Below, in pieces: positions 1-64,000 of a stretch of 64,000 bases of DNA; positions within the stretch are counted from its first letter, which is position 1; the number at the start of each line of letters is the position of its first letter. The translations under genes and the position numbers were made by a program. The notes below the pieces were generated by a model. That model had not been told where the DNA came from, made no database searches, and saw nothing but the letters and a program-made list of their open reading frames with translations. The DNA is taken from positions 124,001 to 188,000 of the forward strand of contig CAMBXL010000003.1 in assembly GCA_945871905.1 (NCBI GenBank), written 5' to 3'. This DNA comes from Chitinophaga pinensis (GTDB taxonomy: Bacteria; Bacteroidota; Bacteroidia; NS11-12g; UBA955).

Positions 1-68
1 CACTCGATAGGCTCTTAGATATAAAAAATTGACTTTTAACAAACTAACAACCATTAAACAAATACTAC

Positions 69-599
69 TTAGTATTTCACAATACTAATTACTCCTATTT
101 CTGCGTTTTCTAATATTTGACGCCCATTAAGAAATTCTAGTTCGGCAATTAAACATGCCACAACAGGAATTGAACCTGCTTTTTTTATCAAATTTGAGGC
201 CGCAACAAGTGTTCCTCCCGTTGCCAATACATCATCAAATAAGACAACCCTTTTTCCTGACGAGATTGCATCACAATGCATCTCTATTGTAGCCGTTCCA
301 TATTCTAAATGATAAGTCTCTTGGTATGTTTTAGCAGGCAACTTTCCTGCTTTTCGCACCATCACAAATGGAACCTGCATTTTTGCTGCAATTGCCGCTC
401 CTAATAAAAACCCTCTGCTTTCTATTCCTGCTATTACTTCTACATTGTAAGGTTGTAATAAGTCAACACTTTCTATTATAATTTCATTGATTAACTCTGG
501 TTTTAAAAACAGTGTTGATATGTCTTTATATTGAATACCTACTTCAGGAAAGTCAGGTATGGTACGTATAGCCTCTTTTATCTTTTCGGTTAATGTCAT
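69..599 (-). CDS. apt: adenine phosphoribosyltransferase
   Basis: PRTase motif VVLFDDVLATGGT, and FPEVGIQYKDISTLF / GIESRGFLLGAAIA typical of Apt. Start trimmed to MTLTEKIKEAI (ATG at 599), which removes the overlap with the next ORF. Confidence 0.95.
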   Translation of the reverse strand: MTLTEKIKEAIRTIPDFPEVGIQYKDISTLFLKPELINEIIIESVDLLQPYNVEVIAGIESRGFLLGAAIAAKMQVPFVMVRKAGKLPAKTYQETYHLEYGTATIEMHCDAISSGKRVVLFDDVLATGGTLVAASNLIKKAGSIPVVACLIAELEFLNGRQILENAEIGVISIVKY

Positions 600-600
600 T

Positions 601-1089
601 TTATTGATGCAAATGCGCAATGATAGTGTGGTGTTGTGGGTATAACTCCATCAAAGTTTCTGCAGTATAAAGTTGAAAATCTGCAAAATCAAATCCTGGC
701 GCAACCATACAAGCTGAAAGTGCATACGTATTATCCCCTATTACTTCTGCACCAAAAAGGGTGTTTTTAGGAATAACAACTTGCAATTGATGGCATTTAT
801 CAAGTTCACTGCCTAATATTTCAGTTTTATGACTCCCATCTTCAAGCAATAAATGAATAGCCACTGGCGCGCCTTGTTGGTAAAGCCAAATTTCATCTGA
901 CGCAATTTTATGAAATTTAGAAAACTTCCCTGAAGGCAATAAAAAGTATATGAGTGTCGTTAAATCTCGAGGTTCTCCATTAAGGTTTATTACCTTTTCA
1001 TTGCTTCGATAAGTTTCTCTATAATAACCCCCTTCTATGTGAGGCAGAAGTTGTAATTGATCGATTAGTTTCTGTATTTCTGTTGTCAT
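601..1089 (-). CDS. cupin, DUF985 family protein
   Basis: LQLLPHIEGGYYRETYRS...TLIYFLLPSGKFSKFHKIASDEIWLYQQGAPV is the DUF985 cupin pattern. Confidence 0.88.
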   Translation of the reverse strand: MTTEIQKLIDQLQLLPHIEGGYYRETYRSNEKVINLNGEPRDLTTLIYFLLPSGKFSKFHKIASDEIWLYQQGAPVAIHLLLEDGSHKTEILGSELDKCHQLQVVIPKNTLFGAEVIGDNTYALSACMVAPGFDFADFQLYTAETLMELYPQHHTIIAHLHQ

Positions 1090-1799
1090 TAATGGTTTGT
1101 GTTTAATAAAATTTGCTGAATTACTGCAAGTGAATTACCTGCAACTTCTGGCAAAAAGGCTTCAAAATTTTCAGGGGCTTCACTGTTGGCTTTGTCAGAT
1201 ATTGTACGCACCAAAATAAATGGGGTATTAAGTTTTTTACATACATAAGCAACTGAAGCTCCTTCCATATCCACAGCATCCCCTTGTAACTCTTCGTGCA
1301 TGTAACTATATGTTGTTTGTTCCTTATTGGTTATAAACTGATCGCCAGTAAGCACTCTGCCTATGTGAACACGATGAGCACATTGGGTTTTTTCGGCTAT
1401 GTCAAGCAATTGCTTATTTGAGTCAAAAAAACGCTGACCCGAATAAGGCACCTCACCACGTGGAAAACCCAAGCCACGACCATCCATATCATGTTGGACA
1501 GTATCTTGAGCGATTACAATATCACCAATCTGATAGTCAGGATTTAATGCTCCCGCCACACCAGTAAAAACAACAAATTTGGGTTGGTATAATATAAGTA
1601 AATACTGTGCAGTAAAAGCTGATGCAACTTTACCTACTCCGCTTATTGCTGTGACACAATGCTTGCCAAACAAATCTCCTTCAACAATAGAAATACCATA
1701 TTCTTCGCGATGAATCTGTTCGGTCATATTACTTATAACCGCATCGTATTCTTGCTGCATTGCACTGAGCAATAAAATCGATTTTTTTTCAGATTTCAT
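1089..1799 (-). CDS. 5'-methylthioadenosine/S-adenosylhomocysteine nucleosidase
   Basis: FTGVAGALNPDYQIGDIVIAQDTVQHDMD and AVDMEGASVAYVCKKLNTPFILVRTISDKA motifs. Confidence 0.9.
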   Translation of the reverse strand: MKSEKKSILLLSAMQQEYDAVISNMTEQIHREEYGISIVEGDLFGKHCVTAISGVGKVASAFTAQYLLILYQPKFVVFTGVAGALNPDYQIGDIVIAQDTVQHDMDGRGLGFPRGEVPYSGQRFFDSNKQLLDIAEKTQCAHRVHIGRVLTGDQFITNKEQTTYSYMHEELQGDAVDMEGASVAYVCKKLNTPFILVRTISDKANSEAPENFEAFLPEVAGNSLAVIQQILLNTNH

Positions 1800-1868
1800 T
1801 CGGGCAAATATACAAGTAAAAACATACGGCTTTTATAACTACTTGACATGCATTATTAAATGATTGGA

Positions 1869-3389
1869 TTAGTTATTTTTTTCACTTTTCCCATATTCAT
1901 TTTCCCAAAAAACTGCATTCTTTATCCCTAATTCAGTTGGACTGAAAACTGGGTCTTTACCTTCCTTTCTTTGTCTTTCAAAATCTTTAAAAGCAAGCAA
2001 CGCTGGTTTTTGGAGAATGATAATAGCGATTACATTTAACCATGCCATAATACCAACCCCCATATCTCCAAGATCCCATGCAATAGTTGCTGCACGAACA
2101 CAACCTAGGTAAACAGCAGCCATGATGGCTAGTTTTAATAAAAAGAGCAAAACAGGTTCACGTTTTTTTTGAGTGAGGTAAGCCAGATTGGTTTCTGCAA
2201 TGTAATAGTATGCCATTAGTGTAGTAAAAGCAAAGAAAAACAAAGCAATTGCTACAAAATAACTCCCCGTTCCTACATAACCAGGATGAAATGTCTCTTG
2301 TCCACTACTGAAAGCTTTATCAATTGCAGCCTGCGTGTAGGTTGGGCTTCCATCCATGTGCTTAACCCCATCCTGAACATAATAAACACCATTGTCTACT
2401 ATTAAATTGCCATCAGCACCCTTTACATTGTACATGCCCGTAATTAAGATCATAAAGGCAGTGGCAGAACAAACAAAAAGTGTATCAACATATACAGAGA
2501 AAGCCTGAACCAAGCCTTGTTTAGCAGGATGAGACACTTCGGCAGCAGAAGATGGATGGGGACCAGTTCCTTGCCCTGCTTCATTGCTATAAACACCACG
2601 TTTTACACCTATTGTAATCATTGCACCAATAATACCTGCAAATGATGCTTTTAAACCAAAGGCACTGCTAATAATCAAACTAAATATTTCAGGGATTCTT
2701 TCATAATTCAAACCCATGATAATAAGTGCAACTAAAATATAAGCAGAAGCCATAAATGGCACCACGAATTCGGCCACTTTAGCGATATTTTTAATACCTC
2801 CAAATATGACGAGTCCTAAGAGTAAAGCAAGCACTATTCCTGTATAGACATATTTAATATCAAAGGCACTTTTAATGGCAGATGCAATACTATTCGACTG
2901 TACCCCGGGCAGTAACAATCCACATGCTAAAATAGTTGAAATGGCAAAAGTAATCGCATACCATTTTCCAATCGATTTATTTTTAAATCCTTTTTCAATG
3001 TAAAATGCAGGTCCACCTCTGTATTCTCCATTCTCCTTTACTTTGTATATTTGACCAAGGGTAGATTCAATAAAAGCAGAACCGGAACCTAAAAATGCCA
3101 CAAGCCACATCCAAAAAACAGCTCCGGGGCCGCCAATATAAATGGCTGTTGCAACACCTGCAATATTTCCTGTCCCTACTCTACCGGCCAAAGAAACGGC
3201 TAATGATTGAAAAGACGAAATACCAGCTGCAGATTTATTGCTGCCAAACATTTGCTTTATCATTTCTTTAAAAAGTCTGACTTGAAAAAAACGCATCCGA
3301 ATTGAGAAATAAACCCCTGTTATGAGTAATAAATAAATTAGTGCATTGCTCCAAATGATGGAGTTCAAATATTTTACAAAGTTTTCCAA
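1869..3389 (-). CDS. alanine/glycine:cation symporter family (AGCS) protein
   Basis: Polytopic; SLAGRVGTGNIAGVATAIYIGGPGAVFWMW and GVKRGVYSNEAGQGTGPHPSSAAEVSHPAKQG are AGCS signatures. Confidence 0.95.
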   Translation of the reverse strand: MENFVKYLNSIIWSNALIYLLLITGVYFSIRMRFFQVRLFKEMIKQMFGSNKSAAGISSFQSLAVSLAGRVGTGNIAGVATAIYIGGPGAVFWMWLVAFLGSGSAFIESTLGQIYKVKENGEYRGGPAFYIEKGFKNKSIGKWYAITFAISTILACGLLLPGVQSNSIASAIKSAFDIKYVYTGIVLALLLGLVIFGGIKNIAKVAEFVVPFMASAYILVALIIMGLNYERIPEIFSLIISSAFGLKASFAGIIGAMITIGVKRGVYSNEAGQGTGPHPSSAAEVSHPAKQGLVQAFSVYVDTLFVCSATAFMILITGMYNVKGADGNLIVDNGVYYVQDGVKHMDGSPTYTQAAIDKAFSSGQETFHPGYVGTGSYFVAIALFFFAFTTLMAYYYIAETNLAYLTQKKREPVLLFLLKLAIMAAVYLGCVRAATIAWDLGDMGVGIMAWLNVIAIIILQKPALLAFKDFERQRKEGKDPVFSPTELGIKNAVFWENEYGKSEKNN

Positions 3390-3522
3390 ATTATATTTTA
3401 ATTATTTTATACTGAATTGAGGGTGTGAATTTAATAATTTATTGATTATACTTAATCTTAAAATTTAATAAAATTTTATATATTGAAGTTTTTACTTAAA
3501 GTTGTAACCACAATAATTCAAA

Positions 3523-3882
3523 ATGAAACAAGTCATATTAATAGCTACCTTTTTACTAATATTTGTAAACGCAAATGCTCAAATAGGTGATGTTCAACAA
3601 AAAGGTAATTTCATTATTTCTTATGATGGCTATAAGGAAGTTGGCCGCTTTTCCATTAACTCATCTGATGTACTTTTAGGCTTTTCATCCACTATCATTG
3701 TCATTAAAAAAAGCAACTTTATTATTTCCTATGATGCTAAAGGAAAAGAAAAAGGCAGATTCTCTATCAATTCAAATGACAAATTTAAAAATGTCAATGG
3801 AAATACTATTTACATCATAAAAGGTAGATTTGTAATCGCTTATGAGGTCAATGGAAAAGAAATATCTCGCAGAAGTGTGTAG
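3523..3882 (+). CDS. small secreted hypothetical protein with three tandem degenerate repeats
   Basis: Signal peptide MKQVILIATFLLIFVNANAQ, then repeats KGNFIISYDGYKEVGRFSINSSD / KSNFIISYDAKGKEKGRFSINSND / KGRFVIAYEVNGKEISRRSV. Confidence 0.7.
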   Translation: MKQVILIATFLLIFVNANAQIGDVQQKGNFIISYDGYKEVGRFSINSSDVLLGFSSTIIVIKKSNFIISYDAKGKEKGRFSINSNDKFKNVNGNTIYIIKGRFVIAYEVNGKEISRRSV

Positions 3883-3907
3883 TAAATAAAAATACCTAAA
3901 AAGGTTT

Positions 3908-4423
3908 TTATAACCCTTTTACAAACCAATAATCTGTTTGGGGCGTTGATCCTAAAGGGAAATCATTTTCTATTCCTGAATTCAAAAAGCCGTGTTTTTC
4001 GTAAAATCCTCGGGCGCGGAAATTATATTCCCAAACCGATAAATACATCATATTGAAAGCATTCTTTCGGGCAAAATCAATTGCAAAATCCATTAGTTTA
4101 TTCGCTATTCCCATTCCATGAAATTCTTTTAATACATACAATCTTACTAACTCAATAGCTTTCTTGTTTTGAAATGCCTCTAATGGACAATCATGTTTCG
4201 CATTGATTCTCATATACCCTTTTACCATCTCCTCTTCTTCAAAAAAGAAAAAGTTATCATTATCGTCTAACAATTCTAACTCAACTTGTGCTGAATTAAA
4301 ATACAATTCTAAAACACCCTTCATGTCTTCCTTTGTACATGTATTGCCAAAAGTATCATTGAACGTATTCCTTCCAATTTCCTGTAATAGTGTCAAATCA
4401 TTCACATTAGCGCGTCGTATCAT
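3908..4423 (-). CDS. GNAT family N-acetyltransferase
   Basis: LVRLYVLKEFHGMGIANKLMDFAIDFARKNAFNMMYLSVWEYNFRARGFYEKHGF. Confidence 0.93.
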   Translation of the reverse strand: MIRRANVNDLTLLQEIGRNTFNDTFGNTCTKEDMKGVLELYFNSAQVELELLDDNDNFFFFEEEEMVKGYMRINAKHDCPLEAFQNKKAIELVRLYVLKEFHGMGIANKLMDFAIDFARKNAFNMMYLSVWEYNFRARGFYEKHGFLNSGIENDFPLGSTPQTDYWFVKGL

Positions 4424-4597
4424 AGGGCAAAGTTATCACTTTTTACAATTACACAATCAATCTTAACTTTTAACTAAATACAAATCCAATCTTTGGCTAT
4501 ATATTATCATTTAATAACAATTATAAGCAAAAATAAACAATGAGTCAAGCATGAGAAAAAGGATTGAAGTACTATTTTAAGTAACAAATTAAGTCTA

Positions 4598-4605
4598 TAC
4601 ATTTG
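4598..4605 (+). promoter_or_regulatory. Bacteroidota -7 like box TACATTTG upstream of the matrixin-like gene
   Basis: TAnnTTTG consensus 22 nt before the ATG at 4628. Confidence 0.4.
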
Positions 4606-4627
4606 TGAAATATTTAAGAAAATTAAA

Positions 4628-5875
4628 ATGATTAAAAAATTAATATTTACCACATTAATCACTTTTGGGGTTATTCATCATTCAAACTCACAACAAATAA
4701 ATTCCTTTACCCCTAAGCTCATCATAGGTGGTAAGGGCGAAATACTTACTATAACTGGCAGTGGATTTGGCAATGTTCAAGGAAATTCTTATGTTTCTTT
4801 TTTTCAAGAAAGCAATACCTATTCAGATGCAACAACTTCAAATCAATTAAAGTATTTGAGTTGGAGTAATACAGAAATTAAATTAGAGATGCCTGTTGCT
4901 TTTTCTAACAAAATTAAATTAAACATTAATGGAAATGAATACTTCTCTTCTGAAACGCTTAAGGTAAATGCCAACTTGGGGTATAGAAATGTAAATCCAC
5001 TTATTTATAATTTACTAACCGATAACAACAAAAAGGGAGGGGTAACTTGGTTTGTGCATCCTGTATACTGGAATAATCCCGAAATAAAAGAGGCTATTGC
5101 TGATGTTATGAGAGAATTTCGTTGTAAAACTGGAGCAAATTATATCATTGAACCATTAACAAAATGGGTGCCACTTAATTTAAATCAAGGTATACATATT
5201 TTAGCGCCTGATTCTTCCTTGAATGTCGTTGGATTCAATGACAAACTTTGGACGTCATGCATTTTAGGAACAGAAACTTTTTACAACTACCAAACTCAAC
5301 TTCTTCGCTTCAGCACTACACAAAACTGGTACTATGGGAAAGGTCAACCACCATCTGGCACTGCAAAATTTAGGTATGTGCTATACCATGAAATTGGCCA
5401 CTCTTTAGGTTTGGGCCACGTTAATGAATTGGGAGAAAGCATGTATCCATCTGTAACAAACTTACCATCTGATAACTGGTGCAGTAGAGACTCTATTACA
5501 AGCTCAGAACAAAAGGCTATTCAACATTACATTCAATTGAGCCAAAACTTTACTTTTCGTGCCTGTGGCATTAATCCTATGAAACAAATCACAAATTGTG
5601 AAGATGTTTATAACGAAAGACTTCAAGTGAAAGAAACTGAATTCAAACGTGAAGTTTTGTATCCCAATCCTGCCAAAAACTATATTCAAATCAATCTTTT
5701 ATCCGAGGTTCCTACGGATATTGAAATAAGAAATATTTTCGGTAAAATCTGTTTAAATACTAAAATAGAATCTTCGGAAAAAATATCACTTCCTTCAAAC
5801 CTTCCTTCAGGCCTCTATATGGTTAGTTTAAAATCAGTTATTGGCCAATCATATCATCGTTTGATAATTCAATAA
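4628..5875 (+). CDS. T9SS-exported matrixin-like metalloprotease with IPT/TIG-like domain
   Basis: Signal peptide; zinc motif HEIGHSLGLGH; N-terminal PKLIIGGKGEILTITGSGFG (IPT/TIG-like); C-terminal YPNPAKNYIQINL...LPSGLYMVSL sorting domain. Confidence 0.85.
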   Translation: MIKKLIFTTLITFGVIHHSNSQQINSFTPKLIIGGKGEILTITGSGFGNVQGNSYVSFFQESNTYSDATTSNQLKYLSWSNTEIKLEMPVAFSNKIKLNINGNEYFSSETLKVNANLGYRNVNPLIYNLLTDNNKKGGVTWFVHPVYWNNPEIKEAIADVMREFRCKTGANYIIEPLTKWVPLNLNQGIHILAPDSSLNVVGFNDKLWTSCILGTETFYNYQTQLLRFSTTQNWYYGKGQPPSGTAKFRYVLYHEIGHSLGLGHVNELGESMYPSVTNLPSDNWCSRDSITSSEQKAIQHYIQLSQNFTFRACGINPMKQITNCEDVYNERLQVKETEFKREVLYPNPAKNYIQINLLSEVPTDIEIRNIFGKICLNTKIESSEKISLPSNLPSGLYMVSLKSVIGQSYHRLIIQ

Positions 5876-5912
5876 TAAAAAAACCTCCCTTTTTTAGAAG
5901 GAGGTTTTTTTT
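5876..5912. terminator. bidirectional rho-independent terminator between convergent genes
   Basis: AAAAAAACCTCC-CTTTTTTAGAA-GGAGGTTTTTTTT hairpin with A/T tracts on both sides. Confidence 0.85.
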
Positions 5913-5928
5913 ATTAAGATTAGATTTC

Positions 5929-8325
<2,397 letters not shown>

Positions 8326-8496
8326 TTACATGCAAACGATTAATTTTATGGACTATACAAATATAATTAAAAAAAGAAACAATTACTAATCCTATTTGAA
8401 CAAAAAAACCAAGTGAGAGTGTATTAGAAGTGTTTACTATGATGGAAAAACTATTTTTGAATTCGACTAATCTGTAATATTGAAATAATTAATGAT

Positions 8497-8661
8497 ATGA
8501 AAATTTTATATGAAAATTTATTAGAAGAATAAAACTATGAATTACATAAACACGATGGACTAATAACGCTCAAAATTGAGGCCTCCTTTAAAAGAATAAA
8601 AATTTAATATTACAACATGCCAGTTGAATTAACTAATAAGATTGAAGAAATACTCAATTAG
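8497..8661 (+). pseudogene. possible degraded small ORF: MKILYENLLEE*NYELHKHDGLITLKIEASFKRIKI*YYNMPVELTNKIEEILN*
   Basis: One continuous frame with two internal stops and protein-like composition, in an otherwise long AT-rich intergenic region. Confidence 0.3.
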
Positions 8662-8684
8662 CGAATTTCACTTAAACTTTAAAA

Positions 8685-11600
8685 CTACTTATTGACTATC
8701 ATCTTAATAATTGTGGTTTTATTTTCTGTAATTATTCTCAATTGATAAACCCCCGATGCCAAGTTATAAGTTTGTATTTCAGCTTCAGATTTATTTGGCT
8801 CAATTTTTAACAACAATCTACCTTCTATTGAAACAACTTCAATAACTTCCATAAAATTCTCTGACTTCAATCTGCAAAGTCCATTATTAGGATTAGGAAA
8901 CAATTGAATGCCATTTGAAAAAAATTCATCTCTAACATTCACTGCTGTTATCACTTTACTTATACAACTTTCACAATCTTTATCAGTATTAATACAAAGT
9001 TTAACTGTATATGAAACTTCTGATGTGTAGGTATGAACAGGGTTCTGTAAATTCGATATATTACCATCGCCAAAATCCCAATTCCATTTCACTATTGTAT
9101 TTCCATTCTCGAGTGAAGAGTCAGTAAAAGTAAAGGTTAATTGGTCATTTTTCTTATAATCAAATTTTGCAGTTGGCAAGTCAGAAATATTCACCAAACC
9201 ATATGTTGTATCTTTACAACCATCATTACTTTCTACAGCATATCTAACAGTATACGTTCCTAATTGAGTGTATGTATGAGTTGTATTTTGAAAAATTGAG
9301 TTATTTCCATCTCCAAATGTCCATTGATATGATATAGCATTTTCACTGGAATCCTTAAAGATACAGGCTTGTCCTAAACATACATCATTTACTCTAAATC
9401 TTGCAACTGGTAATGGCTTTATATTTACGTTTATTGAAACTGTATCTTTACAACCTGCTGTATTTGTTTCTATAACCTTTACCTCTTTATTTCCAACAGA
9501 ATTCCAATTTACTTGAATATTGTTAGTGTTTTGTCCATTGACAATATTACCTCCATTGACAGACCAAAGATAAGAATGACCTGTTACCACATTAGTATTA
9601 TATATTTGAGTTGAGTTTAAACAAGGCGCAGCAACTCCTCGAATACTTGGACTAGGATATCCGAAAACACTTATTAAAACTGTATCTGTTGCAACACATC
9701 CTGTGCCTATTACAGTTTTATCTAAAATGTATCGCGTTGTTTGATTAGGTGATACTAATGGGTTAGAGGTTGTAGAACTAAATCCTGAAGGAATACTGCG
9801 CCATTGGTAATTAAATCCCGATTGCGATGCTACACCAATCTGAGTGCTACTTCCTAAACACAATGATCTGTCTGTTCCTGCATTAATTAATGGTTTGGGA
9901 TTTACTAAAATGGTGACCGTATCGCGTCTTGAACAACCTAAATTAATATTAGTAACGACTAACTCATACTCTGTTGTGTATTGTGGTGTAACAAAAACAC
10001 GTGAGGTATTTCCATACAAAGTTTGTGCATCTAAATCGTTCCAAACATAAGAAAAACCATTCACAGAATTTGGACCAATAGCCACAGTAGTTCCTTGACA
10101 AATTGTTTGATTTACCCCTGCATTTGCCAAAGGTAATGACCTTACAGACCGATTTATTCTGAATGTATCATTCCAAGGGAAACCATCCGTTTGTGAATTA
10201 GGACTACTTATCCAAAACACAAATTGTGGATTTGGATTGTTGGCAAAATTATAAGTACCAATTTGAACTGTATCTAATACTTTATTTTTAAGAATACCTT
10301 GCCATGAAAATGGAGTTTGAGTAACTCCAGACACAACCCAATTAAGCGTTACATTTTTCAAAGTATCTCTACCCAAATTTTGAATAAGCACTTTGACAGG
10401 TAAATTCGCTGCACATTCTGCCCCAGTAGGATTGAATAAAGCAATGACAGAAGCATCATTTTTACTTAACAAAAACTCATCTGCACCTATGTCAGGAGTT
10501 AAAGTATCTCTTTTGTCTCCATCAAAATCATTTACGACTCCCATAACTCTTATTCCAGCCCCTTTTAACAAAGGATTTTTAATATGCAAATCTGTGCTTG
10601 AAGTAAAGTAAGGTAAAACAGACAAAGAACGTGACTCCTGTCCACTTACTGACTTTAAACTCGTCATATTATTAACAGGACTGCCCCAATACACAAATTG
10701 TGTTCCTTTGGTGAAATAATTGTTGTAATTACTTGCAGAAACTTGTGAGCTCGAGGAAATATAGACAGCATCACCGCCTTCCATAACAATATTATTGTTC
10801 AACAATTGAAGATTAGCATTAAAAACTCCAGATGTAAAAATTCCGGCATTTGCTGCTGAACTCGAATAAAAGTAAAGACTATTGTGTACTAACTTTTGAT
10901 AATGAGTACTGTCCAAAGAAACGCCTTTACCTATGCCTCTCACAAACATGTTATTTGAAACCACACCTTCGTTATTTGCATTAGAAATACAACGATTCAA
11001 AAGGAGTGAGTTTTCGGTATTGATGCCTACAAAATAATTACGATTTACTTGGATGTTTCCATTACAACGCAATAATTGAACTTGATAATTTCCGCCTATC
11101 GTACTTATGACATTTTTAAATGTATTGCCTATTAATTTTAATTGATTGTTGTCTACAATATTAAGGGAATAATTATAGGCACTGTCAAAAGTATTTCCTT
11201 GAATAATTGTTCCTGATTCTTTGGCTGTAACATCTCCAAAATACCACATATTATAAGTTCCGAACTTCATTAAATTACCTACAAACTGATTGTTATTATC
11301 CTCACTTTGGTCTGACCAAATATTGATAGCATTGACATTACTTGTTAATGGTCTTATTCCAATAAATTGGCATGACTGAAACTTGTTATTATTTGACCCA
11401 TTTAAAATATGAAGCACATGTCCATAAGGATTGGTTCCAGTTCTTTGGAATGTAAATCCTTCAAATGTAACATAATCGGCCCCACGTAACTGAATGGCTG
11501 CATTGTTATTACCTGTAGCTGTGGTAGATGGCAAAGTAACCACTACTTTAGTGCTGTCTTTTGTAACATTTTTAAATCTAATAGTATTATTACTTCCCAT

Positions 11601-13559
11601 CCCCGGCAATTGAGTAAAGGTTATCTGTTCATTATAAACGCCATGTTTTACATTGAAAGTAACAGGACCACAAATTCCTCTTGACGAAATTCCTGTAATA
11701 GCATCATTTATTGATTTAAAATCTGTTCCAGCTGTATCTCCAATACTATAATTACCTGTTAATCCCGCTAACTTTGTAATTCTAAAAGTATCATTTTTGG
11801 TTTTTTGATCATTGGAATTATTGGGAAGGCGAGTCCAAACTTTGAACAAATAAGGAGTATTTGAAGCAAAATTAAAAGTTCCTACTTGAACAGAAGGTGA
11901 TGAATTCCCTGGAGCAATCACTCCCGACCAATTATATGTACTTACACTACCAGAGTTTATTTGCCATTGTATACTAACTTGCTTGACCGTATCAGAACCA
12001 TAGTTTTGAAATCTTACTTTCACTGGATGAACACCTGCACAAAAAACAGAAGGACTGTCTATATTACTAATTCCAACATCACGCGATGCTGGAAAAAACT
12101 CATCTGCTCCTATGTCAGGAAAATTAACATCTCTGACCTCTCCATCTATATCAACGGCAACCCATGGTGAATCAAATCCTTTGCCATTTAAACTAATATT
12201 AGCCACATGCAAATCCGCATTACTTATATAACCTGGATCAACATTCAAAGAATTTGCGTCCAAACTTGTACCTGACTGCCATGCCGATAAACTGGTATAT
12301 GATGTGCCATTCCACTGACCTAAGTTTGTTCCATTTGCAAATAAATTATTGTAATCCATAGAATCAATATTACCATAATTTGATCCGGGTACATTCACTG
12401 CAAAACCTGCCCCTTTATTAATGAAATTATTATTAACCAAACGGACATAAGAGTTGGTATACTGTGGGTAATGGTAATAACCAGCACTTGCAGACAATGA
12501 GCTATTTATTAAAACATTGTTGTTGTGAAAATTGAGATAAGTACACAAGTAAATTGCAAATCCCGTACAATCACCTGTACCACCACCATTAAAAATAAAG
12601 TTATTATAGACCAGTGATGGTGCCGAAGAAGTACTAGTGGTATTAGCTAAAATAAGAGCCCTAACAACTTGCCCATTTACCGCTAACATTTGAATTTTGT
12701 TATTTCTGATAATTAAAGAAGGTGAATTTTCAATACGCATAGCATAAGAAACATAATGACCTTGGTTAGCCCCAAAATCACCCATATTTAATTGATTGTT
12801 TTCAATCAAAAAACCACTTTGACCAGTCATGTAAATCCCCGAACAACCGCTTGTATCTATTTTGTTGTATGAAAATTTATTCCCTGAACATGATGTGGCT
12901 CCATAAATTCCATTGTAACCGTATAACAATCTAGAATTCTGAACTAAAGTACTGTCCGCGTTACCTGTAAAATACAAACAAGAGCCTATACCATAATTAA
13001 AACCCAAGCTCGAGCTACTTGGCATTTTTCTGCCTCTAAAATAGCATTGTCTAAACTGATTGTTATCTGCATCGTTACTCAACTGAACAACCGTACTGTA
13101 TGTATTTGTTCCGGTGCGTTCAAACCCTATTCCTCTGAATCTTAAAAAATCAACTCCATTTAAATGAATGACATAATCACTTGTAGAAGAGGTAGACGAA
13201 GCGTTTTTGAGCACGCAGCGACTACTGTCCAAACGAGTTGACCTGAAAGTAATGGAACTAGTATTAGAGACTCCTGTAATTGCTGTAATATCTAAATTTA
13301 CATTGTAAACTGTGTCATAAACAGTAAAAACAACCGCACCACTGACACCAGAACCTTGGGCATTTCCTCCATCTGTTCTTGAACCACTTATTAAATCACC
13401 TACGGCCGACTCCCAATTTTGATAATTGGAGTTACTGGCATTTTGCCTTGGATTAATGGTATAACTACCACTTAGTTGAGCATAACTCAATACAGGAACT
13501 AACAATAATAGAAATAATAAGGCTTGCAAAAACGGAATACTTTGTACTTTTTTTTTCAT
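8685..13559 (-). CDS. giant T9SS type A secreted protein: right-handed beta-helix repeats and PKD domains
   Basis: Signal peptide; repeated NNN-rich beta-helix segments (RIENSPSLIIRNNKIQM...); PKD motifs YQWTFGDGNNSIFQNTTHTYTQLGTYTVRY and WNWDFGDGNISNLQNPVHTY; C-terminal LFPNPNNGLCRL...LASGVYQLRI sorting domain. Confidence 0.88.
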   Translation of the reverse strand: MKKKVQSIPFLQALLFLLLLVPVLSYAQLSGSYTINPRQNASNSNYQNWESAVGDLISGSRTDGGNAQGSGVSGAVVFTVYDTVYNVNLDITAITGVSNTSSITFRSTRLDSSRCVLKNASSTSSTSDYVIHLNGVDFLRFRGIGFERTGTNTYSTVVQLSNDADNNQFRQCYFRGRKMPSSSSLGFNYGIGSCLYFTGNADSTLVQNSRLLYGYNGIYGATSCSGNKFSYNKIDTSGCSGIYMTGQSGFLIENNQLNMGDFGANQGHYVSYAMRIENSPSLIIRNNKIQMLAVNGQVVRALILANTTSTSSAPSLVYNNFIFNGGGTGDCTGFAIYLCTYLNFHNNNVLINSSLSASAGYYHYPQYTNSYVRLVNNNFINKGAGFAVNVPGSNYGNIDSMDYNNLFANGTNLGQWNGTSYTSLSAWQSGTSLDANSLNVDPGYISNADLHVANISLNGKGFDSPWVAVDIDGEVRDVNFPDIGADEFFPASRDVGISNIDSPSVFCAGVHPVKVRFQNYGSDTVKQVSIQWQINSGSVSTYNWSGVIAPGNSSPSVQVGTFNFASNTPYLFKVWTRLPNNSNDQKTKNDTFRITKLAGLTGNYSIGDTAGTDFKSINDAITGISSRGICGPVTFNVKHGVYNEQITFTQLPGMGSNNTIRFKNVTKDSTKVVVTLPSTTATGNNNAAIQLRGADYVTFEGFTFQRTGTNPYGHVLHILNGSNNNKFQSCQFIGIRPLTSNVNAINIWSDQSEDNNNQFVGNLMKFGTYNMWYFGDVTAKESGTIIQGNTFDSAYNYSLNIVDNNQLKLIGNTFKNVISTIGGNYQVQLLRCNGNIQVNRNYFVGINTENSLLLNRCISNANNEGVVSNNMFVRGIGKGVSLDSTHYQKLVHNSLYFYSSSAANAGIFTSGVFNANLQLLNNNIVMEGGDAVYISSSSQVSASNYNNYFTKGTQFVYWGSPVNNMTSLKSVSGQESRSLSVLPYFTSSTDLHIKNPLLKGAGIRVMGVVNDFDGDKRDTLTPDIGADEFLLSKNDASVIALFNPTGAECAANLPVKVLIQNLGRDTLKNVTLNWVVSGVTQTPFSWQGILKNKVLDTVQIGTYNFANNPNPQFVFWISSPNSQTDGFPWNDTFRINRSVRSLPLANAGVNQTICQGTTVAIGPNSVNGFSYVWNDLDAQTLYGNTSRVFVTPQYTTEYELVVTNINLGCSRRDTVTILVNPKPLINAGTDRSLCLGSSTQIGVASQSGFNYQWRSIPSGFSSTTSNPLVSPNQTTRYILDKTVIGTGCVATDTVLISVFGYPSPSIRGVAAPCLNSTQIYNTNVVTGHSYLWSVNGGNIVNGQNTNNIQVNWNSVGNKEVKVIETNTAGCKDTVSINVNIKPLPVARFRVNDVCLGQACIFKDSSENAISYQWTFGDGNNSIFQNTTHTYTQLGTYTVRYAVESNDGCKDTTYGLVNISDLPTAKFDYKKNDQLTFTFTDSSLENGNTIVKWNWDFGDGNISNLQNPVHTYTSEVSYTVKLCINTDKDCESCISKVITAVNVRDEFFSNGIQLFPNPNNGLCRLKSENFMEVIEVVSIEGRLLLKIEPNKSEAEIQTYNLASGVYQLRIITENKTTIIKMIVNK

Positions 13560-13783
13560 GATAATTATTGGTTATAAGGTTCAGAACTAGAGATAAAATG
13601 AAGTTAAAATTTGCATTAAAACCTCATTTTGAAAAACAAATGTAATCTATTTTTTTAAAAATGCAAGAACTTAGTAAATGAATTTGTATTTCCAGAAATT
13701 TAATAATTTCACATAAAATGAAAATCATCACCTTAAGTAATTTCTTATCAGTATAAAACTTTATACTCCATTATAAAAACATT

Positions 13784-15319
13784 TTAATGTATTTCAGTTT
13801 GAAGATAAAACTGATTAATCCCATCGAGTAAATCCATAGCTGTAGAAGACGCTATACCTCTATTTTGGGCGCACCAAATACCCGATTGTGCGTGAATATA
13901 AACGCCTAACAATGCTGCGTCAGACACTCTTAACCCCTGTGCCAGTTGGGCCGTTATTATTCCTAATAAAACATCACCACTACCCCCTTTGGCTAAGGAA
14001 GGACTGCTGTCGTAAAGTATATATTCTGTTTGATTAGGGTTATATAAAATACTTATAGAATCTTTCAAAACTATAGAGACACCATAATCACATGAAAAAT
14101 GCTTTGCAAATTCAGCTCTTTGTATTGCGTTTTTACATTGAACTTTAAATAAATTATCGAACTCTTTGGGATGAGGTGTAAGAACACATTGCTGTGGAAA
14201 TACAATGCTGTCAATACCAATTTTCCCTATCATATTCAAAGCATCTGCATCTATTGCCAATGGGATATTATATCGTTTGCATTGCGCTATTATTTCCAAC
14301 AAAAGCGCTAATGTAGCCTCATTGGTTCCTATTCCTGGACCTATCCCTACGGCACTATAACAGCGAATATCAATGGGATCATTTAGTAAAAAATCCTTAC
14401 CACTATTGTCTAACACAATAGCTTCAGGCACCAATGTTTGCAACACTTGATAACATGACTCAGGAGAAAGAATACTGGTTTTTCCACTCCCCGATTTCAC
14501 AATTGCTTTTGCCGACAAAGAAGCAGCGCCACACATTCCTTTTTGACCAGCTATTAATAAGGCATGACCAAAGGTTCCTTTGTGACAAAATTTTGTTCTT
14601 TTGGGTATAATCGCAGTAACTTGTTCTTGTGTTATTAGAAACTGATTACTTTCAATTTTATTTAAGAATGTTTTATCTAATCCTATGTCTACAACTTTAA
14701 CTAAGCCTGTTGCTGTTTCACTTTCAGGAAACAAAAAAGAAGGTTTGAGCTGTTGAAAAGTAAGTGTTAAGTTAGCATGTATGAAAGTATCTTGAACCAA
14801 ATGCCATTCCTTTAAATCTATTTCTGATGGGAATCCAGAGGGCACATCAATGGCAATAACGGTTTCAAAATTTGCTTTATTAAGTTTATTAATCAATTCA
14901 CAAAGCGGCGATTTTAAAGGCAATGACAATCCAACTCCCAATATACAATCTATCAAAACATCGAAATGGGTGTTATCATTCTCAAAGTTTTCTTCAGTAA
15001 TTAGTAAATCACTGTATTGGGACTTAAATTGTTCTAAATAAAAACTTGCTTCATCGGTGTATGGTTTCAATGGATTGGCAAGTAATACTCTAACTTTATA
15101 ATGGCTTTGGGCCAACAAATAGGCAATACAAAGTCCATCGGCACCATTGTTACCATTGCCACAAACCACTAAAATAGTTTGTAAAGTATTACAAGTTTCT
15201 TTAATATAATTGACAGCATTTTGCGAAGCTCTTTCAACAAGTTTAATCGAAGAGATGGGTTCATTATTAATAGTAAATTCATCCCATTCTCTCAACTGAT
15301 TTGTATTTAAAAACTTCAT
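13784..15319 (-). CDS. nnr: bifunctional NAD(P)H-hydrate epimerase / ADP-dependent dehydratase
   Basis: N-terminal VCGNGNNGADGLCIAYLLA (YjeF_N); C-terminal GTFGHALLIAGQKGMCGAASLSAKA and PSLAKGGSGDVLLGIITA (carbohydrate-kinase-like). Confidence 0.95.
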   Translation of the reverse strand: MKFLNTNQLREWDEFTINNEPISSIKLVERASQNAVNYIKETCNTLQTILVVCGNGNNGADGLCIAYLLAQSHYKVRVLLANPLKPYTDEASFYLEQFKSQYSDLLITEENFENDNTHFDVLIDCILGVGLSLPLKSPLCELINKLNKANFETVIAIDVPSGFPSEIDLKEWHLVQDTFIHANLTLTFQQLKPSFLFPESETATGLVKVVDIGLDKTFLNKIESNQFLITQEQVTAIIPKRTKFCHKGTFGHALLIAGQKGMCGAASLSAKAIVKSGSGKTSILSPESCYQVLQTLVPEAIVLDNSGKDFLLNDPIDIRCYSAVGIGPGIGTNEATLALLLEIIAQCKRYNIPLAIDADALNMIGKIGIDSIVFPQQCVLTPHPKEFDNLFKVQCKNAIQRAEFAKHFSCDYGVSIVLKDSISILYNPNQTEYILYDSSPSLAKGGSGDVLLGIITAQLAQGLRVSDAALLGVYIHAQSGIWCAQNRGIASSTAMDLLDGINQFYLQTEIH

Positions 15320-15322
15320 GAT

Positions 15323-18013
15323 TTATTGATCGGTCCAAAGTCGTTTTTTATCCACCTTCAGACTTTGCAATATACTGCTATTGACCTTAATAGAAAAGAA
15401 AAAACTTTTTCTTACACCGTCTGGAATCCAAGAAAAATTAAGCGCCCAACAGTGCAACAATCGACTTACCTCAAACTGAGTAAAAGCAATTTTATTTTGT
15501 TCGAAATCATAACCTGAGTTACATCCAATTTTCCATTTTGGTGTTAGGTTTAAATCACCACTAAATCCAAGTGTATGAAAATACCGAGTTAAATAATTAA
15601 TTCTAGTATAGTTCATTGAGTAATTGACATTCAAACTCCATTCTCTGTCAAAATTAACATAGGCATTAGGATTGCGCATTAACTCTCCAAATTCATTCAC
15701 ATCTTCTTGGGTTTTAATTTTTCCGGTAGTATCTAATGATTTTTTAGATTTAAACATGTCAGCATTAATTCCTGTTTGCATAGAAACCTGACCACTGGTC
15801 CATGTTCCTATTCTTTTTCCTCTCAAAATCTCTAATTTATCAATGGTTTCATTCCCTACTTTTTGATAAGGATTTAACACGGCATTCGCATTTAAATTGA
15901 CATGATTAAACAATCTTGTAAAACCAGTTACTGAAATATTAGACAACCTTTTTGCTGTATCCAAAAAGTTGTAAAAGCCTGAAATGTTAAAACTTTCTAT
16001 CCAAGTCTTATTTTCAAATTTGGCACTCGTGTCTGTTTTCTTGAGCACTTTGGCTTGCAAGTTATTTCCTATAGAAAAGTTTAACAAACCACTTGCACCA
16101 CCACTAGGCGACCCTAAAATTGCATTTTCATAAATAGAATATCTTTGTAATCTGCCTGTGGTATCAGCCTGCACTTGTTTAAAGATACCAAACTTTTCTT
16201 GACTGTAATCGGGCCTGTAGCTGAATCCAACATTTGGGGTAATGGTGTGTCTGATGGCTGATATTTTTTTAGAACGCATTTGGTAAGTTCCAAAAATTTG
16301 TGTTCCTATGTTCGCATTGGCTGAATAATCACTAGACCTGCTAAATCCTCTGTTAAAAGTGGTATCTAATTTTTTATTTTGTTCGTTCCAGTTTTTTTCT
16401 ATCGAGTTAAAATACCAATATTCTCTGTAATTAACACTTGGTGTAAAAGAGAATTTTTGTTTGAAGAACTTATAAGAACCCAAAGTAATAGGAATACTGT
16501 GAATAATGCCTTGTTTAAACTCATCCCCAACCGTTAATTTAAGAGGTGAATTGAATTGAATTCCCGGCAATATTGATTCGAAAGGCAATCCCGAGAAGAA
16601 AATACTGTCTTTGGTTTCTATTCGATTTTCAAATTGCAACTGATAACTTACTCCAAAATCTTTGTACCATTTATATTTACCTATGGCATTAGGTTTAGCA
16701 AAAGGTGTTATTCTTTGCACGTTGAGTGTAATATTGGGCAAAGACATGCTAAAATTCCTATTTTGGGTATTTTGACGGTGCGTAATTCCCGAAATGAAAT
16801 TCACTTTATTGCGAAACAACATTTTAGAATAAGACACCGAGGAACCGAATTCATTAGTAACAATGGTTGTAGGGTTAACTGAATTTAACTGAGCGGCATT
16901 GTTTTTTTGTATGTTCACATTGGCAGAAAAAGTAGAACCGGGTTTGGCTTTAGGGTCTTGATTGTGTGTCCATCTTAAACTAAAAGTTTTGGTATTTTTC
17001 AATTTAAACAAAGGGTCTTCTCTTTCAGCTGTTAAATACTTTGCATTTTCTATTTGGAAGTTACCATTGTATTTGTATCGTTTATTATAACGGGTATTTG
17101 AAGCGATTCTCCAACTCCCTCTAAAATAAATATCGCCCATAAAACTTTGGTCCATTTTATCACTGACGGCAAAGTGGTATCCAATATTTCTTAAAAAAGG
17201 TCCGAAATTTCCACTCATCCCATAATCAAAAGGGACTAAACCTGAGCGTTTTTCTTTTTTGGTTGGAAACATTCCAAAAGGAATAAAAAGTGGCGTTGGC
17301 ACATCTTCAATGACTAGATTTGCAGGACCAAAAATGATTTTTTTATTGGGTATGATTTTCAGTTTTTGTGCTTTTAAATAAAAATGAGGGTGTTCGGGAT
17401 TGTTACAAGTGGTGTATTTTCCAACATCACTGTACAAACTTTGGTCATCATCACGCAGCACTTTGTTACAGTGAATAAATCCATCGCCTTCTTTCATTGT
17501 AATACCATAGGTTCTCCCTCTTTTGGTATTAAAATTATAAATCATGGTATCGGCTTCAGTTTCTCTTTCACCGTCATTAAAAATTGGCTTACCAACGTAC
17601 CTTCCTGCTGAATCTATCCGTCCAATTGCGTACAATTCACGCTTATCAAAATCCACAATAATAATAGCAGCTTTCAGGTCGATTCCCTGATATTTAATAG
17701 AAGCATTGCCATAAAAATAGGCTTTTTTCTGTTTCAAATCAAACAAACTAGAATCCTGCGCTTGGTAATCTATAAGATCAGTAATGGCATCTTTGGAGAT
17801 TCTGAAAGTATCAGTAGCTTGTTTTAGGGTATCTGAAATTTGCTTAAATGTATCGTTTGGGATTTGTAAAGTATCTGTTGTCGCAGTTTGATTAAGAGAA
17901 ATTGTTTCATTTATTTGACCCTTAGCCTCATTACTGTATAAAATGTAGCACGAAAATTGTATTATCCACAATAATGAATGGAGATGTTTGGTTGTAAATA
18001 ATAGATTAAACAA
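15323..18013 (-). CDS. LptD-like LPS assembly outer membrane protein
   Basis: OstA-like N-terminal region (KKAYFYGNASIKYQGIDLKAAIIIVDFDKRELYAIG) and long beta-barrel C-terminus (FIPFGMFPTKKEKRSGLVPFDYG). The ORF-track start at 18412 is antisense to the amidase gene; a TTG at 18013 followed by MFNLLFTTKHLHSLLWIIQFSCYILYSNEAKGQ is a more plausible start. Confidence 0.8.
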   Translation of the reverse strand: MFNLLFTTKHLHSLLWIIQFSCYILYSNEAKGQINETISLNQTATTDTLQIPNDTFKQISDTLKQATDTFRISKDAITDLIDYQAQDSSLFDLKQKKAYFYGNASIKYQGIDLKAAIIIVDFDKRELYAIGRIDSAGRYVGKPIFNDGERETEADTMIYNFNTKRGRTYGITMKEGDGFIHCNKVLRDDDQSLYSDVGKYTTCNNPEHPHFYLKAQKLKIIPNKKIIFGPANLVIEDVPTPLFIPFGMFPTKKEKRSGLVPFDYGMSGNFGPFLRNIGYHFAVSDKMDQSFMGDIYFRGSWRIASNTRYNKRYKYNGNFQIENAKYLTAEREDPLFKLKNTKTFSLRWTHNQDPKAKPGSTFSANVNIQKNNAAQLNSVNPTTIVTNEFGSSVSYSKMLFRNKVNFISGITHRQNTQNRNFSMSLPNITLNVQRITPFAKPNAIGKYKWYKDFGVSYQLQFENRIETKDSIFFSGLPFESILPGIQFNSPLKLTVGDEFKQGIIHSIPITLGSYKFFKQKFSFTPSVNYREYWYFNSIEKNWNEQNKKLDTTFNRGFSRSSDYSANANIGTQIFGTYQMRSKKISAIRHTITPNVGFSYRPDYSQEKFGIFKQVQADTTGRLQRYSIYENAILGSPSGGASGLLNFSIGNNLQAKVLKKTDTSAKFENKTWIESFNISGFYNFLDTAKRLSNISVTGFTRLFNHVNLNANAVLNPYQKVGNETIDKLEILRGKRIGTWTSGQVSMQTGINADMFKSKKSLDTTGKIKTQEDVNEFGELMRNPNAYVNFDREWSLNVNYSMNYTRINYLTRYFHTLGFSGDLNLTPKWKIGCNSGYDFEQNKIAFTQFEVSRLLHCWALNFSWIPDGVRKSFFFSIKVNSSILQSLKVDKKRLWTDQ

Positions 18014-18068
18014 AACTAATTCGTGAAATTTGCACAAAACTAATTTAAAAAACTGAACGATAGTAAAG

Positions 18069-18848
18069 ATGGATAAAAAATTATTAATTAGCTTCTTAAT
18101 AGCATCTTTTTGGATCAGTTCTTCCTTTATAGGCGATGAGAATAAGTTTGATATAGTAGTTATAGATGCAGGACACGGAGGACATGACCCAGGCTGTAAC
18201 TTTACAAACGACCGTGAAAAGGAAGTTACCCTGTCTATTGCCCTTAAACTAGGCAAAATGATAGAAGATAGCCTTCCAGACGTTAAGGTCGTGTATACTC
18301 GAAAAACTGACAAATTTATTGAATTAAGCGAACGCAGCAATATAGCTAACAAAAACAATGCCGACCTTTTTATCAGTATACATTGCAACGCGAATGACCA
18401 TGCTGAAGCCAATGGAACTGAGACTTATATTATGGGTTTGCACAAATCAGAAAGTAATTTGCAGGTGTCCAAACGCGAGAATAGTGTTATTACTTTAGAA
18501 AAAGATTATAAAAACAACAGTGCTTACGAGCAATTTGACCCAAACTCACCCATAGGTCACATTATTTTTTCACTTATCCAAAATGCTTACATAGACCAAA
18601 GCGCTAAATTTGCGAGTCATGTTGAAACCGAATTCAAGAAAAACACGAAATTAAAAAGTCGTGGTGTTAAACAAGCAGGCTTTTTAGTACTATGGAAAAC
18701 AGCGATGCCAGGAGTATTAATTGAAACAGGCTTTTTATCCAATGAAATGGATAGAAAAGTTTTGTCTAAAGACAGCGGCCAAATAGTAATGGCAAAATCC
18801 ATATACAACGCTGTAAAAAAATACAAAACAAGTACTGCAGGCAAGTAA
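18069..18848 (+). CDS. N-acetylmuramoyl-L-alanine amidase (Amidase_3)
   Basis: VVIDAGHGGHDPGCNF, ADLFISIHCNAND and PGVLIETGFLSNEMDRK motifs. Confidence 0.95.
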   Translation: MDKKLLISFLIASFWISSSFIGDENKFDIVVIDAGHGGHDPGCNFTNDREKEVTLSIALKLGKMIEDSLPDVKVVYTRKTDKFIELSERSNIANKNNADLFISIHCNANDHAEANGTETYIMGLHKSESNLQVSKRENSVITLEKDYKNNSAYEQFDPNSPIGHIIFSLIQNAYIDQSAKFASHVETEFKKNTKLKSRGVKQAGFLVLWKTAMPGVLIETGFLSNEMDRKVLSKDSGQIVMAKSIYNAVKKYKTSTAGK

Positions 18849-18888
18849 TTAAACCGCCTGAAATACACTAAAGAAATACTTAAAGGGA

Positions 18889-19146
18889 CTAGTAGTTCAA
18901 TTCTGTAATTGATATATTGTCGAAGCAATAAAACTTAGAAACATAATCGGTGCTCACTTGCTTTACCGATAATTGTTTCCCTGTTTCATCACACAATACC
19001 TCAACAAAATAATTGTTAATAGAATGCAATTCCAAGGTGAGTTTTTCAGATAATTTCTTGTCTAATACCTTATTAGACGATTTCTCGATTAACTTTGCTT
19101 TTCCTTTCTCTGAAAAAACGCTGAATTCGTTTGCTTTGATGGTCAT
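18889..19146 (-). CDS. hypothetical protein (85 aa) co-oriented with the downstream-reading oxoamine synthase-GNAT gene
   Basis: Complete ORF 20 bp after the stop of the 19167..21608 gene; coding-like composition. Confidence 0.6.
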   Translation of the reverse strand: MTIKANEFSVFSEKGKAKLIEKSSNKVLDKKLSEKLTLELHSINNYFVEVLCDETGKQLSVKQVSTDYVSKFYCFDNISITELNY

Positions 19147-19166
19147 AAAATTTTGATTTGATTTAG

Positions 19167-21608
19167 TTAGTTTGATTTAGTAATCGTTTGGTTTATTTTA
19201 TTTGTAATTTGTATCGACTCAATAACAGAAGAGTTGAACGTATCATCCATTTGCATGTAGGCAACTGTTGAAGAGGTTTCTGCACCGAATCTTTTCTTTT
19301 CTAATGTAGCTGTAAATCCTAGATTAATACTTTCACAATTAAGTTCTTTTGCTCTTTTTAACACATTGTAAATGGCTAGTCTGTATACACTGAATTCTGC
19401 CTCAAATGATTTATCAATACCTATAAACATTGCATTGTAGGTTTTACCTGATATGTAGTTAAACACTACTGAAATTTCTTTGTCAGGCGATTCAGATGGA
19501 CGTAATGAAAGGATATCCCAGTTTTTAAAAGAGGCTATGTCTGTAAACAATTTATCAGGCAAATCAAATGTGTTTAATTTCAAACTGCTATTTTTAATTT
19601 GCTTGTAGAGTGATTTCCAATTGTGAATATTTAACTCTGTTGGTTCTTTTATCACTTTACATATAATTTTATCCTCGAATCTTTGAACTTCACTTCTAAA
19701 GTGTTTTCTATACTTTTTAGGCAAAGTCATGCTATACTCATAAATATCATTCCAATTTAGGGATTCAATAACGTGACGCTCGGGCATGGTTGTTTTAAAA
19801 TAACCATTTTCCAACATGAATTTATCAAGTTCGTAGTTATTGTCTTCAAAATCACGCAACATGATGTTTCCTGCGTTGTATTTTTTCATTAATGAACCAC
19901 CAAAATTGAACAATTCGTCAATAGCTGCTTTATGTAAACTGTTTTTGGTATTAATATAAATGTGTTCGCCCTCTGTTAAAAGAGAACCGGCCATCACCAT
20001 TTTAGAAGTTAGGTAATAAGGATCTTCTGTTCTTCTGATGTTTTCAATAAAGTCGGAAATGGCTTCGTGTGACAACATATCGTCTTTACTAATAGTCGTT
20101 GTAAAGAAAGTAGAGAGAACCACTTCGCCTTTATCATCTTTAACGATGATGTAATCAAATTCCCAATTGTTTTCTTTTTGAGGATTTCCTTTATAAACAG
20201 ACTCAAGGAACAACATACCATCGTAATCGAAACTACCTTTACCCTCATAAATAGAATTCCAAACTTCAGGTTGAATGTCTTTAATGGTTTCGTATTTTTC
20301 GACTACTAGCTGAGAAGCATTTAAAATCGTTTCTACTTGTTCAATGATATCATTATTGACTTTACTTTCTATTCCAAACGCTTTGTTAATTTGTTCAATA
20401 CTAAAATTATGCTCAACCAGCGCTTCATTAAAATGACGGTTCATAGAATCAATCATTTTTTCAATCTGCTCAAAAGTATGAAGTCGAGTTATAGTAAAAC
20501 GTACGCCAGTATTTTTGATTGGTACAGCAGGGAATGCGCCTAAATTGGTGTAAAAACCATCATCGAGCATTTTCTTAATAACCTGATAGCCAATTTTATG
20601 CAAACCAACCCCAATAAAGAAAACGGGAGAATTTAAATCTTTGATAAGAGGTAAATTGGTTTTCTTAATCATTAGGTTAGCAAAATTGATATTATCATTC
20701 AATGCCGTTTGCATTGTTTTTATTTCCTTAGACAAGTGAAGATCTGCTGAAGCAATAGCTGCACCAAGGGCGGCAGGTTGCATTGGACCTGAGGTAATCA
20801 TTGGACCGCCGCAAGTTCTAACAAAATTGCACATTTCCTCATTTGAAAAAACCATAACAGCACCCCCTGTTGCAAAGGCTTTTGCTAAACTAATAGCTAA
20901 AACCATTTTGGGGTGCAAAGATTTTTTGTTCAACACATAACCACGACCATGTTTACCATAGCAGCTCATTCCATGGGCATCATCTACATAAAAATGAAAT
21001 TTTTCATGTTTGTCCATTAGGTCATACACCTTTTCTACAGGGGTGCCGTCACCATACATGGAGTAAATACCATCAGCGAAATACCAAACTTTTTCGTGTT
21101 TTTTGCTCAACTCTTCAATTCTAGTTTCCAAAAGATCCATTCTATTGTGTCTTAAAAGCTCAATATGAACACCTTTGGGCTTAAGTAAAGTTACAGCAGT
21201 TTGTACAGAATTGTGGACTTGGTGGTCGAGAATAACAGCGTCATTTAGACCAACAATGACAGGAACAGTGGCTATGTGTCCAAGAGTAGTAGTGGGAACC
21301 ACAACACAGTGACCATCAAAGATTTTGTTAAACTTAGATTCTAATATTCTGTAGTGATAAGAGGACAGATAGGCACGAGAGGCCGAAAACTGTGTGCCGT
21401 AGTTTCTTATTGCTTTGGTAGCACCCTCTTTTAAGCGTTCATCAAACTCCAAACCAAGATAACTACATGAGCTAAAGTTAACAGCGTTTATTTGATTGAT
21501 TGTAATATAATTACCATTTAAAACTTCGTCAGAAACATCTAAATGAAGAATTCCACTGTTCTTTCCATCATTAATTACATTGAATACTATGTTGAGTAAA
21601 TTATTCAT
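19167..21608 (-). CDS. bifunctional alpha-oxoamine synthase-type (aminotransferase class I/II fold) PLP enzyme fused to a GNAT-fold domain
   Basis: N-terminus INFSSCSYLGLEFDERLKEGA..YGTQFSASRAYLSSY, HFYVDDAHGMSCYGKHGRG, MVLAISLAKAFATGGAVMVFS (PLP Lys); C-terminal ~400 aa ends in the acyltransferase-like SVVFNYISGKTYNAMFIGIDKSFEAEFSVYRLAIYNVLKRAKELNCESINLGFT. Confidence 0.85.
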   Translation of the reverse strand: MNNLLNIVFNVINDGKNSGILHLDVSDEVLNGNYITINQINAVNFSSCSYLGLEFDERLKEGATKAIRNYGTQFSASRAYLSSYHYRILESKFNKIFDGHCVVVPTTTLGHIATVPVIVGLNDAVILDHQVHNSVQTAVTLLKPKGVHIELLRHNRMDLLETRIEELSKKHEKVWYFADGIYSMYGDGTPVEKVYDLMDKHEKFHFYVDDAHGMSCYGKHGRGYVLNKKSLHPKMVLAISLAKAFATGGAVMVFSNEEMCNFVRTCGGPMITSGPMQPAALGAAIASADLHLSKEIKTMQTALNDNINFANLMIKKTNLPLIKDLNSPVFFIGVGLHKIGYQVIKKMLDDGFYTNLGAFPAVPIKNTGVRFTITRLHTFEQIEKMIDSMNRHFNEALVEHNFSIEQINKAFGIESKVNNDIIEQVETILNASQLVVEKYETIKDIQPEVWNSIYEGKGSFDYDGMLFLESVYKGNPQKENNWEFDYIIVKDDKGEVVLSTFFTTTISKDDMLSHEAISDFIENIRRTEDPYYLTSKMVMAGSLLTEGEHIYINTKNSLHKAAIDELFNFGGSLMKKYNAGNIMLRDFEDNNYELDKFMLENGYFKTTMPERHVIESLNWNDIYEYSMTLPKKYRKHFRSEVQRFEDKIICKVIKEPTELNIHNWKSLYKQIKNSSLKLNTFDLPDKLFTDIASFKNWDILSLRPSESPDKEISVVFNYISGKTYNAMFIGIDKSFEAEFSVYRLAIYNVLKRAKELNCESINLGFTATLEKKRFGAETSSTVAYMQMDDTFNSSVIESIQITNKINQTITKSN

Positions 21609-21699
21609 TATTTCTTTTGGTTAATTAATTATTTCATTAATATTGCAAACATCATTCATATAAATAACATAAAAAATAAGATGATAAACCCAAATGTTA

Positions 21700-21711
21700 A
21701 TAAGCGCTTAT
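21700..21711. promoter_or_regulatory. perfect 12-bp palindrome ATAAGCGCTTAT in divergent intergenic region
   Basis: Sequence equals its own reverse complement. Confidence 0.4.
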
Positions 21712-21729
21712 ACTCATACACCAAAAGTG

Positions 21730-21748
21730 ACTAGTATTTAATACTAGT
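21730..21748. promoter_or_regulatory. 19-bp palindrome ACTAGTATT-T-AATACTAGT, candidate operator
   Basis: 9-bp perfect arms around one base, 22 bp before the ATG at 21771. Confidence 0.5.
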
Positions 21749-21770
21749 AAAATTTAAAAATACTTGCAAA

Positions 21771-22148
21771 ATGGAAATATTCGAAAATAATATCATCAAA
21801 ATGGAAATTATTGATGATATCATGCATGCCACATACAAAAAAGGCATGAAGATAGAACTTGAGGATGCCAAGAATATTGTTGATGAAAGACTCAAAATGC
21901 TCAAAGGCAGAGTATTACCTTCCATTGTTTTTGACGGTGGAGTAGTAAGTTTAGACAAAGCTGCAAGAGATTATTTTTCTTCAGTAGAAGGCACCCAAGG
22001 TATAAAATGTGTGGCTATTGTTCAAAGTTCAATGTTTAGTAAAATGCTTGTTAATTTCTTTTTGAAAATTACTAAACCAAAATTAAAAGTTAAAGCATTT
22101 GATGATTCTATTGAAGCAATTGCTTGGCTCCATTCTCAAAAAAAGTAA
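21771..22148 (+). CDS. STAS/SpoIIAA-like small hypothetical protein
   Basis: MEIFENNIIKMEIIDDIMHATYKKGMKIELEDAKNIVDERLKM...VAIVQSSMFSKMLVNFFLKITKPKLKVKAFDDSIEAIAWL resembles STAS/AFTR-like proteins encoded next to signalling genes. Confidence 0.6.
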   Translation: MEIFENNIIKMEIIDDIMHATYKKGMKIELEDAKNIVDERLKMLKGRVLPSIVFDGGVVSLDKAARDYFSSVEGTQGIKCVAIVQSSMFSKMLVNFFLKITKPKLKVKAFDDSIEAIAWLHSQKK

Positions 22149-22160
22149 ATCTTTAATTTA

Positions 22161-23315
22161 ATGATACCCGTGAAAACTCCATTAAAAGATTTAGAAAATA
22201 GACTAAATAAGATTGAAAACACCTTGGTTTCATATTCTCAAGGCGACTTTTCAAAAAAATTAAACATTTCGGATGATTTTGATACTTTAGATATTATTAT
22301 GTCGGGTATTAATATGTTGGGTGAAGAGTTAAAAGAAATTACTATTAGTAAAAACTTTTTTAACTCCGCTTTCAATTCTGTAACTGATAGTCTGGTTGTA
22401 ATTAACCACCATGGTGAAATTGTAGATTATAATAACAGTTTTATTTCAATGCTTTACTTTGAAGTTGTTGATTTAAAATGGCAAAAAGTAACTCAATTTG
22501 TAAAACTTGATGAGTTTGATAAAATTATTAAAAAGGTTGAAAAGGACTTATCCGTTTATACACTCAATACTGAGGTTTTTTCAAACAACAACAATATTCC
22601 TGTGGAATGCAGCATTTCTCCAATCGACCCTCAAAAACGACTTTTTTTAATAAAAATTCAGGACTTAACTGACAAACAGCAAGAGGAAGCTAGAAGAATT
22701 GCCACTATTATTAAAACCCAAGAAGACGAGAGAAACAGAGTTGCCTCCGACTTACATGACAGTGTTGGTCAACAAATTTCTGCACTTAAGTTTTTCATTA
22801 ATTCATTGCAAAATCAAAAAGATGAAAAATTAAAAGATGATTTGTTCAAAAAGACACAAAAAATTATTGATGGCGTTGCTGACGAAATAAGAAATATTTG
22901 TTTCCAATTAATGCCTCGTTCTATCGAAAGATTTGGCTTAATAAAAACAGTAGAACAACTTGCCGATTTAGTTCAATTTAGTACTCAAATCAACTTTACT
23001 CTACATTTGGAACCAATTACACACTTCATAGAACCTAATACCGCTATGTCTGTGTATAGAATTATACAAGAATTTGTAAATAATTCAATTAAACATTCCA
23101 GTTGTAAAAACATCTTTATTGATTTAAAAGCAGACCAATCTAATTTATTGTTAAAAATGGCAGATGATGGCGTTGGTTTTGACAATAACACCATTAACAA
23201 AGGCAATGGTATTGATAATATGAACCTAAGAGTAAACTATCTAAATGGTGATATCAATATTAAAACTCAAAAAGATGAAGGTGTCTCCATAGAAATTATT
23301 ATTCCATTAAAATAA
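22161..23315 (+). CDS. PAS-containing sensor histidine kinase (HisKA_3 / NarX type), apparently cytoplasmic
   Basis: H-box DERNRVASDLHDSVGQQISALKFF; ATPase FVNNSIKHSSC...ADDGVGFDNNTINKGNGIDNM; PAS-like segment NSVTDSLVVINHHGEIVDYNNSF; no transmembrane segment seen. Confidence 0.92.
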   Translation: MIPVKTPLKDLENRLNKIENTLVSYSQGDFSKKLNISDDFDTLDIIMSGINMLGEELKEITISKNFFNSAFNSVTDSLVVINHHGEIVDYNNSFISMLYFEVVDLKWQKVTQFVKLDEFDKIIKKVEKDLSVYTLNTEVFSNNNNIPVECSISPIDPQKRLFLIKIQDLTDKQQEEARRIATIIKTQEDERNRVASDLHDSVGQQISALKFFINSLQNQKDEKLKDDLFKKTQKIIDGVADEIRNICFQLMPRSIERFGLIKTVEQLADLVQFSTQINFTLHLEPITHFIEPNTAMSVYRIIQEFVNNSIKHSSCKNIFIDLKADQSNLLLKMADDGVGFDNNTINKGNGIDNMNLRVNYLNGDINIKTQKDEGVSIEIIIPLK

Positions 23316-23327
23316 AAAATATAACTT

Positions 23328-24020
23328 ATGAATAAAGCCATAAAAGTTCTCATTGTTGATGATTTTGAAATGATAAGAGATGGTTTAAGAACCATGCTTG
23401 AAATAGGTGATGGGCAAGTTACTTATAAAGTTTTCGACACCGACAAGCTCGATGTTGCTATCAAAACAGCAAGAAAAGAAGAAATTGACGTCGCTTTAGT
23501 TGATTACCAACTAGTTGACTTAGACGGAGCGCTTGTTACATCTGAACTCAAAATAGTAAATCCTGACATAAAAATTATTGGTATATCCAACTACAATGAA
23601 TTGAACTACATTCAAGACATGGTTACTGCAGGCGCAAATGGCTATGTTCTTAAAAACGTATCTCATAACGAACTAGTAAGTGGCATTGATAAGGTATTAA
23701 GAGGGGGTGTGGTGTTTTCTCCTGAAGTGTCTCAATTGATGACCTTCCAATACTATAAACATTTAACTTCTAAACCTACCACTTATAACCTAACTGTTAA
23801 TAAAGATGCTGGACTTGTAGAAATGCTTTCCAACAGAGAAAAAGAAATAATGACTCTTATTGCTCAGGAACATACCAATGATGAAATTGCAAATAAACTC
23901 TCTATAAGTAAAAGAACTGTTGACAACCATAGACAAAATATCCTAAATAAATTGGAAGTTAAAAACTCTATGGGATTGATGATGATGGCTATAAAAAGTG
24001 GCTTAATTGAAATAAATTAA
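23328..24020 (+). CDS. NarL/LuxR family response regulator
   Basis: Receiver domain (VLIVDDFEMIRDGLRTML) and HTH LSNREKEIMTLIAQEHTNDEIANKLSISKRTVDNHRQNILNKLEVKN. Confidence 0.95.
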   Translation: MNKAIKVLIVDDFEMIRDGLRTMLEIGDGQVTYKVFDTDKLDVAIKTARKEEIDVALVDYQLVDLDGALVTSELKIVNPDIKIIGISNYNELNYIQDMVTAGANGYVLKNVSHNELVSGIDKVLRGGVVFSPEVSQLMTFQYYKHLTSKPTTYNLTVNKDAGLVEMLSNREKEIMTLIAQEHTNDEIANKLSISKRTVDNHRQNILNKLEVKNSMGLMMMAIKSGLIEIN

Positions 24021-24040
24021 CTTTTTAAACCAAATTTTTT

Positions 24041-24048
24041 TAACTTTG
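24041..24048 (+). promoter_or_regulatory. Bacteroidota -7 like box TAACTTTG upstream of the subtilisin gene
   Basis: TAnnTTTG motif 8 nt before the ATG at 24057. This is unusually close, so the true start or promoter may differ. Confidence 0.3.
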
Positions 24049-24056
24049 TATTTCAC

Positions 24057-27000
24057 ATGGTTAAAAATTTTACCAGTTTATTAGCTTTAATTTTAGCTTT
24101 TTATTCCTTTAATACCTTTGCTCAATCGCAACAATTTGGGCTAGTTCATTCTTCTGTATTAAATTCCCCTCTTGGCAGTATTTCCATAAAATCCTATGGG
24201 TTTTATTCCCCTGATAGTGTCTATGTAGGTGTCATTAACAGCAATAAATCCTTATTTATTCAACCATTAACAACGACTCAAAAAATTTATTCTTTATGGA
24301 AAAATGAAGATTCAATCTCACAAACTGTAACTGTTTATTGTTTTGAAGCTTCACATTTAACTGAACTATCCAAATGGATCTCTGAAAACCACCCCGAAGC
24401 TAATTTTACCCATAGAAAGAGCTTTAATGCATTAACGCTCAGAACGACTAATGAAACTATTTTAGAAATTGCAAATATAAATTATATAAAAAGAATTATT
24501 TACCAATCTCCAACCGTTCAAAATTTTAATTTCTTAGAGAGAGGCAATCACCGCGTCAATTCTTTTGCACCTACATTCCCTTTGAATGACACAAATGCGT
24601 TGACAGGCAAAAACATAATAATAGGGGAATGGGATGGTGGCAATATAGGCAATCACATCGACCTGAATAATCGTGTTAAAATCATTAAAGCCCCCAACTA
24701 TAGCAGTCATGCCACACACGTTGCAGGAACTATGTCTGGCGCAGGTAATTTGAACCCATTATACCGAGGAATGGCCCCTGAATCTTTTGTTTTCAGTTGG
24801 GATTTTATGGGTGATATTCCCGTTGAAATGGATACTAATAAGTCGAAATACAACTATGTGCTTACTCAAAATTCTTATGGTTACTGGACTAGTCAATGTA
24901 TTTCATTTGCCAATTATGATGGCACTAGCACTGAAATGGATTTATTATCTAACAAACACCCCGATTTGTTACATGTGTATGCAGCGGCTAATTCTAGGTC
25001 GATGAATTGTATTGCTGGCGGCTATGGTACTATCACATCGGGTTTCCAAAGTGCAAAAAATACACTTTCTGTAGCGGCTGTAACTGCCCAAGATGCTGAA
25101 GCTAGTTTTAGTAGTGCCGGACCTACAAGAGATGGCCGTTTTAAACCTGAAATTGCAGCCTCAGGTGTTAATGTAATAAGCACTATTGCAACCAATGGAT
25201 ATGGTTCTAGCAGTGGCACTTCAATGGCTACTCCAGGAGCTACAGGATCATTGGCATTGCTTTATCAAAAATTTAATTCAATTCATGGTTACACGCCAAT
25301 TAATTATTTGGCAAAAAACATTATTGCAAATGGTGCCGATGATGTGGGTAATCTTGGCCCTGATTTTAAACATGGTTTTGGAAGAATTAATGGCCAAAAT
25401 TCGCTTGAAATAATAGATTCTAATTCTTGGAAAATAGACAGCATTGGCAACAATCAATTTACCGACGATACCATTTACTTGAGTCCTCAATTGCATCAAC
25501 TAAAAGTAATGTTAACTTGGAATGACCCTGAGGTAAATCCTAGTAGTAACCCTATCCTAGTAAATGATTTAGATTTAATTATTATCGACTCTGCAGGCAA
25601 TTCCATACTCCCTTGGTGGTGTAATCCTGTATCTCCTGCCAACTTAGCTATTCGCAAACGCGATAGTTTAAATAACATCGAACAAGTCACTATTCTAAAT
25701 CCACCTTCTGGTAGATATATTATCAGGGTTTTTGGCAAAAAAATCCCTAATGGCTTACATCCTTTTGCCGTTTCTTACCTCAAAGAAAAGAAAGGCATTT
25801 CTGTAGTATATCCTAATGGCAATGAAACCATGGAAGCCCCATCATCTGCTGCCAAATCACAACTTATTCGTTGGGATGCCAAAGGGGTAACTGGCACTTT
25901 CACACTTCAATTTTCAAGAGACAGCGGCGCTAATTATACCAATATTGTCAGCGGAATTGCCAATAATGTCCGTTCATTTGCTTGGCAAAATTTACCCGAC
26001 ACTGTTAGTACTTCCAAAGCACTTATTCGAATTTTTGTGGGTAGTAATGGCTCAACAGATGAATCTAATCAAACCTTTGATATTACCAGAAATGTTACCG
26101 GTGGAATTACTTTCAAAACCTGTGATAGTCAGGTTTATATTAGTTGGCGCAAAAACCCTCAAACATCCTTTTATCGCATTCACCAATTAATAGATGGTCA
26201 AATGAAAATGATAGGCACTACTGCTGATACCAATTTCTTAGTTTCACAACTCAAAAACTATACGCAAAATTGGTTTGCCTTGTCACGAAAACATTTAAAT
26301 GGCGCGGAAAGTCAAAGAACAATAGCCTTTTCTGTAACGCCAGATTCACTCACTAAACCTCCTAAAATACTACTGCAACCTGTAGACAGTATGGTGTGTT
26401 ATACGCAACTTTACCATATTAAATCACGAGCTAAGGGCAGTGCTCCCCTCCAAGCTGTGTGGCAATATCAAACTCTTAACAATCCTAATTGGACTAATTT
26501 TGGGGTTAATACGGATTCTCTAGTTTTGAATTCTTACTTTAACAAGCCTTTGGTTTTTGTTAGAAGAATGTACACCAATCAATGTTTGGCTCCTGTTTAC
26601 ACCCGAACCGCTCGTTTTGATATAGACACCCCAATTCAAGTGAAATTAGTAAACAGAGATACGACCGTTTGCTTATACAGCAATGTTAAGGACTCTTTAA
26701 TTGTCAAAAGCCAAACAAAACCTATGATTATTTGGTTCAAGGATTCATTGCAAGTAACAGACACTTTGTACAAAGGGTACGCTAACACTTACAGTTCTAT
26801 TATCTCTTCTGCAAGATTTATATGGGCTCAAGTCCGAAATTTGTGTGGAACTGTCAATACAAAAGACCTTTCAAAAAATGCTTTGCTTGATGGTAGAAAC
26901 CAATATCAGTTATTCCCCAAACCAGCAATAAATAGTCCCGACACTTTGAGCGCTTGTATTGGCGAAACCATCACTATTAAACCAATCCTTTCAGGAGGTA

Positions 27001-28823
27001 GACCAGGATTTCAACAGTGTATTATTCAAACCAAAGACAGTTTGTATTTTAAGAATGAGATTTCTTTAAAAATCAACGAAAATCAGATTGTAAAAGTTTT
27101 CTATTTTGACCAATGTTACCCTGACACAAGTTTCAAAACCATTTATATCCAAAACAAAGCCCCGTTGAGCTTAAACAAAGAGAGCGATACTACTATTTGT
27201 TACTTAGAATCTGCCCAAATTAAATTGAATGTAAAAGGCGGAAATGGCACTTACTTTTACCAATGGAAAGACACCAATTGGTCGACCCCGCTGAGAACAT
27301 TTAACAACTTAAAAACCACACAGACTTGGTCTGTCATTATCACCGATTTGTGTACCGAAAAATCTATTTTTGACACCACACAAATTGTTGTATTAAGTCC
27401 TTTAAGTGGAGTAATTATTCCAAATAAAGACATCTTGTGCTATGGTAATCAATTAGAGTTGAACTACAGTCCTAATGGAGGCAACAGTAAAAATTACCAA
27501 ATACAATGGAAACCAAATGGACTAAGCGGATTTTCACCCAATAAAACTGCACAAAAAAGCGAAACGATAATCGCAACTTTGAGCGATGGTTGTAGCCCCT
27601 CTTTTACTGATTCAGTAAGCATTTTCGTTTACAATCCTTTGTCTGTTCAAATAAACAAAACAGACACTTGGTGTTACCAAAAACCCATTACATTGAATGC
27701 TGTTTCGAATGGCGGAAAACCTGGACAAAGCAGCGTGAAATGGTTGAATTTTAATGCCACAGGGTCTAACTATTCTTTTTTACCTACACAGTCGCAAGCC
27801 ATCATAGTAGAATTGAGTGATGCTTGTTCTCAACCCAATGCATTCGACACATTATTCCTAAATGTATTTGAGCCTTTAAGTTTAATTACTATTCCCGACA
27901 CACAAGTTTGTTTTGGCCAATCATTGCAATTATCGAGCAAAGCAGAAGGAGGAAAAACAAATTCTTACCGTTATTTTGTTGACCAATTGCCTCAAAAGGA
28001 ATGGTTTATTGATTCCTTTAAAACGCAATCTTATAGGTATAAAGTGAGCGATGGCTGTGGTGATAGTATTGTAAAGCTAATGACTACTTTTGTAACACCT
28101 GCGCTTGATATTACACCTAAATTTACCAGTAAGTGTAGTTACAATCCGCTTTCAGTTAATTTTAATGCCAATACTTCCAAACAAGTGAATTTCTTATGGG
28201 ACAATGGAAATGCAGGAAATGTACAAGTATTCTACAATAACAAAACCCAAACCTACCGCGTATTGCTCGACGATGCATGTAGTGACACCGCTTGGAAAAC
28301 TGTTCAAGTAGATGTGTCTGATTTTAGTCAAAACAATTTATCATTTACTCGCTTGTTTAGAAAAGAAGTGGAGGTAAATTACCAAAATGTATCGCCTTTC
28401 ACAAGCCGAATAGAGTGGCGTTTAAACTCTGAACTTTCTGCACAAAACGAATTAAAAAAACACAATTACGAGCAATATGGCCAATACACTGTTTGTCGTA
28501 TTTTAATGGATAATATTGGTTGCACCGATACGGTTTGTATAGACATTAACAATGCTGACCCTGCGCAATTTAGAAATTTTAATATCAACCTATATCCGAA
28601 TCCTGTGTTTGAAACACTTCAATTTACAAGCAATCAATTCACCAAAAACATGCGAATTGAAATTATAGATGCTGTAGGAAAAACGGTGTTGAAAGACGAC
28701 AAAGATTATCCGGGTGTAACAGAGTTCAAACTAAATATTTCTGCATTAGCTAACGGCACTTACCACCTCAGAATAACCCTGAATGGTGAAGTTAAAACGT
28801 ATCCTTTTGTAAAAATCAACTAG
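24057..28823 (+). CDS. S8 (subtilisin) family serine protease, T9SS type A secreted
   Basis: Catalytic IIIGEWDGG, SSHATHVAGTMSG and SSGTSMATPGATG; C-terminal LYPNPVFETLQFTSN...LANGTYHLRITL sorting domain. Confidence 0.92.
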   Translation: MVKNFTSLLALILAFYSFNTFAQSQQFGLVHSSVLNSPLGSISIKSYGFYSPDSVYVGVINSNKSLFIQPLTTTQKIYSLWKNEDSISQTVTVYCFEASHLTELSKWISENHPEANFTHRKSFNALTLRTTNETILEIANINYIKRIIYQSPTVQNFNFLERGNHRVNSFAPTFPLNDTNALTGKNIIIGEWDGGNIGNHIDLNNRVKIIKAPNYSSHATHVAGTMSGAGNLNPLYRGMAPESFVFSWDFMGDIPVEMDTNKSKYNYVLTQNSYGYWTSQCISFANYDGTSTEMDLLSNKHPDLLHVYAAANSRSMNCIAGGYGTITSGFQSAKNTLSVAAVTAQDAEASFSSAGPTRDGRFKPEIAASGVNVISTIATNGYGSSSGTSMATPGATGSLALLYQKFNSIHGYTPINYLAKNIIANGADDVGNLGPDFKHGFGRINGQNSLEIIDSNSWKIDSIGNNQFTDDTIYLSPQLHQLKVMLTWNDPEVNPSSNPILVNDLDLIIIDSAGNSILPWWCNPVSPANLAIRKRDSLNNIEQVTILNPPSGRYIIRVFGKKIPNGLHPFAVSYLKEKKGISVVYPNGNETMEAPSSAAKSQLIRWDAKGVTGTFTLQFSRDSGANYTNIVSGIANNVRSFAWQNLPDTVSTSKALIRIFVGSNGSTDESNQTFDITRNVTGGITFKTCDSQVYISWRKNPQTSFYRIHQLIDGQMKMIGTTADTNFLVSQLKNYTQNWFALSRKHLNGAESQRTIAFSVTPDSLTKPPKILLQPVDSMVCYTQLYHIKSRAKGSAPLQAVWQYQTLNNPNWTNFGVNTDSLVLNSYFNKPLVFVRRMYTNQCLAPVYTRTARFDIDTPIQVKLVNRDTTVCLYSNVKDSLIVKSQTKPMIIWFKDSLQVTDTLYKGYANTYSSIISSARFIWAQVRNLCGTVNTKDLSKNALLDGRNQYQLFPKPAINSPDTLSACIGETITIKPILSGGRPGFQQCIIQTKDSLYFKNEISLKINENQIVKVFYFDQCYPDTSFKTIYIQNKAPLSLNKESDTTICYLESAQIKLNVKGGNGTYFYQWKDTNWSTPLRTFNNLKTTQTWSVIITDLCTEKSIFDTTQIVVLSPLSGVIIPNKDILCYGNQLELNYSPNGGNSKNYQIQWKPNGLSGFSPNKTAQKSETIIATLSDGCSPSFTDSVSIFVYNPLSVQINKTDTWCYQKPITLNAVSNGGKPGQSSVKWLNFNATGSNYSFLPTQSQAIIVELSDACSQPNAFDTLFLNVFEPLSLITIPDTQVCFGQSLQLSSKAEGGKTNSYRYFVDQLPQKEWFIDSFKTQSYRYKVSDGCGDSIVKLMTTFVTPALDITPKFTSKCSYNPLSVNFNANTSKQVNFLWDNGNAGNVQVFYNNKTQTYRVLLDDACSDTAWKTVQVDVSDFSQNNLSFTRLFRKEVEVNYQNVSPFTSRIEWRLNSELSAQNELKKHNYEQYGQYTVCRILMDNIGCTDTVCIDINNADPAQFRNFNINLYPNPVFETLQFTSNQFTKNMRIEIIDAVGKTVLKDDKDYPGVTEFKLNISALANGTYHLRITLNGEVKTYPFVKIN

Positions 28824-29484
28824 TTTTCTTTTTGGCAACCGTTATAGATGCTTGCTTTAGATAATTTGGTTCGTAGCTTACTAAATCTACAAATTGCCTA
28901 TTTTGAAAAGCTAAATTAGACAGTGGAACCATCGACTTTGCATTTGCCAAAACCTCAATGACAGGAATATCTGTTAGTGTTGAAGCCTTTAATGCGCCAT
29001 CACCACACAAGGCTATTGAAGAGTATTGAGTGTATTGATTAAAAAAATCATTTTGATCTAAAATAGCATTGTTCATTGAAAATTGTTCCTCTAATTGCGC
29101 ATTAAAAATACAATGATAAACTTCCATTCGTCGGGCGTCTATCATAGGCCAATAATGCGAATAGGTGCTTTGTTCTTTGGCAGCCTGAGCAATAACTTGA
29201 AGTGTATTGATGGCAATTAGTGGTTTATTAATGGCCAAACACAACCCTTTGGCGGTACTGATTCCAATTCTTAAGCCTGTGTATGAACCGGGACCATCAC
29301 TTACGGCAACAGCATCTAATTCATGCAAACTAATGTCGCTTTCTTGGACACATTGTTGAATTAAGTTAGCCAATACCTCGGCATGTGCCATTGGCACTTC
29401 GCTTTGCAAATAAGTAATTGTTTCATTGCTAATGGAAACCGAACATTTGGAGGCAGAGGTTTCTATGTTTAAAATTACAGGCAT
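28816..29484 (-). CDS. tsaB: tRNA threonylcarbamoyladenosine biosynthesis protein TsaB
   Basis: ILNIETSASKCSVSIS, AVAVSDGPGSYTGLRIGISTAKGLC and MIDARRMEVYHCIF. Confidence 0.95.
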   Translation of the reverse strand: MPVILNIETSASKCSVSISNETITYLQSEVPMAHAEVLANLIQQCVQESDISLHELDAVAVSDGPGSYTGLRIGISTAKGLCLAINKPLIAINTLQVIAQAAKEQSTYSHYWPMIDARRMEVYHCIFNAQLEEQFSMNNAILDQNDFFNQYTQYSSIALCGDGALKASTLTDIPVIEVLANAKSMVPLSNLAFQNRQFVDLVSYEPNYLKQASITVAKKKTS

Positions 29485-32400
29485 TATATCTTTCCAACTT
29501 TGTTAAAATACTGCCTAACCCTTTCTTTGTAATACGGGGTTAATTCATTGGGCACTTTCCTCATTTGTTCCATCTCTTTGGTTTTTTGTTCCAAATAATT
29601 TTTAATGGCAGGCGGAATGGTTGTTTCTACCTTTTGAGCTTGTTCGCCTTGTCTTTCCTCATCTTGTTCTTGCTCTCTTTCGGCTTTTTCGTGTTCAAGC
29701 ATTCTTGTCTCTATTTCCTTCATGCGCTGCATTGTTTCATTAGTCAAACGTTTATTGACCAAATCATTCTCTTGCTGCTCCATGAGTTGTTTGGTTTTGT
29801 CTAACTCGCCCAAAGAACCTGCTTTTCCTTGTTCTTTTAGTTGTTGTTCCAACTTACCTAACTGTCTTCTCAAAGCTTCTTGCTGAGCTGCTATTTTAGC
29901 AAACTGTTCGCTAGTGGGACTCGTACCCATTTGCTTACCATCCTTCATGTCTTTGAGTTGCTTGTTGAGGGCATCTTGCATTTTTTTCATGCCACTCATT
30001 TTAGGATCCCCTTTTTCACCTGGTTTGTTGCCTGGTTTACTGCCCGGATTATTACATTGACCCGACTTTTGTTTTTTACTTTTCTTTTCGTTCATGTCTT
30101 CCTGCATCTTTTTCAAAGACTCACTTAACATGACCGATAAATTATTAAAACCAGTCATTACATACTGCTGACTTGCACTTGCAGGATTCATTTCTATTTT
30201 ACTCAAATGTCCTATTGATTTGTCCATTTGATAATTGATTTTACTCAATTCTTTGTTGACAAACGATTTAATGTGGACCTGTCTTTTGCTGAGTGTAAGA
30301 AGGGAATCTTCTATCATTTTGGCATCCATTTTTATAGCCCTTTGTCTGTCGCTCAATTGCACAAACTTAGGACTGTAACCTCTTATGGCTTTTAATTGTT
30401 GCATTAAATCCTCTTGTTGATGACTTAGCTCAATTAGATTTTCTAATAATTGCCTTAGGGTGTAGTAGTCTTCCTCCTCTTGTTCTTCTTGAGATTTTTC
30501 AAGAGATTTTTTCACTTTCTCCGCCAACTCCTCCATTTTTTCTGACGCCTCTTTTTGTTTTTCAGACGCTTTCTTGTTTTGCTTTTTATCTAAACTTTGT
30601 TCGCTTTCTTTCAAGCTTTCTTGAATTTGTTGCTCTTCTTTATCGGTTGCATCCAAATTCATTGGTTGTTCCAAAGCTTTGTTTTTTTCTTCAATTGATT
30701 TCAGGTTTTCCTTAATTTCCTCAAACTTTTTAGAGATTTCGTCTTGCTTTTCTTTCAACTGCTCTTGAGATTGTTTTTTGTCCAAGGCTTCCTCACTCAA
30801 CTTTTCTTGTTCCTTGGCTAACTCTTTTAATTCGTTGACTTGGTCATTGATTTTCTTTTCCAATTCAAGCTGTTTAAACTGTTCCAAAGTTCTGTCCAAC
30901 TGCTTTTTCATGTCCTCATTATTCAAGTTCATTTTTTCAAGCTGTTGCTGAATTTGTTCCTTATTTTGTTTTTTAAGCGCCTCTTCTAGTTTCTTTAACA
31001 AATCCTTCATTTCTGGACTCATTAACTCCTTAAACAATTTGTCTATTTCTTTTTGTTTCTCCAACAATTCCTCATCCAAAGGTTTCAACTGCTGTTCTTT
31101 GAGTTGGTTTAATTGATTGTCTTTTTGAGTTTTATCCAACTGTTCTTGCAACTTTTTTTGTTCTTCAATAAACTCCTTAAATTGCTTTTGGTCTTGCCAT
31201 TCCAATTGGTTTTTCTCCATCAACATTTTATTCAAACTTTGCGATTTTTTCTGCAATTCCAAGGCTTGTTTCATGGACTGCTTCATGCTGTTTTTTAAAG
31301 ATTGCTGACTTTGATCCGCATCGGCTTTTAATGAGGTAGTCGTTGGTGTAACATTAGTAAAAACGGGCGATTTTGTTGACTTACTTCCATTAACAGCGTC
31401 ATTATCCCACACTTCAAAATAATATTCAAACTGCTCGCCTTCTTTGGAAATGTAATTTCTGAAATCTACAATCATGTAAAAAACCTCATCCGAAGATTTT
31501 CCAATTTTAACAGGCACTTGTTCGTTTTTTTGTTGATTAGATTTTAAATGAAAAACCAATTTATTTAACCCATAATCATCCTCCACTTTTCCATAAAAAT
31601 AATAGACAAAAGGATTTATACTGTCTTGTTTTTGTTCTACAAATATATTGGGACGTTTGTCCTCTATAACTTGAATGGTATACTTAACACTGTCCTTGGG
31701 TTTAACAGCATTGTTGATGGGAATTAATGTATAAGTTGTTGCTTTTCTTATTGCTTTTTTCAATGAGAAAGATTGGTCGTTTTGTTCCGCATTCTGAGTG
31801 GTGGGAGGAAATAAAAACCTGAGTGTGTCCACTTCTTTTGTATTGAAATACCATGTCACAATTGTGCCTTCAGGAACTATGAAATCGCCAATATTTTTAA
31901 GTGTTTCAGCTGGTTTGCCGGTGTATGAAGGATAAGACAATTTAACATTAAAATTCAGCAATGAAGGATTAGGAACGACAATTAATTCATACTCCTCAGA
32001 AGAAAACTCTCCGTCGGTAAATGAAAACTGTTTGCTTTGCATCACATTGGTCAATTTATATGAAAATCGATTGCCTCCACTTGATTCCATTTTGATGTCG
32101 TGTCCATCCAAAACAACAAACATTTCTTCGGGAATATTTTTTCCTTTAAGGTCTAATTCAATCAAAAAATCTTGGTGCTTATTGACCCTTAAATCCTTGC
32201 TTAGCAATATCATTTGAAAGGGAGCCTCTTTTTTGTATTCACGGTTATAATGCAATAAGCGACCTGTTGACTTGGTAATTACATTACTTTGAAACACAAA
32301 TAAAACTATTACCAAAGAAAGAGGCAACAAGGCATAGCGACCGTACTTTTTAATTGATTCCTTAAGATTGATAGCGGCAGTAAAAGAAATTGGTTTAAAA

Positions 32401-32810
32401 ACCTGAATTCTTTGTTGAATACTGGCTATTAAAAGTTCACTTTCCGAGTGGCTTAATTGCGCTTGTAATTGAAGGGTATTTAGTAGTTTGTCTTTAATAT
32501 CAGGAAAATGTTGACCAATAATTTTAGAAGCATCTACATGAGAGATTTGTGACCCAATTTTAAACAATTTAAGCAAAGGCTTAAAGATGTTAAACATTAA
32601 AATTATTGCAGCAAAAGATAGGTAGGAGAAAAATAAGATAGTTCTAACAACAGAAGAAAATTGTCCAAAAAATTCCAACACAACTGCTAAAATAAAAAAG
32701 GCTAACAACAATCCTATTGAGAGTAAAAACCCTTTTATAAGCTGATTGAAATAGTACTTTTTTATAAACTCATCTAATTTATCAGGAAGAGAATTTGAGT
32801 TGTTTGACAT
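29484..32810 (-). CDS. DUF4175 family large coiled-coil membrane protein
   Basis: N-terminal TM helices; SYPSYTGKPAETLKNIGDFIVPEGTIVTW; very long K/Q/E-rich coiled coil. Abuts tsaB. Confidence 0.85.
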   Translation of the reverse strand: MSNNSNSLPDKLDEFIKKYYFNQLIKGFLLSIGLLLAFFILAVVLEFFGQFSSVVRTILFFSYLSFAAIILMFNIFKPLLKLFKIGSQISHVDASKIIGQHFPDIKDKLLNTLQLQAQLSHSESELLIASIQQRIQVFKPISFTAAINLKESIKKYGRYALLPLSLVIVLFVFQSNVITKSTGRLLHYNREYKKEAPFQMILLSKDLRVNKHQDFLIELDLKGKNIPEEMFVVLDGHDIKMESSGGNRFSYKLTNVMQSKQFSFTDGEFSSEEYELIVVPNPSLLNFNVKLSYPSYTGKPAETLKNIGDFIVPEGTIVTWYFNTKEVDTLRFLFPPTTQNAEQNDQSFSLKKAIRKATTYTLIPINNAVKPKDSVKYTIQVIEDKRPNIFVEQKQDSINPFVYYFYGKVEDDYGLNKLVFHLKSNQQKNEQVPVKIGKSSDEVFYMIVDFRNYISKEGEQFEYYFEVWDNDAVNGSKSTKSPVFTNVTPTTTSLKADADQSQQSLKNSMKQSMKQALELQKKSQSLNKMLMEKNQLEWQDQKQFKEFIEEQKKLQEQLDKTQKDNQLNQLKEQQLKPLDEELLEKQKEIDKLFKELMSPEMKDLLKKLEEALKKQNKEQIQQQLEKMNLNNEDMKKQLDRTLEQFKQLELEKKINDQVNELKELAKEQEKLSEEALDKKQSQEQLKEKQDEISKKFEEIKENLKSIEEKNKALEQPMNLDATDKEEQQIQESLKESEQSLDKKQNKKASEKQKEASEKMEELAEKVKKSLEKSQEEQEEEDYYTLRQLLENLIELSHQQEDLMQQLKAIRGYSPKFVQLSDRQRAIKMDAKMIEDSLLTLSKRQVHIKSFVNKELSKINYQMDKSIGHLSKIEMNPASASQQYVMTGFNNLSVMLSESLKKMQEDMNEKKSKKQKSGQCNNPGSKPGNKPGEKGDPKMSGMKKMQDALNKQLKDMKDGKQMGTSPTSEQFAKIAAQQEALRRQLGKLEQQLKEQGKAGSLGELDKTKQLMEQQENDLVNKRLTNETMQRMKEIETRMLEHEKAEREQEQDEERQGEQAQKVETTIPPAIKNYLEQKTKEMEQMRKVPNELTPYYKERVRQYFNKVGKI

Positions 32811-33011
32811 TTTAAAACGAATCTATAATTTACAATAATACAAATATAAAAGAATTAATAGTATTTTCAAATAGTAAAGTTTGATAGAATTATCAGCATT
32901 CTATATGGAAATAATAAAAAGAGAGGAGGCATCAAATTGCGGGGATTTAAAGTACTTAATCACAGAAAATATAGGATGAGATAGTATTTGTTAGTTTGGC
33001 TTGTTTTTTGT

Positions 33012-33019
33012 TATATTTG
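33012..33019 (+). promoter_or_regulatory. Bacteroidota -7 like box TATATTTG upstream of the thioredoxin-fold gene
   Basis: TAnnTTTG 15 nt before the ATG at 33035; upstream TTTG at 32987-32990 with 21-bp spacing. Confidence 0.5.
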
Positions 33020-33034
33020 TAAAAAATAAACAAC

Positions 33035-33637
33035 ATGTTCCGTTCAATTTTCTCTATCGCCACCTTAGTAACCTTAAGTATTTGGGTCTCTTCTACTGCA
33101 TTTCAGCCAAAGCCTGTAAAAGCAACAACTGCTTCAACAACAACGAATAAAGCGCCTATTAAAAAAGCGACTGCGGTTAAAAAACCTGCAAAAGTTGTTC
33201 CTGTTAAAGTTTCATCTAATGAAAAGTCAGAAACCATTTTAAACAATAAAATTACATGGTATAACATGACCGAAGGATACAAAAAGGCGGTAAAAGAAAA
33301 CAAAATTTTAATCATTGACAGTTATACAGATTGGTGTTACTGGTGTAAAGTAATGGATAAACAAACTTTTGGCGACAGCTCTATTATTCAAAAAATGAAC
33401 GAGTATGCTGTGGCTGTAAAGTTTAATCCTGAGGTAAATGGAGAACATATTATCAATGGCGAACCTATGAATTCAAACCAACTGTTACAATTCTTAAACC
33501 GTGGTGGTCGTAATGCAGGTTATCCTACTATCTTTATTTGGAAAGAACTAAGCAATAACAACAAAATAGATGCTTATGCTGGGTATTCTGAGCCTACTCA
33601 ATTTAATGCACTTATCAATAAATACATAAACCAGTAA
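33035..33637 (+). CDS. thioredoxin-fold (DUF255/thioredoxin_7-like) secreted protein
   Basis: Signal peptide and KENKILIIDSYTDWCYWCKVMDKQTFGDSSIIQKMNEYAV. Confidence 0.85.
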   Translation: MFRSIFSIATLVTLSIWVSSTAFQPKPVKATTASTTTNKAPIKKATAVKKPAKVVPVKVSSNEKSETILNNKITWYNMTEGYKKAVKENKILIIDSYTDWCYWCKVMDKQTFGDSSIIQKMNEYAVAVKFNPEVNGEHIINGEPMNSNQLLQFLNRGGRNAGYPTIFIWKELSNNNKIDAYAGYSEPTQFNALINKYINQ

Positions 33638-33640
33638 GTT

Positions 33641-35041
33641 TTGTCGAGAAAGAAACCTGAACCTGTCATTATTGAGGGTTTACAAATTATAGACGCTGCC
33701 TCTGAGGGTAAAGCTTTAGCTCGTCACGATGGTAAGGTTATTTTTATCCCTTATGGCGCTCCCGGTGACATTGCTAATGTTAGAATTACCAAACAAAAAT
33801 CTTCTTTTGCCGAAGGTGTAATTGAACAATTAATAGAACCTTCAAAAGAGAGAGTAAAACCGGCTTGCAAACACTTTGGTCAATGTGGTGGTTGCAAATG
33901 GCAACATGTTAACTATCCACTCCAATTGTCTTTTAAACAACGTCAGGTTGAGGAAGATTTAAAACGAATAGCCAAAGTGGAAGTTGATACTTTTTATCCC
34001 ATTTTAGGTTGCGATGAACAATTCCATTACCGCAATAAGCTTGAATTTACTTTTAGCAACAAAGCTTGGGAAGAGCATTTTGACAAAGAAAATCCTGGTA
34101 AAATTCCCGCATTAGGGTTTCACAAACCGGGGATGTTTGATAAAATTCTCGATTTAGATGAATGTTTTTTAGCCCCAACTATCGCCAACAAAATTAGAGT
34201 TGCGGTCAAAGAATATGCAATAGAACACGAATTCACTTTCTTTGACTTACGACGTCAACTTGGTTTTTTGCGTAACTTAATGTTGCGTTGTAATTCCAAA
34301 AATGAATGGATGTTGGTTTTGATTGTTTTTGAACCAGAAAAAGCAAAAGTGGAAGCCATGTTCAAATCACTTCAAACCCAATTTCCCGAAATTGTAGAAT
34401 GGTGTTATGTATTCAATTACAAACGCAATGATTCATGGAGCGATTTAACGGTAGAAACATTGATAGGCAAAGGCTACCTTGAAGAAACGATAGAGGATTT
34501 GAAATTCAAAATAAGACCGCAATCTTTCTTTCAAACCAATACCAAGCAAGCGCTTAAATTGTATCAAATTGCCAGAGAATTTGCACAACTTAAAGGAACC
34601 GAAAATGTGTATGATTTATACACAGGTACTGGAAGTATTGCTTTATTTTTAGCTAAATATTGTAAGCAAGTGGTGGGCATAGAGTATGTAGAAGCGGCGG
34701 TGATAGATGCCAAAGAAAATGCGCAAATAAACAACATTCATCATGCCCATTTTTACGCAGGTGACATGAAACACATTTTGAATGATGAGTTAATCAACAC
34801 CCATGGCAAAGCTGATGTCATTATCACTGACCCACCTCGTGACGGCATGCACCCTGATGTGGTGAATAAAATCATTGAAATGTCTCCCGAAAAAATTGTT
34901 TACATCAGTTGTAATTCAGCGACACAGGCCCGCGACTTGACGTTATTATCGTCACATTATATTGTAAGCAAAATGCAGGCTGTAGACATGTTCCCTAACA
35001 CACACCATGTGGAAACGGTGGCATTGTTGGTAAAAATTTAA
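33641..35041 (+). CDS. rlmD: 23S rRNA (uracil(1939)-C(5))-methyltransferase RlmD-type
   Basis: TRAM domain, Fe-S cysteines CKHFGQCGGCKWQH, SAM motif VYDLYTGTGSIALFLA, DPPRDGMHPDVV and YISCNSATQARDL. TTG start. Confidence 0.93.
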   Translation: MSRKKPEPVIIEGLQIIDAASEGKALARHDGKVIFIPYGAPGDIANVRITKQKSSFAEGVIEQLIEPSKERVKPACKHFGQCGGCKWQHVNYPLQLSFKQRQVEEDLKRIAKVEVDTFYPILGCDEQFHYRNKLEFTFSNKAWEEHFDKENPGKIPALGFHKPGMFDKILDLDECFLAPTIANKIRVAVKEYAIEHEFTFFDLRRQLGFLRNLMLRCNSKNEWMLVLIVFEPEKAKVEAMFKSLQTQFPEIVEWCYVFNYKRNDSWSDLTVETLIGKGYLEETIEDLKFKIRPQSFFQTNTKQALKLYQIAREFAQLKGTENVYDLYTGTGSIALFLAKYCKQVVGIEYVEAAVIDAKENAQINNIHHAHFYAGDMKHILNDELINTHGKADVIITDPPRDGMHPDVVNKIIEMSPEKIVYISCNSATQARDLTLLSSHYIVSKMQAVDMFPNTHHVETVALLVKI

Positions 35042-36096
35042 ATCCCCCAAGCCAAACTTACACAAGTTGTGAATTGCCCTTGGGTCTTAAATCTCAATTC
35101 ATCCACATTAAAATACTTGGCTTCGCACCTCAATTGCATTTGTTCACTGAGGTGGTAATCAAAATTAATGGAAGCACCTAATCCACTGAAATTTTTGTAA
35201 GTTTCGGAAATAATCACATTGTTGTAATCCTTGTATTGCTCCAACCTAAACGCCCATTTCTTTTTGGAAGTCCATAGGTATTGTGCGCCTAAAACTACTG
35301 CATGCCATTGGTAATTGTCTTGTTGATAGGTTTGAAATCCGATGTCAAAAGCACCAATCATAGCCCACTTTTTTGACAAGGTTTGCTTGACATAAAAATT
35401 ATGAAACCATCTCGTCCCTTTTACCGAATCTCTGATAGATTCTCCTACAAATGAACTGCTGTTGAACAAGGTTTTGTCATTGGGTTGATAGGTGATTTGA
35501 TGCCCAAAAGCAGGTGTTTGGATATTGGGTCTTTGATAAATATTTTGCCAACCATTTAGAACCAACAAAGCCGTGTACCATTTTTCGTTTTTACTGGTAT
35601 TTGACACACGCAATCCTGTTTCAAAATAAGGCGAATTGTCCGCCATTAAACTTCTGGTTAAGTGCCAACAATCTTTGCCAATAGCGCTTTCAAAACCAAT
35701 GTGTGAGGGCATCACACCCATGTCTATCCACATATTCTTATTTTTTAACACTTTGAAACCAAGATTGGCTTCCCACACATTTCTGACCGCCGCTGGCTCG
35801 TTTGCCAAATTTGATTGCGCATATGTCCCCGCCATTAAACCCACATTCGCTCTGGTTTTTTGATTATCGTAAGTCGCTTTTATAAACCCCAAATTCAAAT
35901 TCACCTCGTTCAATCGGTTGAAAGAATACACATAGTCGGGGCGACTGTTCTGATTTGCATTGGGCCATTTATTTTGGAAATAAGTTTCGGCATAAAGCGA
36001 AACTTTAACGTGTTTAAACAAGGAATCTGTTTGCCCCAAAGCATTGAAACCTATAAGCATTAAACCCAAAAATATGCTCTTTTTCACCAACATCAA
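35038..36096 (-). CDS. outer membrane beta-barrel / porin-like protein
   Basis: Signal peptide, alternating amphipathic strands, C-terminal FTTCVSLAWGI. Confidence 0.7.
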   Translation of the reverse strand: MMLVKKSIFLGLMLIGFNALGQTDSLFKHVKVSLYAETYFQNKWPNANQNSRPDYVYSFNRLNEVNLNLGFIKATYDNQKTRANVGLMAGTYAQSNLANEPAAVRNVWEANLGFKVLKNKNMWIDMGVMPSHIGFESAIGKDCWHLTRSLMADNSPYFETGLRVSNTSKNEKWYTALLVLNGWQNIYQRPNIQTPAFGHQITYQPNDKTLFNSSSFVGESIRDSVKGTRWFHNFYVKQTLSKKWAMIGAFDIGFQTYQQDNYQWHAVVLGAQYLWTSKKKWAFRLEQYKDYNNVIISETYKNFSGLGASINFDYHLSEQMQLRCEAKYFNVDELRFKTQGQFTTCVSLAWGI

Positions 36097-36099
36097 TTT

Positions 36100-37119
36100 C
36101 TAATCACGTTTTTCTATTTGATTGTAAAACCCACCAAATGTTACTTGCTTAACGCCTTCTTCATTAAAGAAATCTCCTGGAAAACCCAATTCAATGGCAC
36201 TAATAGCATTTAATCTTTGAATGTGTTCTTTTGTTAATTGACAATCTAAGGCTTTGATATTTTCTTGCATTTGAGTTAGTTTGGTTGCCCCCACAATGGG
36301 AATGCTCGAAAACCCTTGATTCATGGTCCATTGCAATGCCACATGCGCTGGCGCCACTTTCAATTCTTCGGCTATAGCAACCACCTCTTTGGCAATGCCT
36401 ACTGCACGTTCATTCAATCGTTTACTGTTTTCGGGCAAACGACCTTTGTCACCTACCAAATACTTTCCTGTTAAAGCGCCACCTGCGAGAGGTGCCCATG
36501 GTGTTACGGTCAAATTAAAATGTTTGGCCATCGGTATCAATTCTCTTTCGGGTGTGCGTTGTAGCAAACTATACTCCACTTGTAACGCCACAAATTGGCT
36601 CCATCCCATCAGTTCTGCCAATGTTTGCCCTTTGCTTATCACCCAAGCCGGCGTGTCGCTAATACCTATATAATTTACTTTGCCTTGTCTTACCAAATCA
36701 TCCAAACCGCGCATTACTTCGTCAATAGGAGTTAAATTGTCCCAAATATGGAGGTAAAGCAAGTCAATAAAATCGGTGTTTAATCTTTTTAAACTGGCTT
36801 CCACACTGCGCATCATGTTTTTTCTGTTGTTGCCTGAGGCATTCACATTCGTTAAATTATCATGCAGTGAATATTTAGTCGCTATAACGAAATGGTCGCG
36901 ATTGGGTTGTACAAACTCCCCTATCCACTTTTCGCTAGTTCCTTCGGTGTAGCGGTTGGCAGTGTCTATAAAATTACCTCCTGCATTGGCAAAAGCTTCC
37001 ATAATTTGAAAACTGGTTTCCCTGTCAGCGCCCCAATTCCATTCAGTTCCAAAACCCATTGTTCCTAAAGAAAGTTCGGAAACTTTCAATCCACTTCTCC
37101 CTAATAATTTGTATTTCAT
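36100..37119 (-). CDS. aldo/keto reductase
   Basis: MKYKLLGRSGLKVSELSLGTMGFGTEW, NFIDTANRYTEGTSEKWIGEF and IPIVGATKLTQMQENIKAL. Confidence 0.96.
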   Translation of the reverse strand: MKYKLLGRSGLKVSELSLGTMGFGTEWNWGADRETSFQIMEAFANAGGNFIDTANRYTEGTSEKWIGEFVQPNRDHFVIATKYSLHDNLTNVNASGNNRKNMMRSVEASLKRLNTDFIDLLYLHIWDNLTPIDEVMRGLDDLVRQGKVNYIGISDTPAWVISKGQTLAELMGWSQFVALQVEYSLLQRTPERELIPMAKHFNLTVTPWAPLAGGALTGKYLVGDKGRLPENSKRLNERAVGIAKEVVAIAEELKVAPAHVALQWTMNQGFSSIPIVGATKLTQMQENIKALDCQLTKEHIQRLNAISAIELGFPGDFFNEEGVKQVTFGGFYNQIEKRD

Positions 37120-37176
37120 GCTACACTAATATTGTGTTACAAAGTTAACAAATATTAACCAATCAAAATCATATAA

Positions 37177-38226
37177 TTACTGAATCTCTAGCGGCCTAAC
37201 TTGATAGGTGTAGGTGTAATATTTTCCAGTATTCCCTTTTTTTACTTTTGTAATTCTAACGTGGTAAATCTGATTGTTTTGAATTAATGCAGGGTCAATT
37301 TTCCAAACTAATGTATTGATTCCATAGCCATTTCTTACCCTTTCTTTGCTCAATGGCAAACTTTTTCCATTCACATTGACAGACACCATGGCTTCGTCGA
37401 AAACCGCCTGATGCAGCGAAAAACTCCATCTTTCAAAAATCAAATCTTTGGGGAAATAATAAGGACTTGGCCATGCTACAAATTGTGTGTCGTTGTAATA
37501 CATGTGATTATTGTTCGGCACCTTTGTTTTGCCAAAAACAGAAATGACCATTGCTGAATTTGTACTGCCATGTCCAAACCGATCATTGAATGGATTGAGC
37601 AACCATCTGCGGTGTCCACAAAAATCATTGTTAGCGCCAAAATCATCCATTAACACGTCTAAGCCTTCGGTAAAACTGGCGCCCAATGCTAAATTACTTT
37701 GCGATGCCACTATTGCACCCTCTTTGGTATAACAACGCCAATTGCTCGGTGGATTATGGTTCAAACTATTATTGGCTTCCATCATCAGTGCCGCCGATTG
37801 ACACTGTGTATTGAGCTGATTGTCTAAGATACAAGAATCGGACAATCCACTTAATCTTCTGTAAAAATTCATTACTGTTATTACTTGTTGATGCCCTTTT
37901 TCATTCACCACTCCCTTTTTACACTGACCCACTTGCGGAACAACTGAAAACAAGGTTTTTACATCTTGATTGATGTATGGCAAATAATGCAAACGGTAAT
38001 CTTTGATGGTCATTTGTTTTTGCCAATTTAACAACACTGTGTCCGCCAACATTTTGGCAGGTGTGTTTTTGAACAAGACTCTAAATTTTGAGAAATTTTG
38101 ACTTTGGTAAGCTGCCATCAATTGATTTTTATGTGTTGCTTGAAATGGTTCTGCACCAACCTTATCACTATGTATAATACTTGTACTTACAAGCAACAGC
38201 AATCCCCAAACAATTCCTTTTCTCAT
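37177..38226 (-). CDS. CAP/SCP-like domain secreted protein
   Basis: VMNFYRRLSGLSDSCILDNQLNTQCQSAALMMEANNSLNHNPPSNWRCYT and HRRWLLNPFNDRFGHGST resemble the CAP superfamily. Confidence 0.7.
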   Translation of the reverse strand: MRKGIVWGLLLLVSTSIIHSDKVGAEPFQATHKNQLMAAYQSQNFSKFRVLFKNTPAKMLADTVLLNWQKQMTIKDYRLHYLPYINQDVKTLFSVVPQVGQCKKGVVNEKGHQQVITVMNFYRRLSGLSDSCILDNQLNTQCQSAALMMEANNSLNHNPPSNWRCYTKEGAIVASQSNLALGASFTEGLDVLMDDFGANNDFCGHRRWLLNPFNDRFGHGSTNSAMVISVFGKTKVPNNNHMYYNDTQFVAWPSPYYFPKDLIFERWSFSLHQAVFDEAMVSVNVNGKSLPLSKERVRNGYGINTLVWKIDPALIQNNQIYHVRITKVKKGNTGKYYTYTYQVRPLEIQ

Positions 38227-38274
38227 AGTAATAAGAACGCAATACTTATACCAAATTGTATAAATCCCTTAAAA

Positions 38275-40173
38275 TTATTTATTACTTATTGGATCGTTGT
38301 ATAAAAGTTCCTCAATGGTATTTCGGGAAACCGCGTGGTAACTGTTTTTATATTTTTCGTACCATTTTTTCGCTCTTATTAACCCTTCTTCAGTTTTGCT
38401 TAAGTTAAAGTAAAGAGGTTCTAAAAACTTTCTACGCCCTACGGTCGATAAATATTTTTCCAAATAAGGATACGCAACTTCATAGTTATTCTTGATAGCC
38501 AAAACATACCAATCGCATTGTATTTCGGCATTTGTGCTTTTGCTAAACCCAAACGTAGTATCCAATTCACTCATTGTTGATTGAATAGAATCCGCATTTA
38601 AATTTCTTAGCAAGTGCAACCAATGGTGTGTGGTAAACTGAGCGGTATCAATACTTTTCAATTTCCTGGTTTGGTTGTATTCGCTTGCCATATTTTCAAC
38701 CTTTAACAAATATTTACTTTGTATTTTCGGTAAATTGGCAGGCACACCAATCTCATAAATCCACTCCATTACATTGAATTGTTTTTTGGGATATTTAGAC
38801 AATAATTCCTTGTTCAGGTAAGCAATGAATGTTTCGGTGTCCACCGTTTTCCATTTAAAATGATTAAAATATTGGTTCAAAAAAGCATCCCAAGCTTTTC
38901 TACCGACTTGCGATTCTAAATACCTTAGGAACATACACCCTTTGACATAAGCAATGTCTGTAACCCCATCATCAGGATTTCTAGCATTTAAATTTAGTTT
39001 TAATTTGGTATCACCGGGAGCGGTTAGCATGAGAGATTCCAATGATTTTTGCATTTCATCTAGGCTCAATTTTGACAACATATCGGCATAATCTTTTCCA
39101 TAAATGCTTTCCATTATTCTTTCTTCAAAGTAAACGGTAAAACCTTCATTCAGCCAGAAGTCGTTCCATGTTTTGTTGGTCACCAAATTACCACTCCAAC
39201 TGTGGGCTAGTTCATGCGCAATCAACGAAACCAAGCTTTTGTCACCTGCTATAATGGTTGGCGTTGCAAAAGTTAAACGGGGATTTTCCATTCCACCAAA
39301 AGGAAAACTAGGTGGCAGCAACAAGACATCGTAACGTCCCCAAGCGTATGGACCATACAAGGCTTCGGCACTTGAAATCATGGCAGACAAATCGCTGAAT
39401 TCATAGGCAGCTTTTTCCAACATTTCTGGCTCCGCAAAAACGCCACAATTAACACCCAAACTCTTAAAAGACAAATCACCCACTGCCAATGCCATCAGGT
39501 AAGATGGAATGGGTTGAGGCATTTCAAAATGGTAACGCCCTTCGGCATTTTTCTCAAAATTATTTTCGGCACTCATCAATGCCAAATACTGTGGGTCACA
39601 AGTGATATCCGCAGAATAAGTCATTCTAACAGCAGGCGCATCCATACACGGCACCCACGTTCGGGCTAATATGGCCTGACTTTGTGTGAACAAGAAAGGG
39701 TGTTTTTTGCCAAATGTTTGTTCAGGCTCTAGCCACATAAGCGCTTCTGCACTTGGTGATGTTTTATAGTAAACCGCCACTTTTTCGGTGTTTTTACCAA
39801 TTTCTATGACCAAAGCTTGACCAAAATGATTGTATTCTTCGCCCAAACTCCAAGCTGTTTCAAAAGAATCTTCTAATAATATTTTATCAATAACCAAAGA
39901 TTTAATGTCTAAAATTAAATAACGACAAGCTGTCTTATTTTCGATACTAAGAACCGCTTTACCCGACAATTCCTTGCGTTTGAAATCTACATTCAAATTC
40001 AAATGAATGTGATTCAAAAGAACAGAATCATAGTTGGAAAACGAATGGTTATTAACTTTAATTTGTGGCATTACCTTGATTTCCTTATGCTTACAAGAAA
40101 TTAAACCGAAGATAACGAGGAGCAGAAACAATATTTTTTTCATTTTACAGTTTGTAGTGGAATAAGACTGCAA
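38275..40173 (-). CDS. M1 family metallopeptidase (LTA4 hydrolase/aminopeptidase-like lipoprotein)
   Basis: GGMENPRLTFATP and HELAHSWSGNLVTNKTWNDFWLNEGFTVYFEERI; lipobox-like LLVIFGLISCK. Confidence 0.94.
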   Translation of the reverse strand: MQSYSTTNCKMKKILFLLLVIFGLISCKHKEIKVMPQIKVNNHSFSNYDSVLLNHIHLNLNVDFKRKELSGKAVLSIENKTACRYLILDIKSLVIDKILLEDSFETAWSLGEEYNHFGQALVIEIGKNTEKVAVYYKTSPSAEALMWLEPEQTFGKKHPFLFTQSQAILARTWVPCMDAPAVRMTYSADITCDPQYLALMSAENNFEKNAEGRYHFEMPQPIPSYLMALAVGDLSFKSLGVNCGVFAEPEMLEKAAYEFSDLSAMISSAEALYGPYAWGRYDVLLLPPSFPFGGMENPRLTFATPTIIAGDKSLVSLIAHELAHSWSGNLVTNKTWNDFWLNEGFTVYFEERIMESIYGKDYADMLSKLSLDEMQKSLESLMLTAPGDTKLKLNLNARNPDDGVTDIAYVKGCMFLRYLESQVGRKAWDAFLNQYFNHFKWKTVDTETFIAYLNKELLSKYPKKQFNVMEWIYEIGVPANLPKIQSKYLLKVENMASEYNQTRKLKSIDTAQFTTHHWLHLLRNLNADSIQSTMSELDTTFGFSKSTNAEIQCDWYVLAIKNNYEVAYPYLEKYLSTVGRRKFLEPLYFNLSKTEEGLIRAKKWYEKYKNSYHAVSRNTIEELLYNDPISNK

Positions 40174-40297
40174 AGTTAAGCTTACCTTGATAAATTTGTT
40201 TTATAATATTAAATGTTTTAATTAGATTTGCCCTCCGTTAAAAATTTGGTACTCAATTTGTGTCTTAAAACCATATAAACGAACATCAACATCAAGA

Positions 40298-41041
40298 ATG
40301 AAGAAATTTCTTATTATCTCTCTTGCTTTCATTAGTTTTGGCTTGAAAGCACAAACCACAGAACCTGATCCTTTCGGGTCTGAATATAATTTTGATTCTA
40401 CAACCTTCGAAGAAACACCTGCTGAAGCGCCTGCTGTTGAAGAAAAAAAATCTCCTCTTGGCTTTAAACCATACGAAAAATTTACCCCTCCCATTGATAC
40501 TAATTCTAACCTTATTACGTACATAGGTGTAATGCCTTTTAAGCCGTTAGAAAATGATGTTTATGACGGTGGAACTATTGACTCTTTGTATTGGAGAGCT
40601 AAAAAGTTTTTAATGCAAAAATACACCACAGTGTATAAAGAGGCTCCAAAAAAACCGCTTGTTTTCCCAAAAGAAATGTTGATAGAAGACTACAAACCTG
40701 ATGGTGATGTTGGTAGAATTGTTATTAAACCAACGGTGCCTTTTATGTTAAAAAACAATGAATTTTCATACAGTCAAAACGGGACCATTACCTTCAGAAT
40801 AGACATTCGTGTAAAAGACGACAAATACAAATATAAAATTTCTCACTTCGTACATAATACCGTTGCCAAAGGGTCAGAAAAACCAATTCAAACATACTTA
40901 GAGTTCTATGCTAACCAAAAAAGAGGTCCTAAAGCAAACGATGCATACCTTTTGGCAGTAGACAAATTGGTGAAAGACTTTATTAAGGAATTAAGCAAGG
41001 TTATGAAAGACCCTGTTGTGAAAGATGAAGATGATTTTTAA
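40298..41041 (+). CDS. DUF4468 domain-containing secreted protein
   Basis: Signal peptide; NEFSYSQNGTITFRIDIRVKDDKYKYKISHFVHN resembles DUF4468 (TBP-like fold). Confidence 0.65.
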   Translation: MKKFLIISLAFISFGLKAQTTEPDPFGSEYNFDSTTFEETPAEAPAVEEKKSPLGFKPYEKFTPPIDTNSNLITYIGVMPFKPLENDVYDGGTIDSLYWRAKKFLMQKYTTVYKEAPKKPLVFPKEMLIEDYKPDGDVGRIVIKPTVPFMLKNNEFSYSQNGTITFRIDIRVKDDKYKYKISHFVHNTVAKGSEKPIQTYLEFYANQKRGPKANDAYLLAVDKLVKDFIKELSKVMKDPVVKDEDDF

Positions 41042-41247
41042 TCTTTAATTTCTTCGTAATCTATATACTCTTCATCTATTGATTTAGAGTCTTTTTTCTT
41101 GGATTTTCTTTGCGACTGATTCATTTTTTCATTCATGTCATTCACTTTCTTGTTCAAGTTGGACTGTACCTTATTCATGGAAATAAATAACTTGATTCCC
41201 TGCCAAATGAGATAAATCAAAAAGATATTGAATAATATTTTTAACAC
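41038..41247 (-). CDS. small membrane protein (DUF4834-like)
   Basis: Single N-terminal TM helix followed by a K/D/E-rich tail. Confidence 0.6.
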   Translation of the reverse strand: MLKILFNIFLIYLIWQGIKLFISMNKVQSNLNKKVNDMNEKMNQSQRKSKKKDSKSIDEEYIDYEEIKD

Positions 41248-41298
41248 GTTACGCCTGCAAATTTACAAAAAAACACTCATTAGTCTTTTAATTTTCGA

Positions 41299-42288
41299 CT
41301 AGTTTTTAATCAAATGAACACAATTCAACAAAGTATCCATTTTTCTTTCGGTTTCTACCCATTCATCTTCCTCAACAGACATTTCATTGATGCCTGCCCC
41401 TGCCATTAACATCAATCCATTTTGATAACCCATTCCACTTCGTAAATTCACAAACAATTGCTGATGGTTGTCATGACTGACTGGCCCTAAAAAACCAGCG
41501 TAATAACCCCTCTCAAAAGCTTCATTTTCTATGATAAATTGCATGGCACTCCCTTTGGGAAACCCACACACGGCTGGTGTTGGATGCAAGCGTTCTAACA
41601 ATTGATTGACTTTATTGGAATCATTGACCGATACACTAAAAACACTGCACAAGTGCGACACATTGCCTGCTTGTTTGGTTTTAATAGCCCCTATAGTGGT
41701 TGACAAGTCCAAAGACAGGATTTGTTGTTCTATGTAATCTCTGATTTGTTGATGCTCTTTTAACTCTTTGTCGCCATAAGTGTTGTTGTACAAAGTACCA
41801 CCCAAAGCTTCTGTATAAAGCGTAGTTCCGTTGTAATTGAGCAAAGTTTCTGGCGTTGCACCCAACATAAGCAAACCATCCTCGGCAACACAGGCAAACA
41901 CAAAAGCATTGGGATACTTTTGTAGCATATTGGCAAACATAGCATTGTAATCAACCCGACCCTCTATCCACTTGTTTCTGGCTAAAACAACCTTATCAAA
42001 ATGTTGTTGTTCAATAGCGGTTTTGGCCTCCTTTACACCTTGCAAATACTGGTTTTTGGGAGCCGTTACACTTGTGTGATTGATTGGCAATTGCAGCTCA
42101 TCAAAAAATGCAGCAATCCCCATTTCATCAATGGGTGTTATGGTGCCTTTGTGAAAGTATTTTTTTACCTCAGAGGTTTGTAAAACAAAGGGTGCAAAAG
42201 CAAAAGCATCCAAACCATTCTCTTGAGCTTTAAAGCCATACAGTTGTGATTGAGAGGGGAGTCGCCAAATAAAACGGTAGGTGCTCAT
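41299..42288 (-). CDS. chorismate-binding protein / isochorismate synthase
   Basis: FDKVVLARNKWIEG, PETLLNYNGTTLYTEALGGT, LHPTPAVCGFPKGSAMQFI and YAGFLGPVSHDNHQQLFVNLRSG. Confidence 0.92.
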   Translation of the reverse strand: MSTYRFIWRLPSQSQLYGFKAQENGLDAFAFAPFVLQTSEVKKYFHKGTITPIDEMGIAAFFDELQLPINHTSVTAPKNQYLQGVKEAKTAIEQQHFDKVVLARNKWIEGRVDYNAMFANMLQKYPNAFVFACVAEDGLLMLGATPETLLNYNGTTLYTEALGGTLYNNTYGDKELKEHQQIRDYIEQQILSLDLSTTIGAIKTKQAGNVSHLCSVFSVSVNDSNKVNQLLERLHPTPAVCGFPKGSAMQFIIENEAFERGYYAGFLGPVSHDNHQQLFVNLRSGMGYQNGLMLMAGAGINEMSVEEDEWVETERKMDTLLNCVHLIKN

Positions 42289-42298
42289 TTAGGACCCT

Positions 42299-42763
42299 TT
42301 AACGGTTTTTTACAGCCATAGTCAATCGGCTGATGTGAACCAACTGACCCGCTTGATTTTCAATTTTTATTTCCCAAACTTGGGTTGTTGCTCCAATGTG
42401 GTGCGGTTTGGCAATGGCATACACCCAATCGCCTTCCATTACCGGACGCAAATGATTACCATTTAAGTCGAGCCCTAATGCCACAAATTTAGTTCTATCA
42501 AACACCAAATTAGCCGCCATACTTCCTACACATTCACACAGCGCTAAACTAGCACCACCATTCAACATTCTGAGCGGTTGAACTGTTTTTTCATTCACAG
42601 GCATTTTGGCTTTTAAAAAGTCATCGCCCAATTCTATGAATTCAATTTCTAAATACTCTACCATAGTATTTTTACAGTAGTCATTTAACGATTCTAGATT
42701 TATATTTGCCGTATCAAAAAATATGGAAGCCATGTCAATAAATAATAGCGCAAATATAAACAA
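42299..42763 (-). CDS. hotdog-fold PaaI-type thioesterase
   Basis: MLNGGASLALCECVGSMAANL and LDLNGNHLRPVMEGDWVYAIAKPHHIGATTQVWEIKI. Start probably downstream (MASIFF or MVEYLE), which would remove the overlap with the + strand ORF. Confidence 0.88.
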   Translation of the reverse strand: MFIFALLFIDMASIFFDTANINLESLNDYCKNTMVEYLEIEFIELGDDFLKAKMPVNEKTVQPLRMLNGGASLALCECVGSMAANLVFDRTKFVALGLDLNGNHLRPVMEGDWVYAIAKPHHIGATTQVWEIKIENQAGQLVHISRLTMAVKNR

Positions 42764-43367
42764 AACGATTTACTTAATCAGACACGGCGAAACCGATTTC
42801 AATAAAAAAGGCATTATACAAGGCAGCGGCATCAACAGCGATTTGAATGAAACCGGCAGAACCCAAGCTGAACTGTTTTACCAAAGGTATCAAACCATTA
42901 AGTTCGAATGTGTGTACACTTCCTTACTCAAACGCACCCATCAGTCGGTGGCCTCGTTTATTCAGAAACACCCGCACAAGGCGATAGCAGAACTGAATGA
43001 GATTAATTGGGGGATTATGGAAGGTGTAGAACAAACGCCTGAGCGAGTGGCGCATTTTGAAAGCATAGTGAAGCAATGGCAAAGCGGAGAACTAGACACA
43101 GCTGTGGCTGATGGCGAAACACCCCTTGAAATGTTTGAAAGACAAAAGCTAGGATTAGCCAAAATAATGGCACAAACCGAAGAAGAAAAGATATTGATTT
43201 GCATGCATGGCAGGGCAATGCGCAGTTTTTTGTGTTTGCTCACCAACACACCCCTTCAGGAGATGGAAAAATGGAGACACAGCAATTTGTGTTTGTACGT
43301 TTTAAAATTCAACGGCACCTGTTTTGATGTCATAGAACACAATCAAACGGCGCATTTGTTGGGGTAG
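42723..43367 (+). CDS. histidine phosphatase family protein
   Basis: TIYLIRHGETDFNKKGIIQGSGINSDLNETGRTQAELF, YTSLLKRTHQS and ILICMHGRAMRSFLCLL. Start may be the ATG at 42735. Confidence 0.93.
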   Translation: MEAMSINNSANINKTIYLIRHGETDFNKKGIIQGSGINSDLNETGRTQAELFYQRYQTIKFECVYTSLLKRTHQSVASFIQKHPHKAIAELNEINWGIMEGVEQTPERVAHFESIVKQWQSGELDTAVADGETPLEMFERQKLGLAKIMAQTEEEKILICMHGRAMRSFLCLLTNTPLQEMEKWRHSNLCLYVLKFNGTCFDVIEHNQTAHLLG

Positions 43368-43496
43368 TTTTATTCTAAACAGCGTTTTTAGATAAATAAA
43401 TATGTAAATTTTTTCACGTATTTATTGAGCGTAGCCGTTTATAATTGCTTATAAATATATTTTGTGATGCTTGTACTATGTAATTTAAAAATAAAA

Positions 43497-43600
43497 ATAC
43501 ATATTTGCAAAATAACTTAACTAAAAGCTGACACTTTTCAGAACTATACTATACAATATGGTTCTATATGTCTGATTTTATTAGGGATATATGTAAGTTA
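43497..43600 (+). repeat. copy A of a ~105-115 bp conserved leader element
   Basis: ATACATATTTGCAAAATAACTTAA ... GGTTCTATATGTCTGATTTTATTAGGGATATATGTAAGTTA aligns with 45813..45928. Confidence 0.65.
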
Positions 43601-44496
43601 GTGGCAAGCATAGGACGACCGCCACGCAAAGAATAACACGACAGAAAAATGAAATTAGATATTACGTTTAATGTTTACACGGACGCAAATGGTGGAGACC
43701 CAGACAGCACAAGTCCAACACTTCGCTCATATCATAAAATATTATGGAGTAAACCATTGCCAAACGGACAAACATTGGAATTGGACAACAAAAAAAGTGG
43801 AGCGTATTTATATCACAAATCGGAACTTGGAGAATTCAATTTAGGAAGTGATGCTATAACTCACTCGTACAGAAATCAGACGAGAAAACAATGGTTGATA
43901 AAACAAATTTCAAACGAAGTAAACGAACTCTTTGACATTGGTTCGACAATTGGCGCCTACACACTTTTTCCGAAAAATAAAATAGACAACAAGTTTACAA
44001 TCAATCAAGCTCGTGGAGTAAATAGTTTAATTGACGACCGATTTGACTTGACTTTGGAATGTATCAGACTTTTTTACGAAGGACAACAAAGTCCGCTTTA
44101 CGACACATTTCTAAGGTATAAAAACTTTTTTGACCTGTTTCGGAACTTTAAAGGTTACATTGACTTCTTTTTACTAAATGACCTTGTTGACGAGAGTGAA
44201 AATATTCGGTTTTACTTGCCATTTGACAACTTTAAAACAAAGCCGACATTTACAGACGTTGACGAATATTTAGTTTATAAGAAAAAAGTAACTGACTTCA
44301 TAAATGCACGAAATAAGCGAATTGACAACTATGCTAACAAACAGACGACAGAACAGAATGCCAGCCACTAACAGCCGTTTTGCAAAAGCGGGGGTTTCGT
44401 GCTTCTATGACAGTGAAGTGCTAAATTCAAGCTTTGTGCATCTAATGAAGTTTAGTGCTGAAAATCCCCGCCTTCGCAAAGCGGCAAAACGTTGTG
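43597..44496 (+). mobile_element. integron-cassette-like unit carrying the DUF6994-like gene
   Basis: Begins GTTAGTGGC (43597-43605). The perfect reverse complement GCCACTAAC is at 44364-44372 at the gene's 3' end, followed by a long imperfect palindrome ending AACGTTGTG. Confidence 0.5.
43649..44371 (+). CDS. DUF6994-like hypothetical protein
   Basis: MKLDITFNVYTDANGGDPDSTSPTLRSYHKILWSKPLPNGQTLELD...GEFNLGSDAITHSYRNQTRKQWL recalled as the DUF6994 family; complete ORF. Confidence 0.7.
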   Translation: MKLDITFNVYTDANGGDPDSTSPTLRSYHKILWSKPLPNGQTLELDNKKSGAYLYHKSELGEFNLGSDAITHSYRNQTRKQWLIKQISNEVNELFDIGSTIGAYTLFPKNKIDNKFTINQARGVNSLIDDRFDLTLECIRLFYEGQQSPLYDTFLRYKNFFDLFRNFKGYIDFFLLNDLVDESENIRFYLPFDNFKTKPTFTDVDEYLVYKKKVTDFINARNKRIDNYANKQTTEQNASH

Positions 44497-44497
44497 T
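44366..44497 (+). repeat. attC-like imperfect palindrome
   Basis: Left arm GCCGTTTTGCAAAAGCGGGGGTTTC (from 44374) pairs imperfectly with right arm GAAAATCCCCGCCTTCGCAAAGCGGC (44460-44485). Flanked by CACTAAC and GTTGTG. Confidence 0.55.
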
Positions 44498-44531
44498 GAA
44501 ATATTAACCCTATTTAGAATAACAGAAAATT

Positions 44532-45710
44532 ATGGAAGAAGACAAAAAGAAAACTATTAATGCAAAAGATATTTATTTTAATGATATGGACTATAAAAAT
44601 ATTAATTTTAATTGGGATCAAATTAAATTGAATAATATTATTGAGAATTTAAATAATTTAAAAGATTTTGATTTCAATTATCCTATCTTAAAACATAAAT
44701 TACCTACAACTAGAAAATCTACTTCTGAAACAGCTATTAAACACTTAAAAGAAGCATTTAATAGTGGAAACTTAAATTTTGTACTTGGAGCGGGCATTTC
44801 TTCTGAATTTGGAATTCCAACATGGGATAACCTTCTCCAAAGATTATTAATGACAACTATCGAACAAGAAACTGATAAAGCTTTAGTTTTATCAAAATTC
44901 TTTTCTAAAATATTTAACCCAAGTTCACTAATTGCAGGAAGATATTTAGAAGAATCATTTAAAGATGATAAAATAAAAAATAAGTTTGAAAAAAATGTTA
45001 GAGACGCGTTATATGAAACTTATGAAGAAAGTGCGTAATCTTTAATTGTAGATGAAATTATCAAATTTTGCCTTGCACCAGGAAATAGCCCAAATTTAGA
45101 TGGAATAATAACATATAATTATGATGATATTATTGAAACAAAATTAAAGGAAAAAAATTTAGATATGCCTTTTGAATCAGTATTTGGACAAGCAATAAAT
45201 CCAGATAATAATATTCTAAAAATTCATCATGTTCATGGTTTTTTACCAAGAAATGGAAACATAGGAAGTGAAAATAAAATAACTTTAGGAGAATTTGTAT
45301 ATCATGAGCAGTACAGTAATACATATAGCTGGAATAACATTGTCCAAGTAAATAAATTCAGAGATAAAACTTGTTTATTTATTGGAACTTCACTCTCTGA
45401 CCCAAATATTCGTCGCTTACTTGACATTGCTAAAACACAAAAAAAATCCACTAAGTATCATTATATTTTTAAGAAAAAAACAAACAAAATTTGGTTAAAA
45501 AATTCAATAAATAAGTTAATAGAAGAAAATCCAGAAATTGAGAATGATAAAATCAATATTAATTTAAAAATAGATGAAGCAATAGATTTTCTAATAGAAC
45601 TTAAAAATAGATTTGAAGAAAAAGATTCTGAATCACTAGGAGTAAAAACAGTATGGATTGAAGATTATGACAAAGACATTTCCGAAATTTTAAAGAAAAT
45701 CAGATTATAA
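44532..45710 (+). pseudogene. SIR2-like domain protein interrupted by one in-frame TAA (45036-45038)
   Basis: ORF 44532..45038 (NFVLGAGISSEFGIPTWDNLLQRLL) and ORF 45165..45710 (CLFIGTSLSDPNIRRLLDIAK) are in one frame. The 42 codons between them translate to SLIVDEIIKFCLAPGNSPNLDGIITYNYDDIIETKLKEKNLD with no further stop and contain a SIR2 TxNYD-like motif. Confidence 0.8.
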
Positions 45711-45812
45711 AAATATAACACTACATTCCTTTCTCTCATTTATGAATTTTGTTTTAAATAAATCAAAAAAAAATTATTAACTACCACACCTTTTGCTCGT
45801 TCAAAAAATATA

Positions 45813-45928
45813 ATGCATATTTGTAAAGTAACTTAAACTTAGCCTGAAACTTCATGCCTTTAAACATAATTTTGTTCTGTAGGTCTTGCAAAATTAGGGT
45901 TCCGATAGCTATCGGAATGTGTAAGTTA
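45813..45928 (+). repeat. copy B of the ~105-115 bp conserved leader element
   Basis: ATGCATATTTGTAAAGTAACTTAA ... TTTGTTCTGTAGGTCTTGCAAAATTAGGG[TTCCGATAGCTATCGGAA]TGTGTAAGTTA aligns with 43497..43600. Confidence 0.65.
45900..45917. repeat. perfect 18-bp palindrome TTCCGATAGCTATCGGAA
   Basis: Equals its own reverse complement; replaces the short ATATA segment of copy A. Confidence 0.7.
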
Positions 45929-45971
45929 AAAGCAACATAGAGATACAAGCTACTTTGAAATTCAAGAATAT

Positions 45972-46301
45972 ATGAAGGAAAGCGAGGAAATAATACAAGC
46001 ACTTTTGAAATTCAGAAATGAACGAGATTGGGAACAATTTCACAATCCAAAAGATTTAGCATTGGCTATTAGCATAGAGTCTGCTGAACTTTTAGAATTA
46101 TTTCTTTGGAAGAAATCAGAGGATGCTAACCCTGAAAAAATAAAAGAGGAACTTGCCGATATTTTTTCATTTGCATTTTTGCTTGCTGAAAAATATGGAT
46201 TTGATGTTAAAGAAATTGTTTTGGACAAAATCAAAACAAATGGAGAGAAATATCCAGTAGACAAAGCAAAAGGAACATCAAAAAAATACGATGAACTATA
46301 A
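45972..46301 (+). CDS. MazG-like nucleotide pyrophosphohydrolase
   Basis: LLKFRNERDWEQFHNPKDLALAISIESAELLELFLWK...EELADIFSFAFLLAEKYGFDVKEIVLDKIKTNGEKYPVDKAKG: the EExxE/ExxD pattern of all-alpha NTP-PPases. Confidence 0.92.
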   Translation: MKESEEIIQALLKFRNERDWEQFHNPKDLALAISIESAELLELFLWKKSEDANPEKIKEELADIFSFAFLLAEKYGFDVKEIVLDKIKTNGEKYPVDKAKGTSKKYDEL

Positions 46302-48498
46302 CCAAGATTTTGAAATAAATAAAATTGTGTTTAATAATAATGGATTGAATTCTATTCAATCACAATATTTTGTAAGCGAAAATTGGCCTGTAGTTTATAT
46401 TTTAAATGATAATGGTGTATGTCAAGCTTACGTTGGTGAAACCATAGACACTAATTCTCGAATCTTTACACATTTACAAACACCAAGCAAAAGCCATTTG
46501 CAAGAAGCTCACTTAATTTCCAGTAGAAAATTCAACAAATCGGTGACGTTAGATATTGAATCTAATTTAATAAAATATTTACATGCTGATGGAAAATACA
46601 AATTATTAAATGGCAATTTAGGATTGGTAAACCACTCTTATTATCAAAGAGATGAGTTTTATTGGGATATGTTTAAAAATATTTGGAATGGTCTTATTAG
46701 TAAAGGAATTGCCAAGCATAGTTTAGAACATATCTCAAATAGCGATTTGTTTAAGTATTCGCCCTATAAGACCTTGTCTGCCGACCAAAGAAAGAATTTG
46801 ATGCTTATTATTGACGCACTACTTTCTGAAAACAAAAAAACAGTATTGATAGAAGGAGGTGCGGGAACAGGTAAAACCATACTAGCTATTTTTCTTTTTA
46901 AGTTAATGCTAACTTCTGATGAGGATTTTAATTATAGAGAATTCGGTGAAGACGAAAAAGTATTTATAGACAAGGTAAAAAAGTTAAAAATAAAATTCCC
47001 AAATCCTAAAATGGGTTTGGTTATAGCCATGGGGTCTTTTCGAAAAACTATTAAAAAAGTTTTTCGAAACATTAGTGGTTTAAATTCTAATCTTGTTATT
47101 GGTCCTTCAGATTTGGAATATGAATCATATGATATTCTCTTTGTGGACGAATCTCATCGTTTGAGAAAAAGAGTTAATCTTGGCCCATACTTCAAAATTT
47201 ATGACAGGGTTTGTAACGCACTAAAACTTGATAAACTTAACACTTCGGAATTAGTTTGGACTCAATTAAGGTCAAATAAAGTATTATATTTTTACGATGC
47301 TAAACAGTCTATAAAACCTTCTGATGTTGATGCTGTTGATTTTGAAAACTTAAAAAATGCATCTAACTCTATAAATGTCAAATTACATTCGCAGTTTAGA
47401 GTAAAAGGAGGCAATGGATTTGTTGATTTTGTAAATAATTTATTAGACAATACTTTTAAGAATAAAGAGTTCAAATACAACGATAGCAATTATGACTTGT
47501 TGCTATTTGAGAATTTTTCAGATTTCGTTAATGAACTCAGAAAAAAGAACGAAAAACATCAGCTTTCTAGATTCATTGCTGGTTATGCATGGCCATGGAT
47601 AAGTCAGAATAACCCTAATGAATATGATATTGAAATAGAAAATATAAAACTAAAATGGAACTCAACTGCAATTGATTATATAAATTCTGATATTGATGCG
47701 CAAGAAGTAGGTTGTATTCATACTACACAAGGTTACGACCTCAATTATGCGGCAATAATTTTTGGTCCAGAAATAATATACAATCCAATATCAAAAGAAA
47801 TAGAAATAGTTAAGGAAAATTACAAAGACAGAAATGGGACTGCAACAATTCGAGATTTTGCAATACTGAAAGACTACGTAATAAATATATATAAAACTAT
47901 TATGCTAAGAGGTATACTAGGTTGTTATATTTACGCATGTGACGAAAATCTTCGAAATTATTTTAAAAAGCATATCAATTTATATAATAAAAATAAAAAT
48001 CCAATTGTTGAATTATTTGAGTCAAAAGAAATTCAGTTGATTCCATTTGTAAATAGTGTGCCACTATATTCGTTAAAAGTTGCAGCAGGGGATTTGAAAT
48101 TAAATGAAGAATTTCCAACTGAACAATTTATTATGGTTCCTGAAGGCGTTAGAATCACAAAAGACTATTTTGCATGTAAAATAATAGGTAACTCTATGAA
48201 TAAAATAGTGCAAGATGGTGAGATAGGATTATTTAAATGGTACGAAGGAGGCAGTAGAAACGGTTTAATGGTAATTGCAGAATGTACAAATCTTCAAGAT
48301 TCTGATTATAGTTCTTGTTATACTTTTAAAGAATATCATAGTCAGAAAGTTGTCACTGAAGAAGGTTGGCGTCATGAAAAAATTATACTTAAACCAAAAT
48401 CATATGACCCCTCATATCAAGATATAATAATAGATCCAGAATCAATATATGATATACCAACTAAGATAATAGGTATATTCGAAAGAGTAATTGAATAA
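46291..48498 (+). CDS. GIY-YIG-like + DUF2075 (SF1-like P-loop) helicase + C-terminal S24/LexA-like peptidase fusion protein
   Basis: VYILNDNGVCQAYVGETIDTNSRIFTHL (GIY-YIG-like); Walker A VLIEGGAGTGKTILAIFL; Walker B YDILFVDESHRLRKR; FYDAKQSIKPSDV; VGCIHTTQGYDLNYAAIIFGPE; RGILGCYIYACD; C-terminal FACKIIGNSMNKIVQDGEIGLFKWYEGGSRNGLMVIAE...SCYTFKEYHS (S24-like Ser/Lys). Overlaps the MazG stop by 11 bp. Confidence 0.85.
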   Translation: MNYNQDFEINKIVFNNNGLNSIQSQYFVSENWPVVYILNDNGVCQAYVGETIDTNSRIFTHLQTPSKSHLQEAHLISSRKFNKSVTLDIESNLIKYLHADGKYKLLNGNLGLVNHSYYQRDEFYWDMFKNIWNGLISKGIAKHSLEHISNSDLFKYSPYKTLSADQRKNLMLIIDALLSENKKTVLIEGGAGTGKTILAIFLFKLMLTSDEDFNYREFGEDEKVFIDKVKKLKIKFPNPKMGLVIAMGSFRKTIKKVFRNISGLNSNLVIGPSDLEYESYDILFVDESHRLRKRVNLGPYFKIYDRVCNALKLDKLNTSELVWTQLRSNKVLYFYDAKQSIKPSDVDAVDFENLKNASNSINVKLHSQFRVKGGNGFVDFVNNLLDNTFKNKEFKYNDSNYDLLLFENFSDFVNELRKKNEKHQLSRFIAGYAWPWISQNNPNEYDIEIENIKLKWNSTAIDYINSDIDAQEVGCIHTTQGYDLNYAAIIFGPEIIYNPISKEIEIVKENYKDRNGTATIRDFAILKDYVINIYKTIMLRGILGCYIYACDENLRNYFKKHINLYNKNKNPIVELFESKEIQLIPFVNSVPLYSLKVAAGDLKLNEEFPTEQFIMVPEGVRITKDYFACKIIGNSMNKIVQDGEIGLFKWYEGGSRNGLMVIAECTNLQDSDYSSCYTFKEYHSQKVVTEEGWRHEKIILKPKSYDPSYQDIIIDPESIYDIPTKIIGIFERVIE

Positions 48499-48563
48499 AA
48501 TATATTCCTCTCATGATGCAGTATGCCTACACGCAAACCAAAGCTTCAAAAGACTGTAACACT

Positions 48564-49208
48564 TCAATCCTTACCCTCCAACAACGCTTTGTACTCATCC
48601 TCTTGCTGGTCATCTTCGTTCCAGTGTTTTTCGCTGTCGTTTTGTGGGCCTTTGTTTCTGTATAAAACTGCCAATAGAATCCCTACTAGGGCGCCCAATA
48701 AATGGCTTTCCCAACTGACTTGATTGTCTTGAGGAAAGACACCCCAAATCAACCCATTTTGAAACACTAAAATGATGAAAGCAACCACCATCAATTGTTT
48801 GTTTTTTCTGACCAAAGCACTGATTAAAATAAAAAACACCAAGGCATAAACCAAACCACTGGCACCGATATGAAAAGAAGGTCGCGCCAATAACCAAATG
48901 AGCAATCCACTGAGGAAATGACTGATAAACAACACTTGTTTGGCTATGGTTTTGTAAAAATAAAACAAGCTAAATAAACCCGCTGCCAAGGGCAAAACAT
49001 TGGAACTTAAATGTGAAACGTTGGCATGTAAAAACACTGTTGTAATAACCCCTAAAATGTATTTGAAATGACGAGGATACAAGGCCAAAGTGGTTTCAAT
49101 TTCTGGAACACTTACTTGGACCATATACATTGCTATAACAAGAAACAGGTAAATGAATGGCCATATAAATTGAGTTTTGAACATGTGTTTGTAGTTAAAC
49201 ATTGGCAA
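48564..49208 (-). CDS. rhomboid family intramembrane serine protease
   Basis: Polytopic; HANVSHLSSNVLPLAAG, HIGASGLVYALVFF (GxSG) and WESHLLGALVGILLAVLYR. Confidence 0.9.
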   Translation of the reverse strand: MPMFNYKHMFKTQFIWPFIYLFLVIAMYMVQVSVPEIETTLALYPRHFKYILGVITTVFLHANVSHLSSNVLPLAAGLFSLFYFYKTIAKQVLFISHFLSGLLIWLLARPSFHIGASGLVYALVFFILISALVRKNKQLMVVAFIILVFQNGLIWGVFPQDNQVSWESHLLGALVGILLAVLYRNKGPQNDSEKHWNEDDQQEDEYKALLEGKD

Positions 49209-49255
49209 TTTAAAATAAAAACCTCACTTTTGAATGAGAAAATACAACAGTCAAC

Positions 49256-50107
49256 ATGTTCATTCAAAACATAAAATTAATTCGACCGCTCAATCTACTC
49301 ATTATAGCTGCTACCATGCTCGTGGTATTGCTGAAATACTCGCCTGAGGTGGATGCATACTATTGGTTAAAAATGGTCTATTTAATTTTGCCTGCCGTAT
49401 TAACAGCGGCTGCCGGTTACATCGTGAACGATATTTACGACATTAACACCGATTTGATTAATGCACCTGAACGCGTTATCATCGGCAAAACCATGACCAA
49501 AAAGCAAGGTTTTATTACCTATTTTGTGTTGAATGTTGTTTCTTTACTTATTTCTTTCCAACTCAGTGAATCTTATTTAATCGTTAATTTATGCATCATT
49601 ACGATGTTGTTTTTGTATGCACAACAACTCAAAGGAATGCCATTGATTGGCAATTTAATAGTGGCCCTTTGTAGTGCTGCTGTGGTGGCTTGTTGTATTT
49701 TACTTATTTCTTTTAAAACCAAAATCGGCCTTTTTAATTTTACCGGTTATATTCTGTTTGCTTTTTTAATTTCATTGATCAGAGAAATTGTAAAAGACAT
49801 GGAAGATGCAGAGGGCGACAAATCGGTTGGACACAAAACCTATCCTGTGGTGTTTGGCAACAAAGGGGCTAAAATCATTTGTTACATTTTTGCAGGTATC
49901 GAAACCCTCTTTTGTGGTATTTACAGTGTATTGGCTTGGGGCGTTGCCATGTATATTCCTGCAATAGTAATGGCAATCATCACCATTGCTTTGTTTTATT
50001 TTATCAATTTACTCTCTAAAGCCAAAGAAAAAAAAGACTTCCATTTTTTGAGTCAATTCCTTAAAGTAATGATACTGTTAGCCGTTCTTAACTTAATTTT
50101 TACCTAA
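49256..50107 (+). CDS. UbiA-family prenyltransferase (geranylgeranylglycerol-phosphate geranylgeranyltransferase-like)
   Basis: AAAGYIVNDIYDINTDLINAPERVIIGKTMTKKQG and REIVKDMEDAEGDKSVGHKTYPVVFGNKGA Asp-rich motifs. Confidence 0.88.
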   Translation: MFIQNIKLIRPLNLLIIAATMLVVLLKYSPEVDAYYWLKMVYLILPAVLTAAAGYIVNDIYDINTDLINAPERVIIGKTMTKKQGFITYFVLNVVSLLISFQLSESYLIVNLCIITMLFLYAQQLKGMPLIGNLIVALCSAAVVACCILLISFKTKIGLFNFTGYILFAFLISLIREIVKDMEDAEGDKSVGHKTYPVVFGNKGAKIICYIFAGIETLFCGIYSVLAWGVAMYIPAIVMAIITIALFYFINLLSKAKEKKDFHFLSQFLKVMILLAVLNLIFT

Positions 50108-50706
50108 TGCAACACCCTCCTTTTTTTCCTTACAAAATCCTACTCGCCTCACAAAGTCCACGCAGACAAATGCTCTTGAAAGACAGTGGTTTTGAATTAG
50201 AATGTATTAAAATTGATGTTGAAGAAACCTTTTCACCTTCACTAAAAGCTGCAGAAATTCCTGTTTTTTTAGCTCAAAAAAAAGCCGCCGCATACACAGC
50301 AACAATTAATAAAAACGAATTACTAGTCACCGCAGACACGGTGGTATGGCTTGAAAATGAAGTTCTAAACAAACCTTTGACCTTACAAGAAGCCAAAGAA
50401 ATGTTAATGAAACTTTCGGGCAAATGGCATCATGTTTTTACGGGAGTGTGTGTAAAAAGTCAAGAAAAATCAATCGTGTTTTACGACGAAAGCAAAGTGT
50501 TTTTTAATGCGCTTACTGAATCACAAATAGACTATTACTTGCAACATTACCGTCCTTTAGACAAAGCAGGCGCTTACGGTGTGCAGGAATTTATTGGTTT
50601 AATAGGTATCCAAAAAATAGAAGGCTGTTACTACAATATCATGGGATTTCCTGTTTCCAAATTCATCCATGAAATAGAAAAAATGAATCTTATACCACTA
50701 ATTTAA
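50107..50706 (+). CDS. maf: Maf family nucleoside-triphosphate pyrophosphatase
   Basis: ILLASQSPRRQMLLKDSGFELE, VTADTVVWLENEVLNKP and DKAGAYGVQEFIGLIGIQKIEGCYYNIMGFPV. Confidence 0.95.
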   Translation: MQHPPFFPYKILLASQSPRRQMLLKDSGFELECIKIDVEETFSPSLKAAEIPVFLAQKKAAAYTATINKNELLVTADTVVWLENEVLNKPLTLQEAKEMLMKLSGKWHHVFTGVCVKSQEKSIVFYDESKVFFNALTESQIDYYLQHYRPLDKAGAYGVQEFIGLIGIQKIEGCYYNIMGFPVSKFIHEIEKMNLIPLI

Positions 50707-50714
50707 AACCAAAC

Positions 50715-51836
50715 GTGTCTAATAACAACATGATTAAAAAAATTACGCTCGTTTTACTTTTTTTGACTTTCTCTTTTTCAGCTTGGGCACAACCGTGTTC
50801 TGTTCGTTTTACAAGCATTACAGAAAACACCACAAATAGCACATGTAATTACAAGGATTTTGATTTTACATTAACTGGAGGCACCCCTCAGTCATACAAA
50901 TGGTACTATGGCGATGGGAACAATTGCACTTGTAAAAAACCAAAAAACTTTTATACTGCCAATGACACTTTCACCTTAATTGGTATTGTTTATGATGCCA
51001 ATGGTTGCGCCGATTCTGTATTCAAACAAGTAATTATTAAATGTGACAATCCGTGCGACCTAAGTGAAATTGGCGTTTATTCTGCCGATACCCTAAGTTA
51101 CAGTTGCAATGAGATGGAATTCAATGCCATAGTAAGTCAAAACACAAAAGCATTGACTTGGTATTTTGGCGATGGCGACTCATCAAAAAATGCTTTTGAG
51201 GTCCATGAATATGCAGAAAATGGCGAATATGAGGTATTTGTTGTTGTAAAAGATGTCATAGGTTGTACAGATACTGCTAAACTCACCATCAATATCAATT
51301 GCGAAGTAGAGGACACTTGTGCCTTTAAAATCAACTCTATTGACACCAGTTCAGGTTCAGATTGCTTAACCAAAAGCTTTAAATTAAAAACCAATGAAAC
51401 CATTCAATCTTCTATTGTTTCTATGGGTGATGGCAACTCGTTAATCAATCAATCCAACTTCAGTTATAAATATAATGACACAGGGAAATTTACAGTAAAA
51501 GCAATCGCACTAAATAACAAAGGTTGTAAAGACTCCATGAATATAGAAATAGCAGTGGTTTGTCCCAAGGAAAATACAAACATAACTGATGCACACATCG
51601 AGTCAATGTTTGTGCAACATTTGCCCCAATTCCAACAGTTAAACATTAATTCCTTCCAGCCATGCGAAGTGACTATTTTGAATAGCTATGGAGGAAAAGT
51701 TCTACAGCAAAATTTTAACAAGGGCGTTCATACCATAGATTTACACTTATTACAAAGTGGATTTTATGTAGTTTATTACAAAAATGAAAAAGGAAATGTA
51801 ACAAAGAAAAAAATCATTCATAGTATTGTGCCATAA
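50715..51836 (+). CDS. PKD-domain secreted protein with T9SS-like C-terminal domain
   Basis: Signal peptide; YKWYYGDGNNCTCKKPKNFYTANDTFT and LTWYFGDGDSSKNAFEVHEYAENGEYEV; C-terminal VTILNSYGGKVLQQNFNKGVHTIDLHLLQSGFYVVYY. Confidence 0.8.
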   Translation: MSNNNMIKKITLVLLFLTFSFSAWAQPCSVRFTSITENTTNSTCNYKDFDFTLTGGTPQSYKWYYGDGNNCTCKKPKNFYTANDTFTLIGIVYDANGCADSVFKQVIIKCDNPCDLSEIGVYSADTLSYSCNEMEFNAIVSQNTKALTWYFGDGDSSKNAFEVHEYAENGEYEVFVVVKDVIGCTDTAKLTININCEVEDTCAFKINSIDTSSGSDCLTKSFKLKTNETIQSSIVSMGDGNSLINQSNFSYKYNDTGKFTVKAIALNNKGCKDSMNIEIAVVCPKENTNITDAHIESMFVQHLPQFQQLNINSFQPCEVTILNSYGGKVLQQNFNKGVHTIDLHLLQSGFYVVYYKNEKGNVTKKKIIHSIVP

Positions 51837-51881
51837 ACAATCGTTTTGAAACAGCTTTGAGAATGAATGTATTCTATACGA

Positions 51882-54578
51882 TTAATAACTCAACACAGGT
51901 CTCAACCACTTTTCAATCTCAGCTACTGACTTGTTTTTTCTATCAGCATAATTGACTATTTGGTCTTTGTTAACTTGTCCTACACCAAAATAACGCGATT
52001 CAGAATGTGCGAAATAAAAACCAGATACAGATGAAGCAGGATACATGGCATAACTCTCCGTTAACTCCACGCCTATTTTATCATTGTTCAATAATTTAAA
52101 TAACTTCTCTTTTTCGGTATGGTCGGGGCAGGCCGGATAACCTGGGGCAGGTCTAATTCCTTGGTATTTTTCAATAATTAAATCTTCAACACTCAATTGA
52201 TCTTCTTGGGCATATCCCCAATAATCTATTCGAACCAATTGGTGCAATTTCTCAGCAAAAGCCTCTGCCAATCTATCAGCCAATGCTTTGAGTAAAATGC
52301 TGTTATAATCGTCGTGCTGCGCTTCAAAACGTTCCAAATGTTTCTCAATGCCCACTCCCGCAGTAACAGTAAAAAATCCCATGTAATCATTTTTACCATG
52401 GGTTTTGGGTGCTATAAAATCTGCAAGAGATAAATTAGGTACAGAAGCTGCCATTTTTCTTTGTTGTCTTAAAAAACAAAAAGTTTCAATTTTATTGCCT
52501 TGTGGGTCAAACACATCTATGTCATCTCCGTCAGAATTTGCAGGCAAAAGTCCCCAACTTGCATGGGCTGTCAACCATTTTTCACGGATAATTTGGTCTA
52601 ACATTTTATTGGCATCCTCAAATAATTTAGTAGCCTCTACCCCTACGACTTCATCTTTCAATATGGCTGGATATTTACCTGCCAATTCCCAAGTTTGGAA
52701 AAATGGTGTCCAATCTATGATTGGGCGCAATTCGTTTAAATCAAAATCATTCAAATAATGAATACCTATTTTTTGGGGACTTTTAATGTCAGAAAAATCA
52801 AGTTGTTTTTTGTTATTTAGAGCCTCAGTATAGGCCAATAGTTCCTTAGCCGCTTGTCTTTTGGAGTGGTCAATGGCCATTTGAATATACTCCTCACGAA
52901 TGGATTGTGAAAAATGCCCTTTTTTCTCATCACTCAGCAAAGCCGAAACCACAGGGACGGATTTGGACGCATCTAATACATGAACCACTGTTCCACTGTA
53001 TTGTGGTGCTACTTTAACAGCCGCGTGAACCCTACTAGTTGTTGCGCCACCAATTAACAATGGAATTTTAAAACCTTCTTTTTCCATTTGTTGAGCCACC
53101 ACAACCATTTCATCTAAACTAGGGGTAATTAAACCACTTAAACCTATTACATCTGCATTTATTTCTCTTGCTTTTGCTAATATTTTTTCGGGCGGCACCA
53201 TTACACCCATGTCCACAATTTCGTAATTATTACAAGCCAAAACAACCCCAACAATATTTTTTCCGATGTCGTGAACATCGCCTTTTACGGTTGCTAACAA
53301 TATTTTCCCTTGACCTTTTTGGTCGCTAAGTTTGGTTTCATTGGCTGCCAAAGCTCGGTCTTTTTCGGCTTGTAAAAAAGGCTCTAAATAGGCCACCGCT
53401 TTTTTCATCACCCTAGCACTTTTGACAACTTGTGGCAAAAACATTTTACCACTTCCAAACAAATCACCCACCACATTCATCCCTGCCATTAATGGACCTT
53501 CAATGACTTGTAAAGGCACATTAAAGGTTTTTCTTGCCTCTTCGGTATCAACATCAATAAAATCAGTAATTCCATTGACTAAGGCATGTTTTAATCGCTC
53601 CTCTACAGGCAATAAACGCCAAGCCGTATTGACTACCTCAACTTTCCCTTTTGCTTTTACTGTGTCTGCAAATTTTACTAAATTTTCAGTAGCATCTGCA
53701 TTTCTGTTGAACATCACATCTTCTATCAATGTCAACAAATCTTTGGGTATTTCATCATACACCATCAACATCCCTGCATTTACTATACCCATGTCCATAC
53801 CGGCTTTTATGGCATGGTACAAGAACACTGAGTGCATGGCTTCTCTTACGGTATCATTGCCTCTGAAAGAAAATGAAATATTACTAACACCGCCACTCAC
53901 TTTGGCAAAGGGCAAATTTGATTTAATCCATGCACAAGCATTGATAAAATCGACAGCATAATTGTTATGCTCTTCAATACCGGTTGCTATGGTTAAAATA
54001 TTGGGGTCAAAAATGATGTCTTGAGGTGGAAACTTAACTTGATGCACCAAAATATTATAAGCACGTTGGCAAATTTCTATTCGGCGTTCGTAGGTATCTG
54101 CTTGACCTTGTTCATCGAATGCCATTACAACAGTAGCGGCACCGTATCTTTTGACCAAAGTAGCTTGGCGGATAAATTCTTCTTCACCACCTTTTAAACT
54201 AATAGAATTTACTATCCCTTTTCCTTGAATACATTGCAGTCCCGCTTCAATAATTTCCCATTTGGAGGAATCTATCATCACAGGAACGCGAGAAATATCG
54301 GGTTCAGAGGCAATTAGATTCAAAAAATGAACCATGGCTTTTTTGCCATCCAACATCCCTTCATCCATATTTACATCAATAATTTGTGCGCCATTTTCCA
54401 CCTGTTGACGGGCAATAGAAAGGGCTTCCTCGTATTGATCATTCAATATCAGTTTAGCAAATTTTTTACTTCCTGTAATATTGGTTCTTTCACCAATATT
54501 TATAAAATTGGTTTCATTAGTTTGAGTAAGAGGTTCTAGTCCGCTTAGTCTTAAAAATGGGTAAATTTGGGGTGTCAT
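51882..54578 (-). CDS. metH: methionine synthase, C-terminal half (pterin-binding, B12-binding and activation domains; no homocysteine-binding domain)
   Basis: [51 protein letters not shown] and [22 protein letters not shown]...[29 protein letters not shown]; begins at the pterin domain. Confidence 0.93.
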
Positions 54579-54637
54579 TTGTAGGTTTCATTATCACAAA
54601 AAGCGAAGAAACAATGCTACAACATTTTGTTTCCGAC

Positions 54638-54734
54638 ATTATCTTTTCCGCCATTTGGCAGATTGGATGTGGCACCTTAAAACTAGGTTGCCAAGACATC
54701 ATAGGACCATTTCCCTCCGTCTTTCTTGATAATT
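54638..54734 (-). ncRNA. SAM-I (S-box) riboswitch aptamer upstream of metH
   Basis: Minus strand: AATTATCAAGAAAGACGGAGGGAAATGGTCCTATGATGTCTTGGCAACCTAGTTTTAAGGTGCCACATCCAATCTGCCAAATGGCGGAAAAGATAAT. P1 TTATC/GATAA, P2 AAGAC/GTCTT, conserved GGAGGGA and GGCAACC...GGTGCC (P3), P4 TGCC-AAA-TGGC. Confidence 0.9.
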
Positions 54735-54756
54735 AGGATGCAAATATAATACACTT

Positions 54757-55560
54757 TTACCAAGTTCTTAAATCTTTGCTTGTAAAAACCCACTCAGGGG
54801 TTACAATTGTTTCATTTTGTTTGTCTAAAGTAAACCAAACGGTTCCATTTTCAGGGTTTAAGAGTAATTGAGTTTCTTGCGCAGGCATATAACTTTGCGC
54901 AAGCATGTATTTTTTCTGTCCTTCATTGTTTGTGCATAGGTCAACTACTATAACAGCGTGACCGTATGGTTGCCCACTTTGAATTAATACATCTCCTATG
55001 GCTATTTCTGAATATGCTTTTTCCTTCAATTGTTTTTTTAATGAGGCAGTATTGGCGTAATTGAACACAAAATCCATGTAAGCACGAAACTTGGGGTAAG
55101 TGTATTGTCCATTGGAATAGGTAACAAACGAATGGTATTGACCATCCCCAAGGAATCTAAATTGAATGGCACTGTAGTGTTTCACTGAGAACAAATATTC
55201 GCCTCTCAATCTCATAACCGCATCGGCACATTGTTGTAAATCTTTGGGTGAGATGGGCATGTCAATAACGGCATCGTAAACATTTGACTTCGCTTTTGTT
55301 TCTCCATTGTAATACATCACCAAGACAGAATCAGGCTTTAGTGGCAAATGCCTTAAATAGAACGCAAATGAGAGCGAATCTTCCTCAGTTCTAGCATATC
55401 GTTGGGGACAACTGTAACGGGTGCTTATTTGAGTGCCTGAATTAGTTTTATAAACCCATACTTCCTTTTGGTCTTCATTGTGATTTATCCTTGATTGCTC
55501 GGTACTGTACTGACAGGCTAAAAGGGCACAAGCAAAAAGGGATGATAGAAAAAGCGTCAT
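54757..55560 (-). CDS. DUF4846 domain-containing protein
   Basis: QFRFLGDGQYHSFVTYSNGQYTYPKFRAYMDFVFNYANTASL and GQPYGHAVIVVDLCTNNEGQKKYMLAQSYMPAQETQLLLNP. Confidence 0.8.
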   Translation of the reverse strand: MTLFLSSLFACALLACQYSTEQSRINHNEDQKEVWVYKTNSGTQISTRYSCPQRYARTEEDSLSFAFYLRHLPLKPDSVLVMYYNGETKAKSNVYDAVIDMPISPKDLQQCADAVMRLRGEYLFSVKHYSAIQFRFLGDGQYHSFVTYSNGQYTYPKFRAYMDFVFNYANTASLKKQLKEKAYSEIAIGDVLIQSGQPYGHAVIVVDLCTNNEGQKKYMLAQSYMPAQETQLLLNPENGTVWFTLDKQNETIVTPEWVFTSKDLRTW

Positions 55561-55598
55561 AATTTTAAAACGATTTGTTTTAAAATTTATTGCAAAAA

Positions 55599-55626
55599 AA
55601 AGACCCCGAATAGATTCGGGGTCTTT
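55599..55626 (-). terminator. strong rho-independent terminator of the giant PKD gene
   Basis: AAAGACCCCGAAT-AG-ATTCGGGGTCTTT: 13-bp perfect arms flanked by an A tract (T tract on the minus strand). Confidence 0.9.
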
Positions 55627-55649
55627 AGAAGAACTATTAAACGCTATTA

Positions 55650-58600
55650 TTATTTAGCGATTGTAATTTTCTTAGTAGCGATTTGGTTATCAGCCATTAC
55701 TTTCACAGTGTAAACACCAGAAGCAACATCAGATAAGTCAACCACTGTTTGGTTGTTATTAACAACGATGGTTTTTACTAACTCACCGATTGTATTGTAA
55801 ACAACTACAGTCATTTCGCTTGAAATTTCAGAAGCTAAAGCAACATTAAAGATACCACTGTTTGGATTAGGGTATACAGATACTGCATTGTTCATGCTTT
55901 CAGCATTGTAAATGTTAGTAGTTAATGTGATACATCTAGTTACAGAGCACTCGCAACCTTCAGTATTTCTTGCGATCATTTGTACGCAATATTTACCTGG
56001 TTGGTTGTATCTGTATGAAGCACCTGTTCCGTTAGACTGAACTGATCCACCGTCACCTGTCAACCAAGTGTAAGTAATACCTGTAGAGCTTCCTCCTTTA
56101 GGAGTGAAAGTGTAAGGTACTGCAATAGTAGTGAATGAAGGGTTAGCGATAGAGAAATCACAAGTACTAGGAAGTGGGCTGATGTTAACTGTTTTAGTTA
56201 ATGAATCAGAACATCCACCAGCGATAGAAGCTTTCAATTTAACTGAGAACGTTTGAGATACACCTGAACCATAAGCGTGAACAGGAGCAGCTACAGTAGA
56301 TTTGTTACCATCACCAAAACTCCAGTTGTAAGTAATTTGACCTTGGTTATAAGTAGTTTTGTTAGTGAAAGGAACATTGCTACCTGCGCAACGGTCTTCT
56401 ACATCAAAGCTTACGTTAGGTTGAACACCTACTGATACTTCTTGAGTATTTGAAGATTCACAACCGTTAACTAAACGGGTTGTTAATTTTACTAATTTTG
56501 GTCCTACTGCAGTCCAGTTTTTAGTTGGGTTAGAAGCAGTAGAAGTGAATCCGTCACCGAAATCCCAAGCATAGTCTCTTAAAGTTTCACCATTAAGATT
56601 AGTTGTGTTAGTGAATGGAGTAGCTGTTCTGCTACAAGCAAACGGATAAGTGAAGCCTGTAGTTGGTATTTGTCTTACAAGTACTGTCATACTGTCTCTT
56701 GCTTCACAACCAAATTCTGAAGTTACTTTTAATCTTACGTTTTTAGTACCTGCAGTTTGGAAATTGTATTTAGGATTTTTGATTGTTGATTTGTTACCAG
56801 CATCATTGAAATCCCACTCGCTACCAAATAATCCTTGAGAAATACCTGAATTGTTTTGGAAAGAGAATTCTGAATTTAAACATTCACCAGTCAATTTTGC
56901 TAAACCTGCAACAGGACGAGCGAATTGGTAAACAAATTTTTGAGTAGAGTTAGAACATCCATCAGCAGTAGCAGTTAATTTTACTAAATAACCTCCTGGT
57001 GCAGCGTATGTTTTGAACAAGTCATTTTTGTTGCTCGCTGTAGTTCCTGTGTTATCACCATAATCCCAAGCGTAAGTTGTAGAACCCGAACCACCATATA
57101 CTGTTCCATTTCTTAATCTTACAGCAACACCTTCACAAGCGTTAGTGTTTACAATTAATGCTGTTGGAACTTCAGTTATTTCTAAATTGAAAGTAGTATC
57201 TGTTACAATACCGTGTGGGTTTGTTTTTGTTTTTAGGGTTACTGTGTAGGTACCAAAATTTGGATAGTAGTGAACTGGGCTAGCTTCATCAGAGATTGGA
57301 GAACCATCACCGAAATTCCACTCGGACTCTATTGAACCACTGCTTACAGTAGATAAATTTTCGAAGTAAACATCAGTTTTTTCACAAAGGATTTGTGGTA
57401 ATCTGAATTTAGGCACTGCTTTAGGCGCTACTAAAATTCTTCTAGTATAAGTGGTATCACAAGCTGTTGCATTGTTAATTACTCTGTAAGTTAATACAAT
57501 AGTGCTATCTTCCCAAGATTTGTTAGCATTAAATGTTAATCTCAAATCAGCAGAACTAGAAGCAGGAGTAATAGAAACTAAACTATTAGCAGGGAATCCG
57601 TTTACTGTTTGTGCTGTAGCAACTGCTTGCCAAGTATTACCAAATGTACCGTATTGTGAACTAGAATAACCAACTCTTGAAGGAGCAGTAATTTGATAAA
57701 CCAATGCTTCGTTAGGGAAGGTTAAATCTGGTTTACCAGAAACTATGAATTGAGCAAAAGCAGATGAAGCTGAATTGTCTTTTGAGAATTCGCTACCACC
57801 TGGAGAAGGCGTAACGAAGAAGTTTTGAGTCAATTGATCATTTCCTGGGTTATCATCAGGTGCATAAATTTTTAGAGTGATGGTGTTATTACCAGTTCTT
57901 GAGAAAATTTGTTGAGTAGGGAAAGTAAAGTTTGCAGAAGCACCTGCAGCTAAAGTTATAGGTAATGCATATTCAACTTGAGGAGCACCGTTTAAAGAGT
58001 ATGCTACTCTTGGGTTATTGATTGCATAAGCACCATTGTTTCTTACAGTACCAGTTATAGCAGAAGTATATCCAGCACAAGTTGGTGCAGGGAATACGTT
58101 TGAAAACGCGGTTATTTCTAAGTCTACATAGTACTCATACGCACCAAAATCTGGAGTGGATGGACGAGCAACATTTAGAATATCTGTTGTTATTCCTGTA
58201 ACGTTTATACCTTTGTTAGCCATTGGTAGTGAAGTTGGTATTAATAAAGAATTAGAACCCATGTCAACGAATTGAGGATCTTCATTTAAATTATCTGAAG
58301 TCAAACCACTGTTACGCATGTCTTGGAAAGTAAAGTTATTAACACAACCAGGACCATAATATGAGTAATTATTTGTAGATGCACCACCTGTACTTCTTGG
58401 ACCAAAACTCCAATCATTACCTCTGTAATTACCATATCCTAAACATGAGAAATCATACAATAAATATCTTGTTCCACCTGTACCTCTTAGGTCATTGTGA
58501 ATAATATTATTATGTACGTTTCTCCAATATCCACCATAGAATACGTAATGAGTTCCATTGGCATTGGTCATTGTAGGGTGAGAATAAGAGAAAGTATTAC

Positions 58601-59723
58601 TTTCAATATCTAATGGGTAACCATATCCATAACCTGAATACCAGTAGATGTAGTTATATAAAGTTGAAGTACCAAATGCATGAACTACGTTATTTCTGAA
58701 TTTAGAAGTATTATTAATAAATCCAGAACTAGCAAAGTTATATAAGTAAATAGGATACTGAGTACTAGTTGTTGGATTATCACCATTTAAATTATAAATT
58801 CTATTTCTTTCTATAATAAAATCGGTGTAATACATATAAATACCATATTTGGTATTAGTTCTTGTTACCCCAGAATTATGTATTGTATTATTTACAATGG
58901 TATTACCTCCATTGTAATATGCCCAAATTCCATAAAAGTGAAAATTTTGTACATTACTGTTAGAAATTGTATTTCTTGTTGTGTTATTTCCAGTTGATCT
59001 AGAAGTATTACCTATCATAACTATACCATAATATGGACCTCTGTCACCACTTCCACCTGGAGAACTCATATCACATGAATCAATTAAATTATTGTTTGCA
59101 GCATTTGCATAAGTGAATGGTGATGTTCCAGTAGCATTACTCATCCAGATATAAGCAGTACCTTGAGAAGTAAATGGATATTCTGTTCTTAATTTACAAT
59201 TTTTTATAACATTAAAATCAGCTGAATTGTACATCCAAAAACATCTTGTACCTTGGTTACTTTGGTCAATACCGGCAACTTCCAAATTATTGAAAGTAAA
59301 ATAATCAGTACCGTTCATTTCAATTGTTCCTTCTCCAGAACTGTTGTTATCATACTGAATTTTGTTTCCATTTCCGTTAATGGTTACTGTTCTTGAAGCT
59401 GAAACACCTAAAATTTGTGTTAATTGCATTCTCTCAGTGTAAGGACCTGTACCTGAAACCACGTTTATGGTAACTGTTCCTTGAACACCTGCTCCACCTA
59501 CTGAATAGTTGTTTGAACCACCATCACCTCTGTTAATGTTTTTTAAGTCATTGGCTAAGGCTGTAAATGAAAGATAATTTGAAGCAGAAGCCGATGCGGT
59601 TCTGTCGATGGTATAAGTACCACCAGGAAAGGCGTAAACGCCTTGAGCAAAAAACAATAACAAGGCTGTCAAAAGACCGCTTGTTAGTTTTGCTAGATTT
59701 GATTTTTTGTAAAATTTAATCAT
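55650..59723 (-). CDS. giant T9SS type A secreted protein: beta-helix and multiple PKD domains
   Basis: Signal peptide; right-handed beta-helix-like N-terminal half; repeated PKD cores EWNFGDGSPISDEASPVHYYPNFGTYTVTL, YAWDYGDNTG and YNWSFGDGNKSTVAAPVHAYG; C-terminal VYPNPNSGIFNVALAS...VASGVYTVKVMADNQIATKKITIAK. Confidence 0.9.
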   Translation of the reverse strand: MIKFYKKSNLAKLTSGLLTALLLFFAQGVYAFPGGTYTIDRTASASASNYLSFTALANDLKNINRGDGGSNNYSVGGAGVQGTVTINVVSGTGPYTERMQLTQILGVSASRTVTINGNGNKIQYDNNSSGEGTIEMNGTDYFTFNNLEVAGIDQSNQGTRCFWMYNSADFNVIKNCKLRTEYPFTSQGTAYIWMSNATGTSPFTYANAANNNLIDSCDMSSPGGSGDRGPYYGIVMIGNTSRSTGNNTTRNTISNSNVQNFHFYGIWAYYNGGNTIVNNTIHNSGVTRTNTKYGIYMYYTDFIIERNRIYNLNGDNPTTSTQYPIYLYNFASSGFINNTSKFRNNVVHAFGTSTLYNYIYWYSGYGYGYPLDIESNTFSYSHPTMTNANGTHYVFYGGYWRNVHNNIIHNDLRGTGGTRYLLYDFSCLGYGNYRGNDWSFGPRSTGGASTNNYSYYGPGCVNNFTFQDMRNSGLTSDNLNEDPQFVDMGSNSLLIPTSLPMANKGINVTGITTDILNVARPSTPDFGAYEYYVDLEITAFSNVFPAPTCAGYTSAITGTVRNNGAYAINNPRVAYSLNGAPQVEYALPITLAAGASANFTFPTQQIFSRTGNNTITLKIYAPDDNPGNDQLTQNFFVTPSPGGSEFSKDNSASSAFAQFIVSGKPDLTFPNEALVYQITAPSRVGYSSSQYGTFGNTWQAVATAQTVNGFPANSLVSITPASSSADLRLTFNANKSWEDSTIVLTYRVINNATACDTTYTRRILVAPKAVPKFRLPQILCEKTDVYFENLSTVSSGSIESEWNFGDGSPISDEASPVHYYPNFGTYTVTLKTKTNPHGIVTDTTFNLEITEVPTALIVNTNACEGVAVRLRNGTVYGGSGSTTYAWDYGDNTGTTASNKNDLFKTYAAPGGYLVKLTATADGCSNSTQKFVYQFARPVAGLAKLTGECLNSEFSFQNNSGISQGLFGSEWDFNDAGNKSTIKNPKYNFQTAGTKNVRLKVTSEFGCEARDSMTVLVRQIPTTGFTYPFACSRTATPFTNTTNLNGETLRDYAWDFGDGFTSTASNPTKNWTAVGPKLVKLTTRLVNGCESSNTQEVSVGVQPNVSFDVEDRCAGSNVPFTNKTTYNQGQITYNWSFGDGNKSTVAAPVHAYGSGVSQTFSVKLKASIAGGCSDSLTKTVNISPLPSTCDFSIANPSFTTIAVPYTFTPKGGSSTGITYTWLTGDGGSVQSNGTGASYRYNQPGKYCVQMIARNTEGCECSVTRCITLTTNIYNAESMNNAVSVYPNPNSGIFNVALASEISSEMTVVVYNTIGELVKTIVVNNNQTVVDLSDVASGVYTVKVMADNQIATKKITIAK

Positions 59724-59835
59724 AATTGAACTATTTATTTATTTATTATTTATTCTTTTGAAGGGTCAAATATATAAATCAAATTTTTAATTCCAAATTA
59801 TTTTTTATTTAAAAGCTTGATAATTACATTTATTT

Positions 59836-61905
59836 TTATTCTAACACCAATGGGTAAATTAAATATTCATTTGTAAATCGTGCTTCCAAATCTTTATTCT
59901 TAAACAAATAATAGTTGTTGTAATTATCTTTTAACTTGCTGTATAACATGTATTTGCAATTTATAAAATGGAAATTGTTGGCCTGTTTTTTAATAGATGA
60001 TAGTAAACAAAAATCACTGTAAATTGGCTTTGAAACCTTATTTTTAACTATTGTCATTTTTGTGTCAAAAAACTGAAAACCTCCATTTGAAATCACTTTT
60101 AAATGCTCAAATTCATAGTTATTGTTCCAATTGCACCAAATTATTTGCTTTATTCCCTTTTCTAAACAATAAGGCTCAATTGAAAATTTGAAACTTTTTT
60201 TGTCCTCAATAAAACCTGAGTCTGCTATCAAATACATTTTGCTCCCTTCAATGCAAGAAACGACGTCATGGTTTTTTACAGAGTGGATAGTCAAAATCTT
60301 TTGTTCTGAAATTCTCAATTTGGTATACAATGCATTCGTTTGAAAAAACACAACTAATAATAAAAGTAAGAACATTTGCCATTTACTTCGGTACGTAATA
60401 AAAGCTAAACTAATAAACACCATTACGTACAATGTTATCATCTCCAATTTACTAATATAAATACCTGAAATTGAATTGTATGGCAGATTTTCTATAGTTC
60501 TTAAAACCTCTCCATTAATTTTTAACACAAACTGAATAACAACAGCCATAAGTTGTGCCAAAGGTGGGTAAAAAGACACTACCAAAAGCACAATAAGCAT
60601 TACCAAAACGACCAATATAATTGGAATTACTAACAAGTTGGACAATAAAAAATACAAAGGAAACTGGTGAAAATAGTAAATACTCAATGGAAATGTGAAA
60701 ATTTGTGCTGCAAATGATACGGTAAGCAATCCCCAAATGTATTCATCAACTTTGAACTTGGGCAAGTATAAGTTTTGCAACTTGGGTTGTAAATACAAAA
60801 TTCCTAAAACAGCCGTGTATGACAATTGAAACCCAACATCAACAATGATATAAGGATTCAATAAAATTAAAATAAAAGCCGACATAAATAGAACATTAAA
60901 TGAACTTGTTTTTCTGTTGCTAAGCTTGGCCACTGCCATCAACGAAAACATCAAAGAAGCTCTACAAACCGAGGGGGATAAACCTGTAACGTAGGCATAA
61001 TACCAAATGCCCAATAAAACTAATAATGACTGAATTTGTTTGCCATTTTTAAACCGCAATAAAAAGGAGGTCAGAACATTTAATATCATAAAAATAATTC
61101 CGGCATGCAATCCACTTACTGCCAACACATGCAAGGTTCCTGTTTTGGAAAACGATTGCATGGTTTCGGGATTCAAATCTTCCTTGTAACCTAATAGCAA
61201 TGCTGATGAAACCCCCAAAGCATCCTTGTCTTTGATATACAAAGACAGCTGATTAACACATTGGTCTCTTAACCCTTGTGCATGTGCATAAATTGATTTC
61301 TTATCTTGATTTAATTCAATGAATTGGTTCTTCTTTACAAAAAACTGTTCGTGAATATTGTGGTAAAATAAATACTTTTTATAATCAAATGTTGCCGGAT
61401 TACTGGGTGGCGGAATAGGCTGCGTAAGTCCTTTTACTAAATACTGATTGCCTATTTTGGGTTTTGAATTTACATAGGCTTTGTTGAAAAAAACCAATAA
61501 TTGCCCTGAACTTGAGTGCCATTTTTGAGAATGTACCCGCTCAACATTGACATAAGCTTTATAAAACTTATCACTTTCTGTAACGGCATCGTCTACACAA
61601 ATTTGCATCACATCGACCGAATCAAAATTCTTGAAGTAATTGAACCTCAATTGTGAGTCGTGGTAATGGGTGCGTAAAAAACCAACTATTACAAGCAATA
61701 ATGAAACTATCAATGCCGTAAAATATTGATATTTAAAATACTGCGTTGATTTGGAAAGCTTAATAAATACGAGATATATCAAAACAAGCAACAACAGGAG
61801 TCCCCAAAAAAGTTGGGGGAATACAGGAATTAAAAGGCTAATAAAAACCCCTATTGAGAATGGCAGTAAAATCCTAGCAAAAGGTATCGCATGCCAACTA
61901 AACAT
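59836..61905 (-). CDS. ComEC/Rec2 family competence protein
   Basis: ALLLGYKEDLNPETMQSFSKTGTLHVLAVSGLHAGIIF and GLSPSVCRASLMFSLMAVAKL; multiple TM helices. Confidence 0.93.
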   Translation of the reverse strand: MFSWHAIPFARILLPFSIGVFISLLIPVFPQLFWGLLLLLVLIYLVFIKLSKSTQYFKYQYFTALIVSLLLVIVGFLRTHYHDSQLRFNYFKNFDSVDVMQICVDDAVTESDKFYKAYVNVERVHSQKWHSSSGQLLVFFNKAYVNSKPKIGNQYLVKGLTQPIPPPSNPATFDYKKYLFYHNIHEQFFVKKNQFIELNQDKKSIYAHAQGLRDQCVNQLSLYIKDKDALGVSSALLLGYKEDLNPETMQSFSKTGTLHVLAVSGLHAGIIFMILNVLTSFLLRFKNGKQIQSLLVLLGIWYYAYVTGLSPSVCRASLMFSLMAVAKLSNRKTSSFNVLFMSAFILILLNPYIIVDVGFQLSYTAVLGILYLQPKLQNLYLPKFKVDEYIWGLLTVSFAAQIFTFPLSIYYFHQFPLYFLLSNLLVIPIILVVLVMLIVLLVVSFYPPLAQLMAVVIQFVLKINGEVLRTIENLPYNSISGIYISKLEMITLYVMVFISLAFITYRSKWQMFLLLLLVVFFQTNALYTKLRISEQKILTIHSVKNHDVVSCIEGSKMYLIADSGFIEDKKSFKFSIEPYCLEKGIKQIIWCNWNNNYEFEHLKVISNGGFQFFDTKMTIVKNKVSKPIYSDFCLLSSIKKQANNFHFINCKYMLYSKLKDNYNNYYLFKNKDLEARFTNEYLIYPLVLE

Positions 61906-61928
61906 TGAATTATTTTATGATGTTTAGT

Positions 61929-62759
61929 TTATAAAAAGCGTCTTCTCACTAAGCTAAAAAATTCGGCAGCCAATTTTTCATGTTCCTGCCAATCATATTT
62001 TACAAGCACATCCTGTTCTATATACTGAATCGCTGTTTGATAATCAGAAGACGACTGCACGGTTTGAATACATTGCTTGTAAAACTCAGAATTCCCGTCA
62101 AAAAGCAAATTAATAAATTCGAATTTTTTACTGATGGCTATCGCTTTTACTAAATCTGGAATGGGCGTTTCTTTTAGTTTTTCAGCTATATTTTGAGGTG
62201 GAACTACTGATTTGGAAAGTTTATCATTGACAGAAACCGATTCAACAACGGTTTCTTTTTTAGTTTCAATTGGTTTGGCAACGATGGTTTCTATAATTTC
62301 CTTTTTTTCTTCAAGCTTTACCTCTGGTTTAACTTCTTGCTTTTCTTCAACAACTTCAACTATTGGTTTTGGAGCTTCAACAATAATTTCAGGAACTTCT
62401 ACTTTTGCAACAGGCGCTACCACTTCTTCTACAGGTTCAGGAACGGGCTCAGGAATAGGTTCAGGTATTATTTCTGTAACATGTTCTACTTCTTTAATAG
62501 GCTCATGCAATTTGGCAACGTTGGGTTTATGCAAAGTTTCAGGAGCTTTAACTTCTGTAACAGGTTTTGACACAACAGGCGTTTCTAATACAGGTTCTTC
62601 AATCCCGATTTGATCGGCCAATAAGTGAAGTTGTATGGCGATGCATTTTAATTTATCTTTTTGAAAAAGCAAATGATTACCTGCACTAATATCAGACTCC
62701 AGTTGAGCTAACGAAGCTAATAAACTTTTAATTTGACTTGAAATTTGATTTTCTTTCAT
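61929..62759 (-). CDS. hypothetical protein with long Pro/Val/Glu-rich linker
   Basis: N-terminal helix; EPIPEPVPEPVEEVVAPVAKVEVPEIIVEAPKPIVEVVEE linker; conserved-looking C-terminus KFEFINLLFDGNSEFYKQCIQTVQSSSDYQTAIQYIEQDVLVKYDWQEHEKLAAEFFSLVRRRFL. MKENQ start chosen. Confidence 0.7.
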   Translation of the reverse strand: MKENQISSQIKSLLASLAQLESDISAGNHLLFQKDKLKCIAIQLHLLADQIGIEEPVLETPVVSKPVTEVKAPETLHKPNVAKLHEPIKEVEHVTEIIPEPIPEPVPEPVEEVVAPVAKVEVPEIIVEAPKPIVEVVEEKQEVKPEVKLEEKKEIIETIVAKPIETKKETVVESVSVNDKLSKSVVPPQNIAEKLKETPIPDLVKAIAISKKFEFINLLFDGNSEFYKQCIQTVQSSSDYQTAIQYIEQDVLVKYDWQEHEKLAAEFFSLVRRRFL

Positions 62760-62848
62760 CTTATAAAATGACAAGCAATATTAAATGAATTAAATTTAAA
62801 TAACAATAGTTGATTTTCTATAAAATTATCATCTTTGTAAAATCATTT

Positions 62849-63397
62849 ATGGAAGTTAGAAAGGGAGAATTAACCGCAATTTATGGCTGTATGTTTTCGG
62901 GCAAAACAACTGCATTGATAGCTGAAATTAGTAAAAGAAACTTAAAACCACATCAATTAATTGTTCTAAAACCAAGTGCTGACAACCGACATGTAGAATC
63001 TTTGCTTGTTACTCACAGTGGCCTTTGCTATCCTTGCATAACCTATGAACCTGAACTTGATTTTAACACATTGATAACCCCCTATACTGAACTAATTGTT
63101 TTTGATGAAGCGCAGTTTTTTGACAAACTTTTTCTTTTTGATATTAAAAAATTTCTAGGAAAAGGCATCAATGTTATTGCAGCAGGTTTAAACTTAGATT
63201 ACAGAAAACGTCCCTTTGGATTAATGACCTCATTGATAGAATTTGCTGACCATCATGTTCACCTGAAAGCCCCATGTGCAGTTTGCCAAGAACCAGCTGA
63301 TTATAGCTTCAGAAAATTGAATAATAATGTACTTTTATTGATAGGTGGAAATGAATACTATGAACCACGGTGTGGCAATTGTTTTGAACAAGCTTAA
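62849..63397 (+). CDS. tdk: thymidine kinase
   Basis: MEVRKGELTAIYGCMFSGKTTALI Walker A; LIVFDEAQFFD; CAVCQEPADYSFR...YYEPRCGNCF zinc Cys; start at ATG 62849. Confidence 0.92.
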   Translation: MEVRKGELTAIYGCMFSGKTTALIAEISKRNLKPHQLIVLKPSADNRHVESLLVTHSGLCYPCITYEPELDFNTLITPYTELIVFDEAQFFDKLFLFDIKKFLGKGINVIAAGLNLDYRKRPFGLMTSLIEFADHHVHLKAPCAVCQEPADYSFRKLNNNVLLLIGGNEYYEPRCGNCFEQA

Positions 63398-63399
63398 TG

Positions 63400-64000
63400 T
63401 TATAAATACGCACTCAAATAATACAGCGGAAATAGTAAAATAAAATCTGCTAAAAAGTGCATTAAATGACTCTCAATTTCTTTTCTAAAAAACAATAATA
63501 AAAGAGTCAAAATGGCATGTACAAAAAGCCATAAACCAATGGTTTCGTAACACCAAAAAGAACCGAGTATTAATAAGGTTATAATTAATAGCAATAAACT
63601 AACAGTCAAAATATTACCTAAGTATTTTACAAGTGAATTAAATCCTAAATATTGATCGTGTTTGGCGTCTGCAATCGACAATAAAATTAAGTTAGAAAAT
63701 AGGATTAAAAAATAGAAAAAAAACTCCCATTTAAACTCGAAAATACCTCGTAAAAATTGCGGAAAAACGGCAATAGAAAAGAGCATTATTAAGGCTGAAA
63801 AAACCTCTTTTAAATACCCCAATTTTACTAATATAAATGTAAAATAAATAGCAACTAAAAAGGCAATTGATACAATAAAATAAAGATGATGTATTGAAAG
63901 TGTCGTTGTATTAACAAGCATCAATACGAATAAACCCAATCCCACTAACAATTGGAAAACAATGGTGTTAGTGGTTAAATGATGCCTGTCAATCCCCTTT
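63400..64000 (-). CDS. polytopic membrane protein (possibly UbiA-superfamily-like), 5' end outside window
   Basis: Multiple TM helices. The frame stays open upstream of the listed TTG start to the window edge (KGIDRHHLTTNTIVFQLLVGLG...), so the gene is truncated by the window. Confidence 0.6.
   Translation of the reverse strand, partial: KGIDRHHLTTNTIVFQLLVGLGLFVLMLVNTTTLSIHHLYFIVSIAFLVAIYFTFILVKLGYLKEVFSALIMLFSIAVFPQFLRGIFEFKWEFFFYFLILFSNLILLSIADAKHDQYLGFNSLVKYLGNILTVSLLLLIITLLILGSFWCYETIGLWLFVHAILTLLLLFFRKEIESHLMHFLADFILLFPLYYLSAYL

Follow-up and report, generated by a model that had tools for sequence, protein, structure and literature searches.

The window analysed here, i.e., the whole stretch of 64,000 nucleotides, contains a two-gene cassette of ~2.5 kb, all features of which lie on the + strand. 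Its first gene (45972..46301; 109 aa; Pfam MazG-like 1.1e-20) encodes a MazG-like, DCTPP1-type all-alpha NTP pyrophosphohydrolase, and the second (46291..48498; 735 aa) encodes a protein composed, according to its reading frame, Pfam, alignment and a structure model, of three successive modules, namely a GIY-YIG nuclease, a Schlafen group 3 (SLFN-g3) SF1 helicase and an S24 peptidase. A defence role of this cassette is strongly suggested, and the explanation put forward below, which stands at about an even chance of being correct, is that of a mobile anti-phage or anti-foreign-DNA nuclease-helicase gated by LexA-type self-cleavage and accompanied by a DCTPP1-like partner. The original prediction, made from the sequence alone, had described both reading frames as an operon with these same domains; the two frames and the 11-bp overlap of the MazG stop by the start of the large gene were verified among the open reading frames of the window, and the domain calls and the operon proved right upon Pfam searches, an alignment of 79 homologues and a structure search.

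At the N-terminus of the large protein, the GIY-YIG nuclease domain extends over about residues 30-115 (46378..46635). For the window protein alone the match is 0.031, which is below the Pfam cut-off, and the whole protein receives no call; in the family, the N-terminal segments of 20/20 members match Pfam GIY-YIG (best 2.6e-7), and 78-79 of the 79 homologues retain Y36, Y47, G49, R57, H61, E90, N107 and N109, which upholds the nuclease domain first proposed. The following helicase core (residues 182-551; 46834..47943) corresponds to SLFN-g3_helicase, formerly DUF2075 (PF09848; Pfam 2.6e-52), and exhibits a Walker A motif GGAGTGKT, a motif II DEsH and an HTTQG motif; in the 79-homologue alignment, Walker A, D286-E287, Q339, R370 and HTTQG are kept. 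A phmmer search with the whole 735-aa protein against the PDB returned nothing useful. Foldseek of the full-length model (mean pLDDT 83), a structural check of the kind suggested together with the original prediction, retrieved RecD2, Dna2, Upf1 and SLFN11. Segments with a pLDDT <50 are limited to residues 1-3, the linker between helicase and S24 domain (568-580), the loop 598-610, and residues 670-674.

The C-terminal domain (residues 591-735; 48061..48495) is of LexA/UmuD type, judging from its modelled fold and from the invariance of the predicted scissile and dyad residues. The Pfam match to Peptidase_S24 is just above the cut-off in the whole protein (3.5e-5), reaches 1.2e-6 with the S24 segment alone, and is found for the segments of 20/20 family members (best 7e-21). 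Searched against the PDB, a profile built from the S24 segment finds LexA (2.7e-5), with VAAG, GxSM and TxK in register, and Foldseek of the S24 model against the PDB returns LexA, CI and UmuD as the first 32 matches (E from 2e-5), some of these LexA and UmuD structures having been solved on RecA filaments. The serine of GNSM and the lysine of YTFK, pointed out beforehand as plausible catalytic residues, correspond to S635 (G-N/E-S-M; 48193..48195) and K680 (YTxK; 48328..48330), each invariant in 79/79 homologues and aligned with the serine of LexA GMSM and the lysine of LexA TVK, respectively. A LexA-type AAG site had been overlooked: the predicted scissile bond A599-G600 (KVAAG; 48085..48090) sits in the low-confidence loop 598-610 (pLDDT <50), with A599 and G600 kept in 79/79 and A598 in 78/79 homologues. 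The determinants of RecA-stimulated self-cleavage, i.e., an Ala-Gly (or Cys-Gly) bond and a Ser-Lys dyad (PMC8565304), are thus all invariant in the 79 homologues, and recA is encoded in the host genome. As such, the autoproteolytic switch envisaged at first stands at the level of sequence and fold, while self-cleavage itself, its dependence on RecA and the direction in which it would act are predictions. It has also been considered that the S24 domain no longer cleaves and serves as a dimerisation or recognition module, for which the stretch GGSRNG...QDxDxGSxYT specific to this subfamily could provide a binding surface, but the retention of Ala-Gly, Ser and Lys in 79/79 homologues and in the sister architecture described below makes this very improbable.

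Respective to the partner, the metal-binding motif ExxE...ExxD is present as E36, E39, E60 and D63 in 78/78 MazG homologues. The closest solved relatives in the PDB are dCTP pyrophosphatase 1, i.e., DCTPP1 or RS21-C6 (5.4e-18), with a similarity spanning residues 6-109 and thus nearly the full length. Nine residues are identical in the alignment with RS21-C6 and 95-100% kept in the family, namely W20, W46, E36, E39, E60, D63, K86, N90 and Y94. We take W20, W46, E36, E39, E60 and D63 to be the counterparts of RS21-C6 W47, W73, E63, E66, E95 and D98, and K86, N90 and Y94 those of K121, N125 and Y129, these RS21-C6 residues being presumably the ones contacting base, metal and phosphate. The earlier idea that MazG alters nucleotide pools can therefore be sharpened, given this match and these kept residues, to a probable DCTPP1-like pyrophosphatase whose predicted substrate is dCTP or a modified dCTP.

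The association of the two genes is conserved. Among the best 80 relatives, which come from Bacteroidota as well as Beta- and Gammaproteobacteria, MazG lies immediately upstream of the large gene in 77/80 loci, mostly with a 4-bp overlap, and the remaining three comprise two contig ends and one split frame also bearing MazG; wherever the upstream region is visible, MazG is present (78/78). Such a pairing across Bacteroidota, Beta- and Gammaproteobacteria is not due to chance. In a second sample, the S24 domain alone was used as a query against 296 genomes of the class, which avoids picking loci by full-length similarity. The strong group (E up to about 1e-45) comprised 16 frames of ~720-750 aa, 7 frames of ~1125-1151 aa and one further frame of 547 aa; below a gap (next best 1e-13), only short frames of 67-273 aa were found, presumably repressors. 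Thirteen of the 16 loci of ~720-750 aa were examined and all 13 consist of MazG followed by GIY-YIG-SLFNg3-S24, so that the partner proposed from a single locus recurs in the 78 visible and the 13 independent loci. The cassette is common in the class and patchily distributed, with 16 carriers of this cassette and 7 of the sister form among the 296 genomes. Copies also occur in the cultured species Flavobacterium terrigena and Castellaniella defragrans.

Relatives with another modular composition were also encountered. In locus L015 (6986-9168), MazG precedes a 617-aa SLFN-g3 helicase whose N-terminus looks like PD-(D/E)XK (VIVELKQW) and which has no S24 domain. In L198 (2143-5058), from a Halomonas plasmid, a PD-(D/E)XK-looking N-terminus is again joined to the SLFN-g3 core, S24 occupies an overlapping frame of its own (either a frame break or an error), and MazG is downstream, not upstream. 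Neither S24 nor MazG was detected with the GIY-YIG-SLFNg3 proteins of Bacillota, and L197 (414-5668) shows in a row a SauUSI-like protein, MazG and an S24-less GIY-YIG-SLFNg3 protein; the latter locus is a faecal contig labelled "Bacteriophage sp." that looks bacterial. As some S24-less relatives have MazG, the association of SLFN-g3 helicases with MazG is wider than that with S24. In L030 (7677-9889) and L059 (219-2405), the large gene of the cassette is split into two frames and is therefore probably inactive or misassembled. Among viral contigs, single-protein and profile searches found no relative, which means that, within that collection, the system is not commonly carried by phages; the relatives obtained from phage records were all S24-less or partial.

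The S24 subfamily is essentially found in two effectors, namely (i) MazG with GIY-YIG-SF1-S24 and (ii) NUDIX with a SauUSI-like PLD-SF2-DUF3427-S24 protein, two nuclease-helicases that are not related to each other and that each have a nucleotide pyrophosphohydrolase of their own. The second form accounts for 7/7 of the frames of ~1125-1151 aa and for a copy in the same-genus genome G001. Its large protein comprises PLDc_2, ResIII/Helicase_C, DUF3427 and S24 domains, matches the PADLOC model of a type IV restriction enzyme, mREase_IV, over the full model length (5.9e-240), and keeps AAG, GESM and TxK in its S24 module, while the NUDIX partner gives a match to PDC-S07, a defence candidate (8.8e-46). 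Such loci include L014 (4417-8224), L175-L181 and L047 (6379-9747), and in some, e.g., L047, this sister system and the GIY-YIG cassette are no more than a few kb apart. SauUSI, a PLD-SF2 enzyme of the sister type, cuts m5C/hm5C DNA (PMC3874153). The window protein has no PLD or DUF3427 match in Pfam and its helicase is of the SF1-type SLFN-g3 kind, which places it outside the SauUSI family.

The cassette is mobile and has undergone recent horizontal transfer within Bacteroidota. The genomes carrying copies 86-91% identical to that of the window have a MetH of only about 63-65% identity; in genomes with MetH at 66-68% identity, cassettes are only 43-51% identical. The window copy belongs to a tight 14-member clade of the gene tree mixing Chitinophagaceae, Saprospiraceae and others. 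As Bacteroidota and Pseudomonadota copies are cleanly separated on the two sides of this tree (one change), recent transfer between phyla is not claimed. Among 17 genomes of the genus searched, the full-length 735-aa protein occurs only in the window's own genome; the flanks, i.e., a phosphoglycerate mutase-like gene and a rhomboid-like gene, are syntenic in G001, where the same slot is occupied by an AraC-type regulator and a TonB-type receptor in place of the cassette. Around the window locus, a search for integration repeats gave only weak, chance-like ones.

Regarding the genomic context, for which the original prediction had suggested looking at enrichment in defence islands, the two closest genes on either side of 34 cassette loci (136 proteins) were compared with PADLOC at a cut-off of 1e-10; they match 189 models, versus 11 for 122 neighbours of metH, a control drawn from 31/34 genomes after exclusion of three redundant controls. 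Because PADLOC models overlap, 189 being the models matched and not a count of proteins, and because a housekeeping control such as metH favours the claim, more defence genes being expected in any accessory region, these figures establish an enrichment and not its exact size. Together with the patchy distribution and the recent transfer, these defence-rich neighbours support the defence-type role initially put forward.

Some further observations concern the surroundings of the cassette and the window's genome. Just upstream of MazG, a SIR2-like gene (44532-45710, +) resembles ThsA/SIR2 defence proteins in parts; its 393-codon frame is broken by one in-frame TAA (45036-45038), which makes it either a recent pseudogene or the product of a sequencing error. 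The variable slot flanked by the phosphoglycerate mutase-like and rhomboid-like genes also encodes a DUF6994 protein (4.1e-93; 43649-44371, +). Elsewhere in the same genome, a 738-aa frame (G000:C23:2557-4674) presents two tandem C5-cytosine methyltransferase matches.

In the explanation favoured here, the large protein would be an SF1-type Schlafen group 3 motor carrying a GIY-YIG nuclease, with the C-terminal S24 domain acting as a built-in switch. The intact protein would be kept inactive (or dimeric) by this domain until phage replication or DNA damage generates RecA-ssDNA filaments, upon which S24 would cut its own chain at A599-G600 and free an active GIY-YIG-helicase of 599 aa able to unwind and cut replicating foreign DNA. 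The co-translated MazG would hydrolyse dCTP or 5-substituted dCTP and could thereby either starve phage DNA synthesis or keep modified cytosine out of host DNA. Activation rather than inactivation, DNA as the target, the MazG substrate and the anti-phage effect are all inferred. A SOS box (CTAA-N5-TTAG) within 250 bp upstream is present in 3/77 loci and none occurs in the window; any damage response would therefore be post-translational and act on the protein. A search for a conserved promoter element upstream of the cassettes found none.

S24 domains are mainly known from transcription repressors and UmuD, and their cleavage inactivates LexA and CI but activates UmuD. The direction of the switch could accordingly be the opposite, with an intact nuclease-helicase active on invaders and RecA-triggered self-cleavage disarming it upon host DNA damage, so as to avoid self-destruction; the same conserved S24 residues and the precedent of LexA and CI are compatible with it. 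This is a genuine rival, yet a rather unlikely one, as neither the linker nor the cleavage loop belongs to the nuclease or helicase core, so that cleavage would leave the enzymatic part whole, and as S24 is missing from some homologues that share the GIY-YIG and helicase parts, and is thus not needed for the enzymatic part as such. Activation by self-cleavage is favoured precisely because a complete GIY-YIG-helicase would be left; the absence of S24 from some relatives also means that the switch is not essential to all such nuclease-helicases.

The resemblance of the sister system to SauUSI (mREase_IV 5.9e-240, DUF3427) and the cutting of m5C/hm5C DNA by the latter (PMC3874153) invite another scenario, akin to type IV restriction, where the nuclease-helicase attacks modified-cytosine DNA while modified dNTPs are cleared by MazG, or by NUDIX in the sister system, so as to leave host DNA unmarked. 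This scenario is possible by analogy but rather unlikely. In an indirect test, carriers are not significantly poorer in m5C methyltransferases (5/16 versus 136/279, p = 0.20); three PF00145 matches occur in the window's own genome, the cassette of G313 adjoins an m5C methyltransferase, and the GIY-YIG system is devoid of DUF3427. It is quite improbable that the cassette would be a mobile DNA-repair or stress module, i.e., UvrC-like nuclease, helicase, SOS-type switch and nucleotide sanitiser, rather than an immune system: each type of domain is indeed also at work in repair (UvrC, RecD-like helicases, UmuD, MazG/MutT), but the patchy distribution (16/296 class genomes), recent transfer, defence-rich neighbours and restriction-enzyme sister point elsewhere.

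Considering existing catalogues, no model of PADLOC 2.0.0 or NCBIfam covers the large protein and none in PADLOC 2.0.0 covers MazG over its full length; partial PADLOC matches only were obtained, namely Nhi/AbiO in the helicase part and PDC-S14 at the N-terminus. The Nhi model matches the window protein at 2.1e-12 over residues 274-420 only, and filing the protein as Nhi was rejected since a full-length model match is absent. No description of a MazG and large-gene pairing was found in the literature covered, from which subscription papers and preprints are mostly absent. While the single parts are all of known kinds, what is new would be the combination, occurring in two unrelated versions, of a putatively S24-gated nuclease-helicase and an obligate pyrophosphohydrolase. 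More tentatively, the occurrence of one S24 module on two unrelated nuclease-helicases, with RecA-filament-triggered gating and an obligate MazG or NUDIX, may possibly reflect convergent DNA-damage-gated immunity coupled to nucleotide-pool control. If true, RecA-ssDNA sensing would be linked straight to an immune effector without transcription, and an immune nuclease would be gated directly by DNA damage; the shared S24 module and the pyrophosphohydrolase proper to each effector offer a testable general claim on why such effectors need a switch and a nucleotide-pool enzyme.

Compared with known systems, Hachiman (HamAB) and AbpAB are alike in being nuclease-helicase or other systems reported as responsive to DNA damage or phage replication proteins, but they differ in their domains, with neither S24 nor MazG reported in the portions of the sources consulted. 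Nhi and AbiO (PADLOC) are likewise single-chain nuclease-helicase defence systems whose helicase core is partly matched; the Nhi match is nonetheless confined to ~150 aa of the window protein and does not indicate GIY-YIG, S24 or the MazG partner. A response to phage SSB is presumed for Nhi (PMC12904381). With LexA, UmuD and lambda CI, the S24 domain shares the fold, the Ala-Gly site and the Ser-Lys dyad, but unlike LexA, including the non-canonical LexA of Bacteroidetes, it is fused to a nuclease-helicase and no HTH is seen. DCTPP1/RS21-C6 resembles the window MazG in near-full-length sequence, metal ligands and residues that we take to be base-contacting, whereas the latter is co-translated with an effector and dCTP is here only a predicted substrate. 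The SauUSI-like sister differs by its unrelated PLD nuclease, SF2 helicase and NUDIX partner and by the DUF3427 that the window system lacks, but it likewise combines a nuclease, a helicase and the same S24 subfamily with a nucleotide pyrophosphohydrolase as partner gene.
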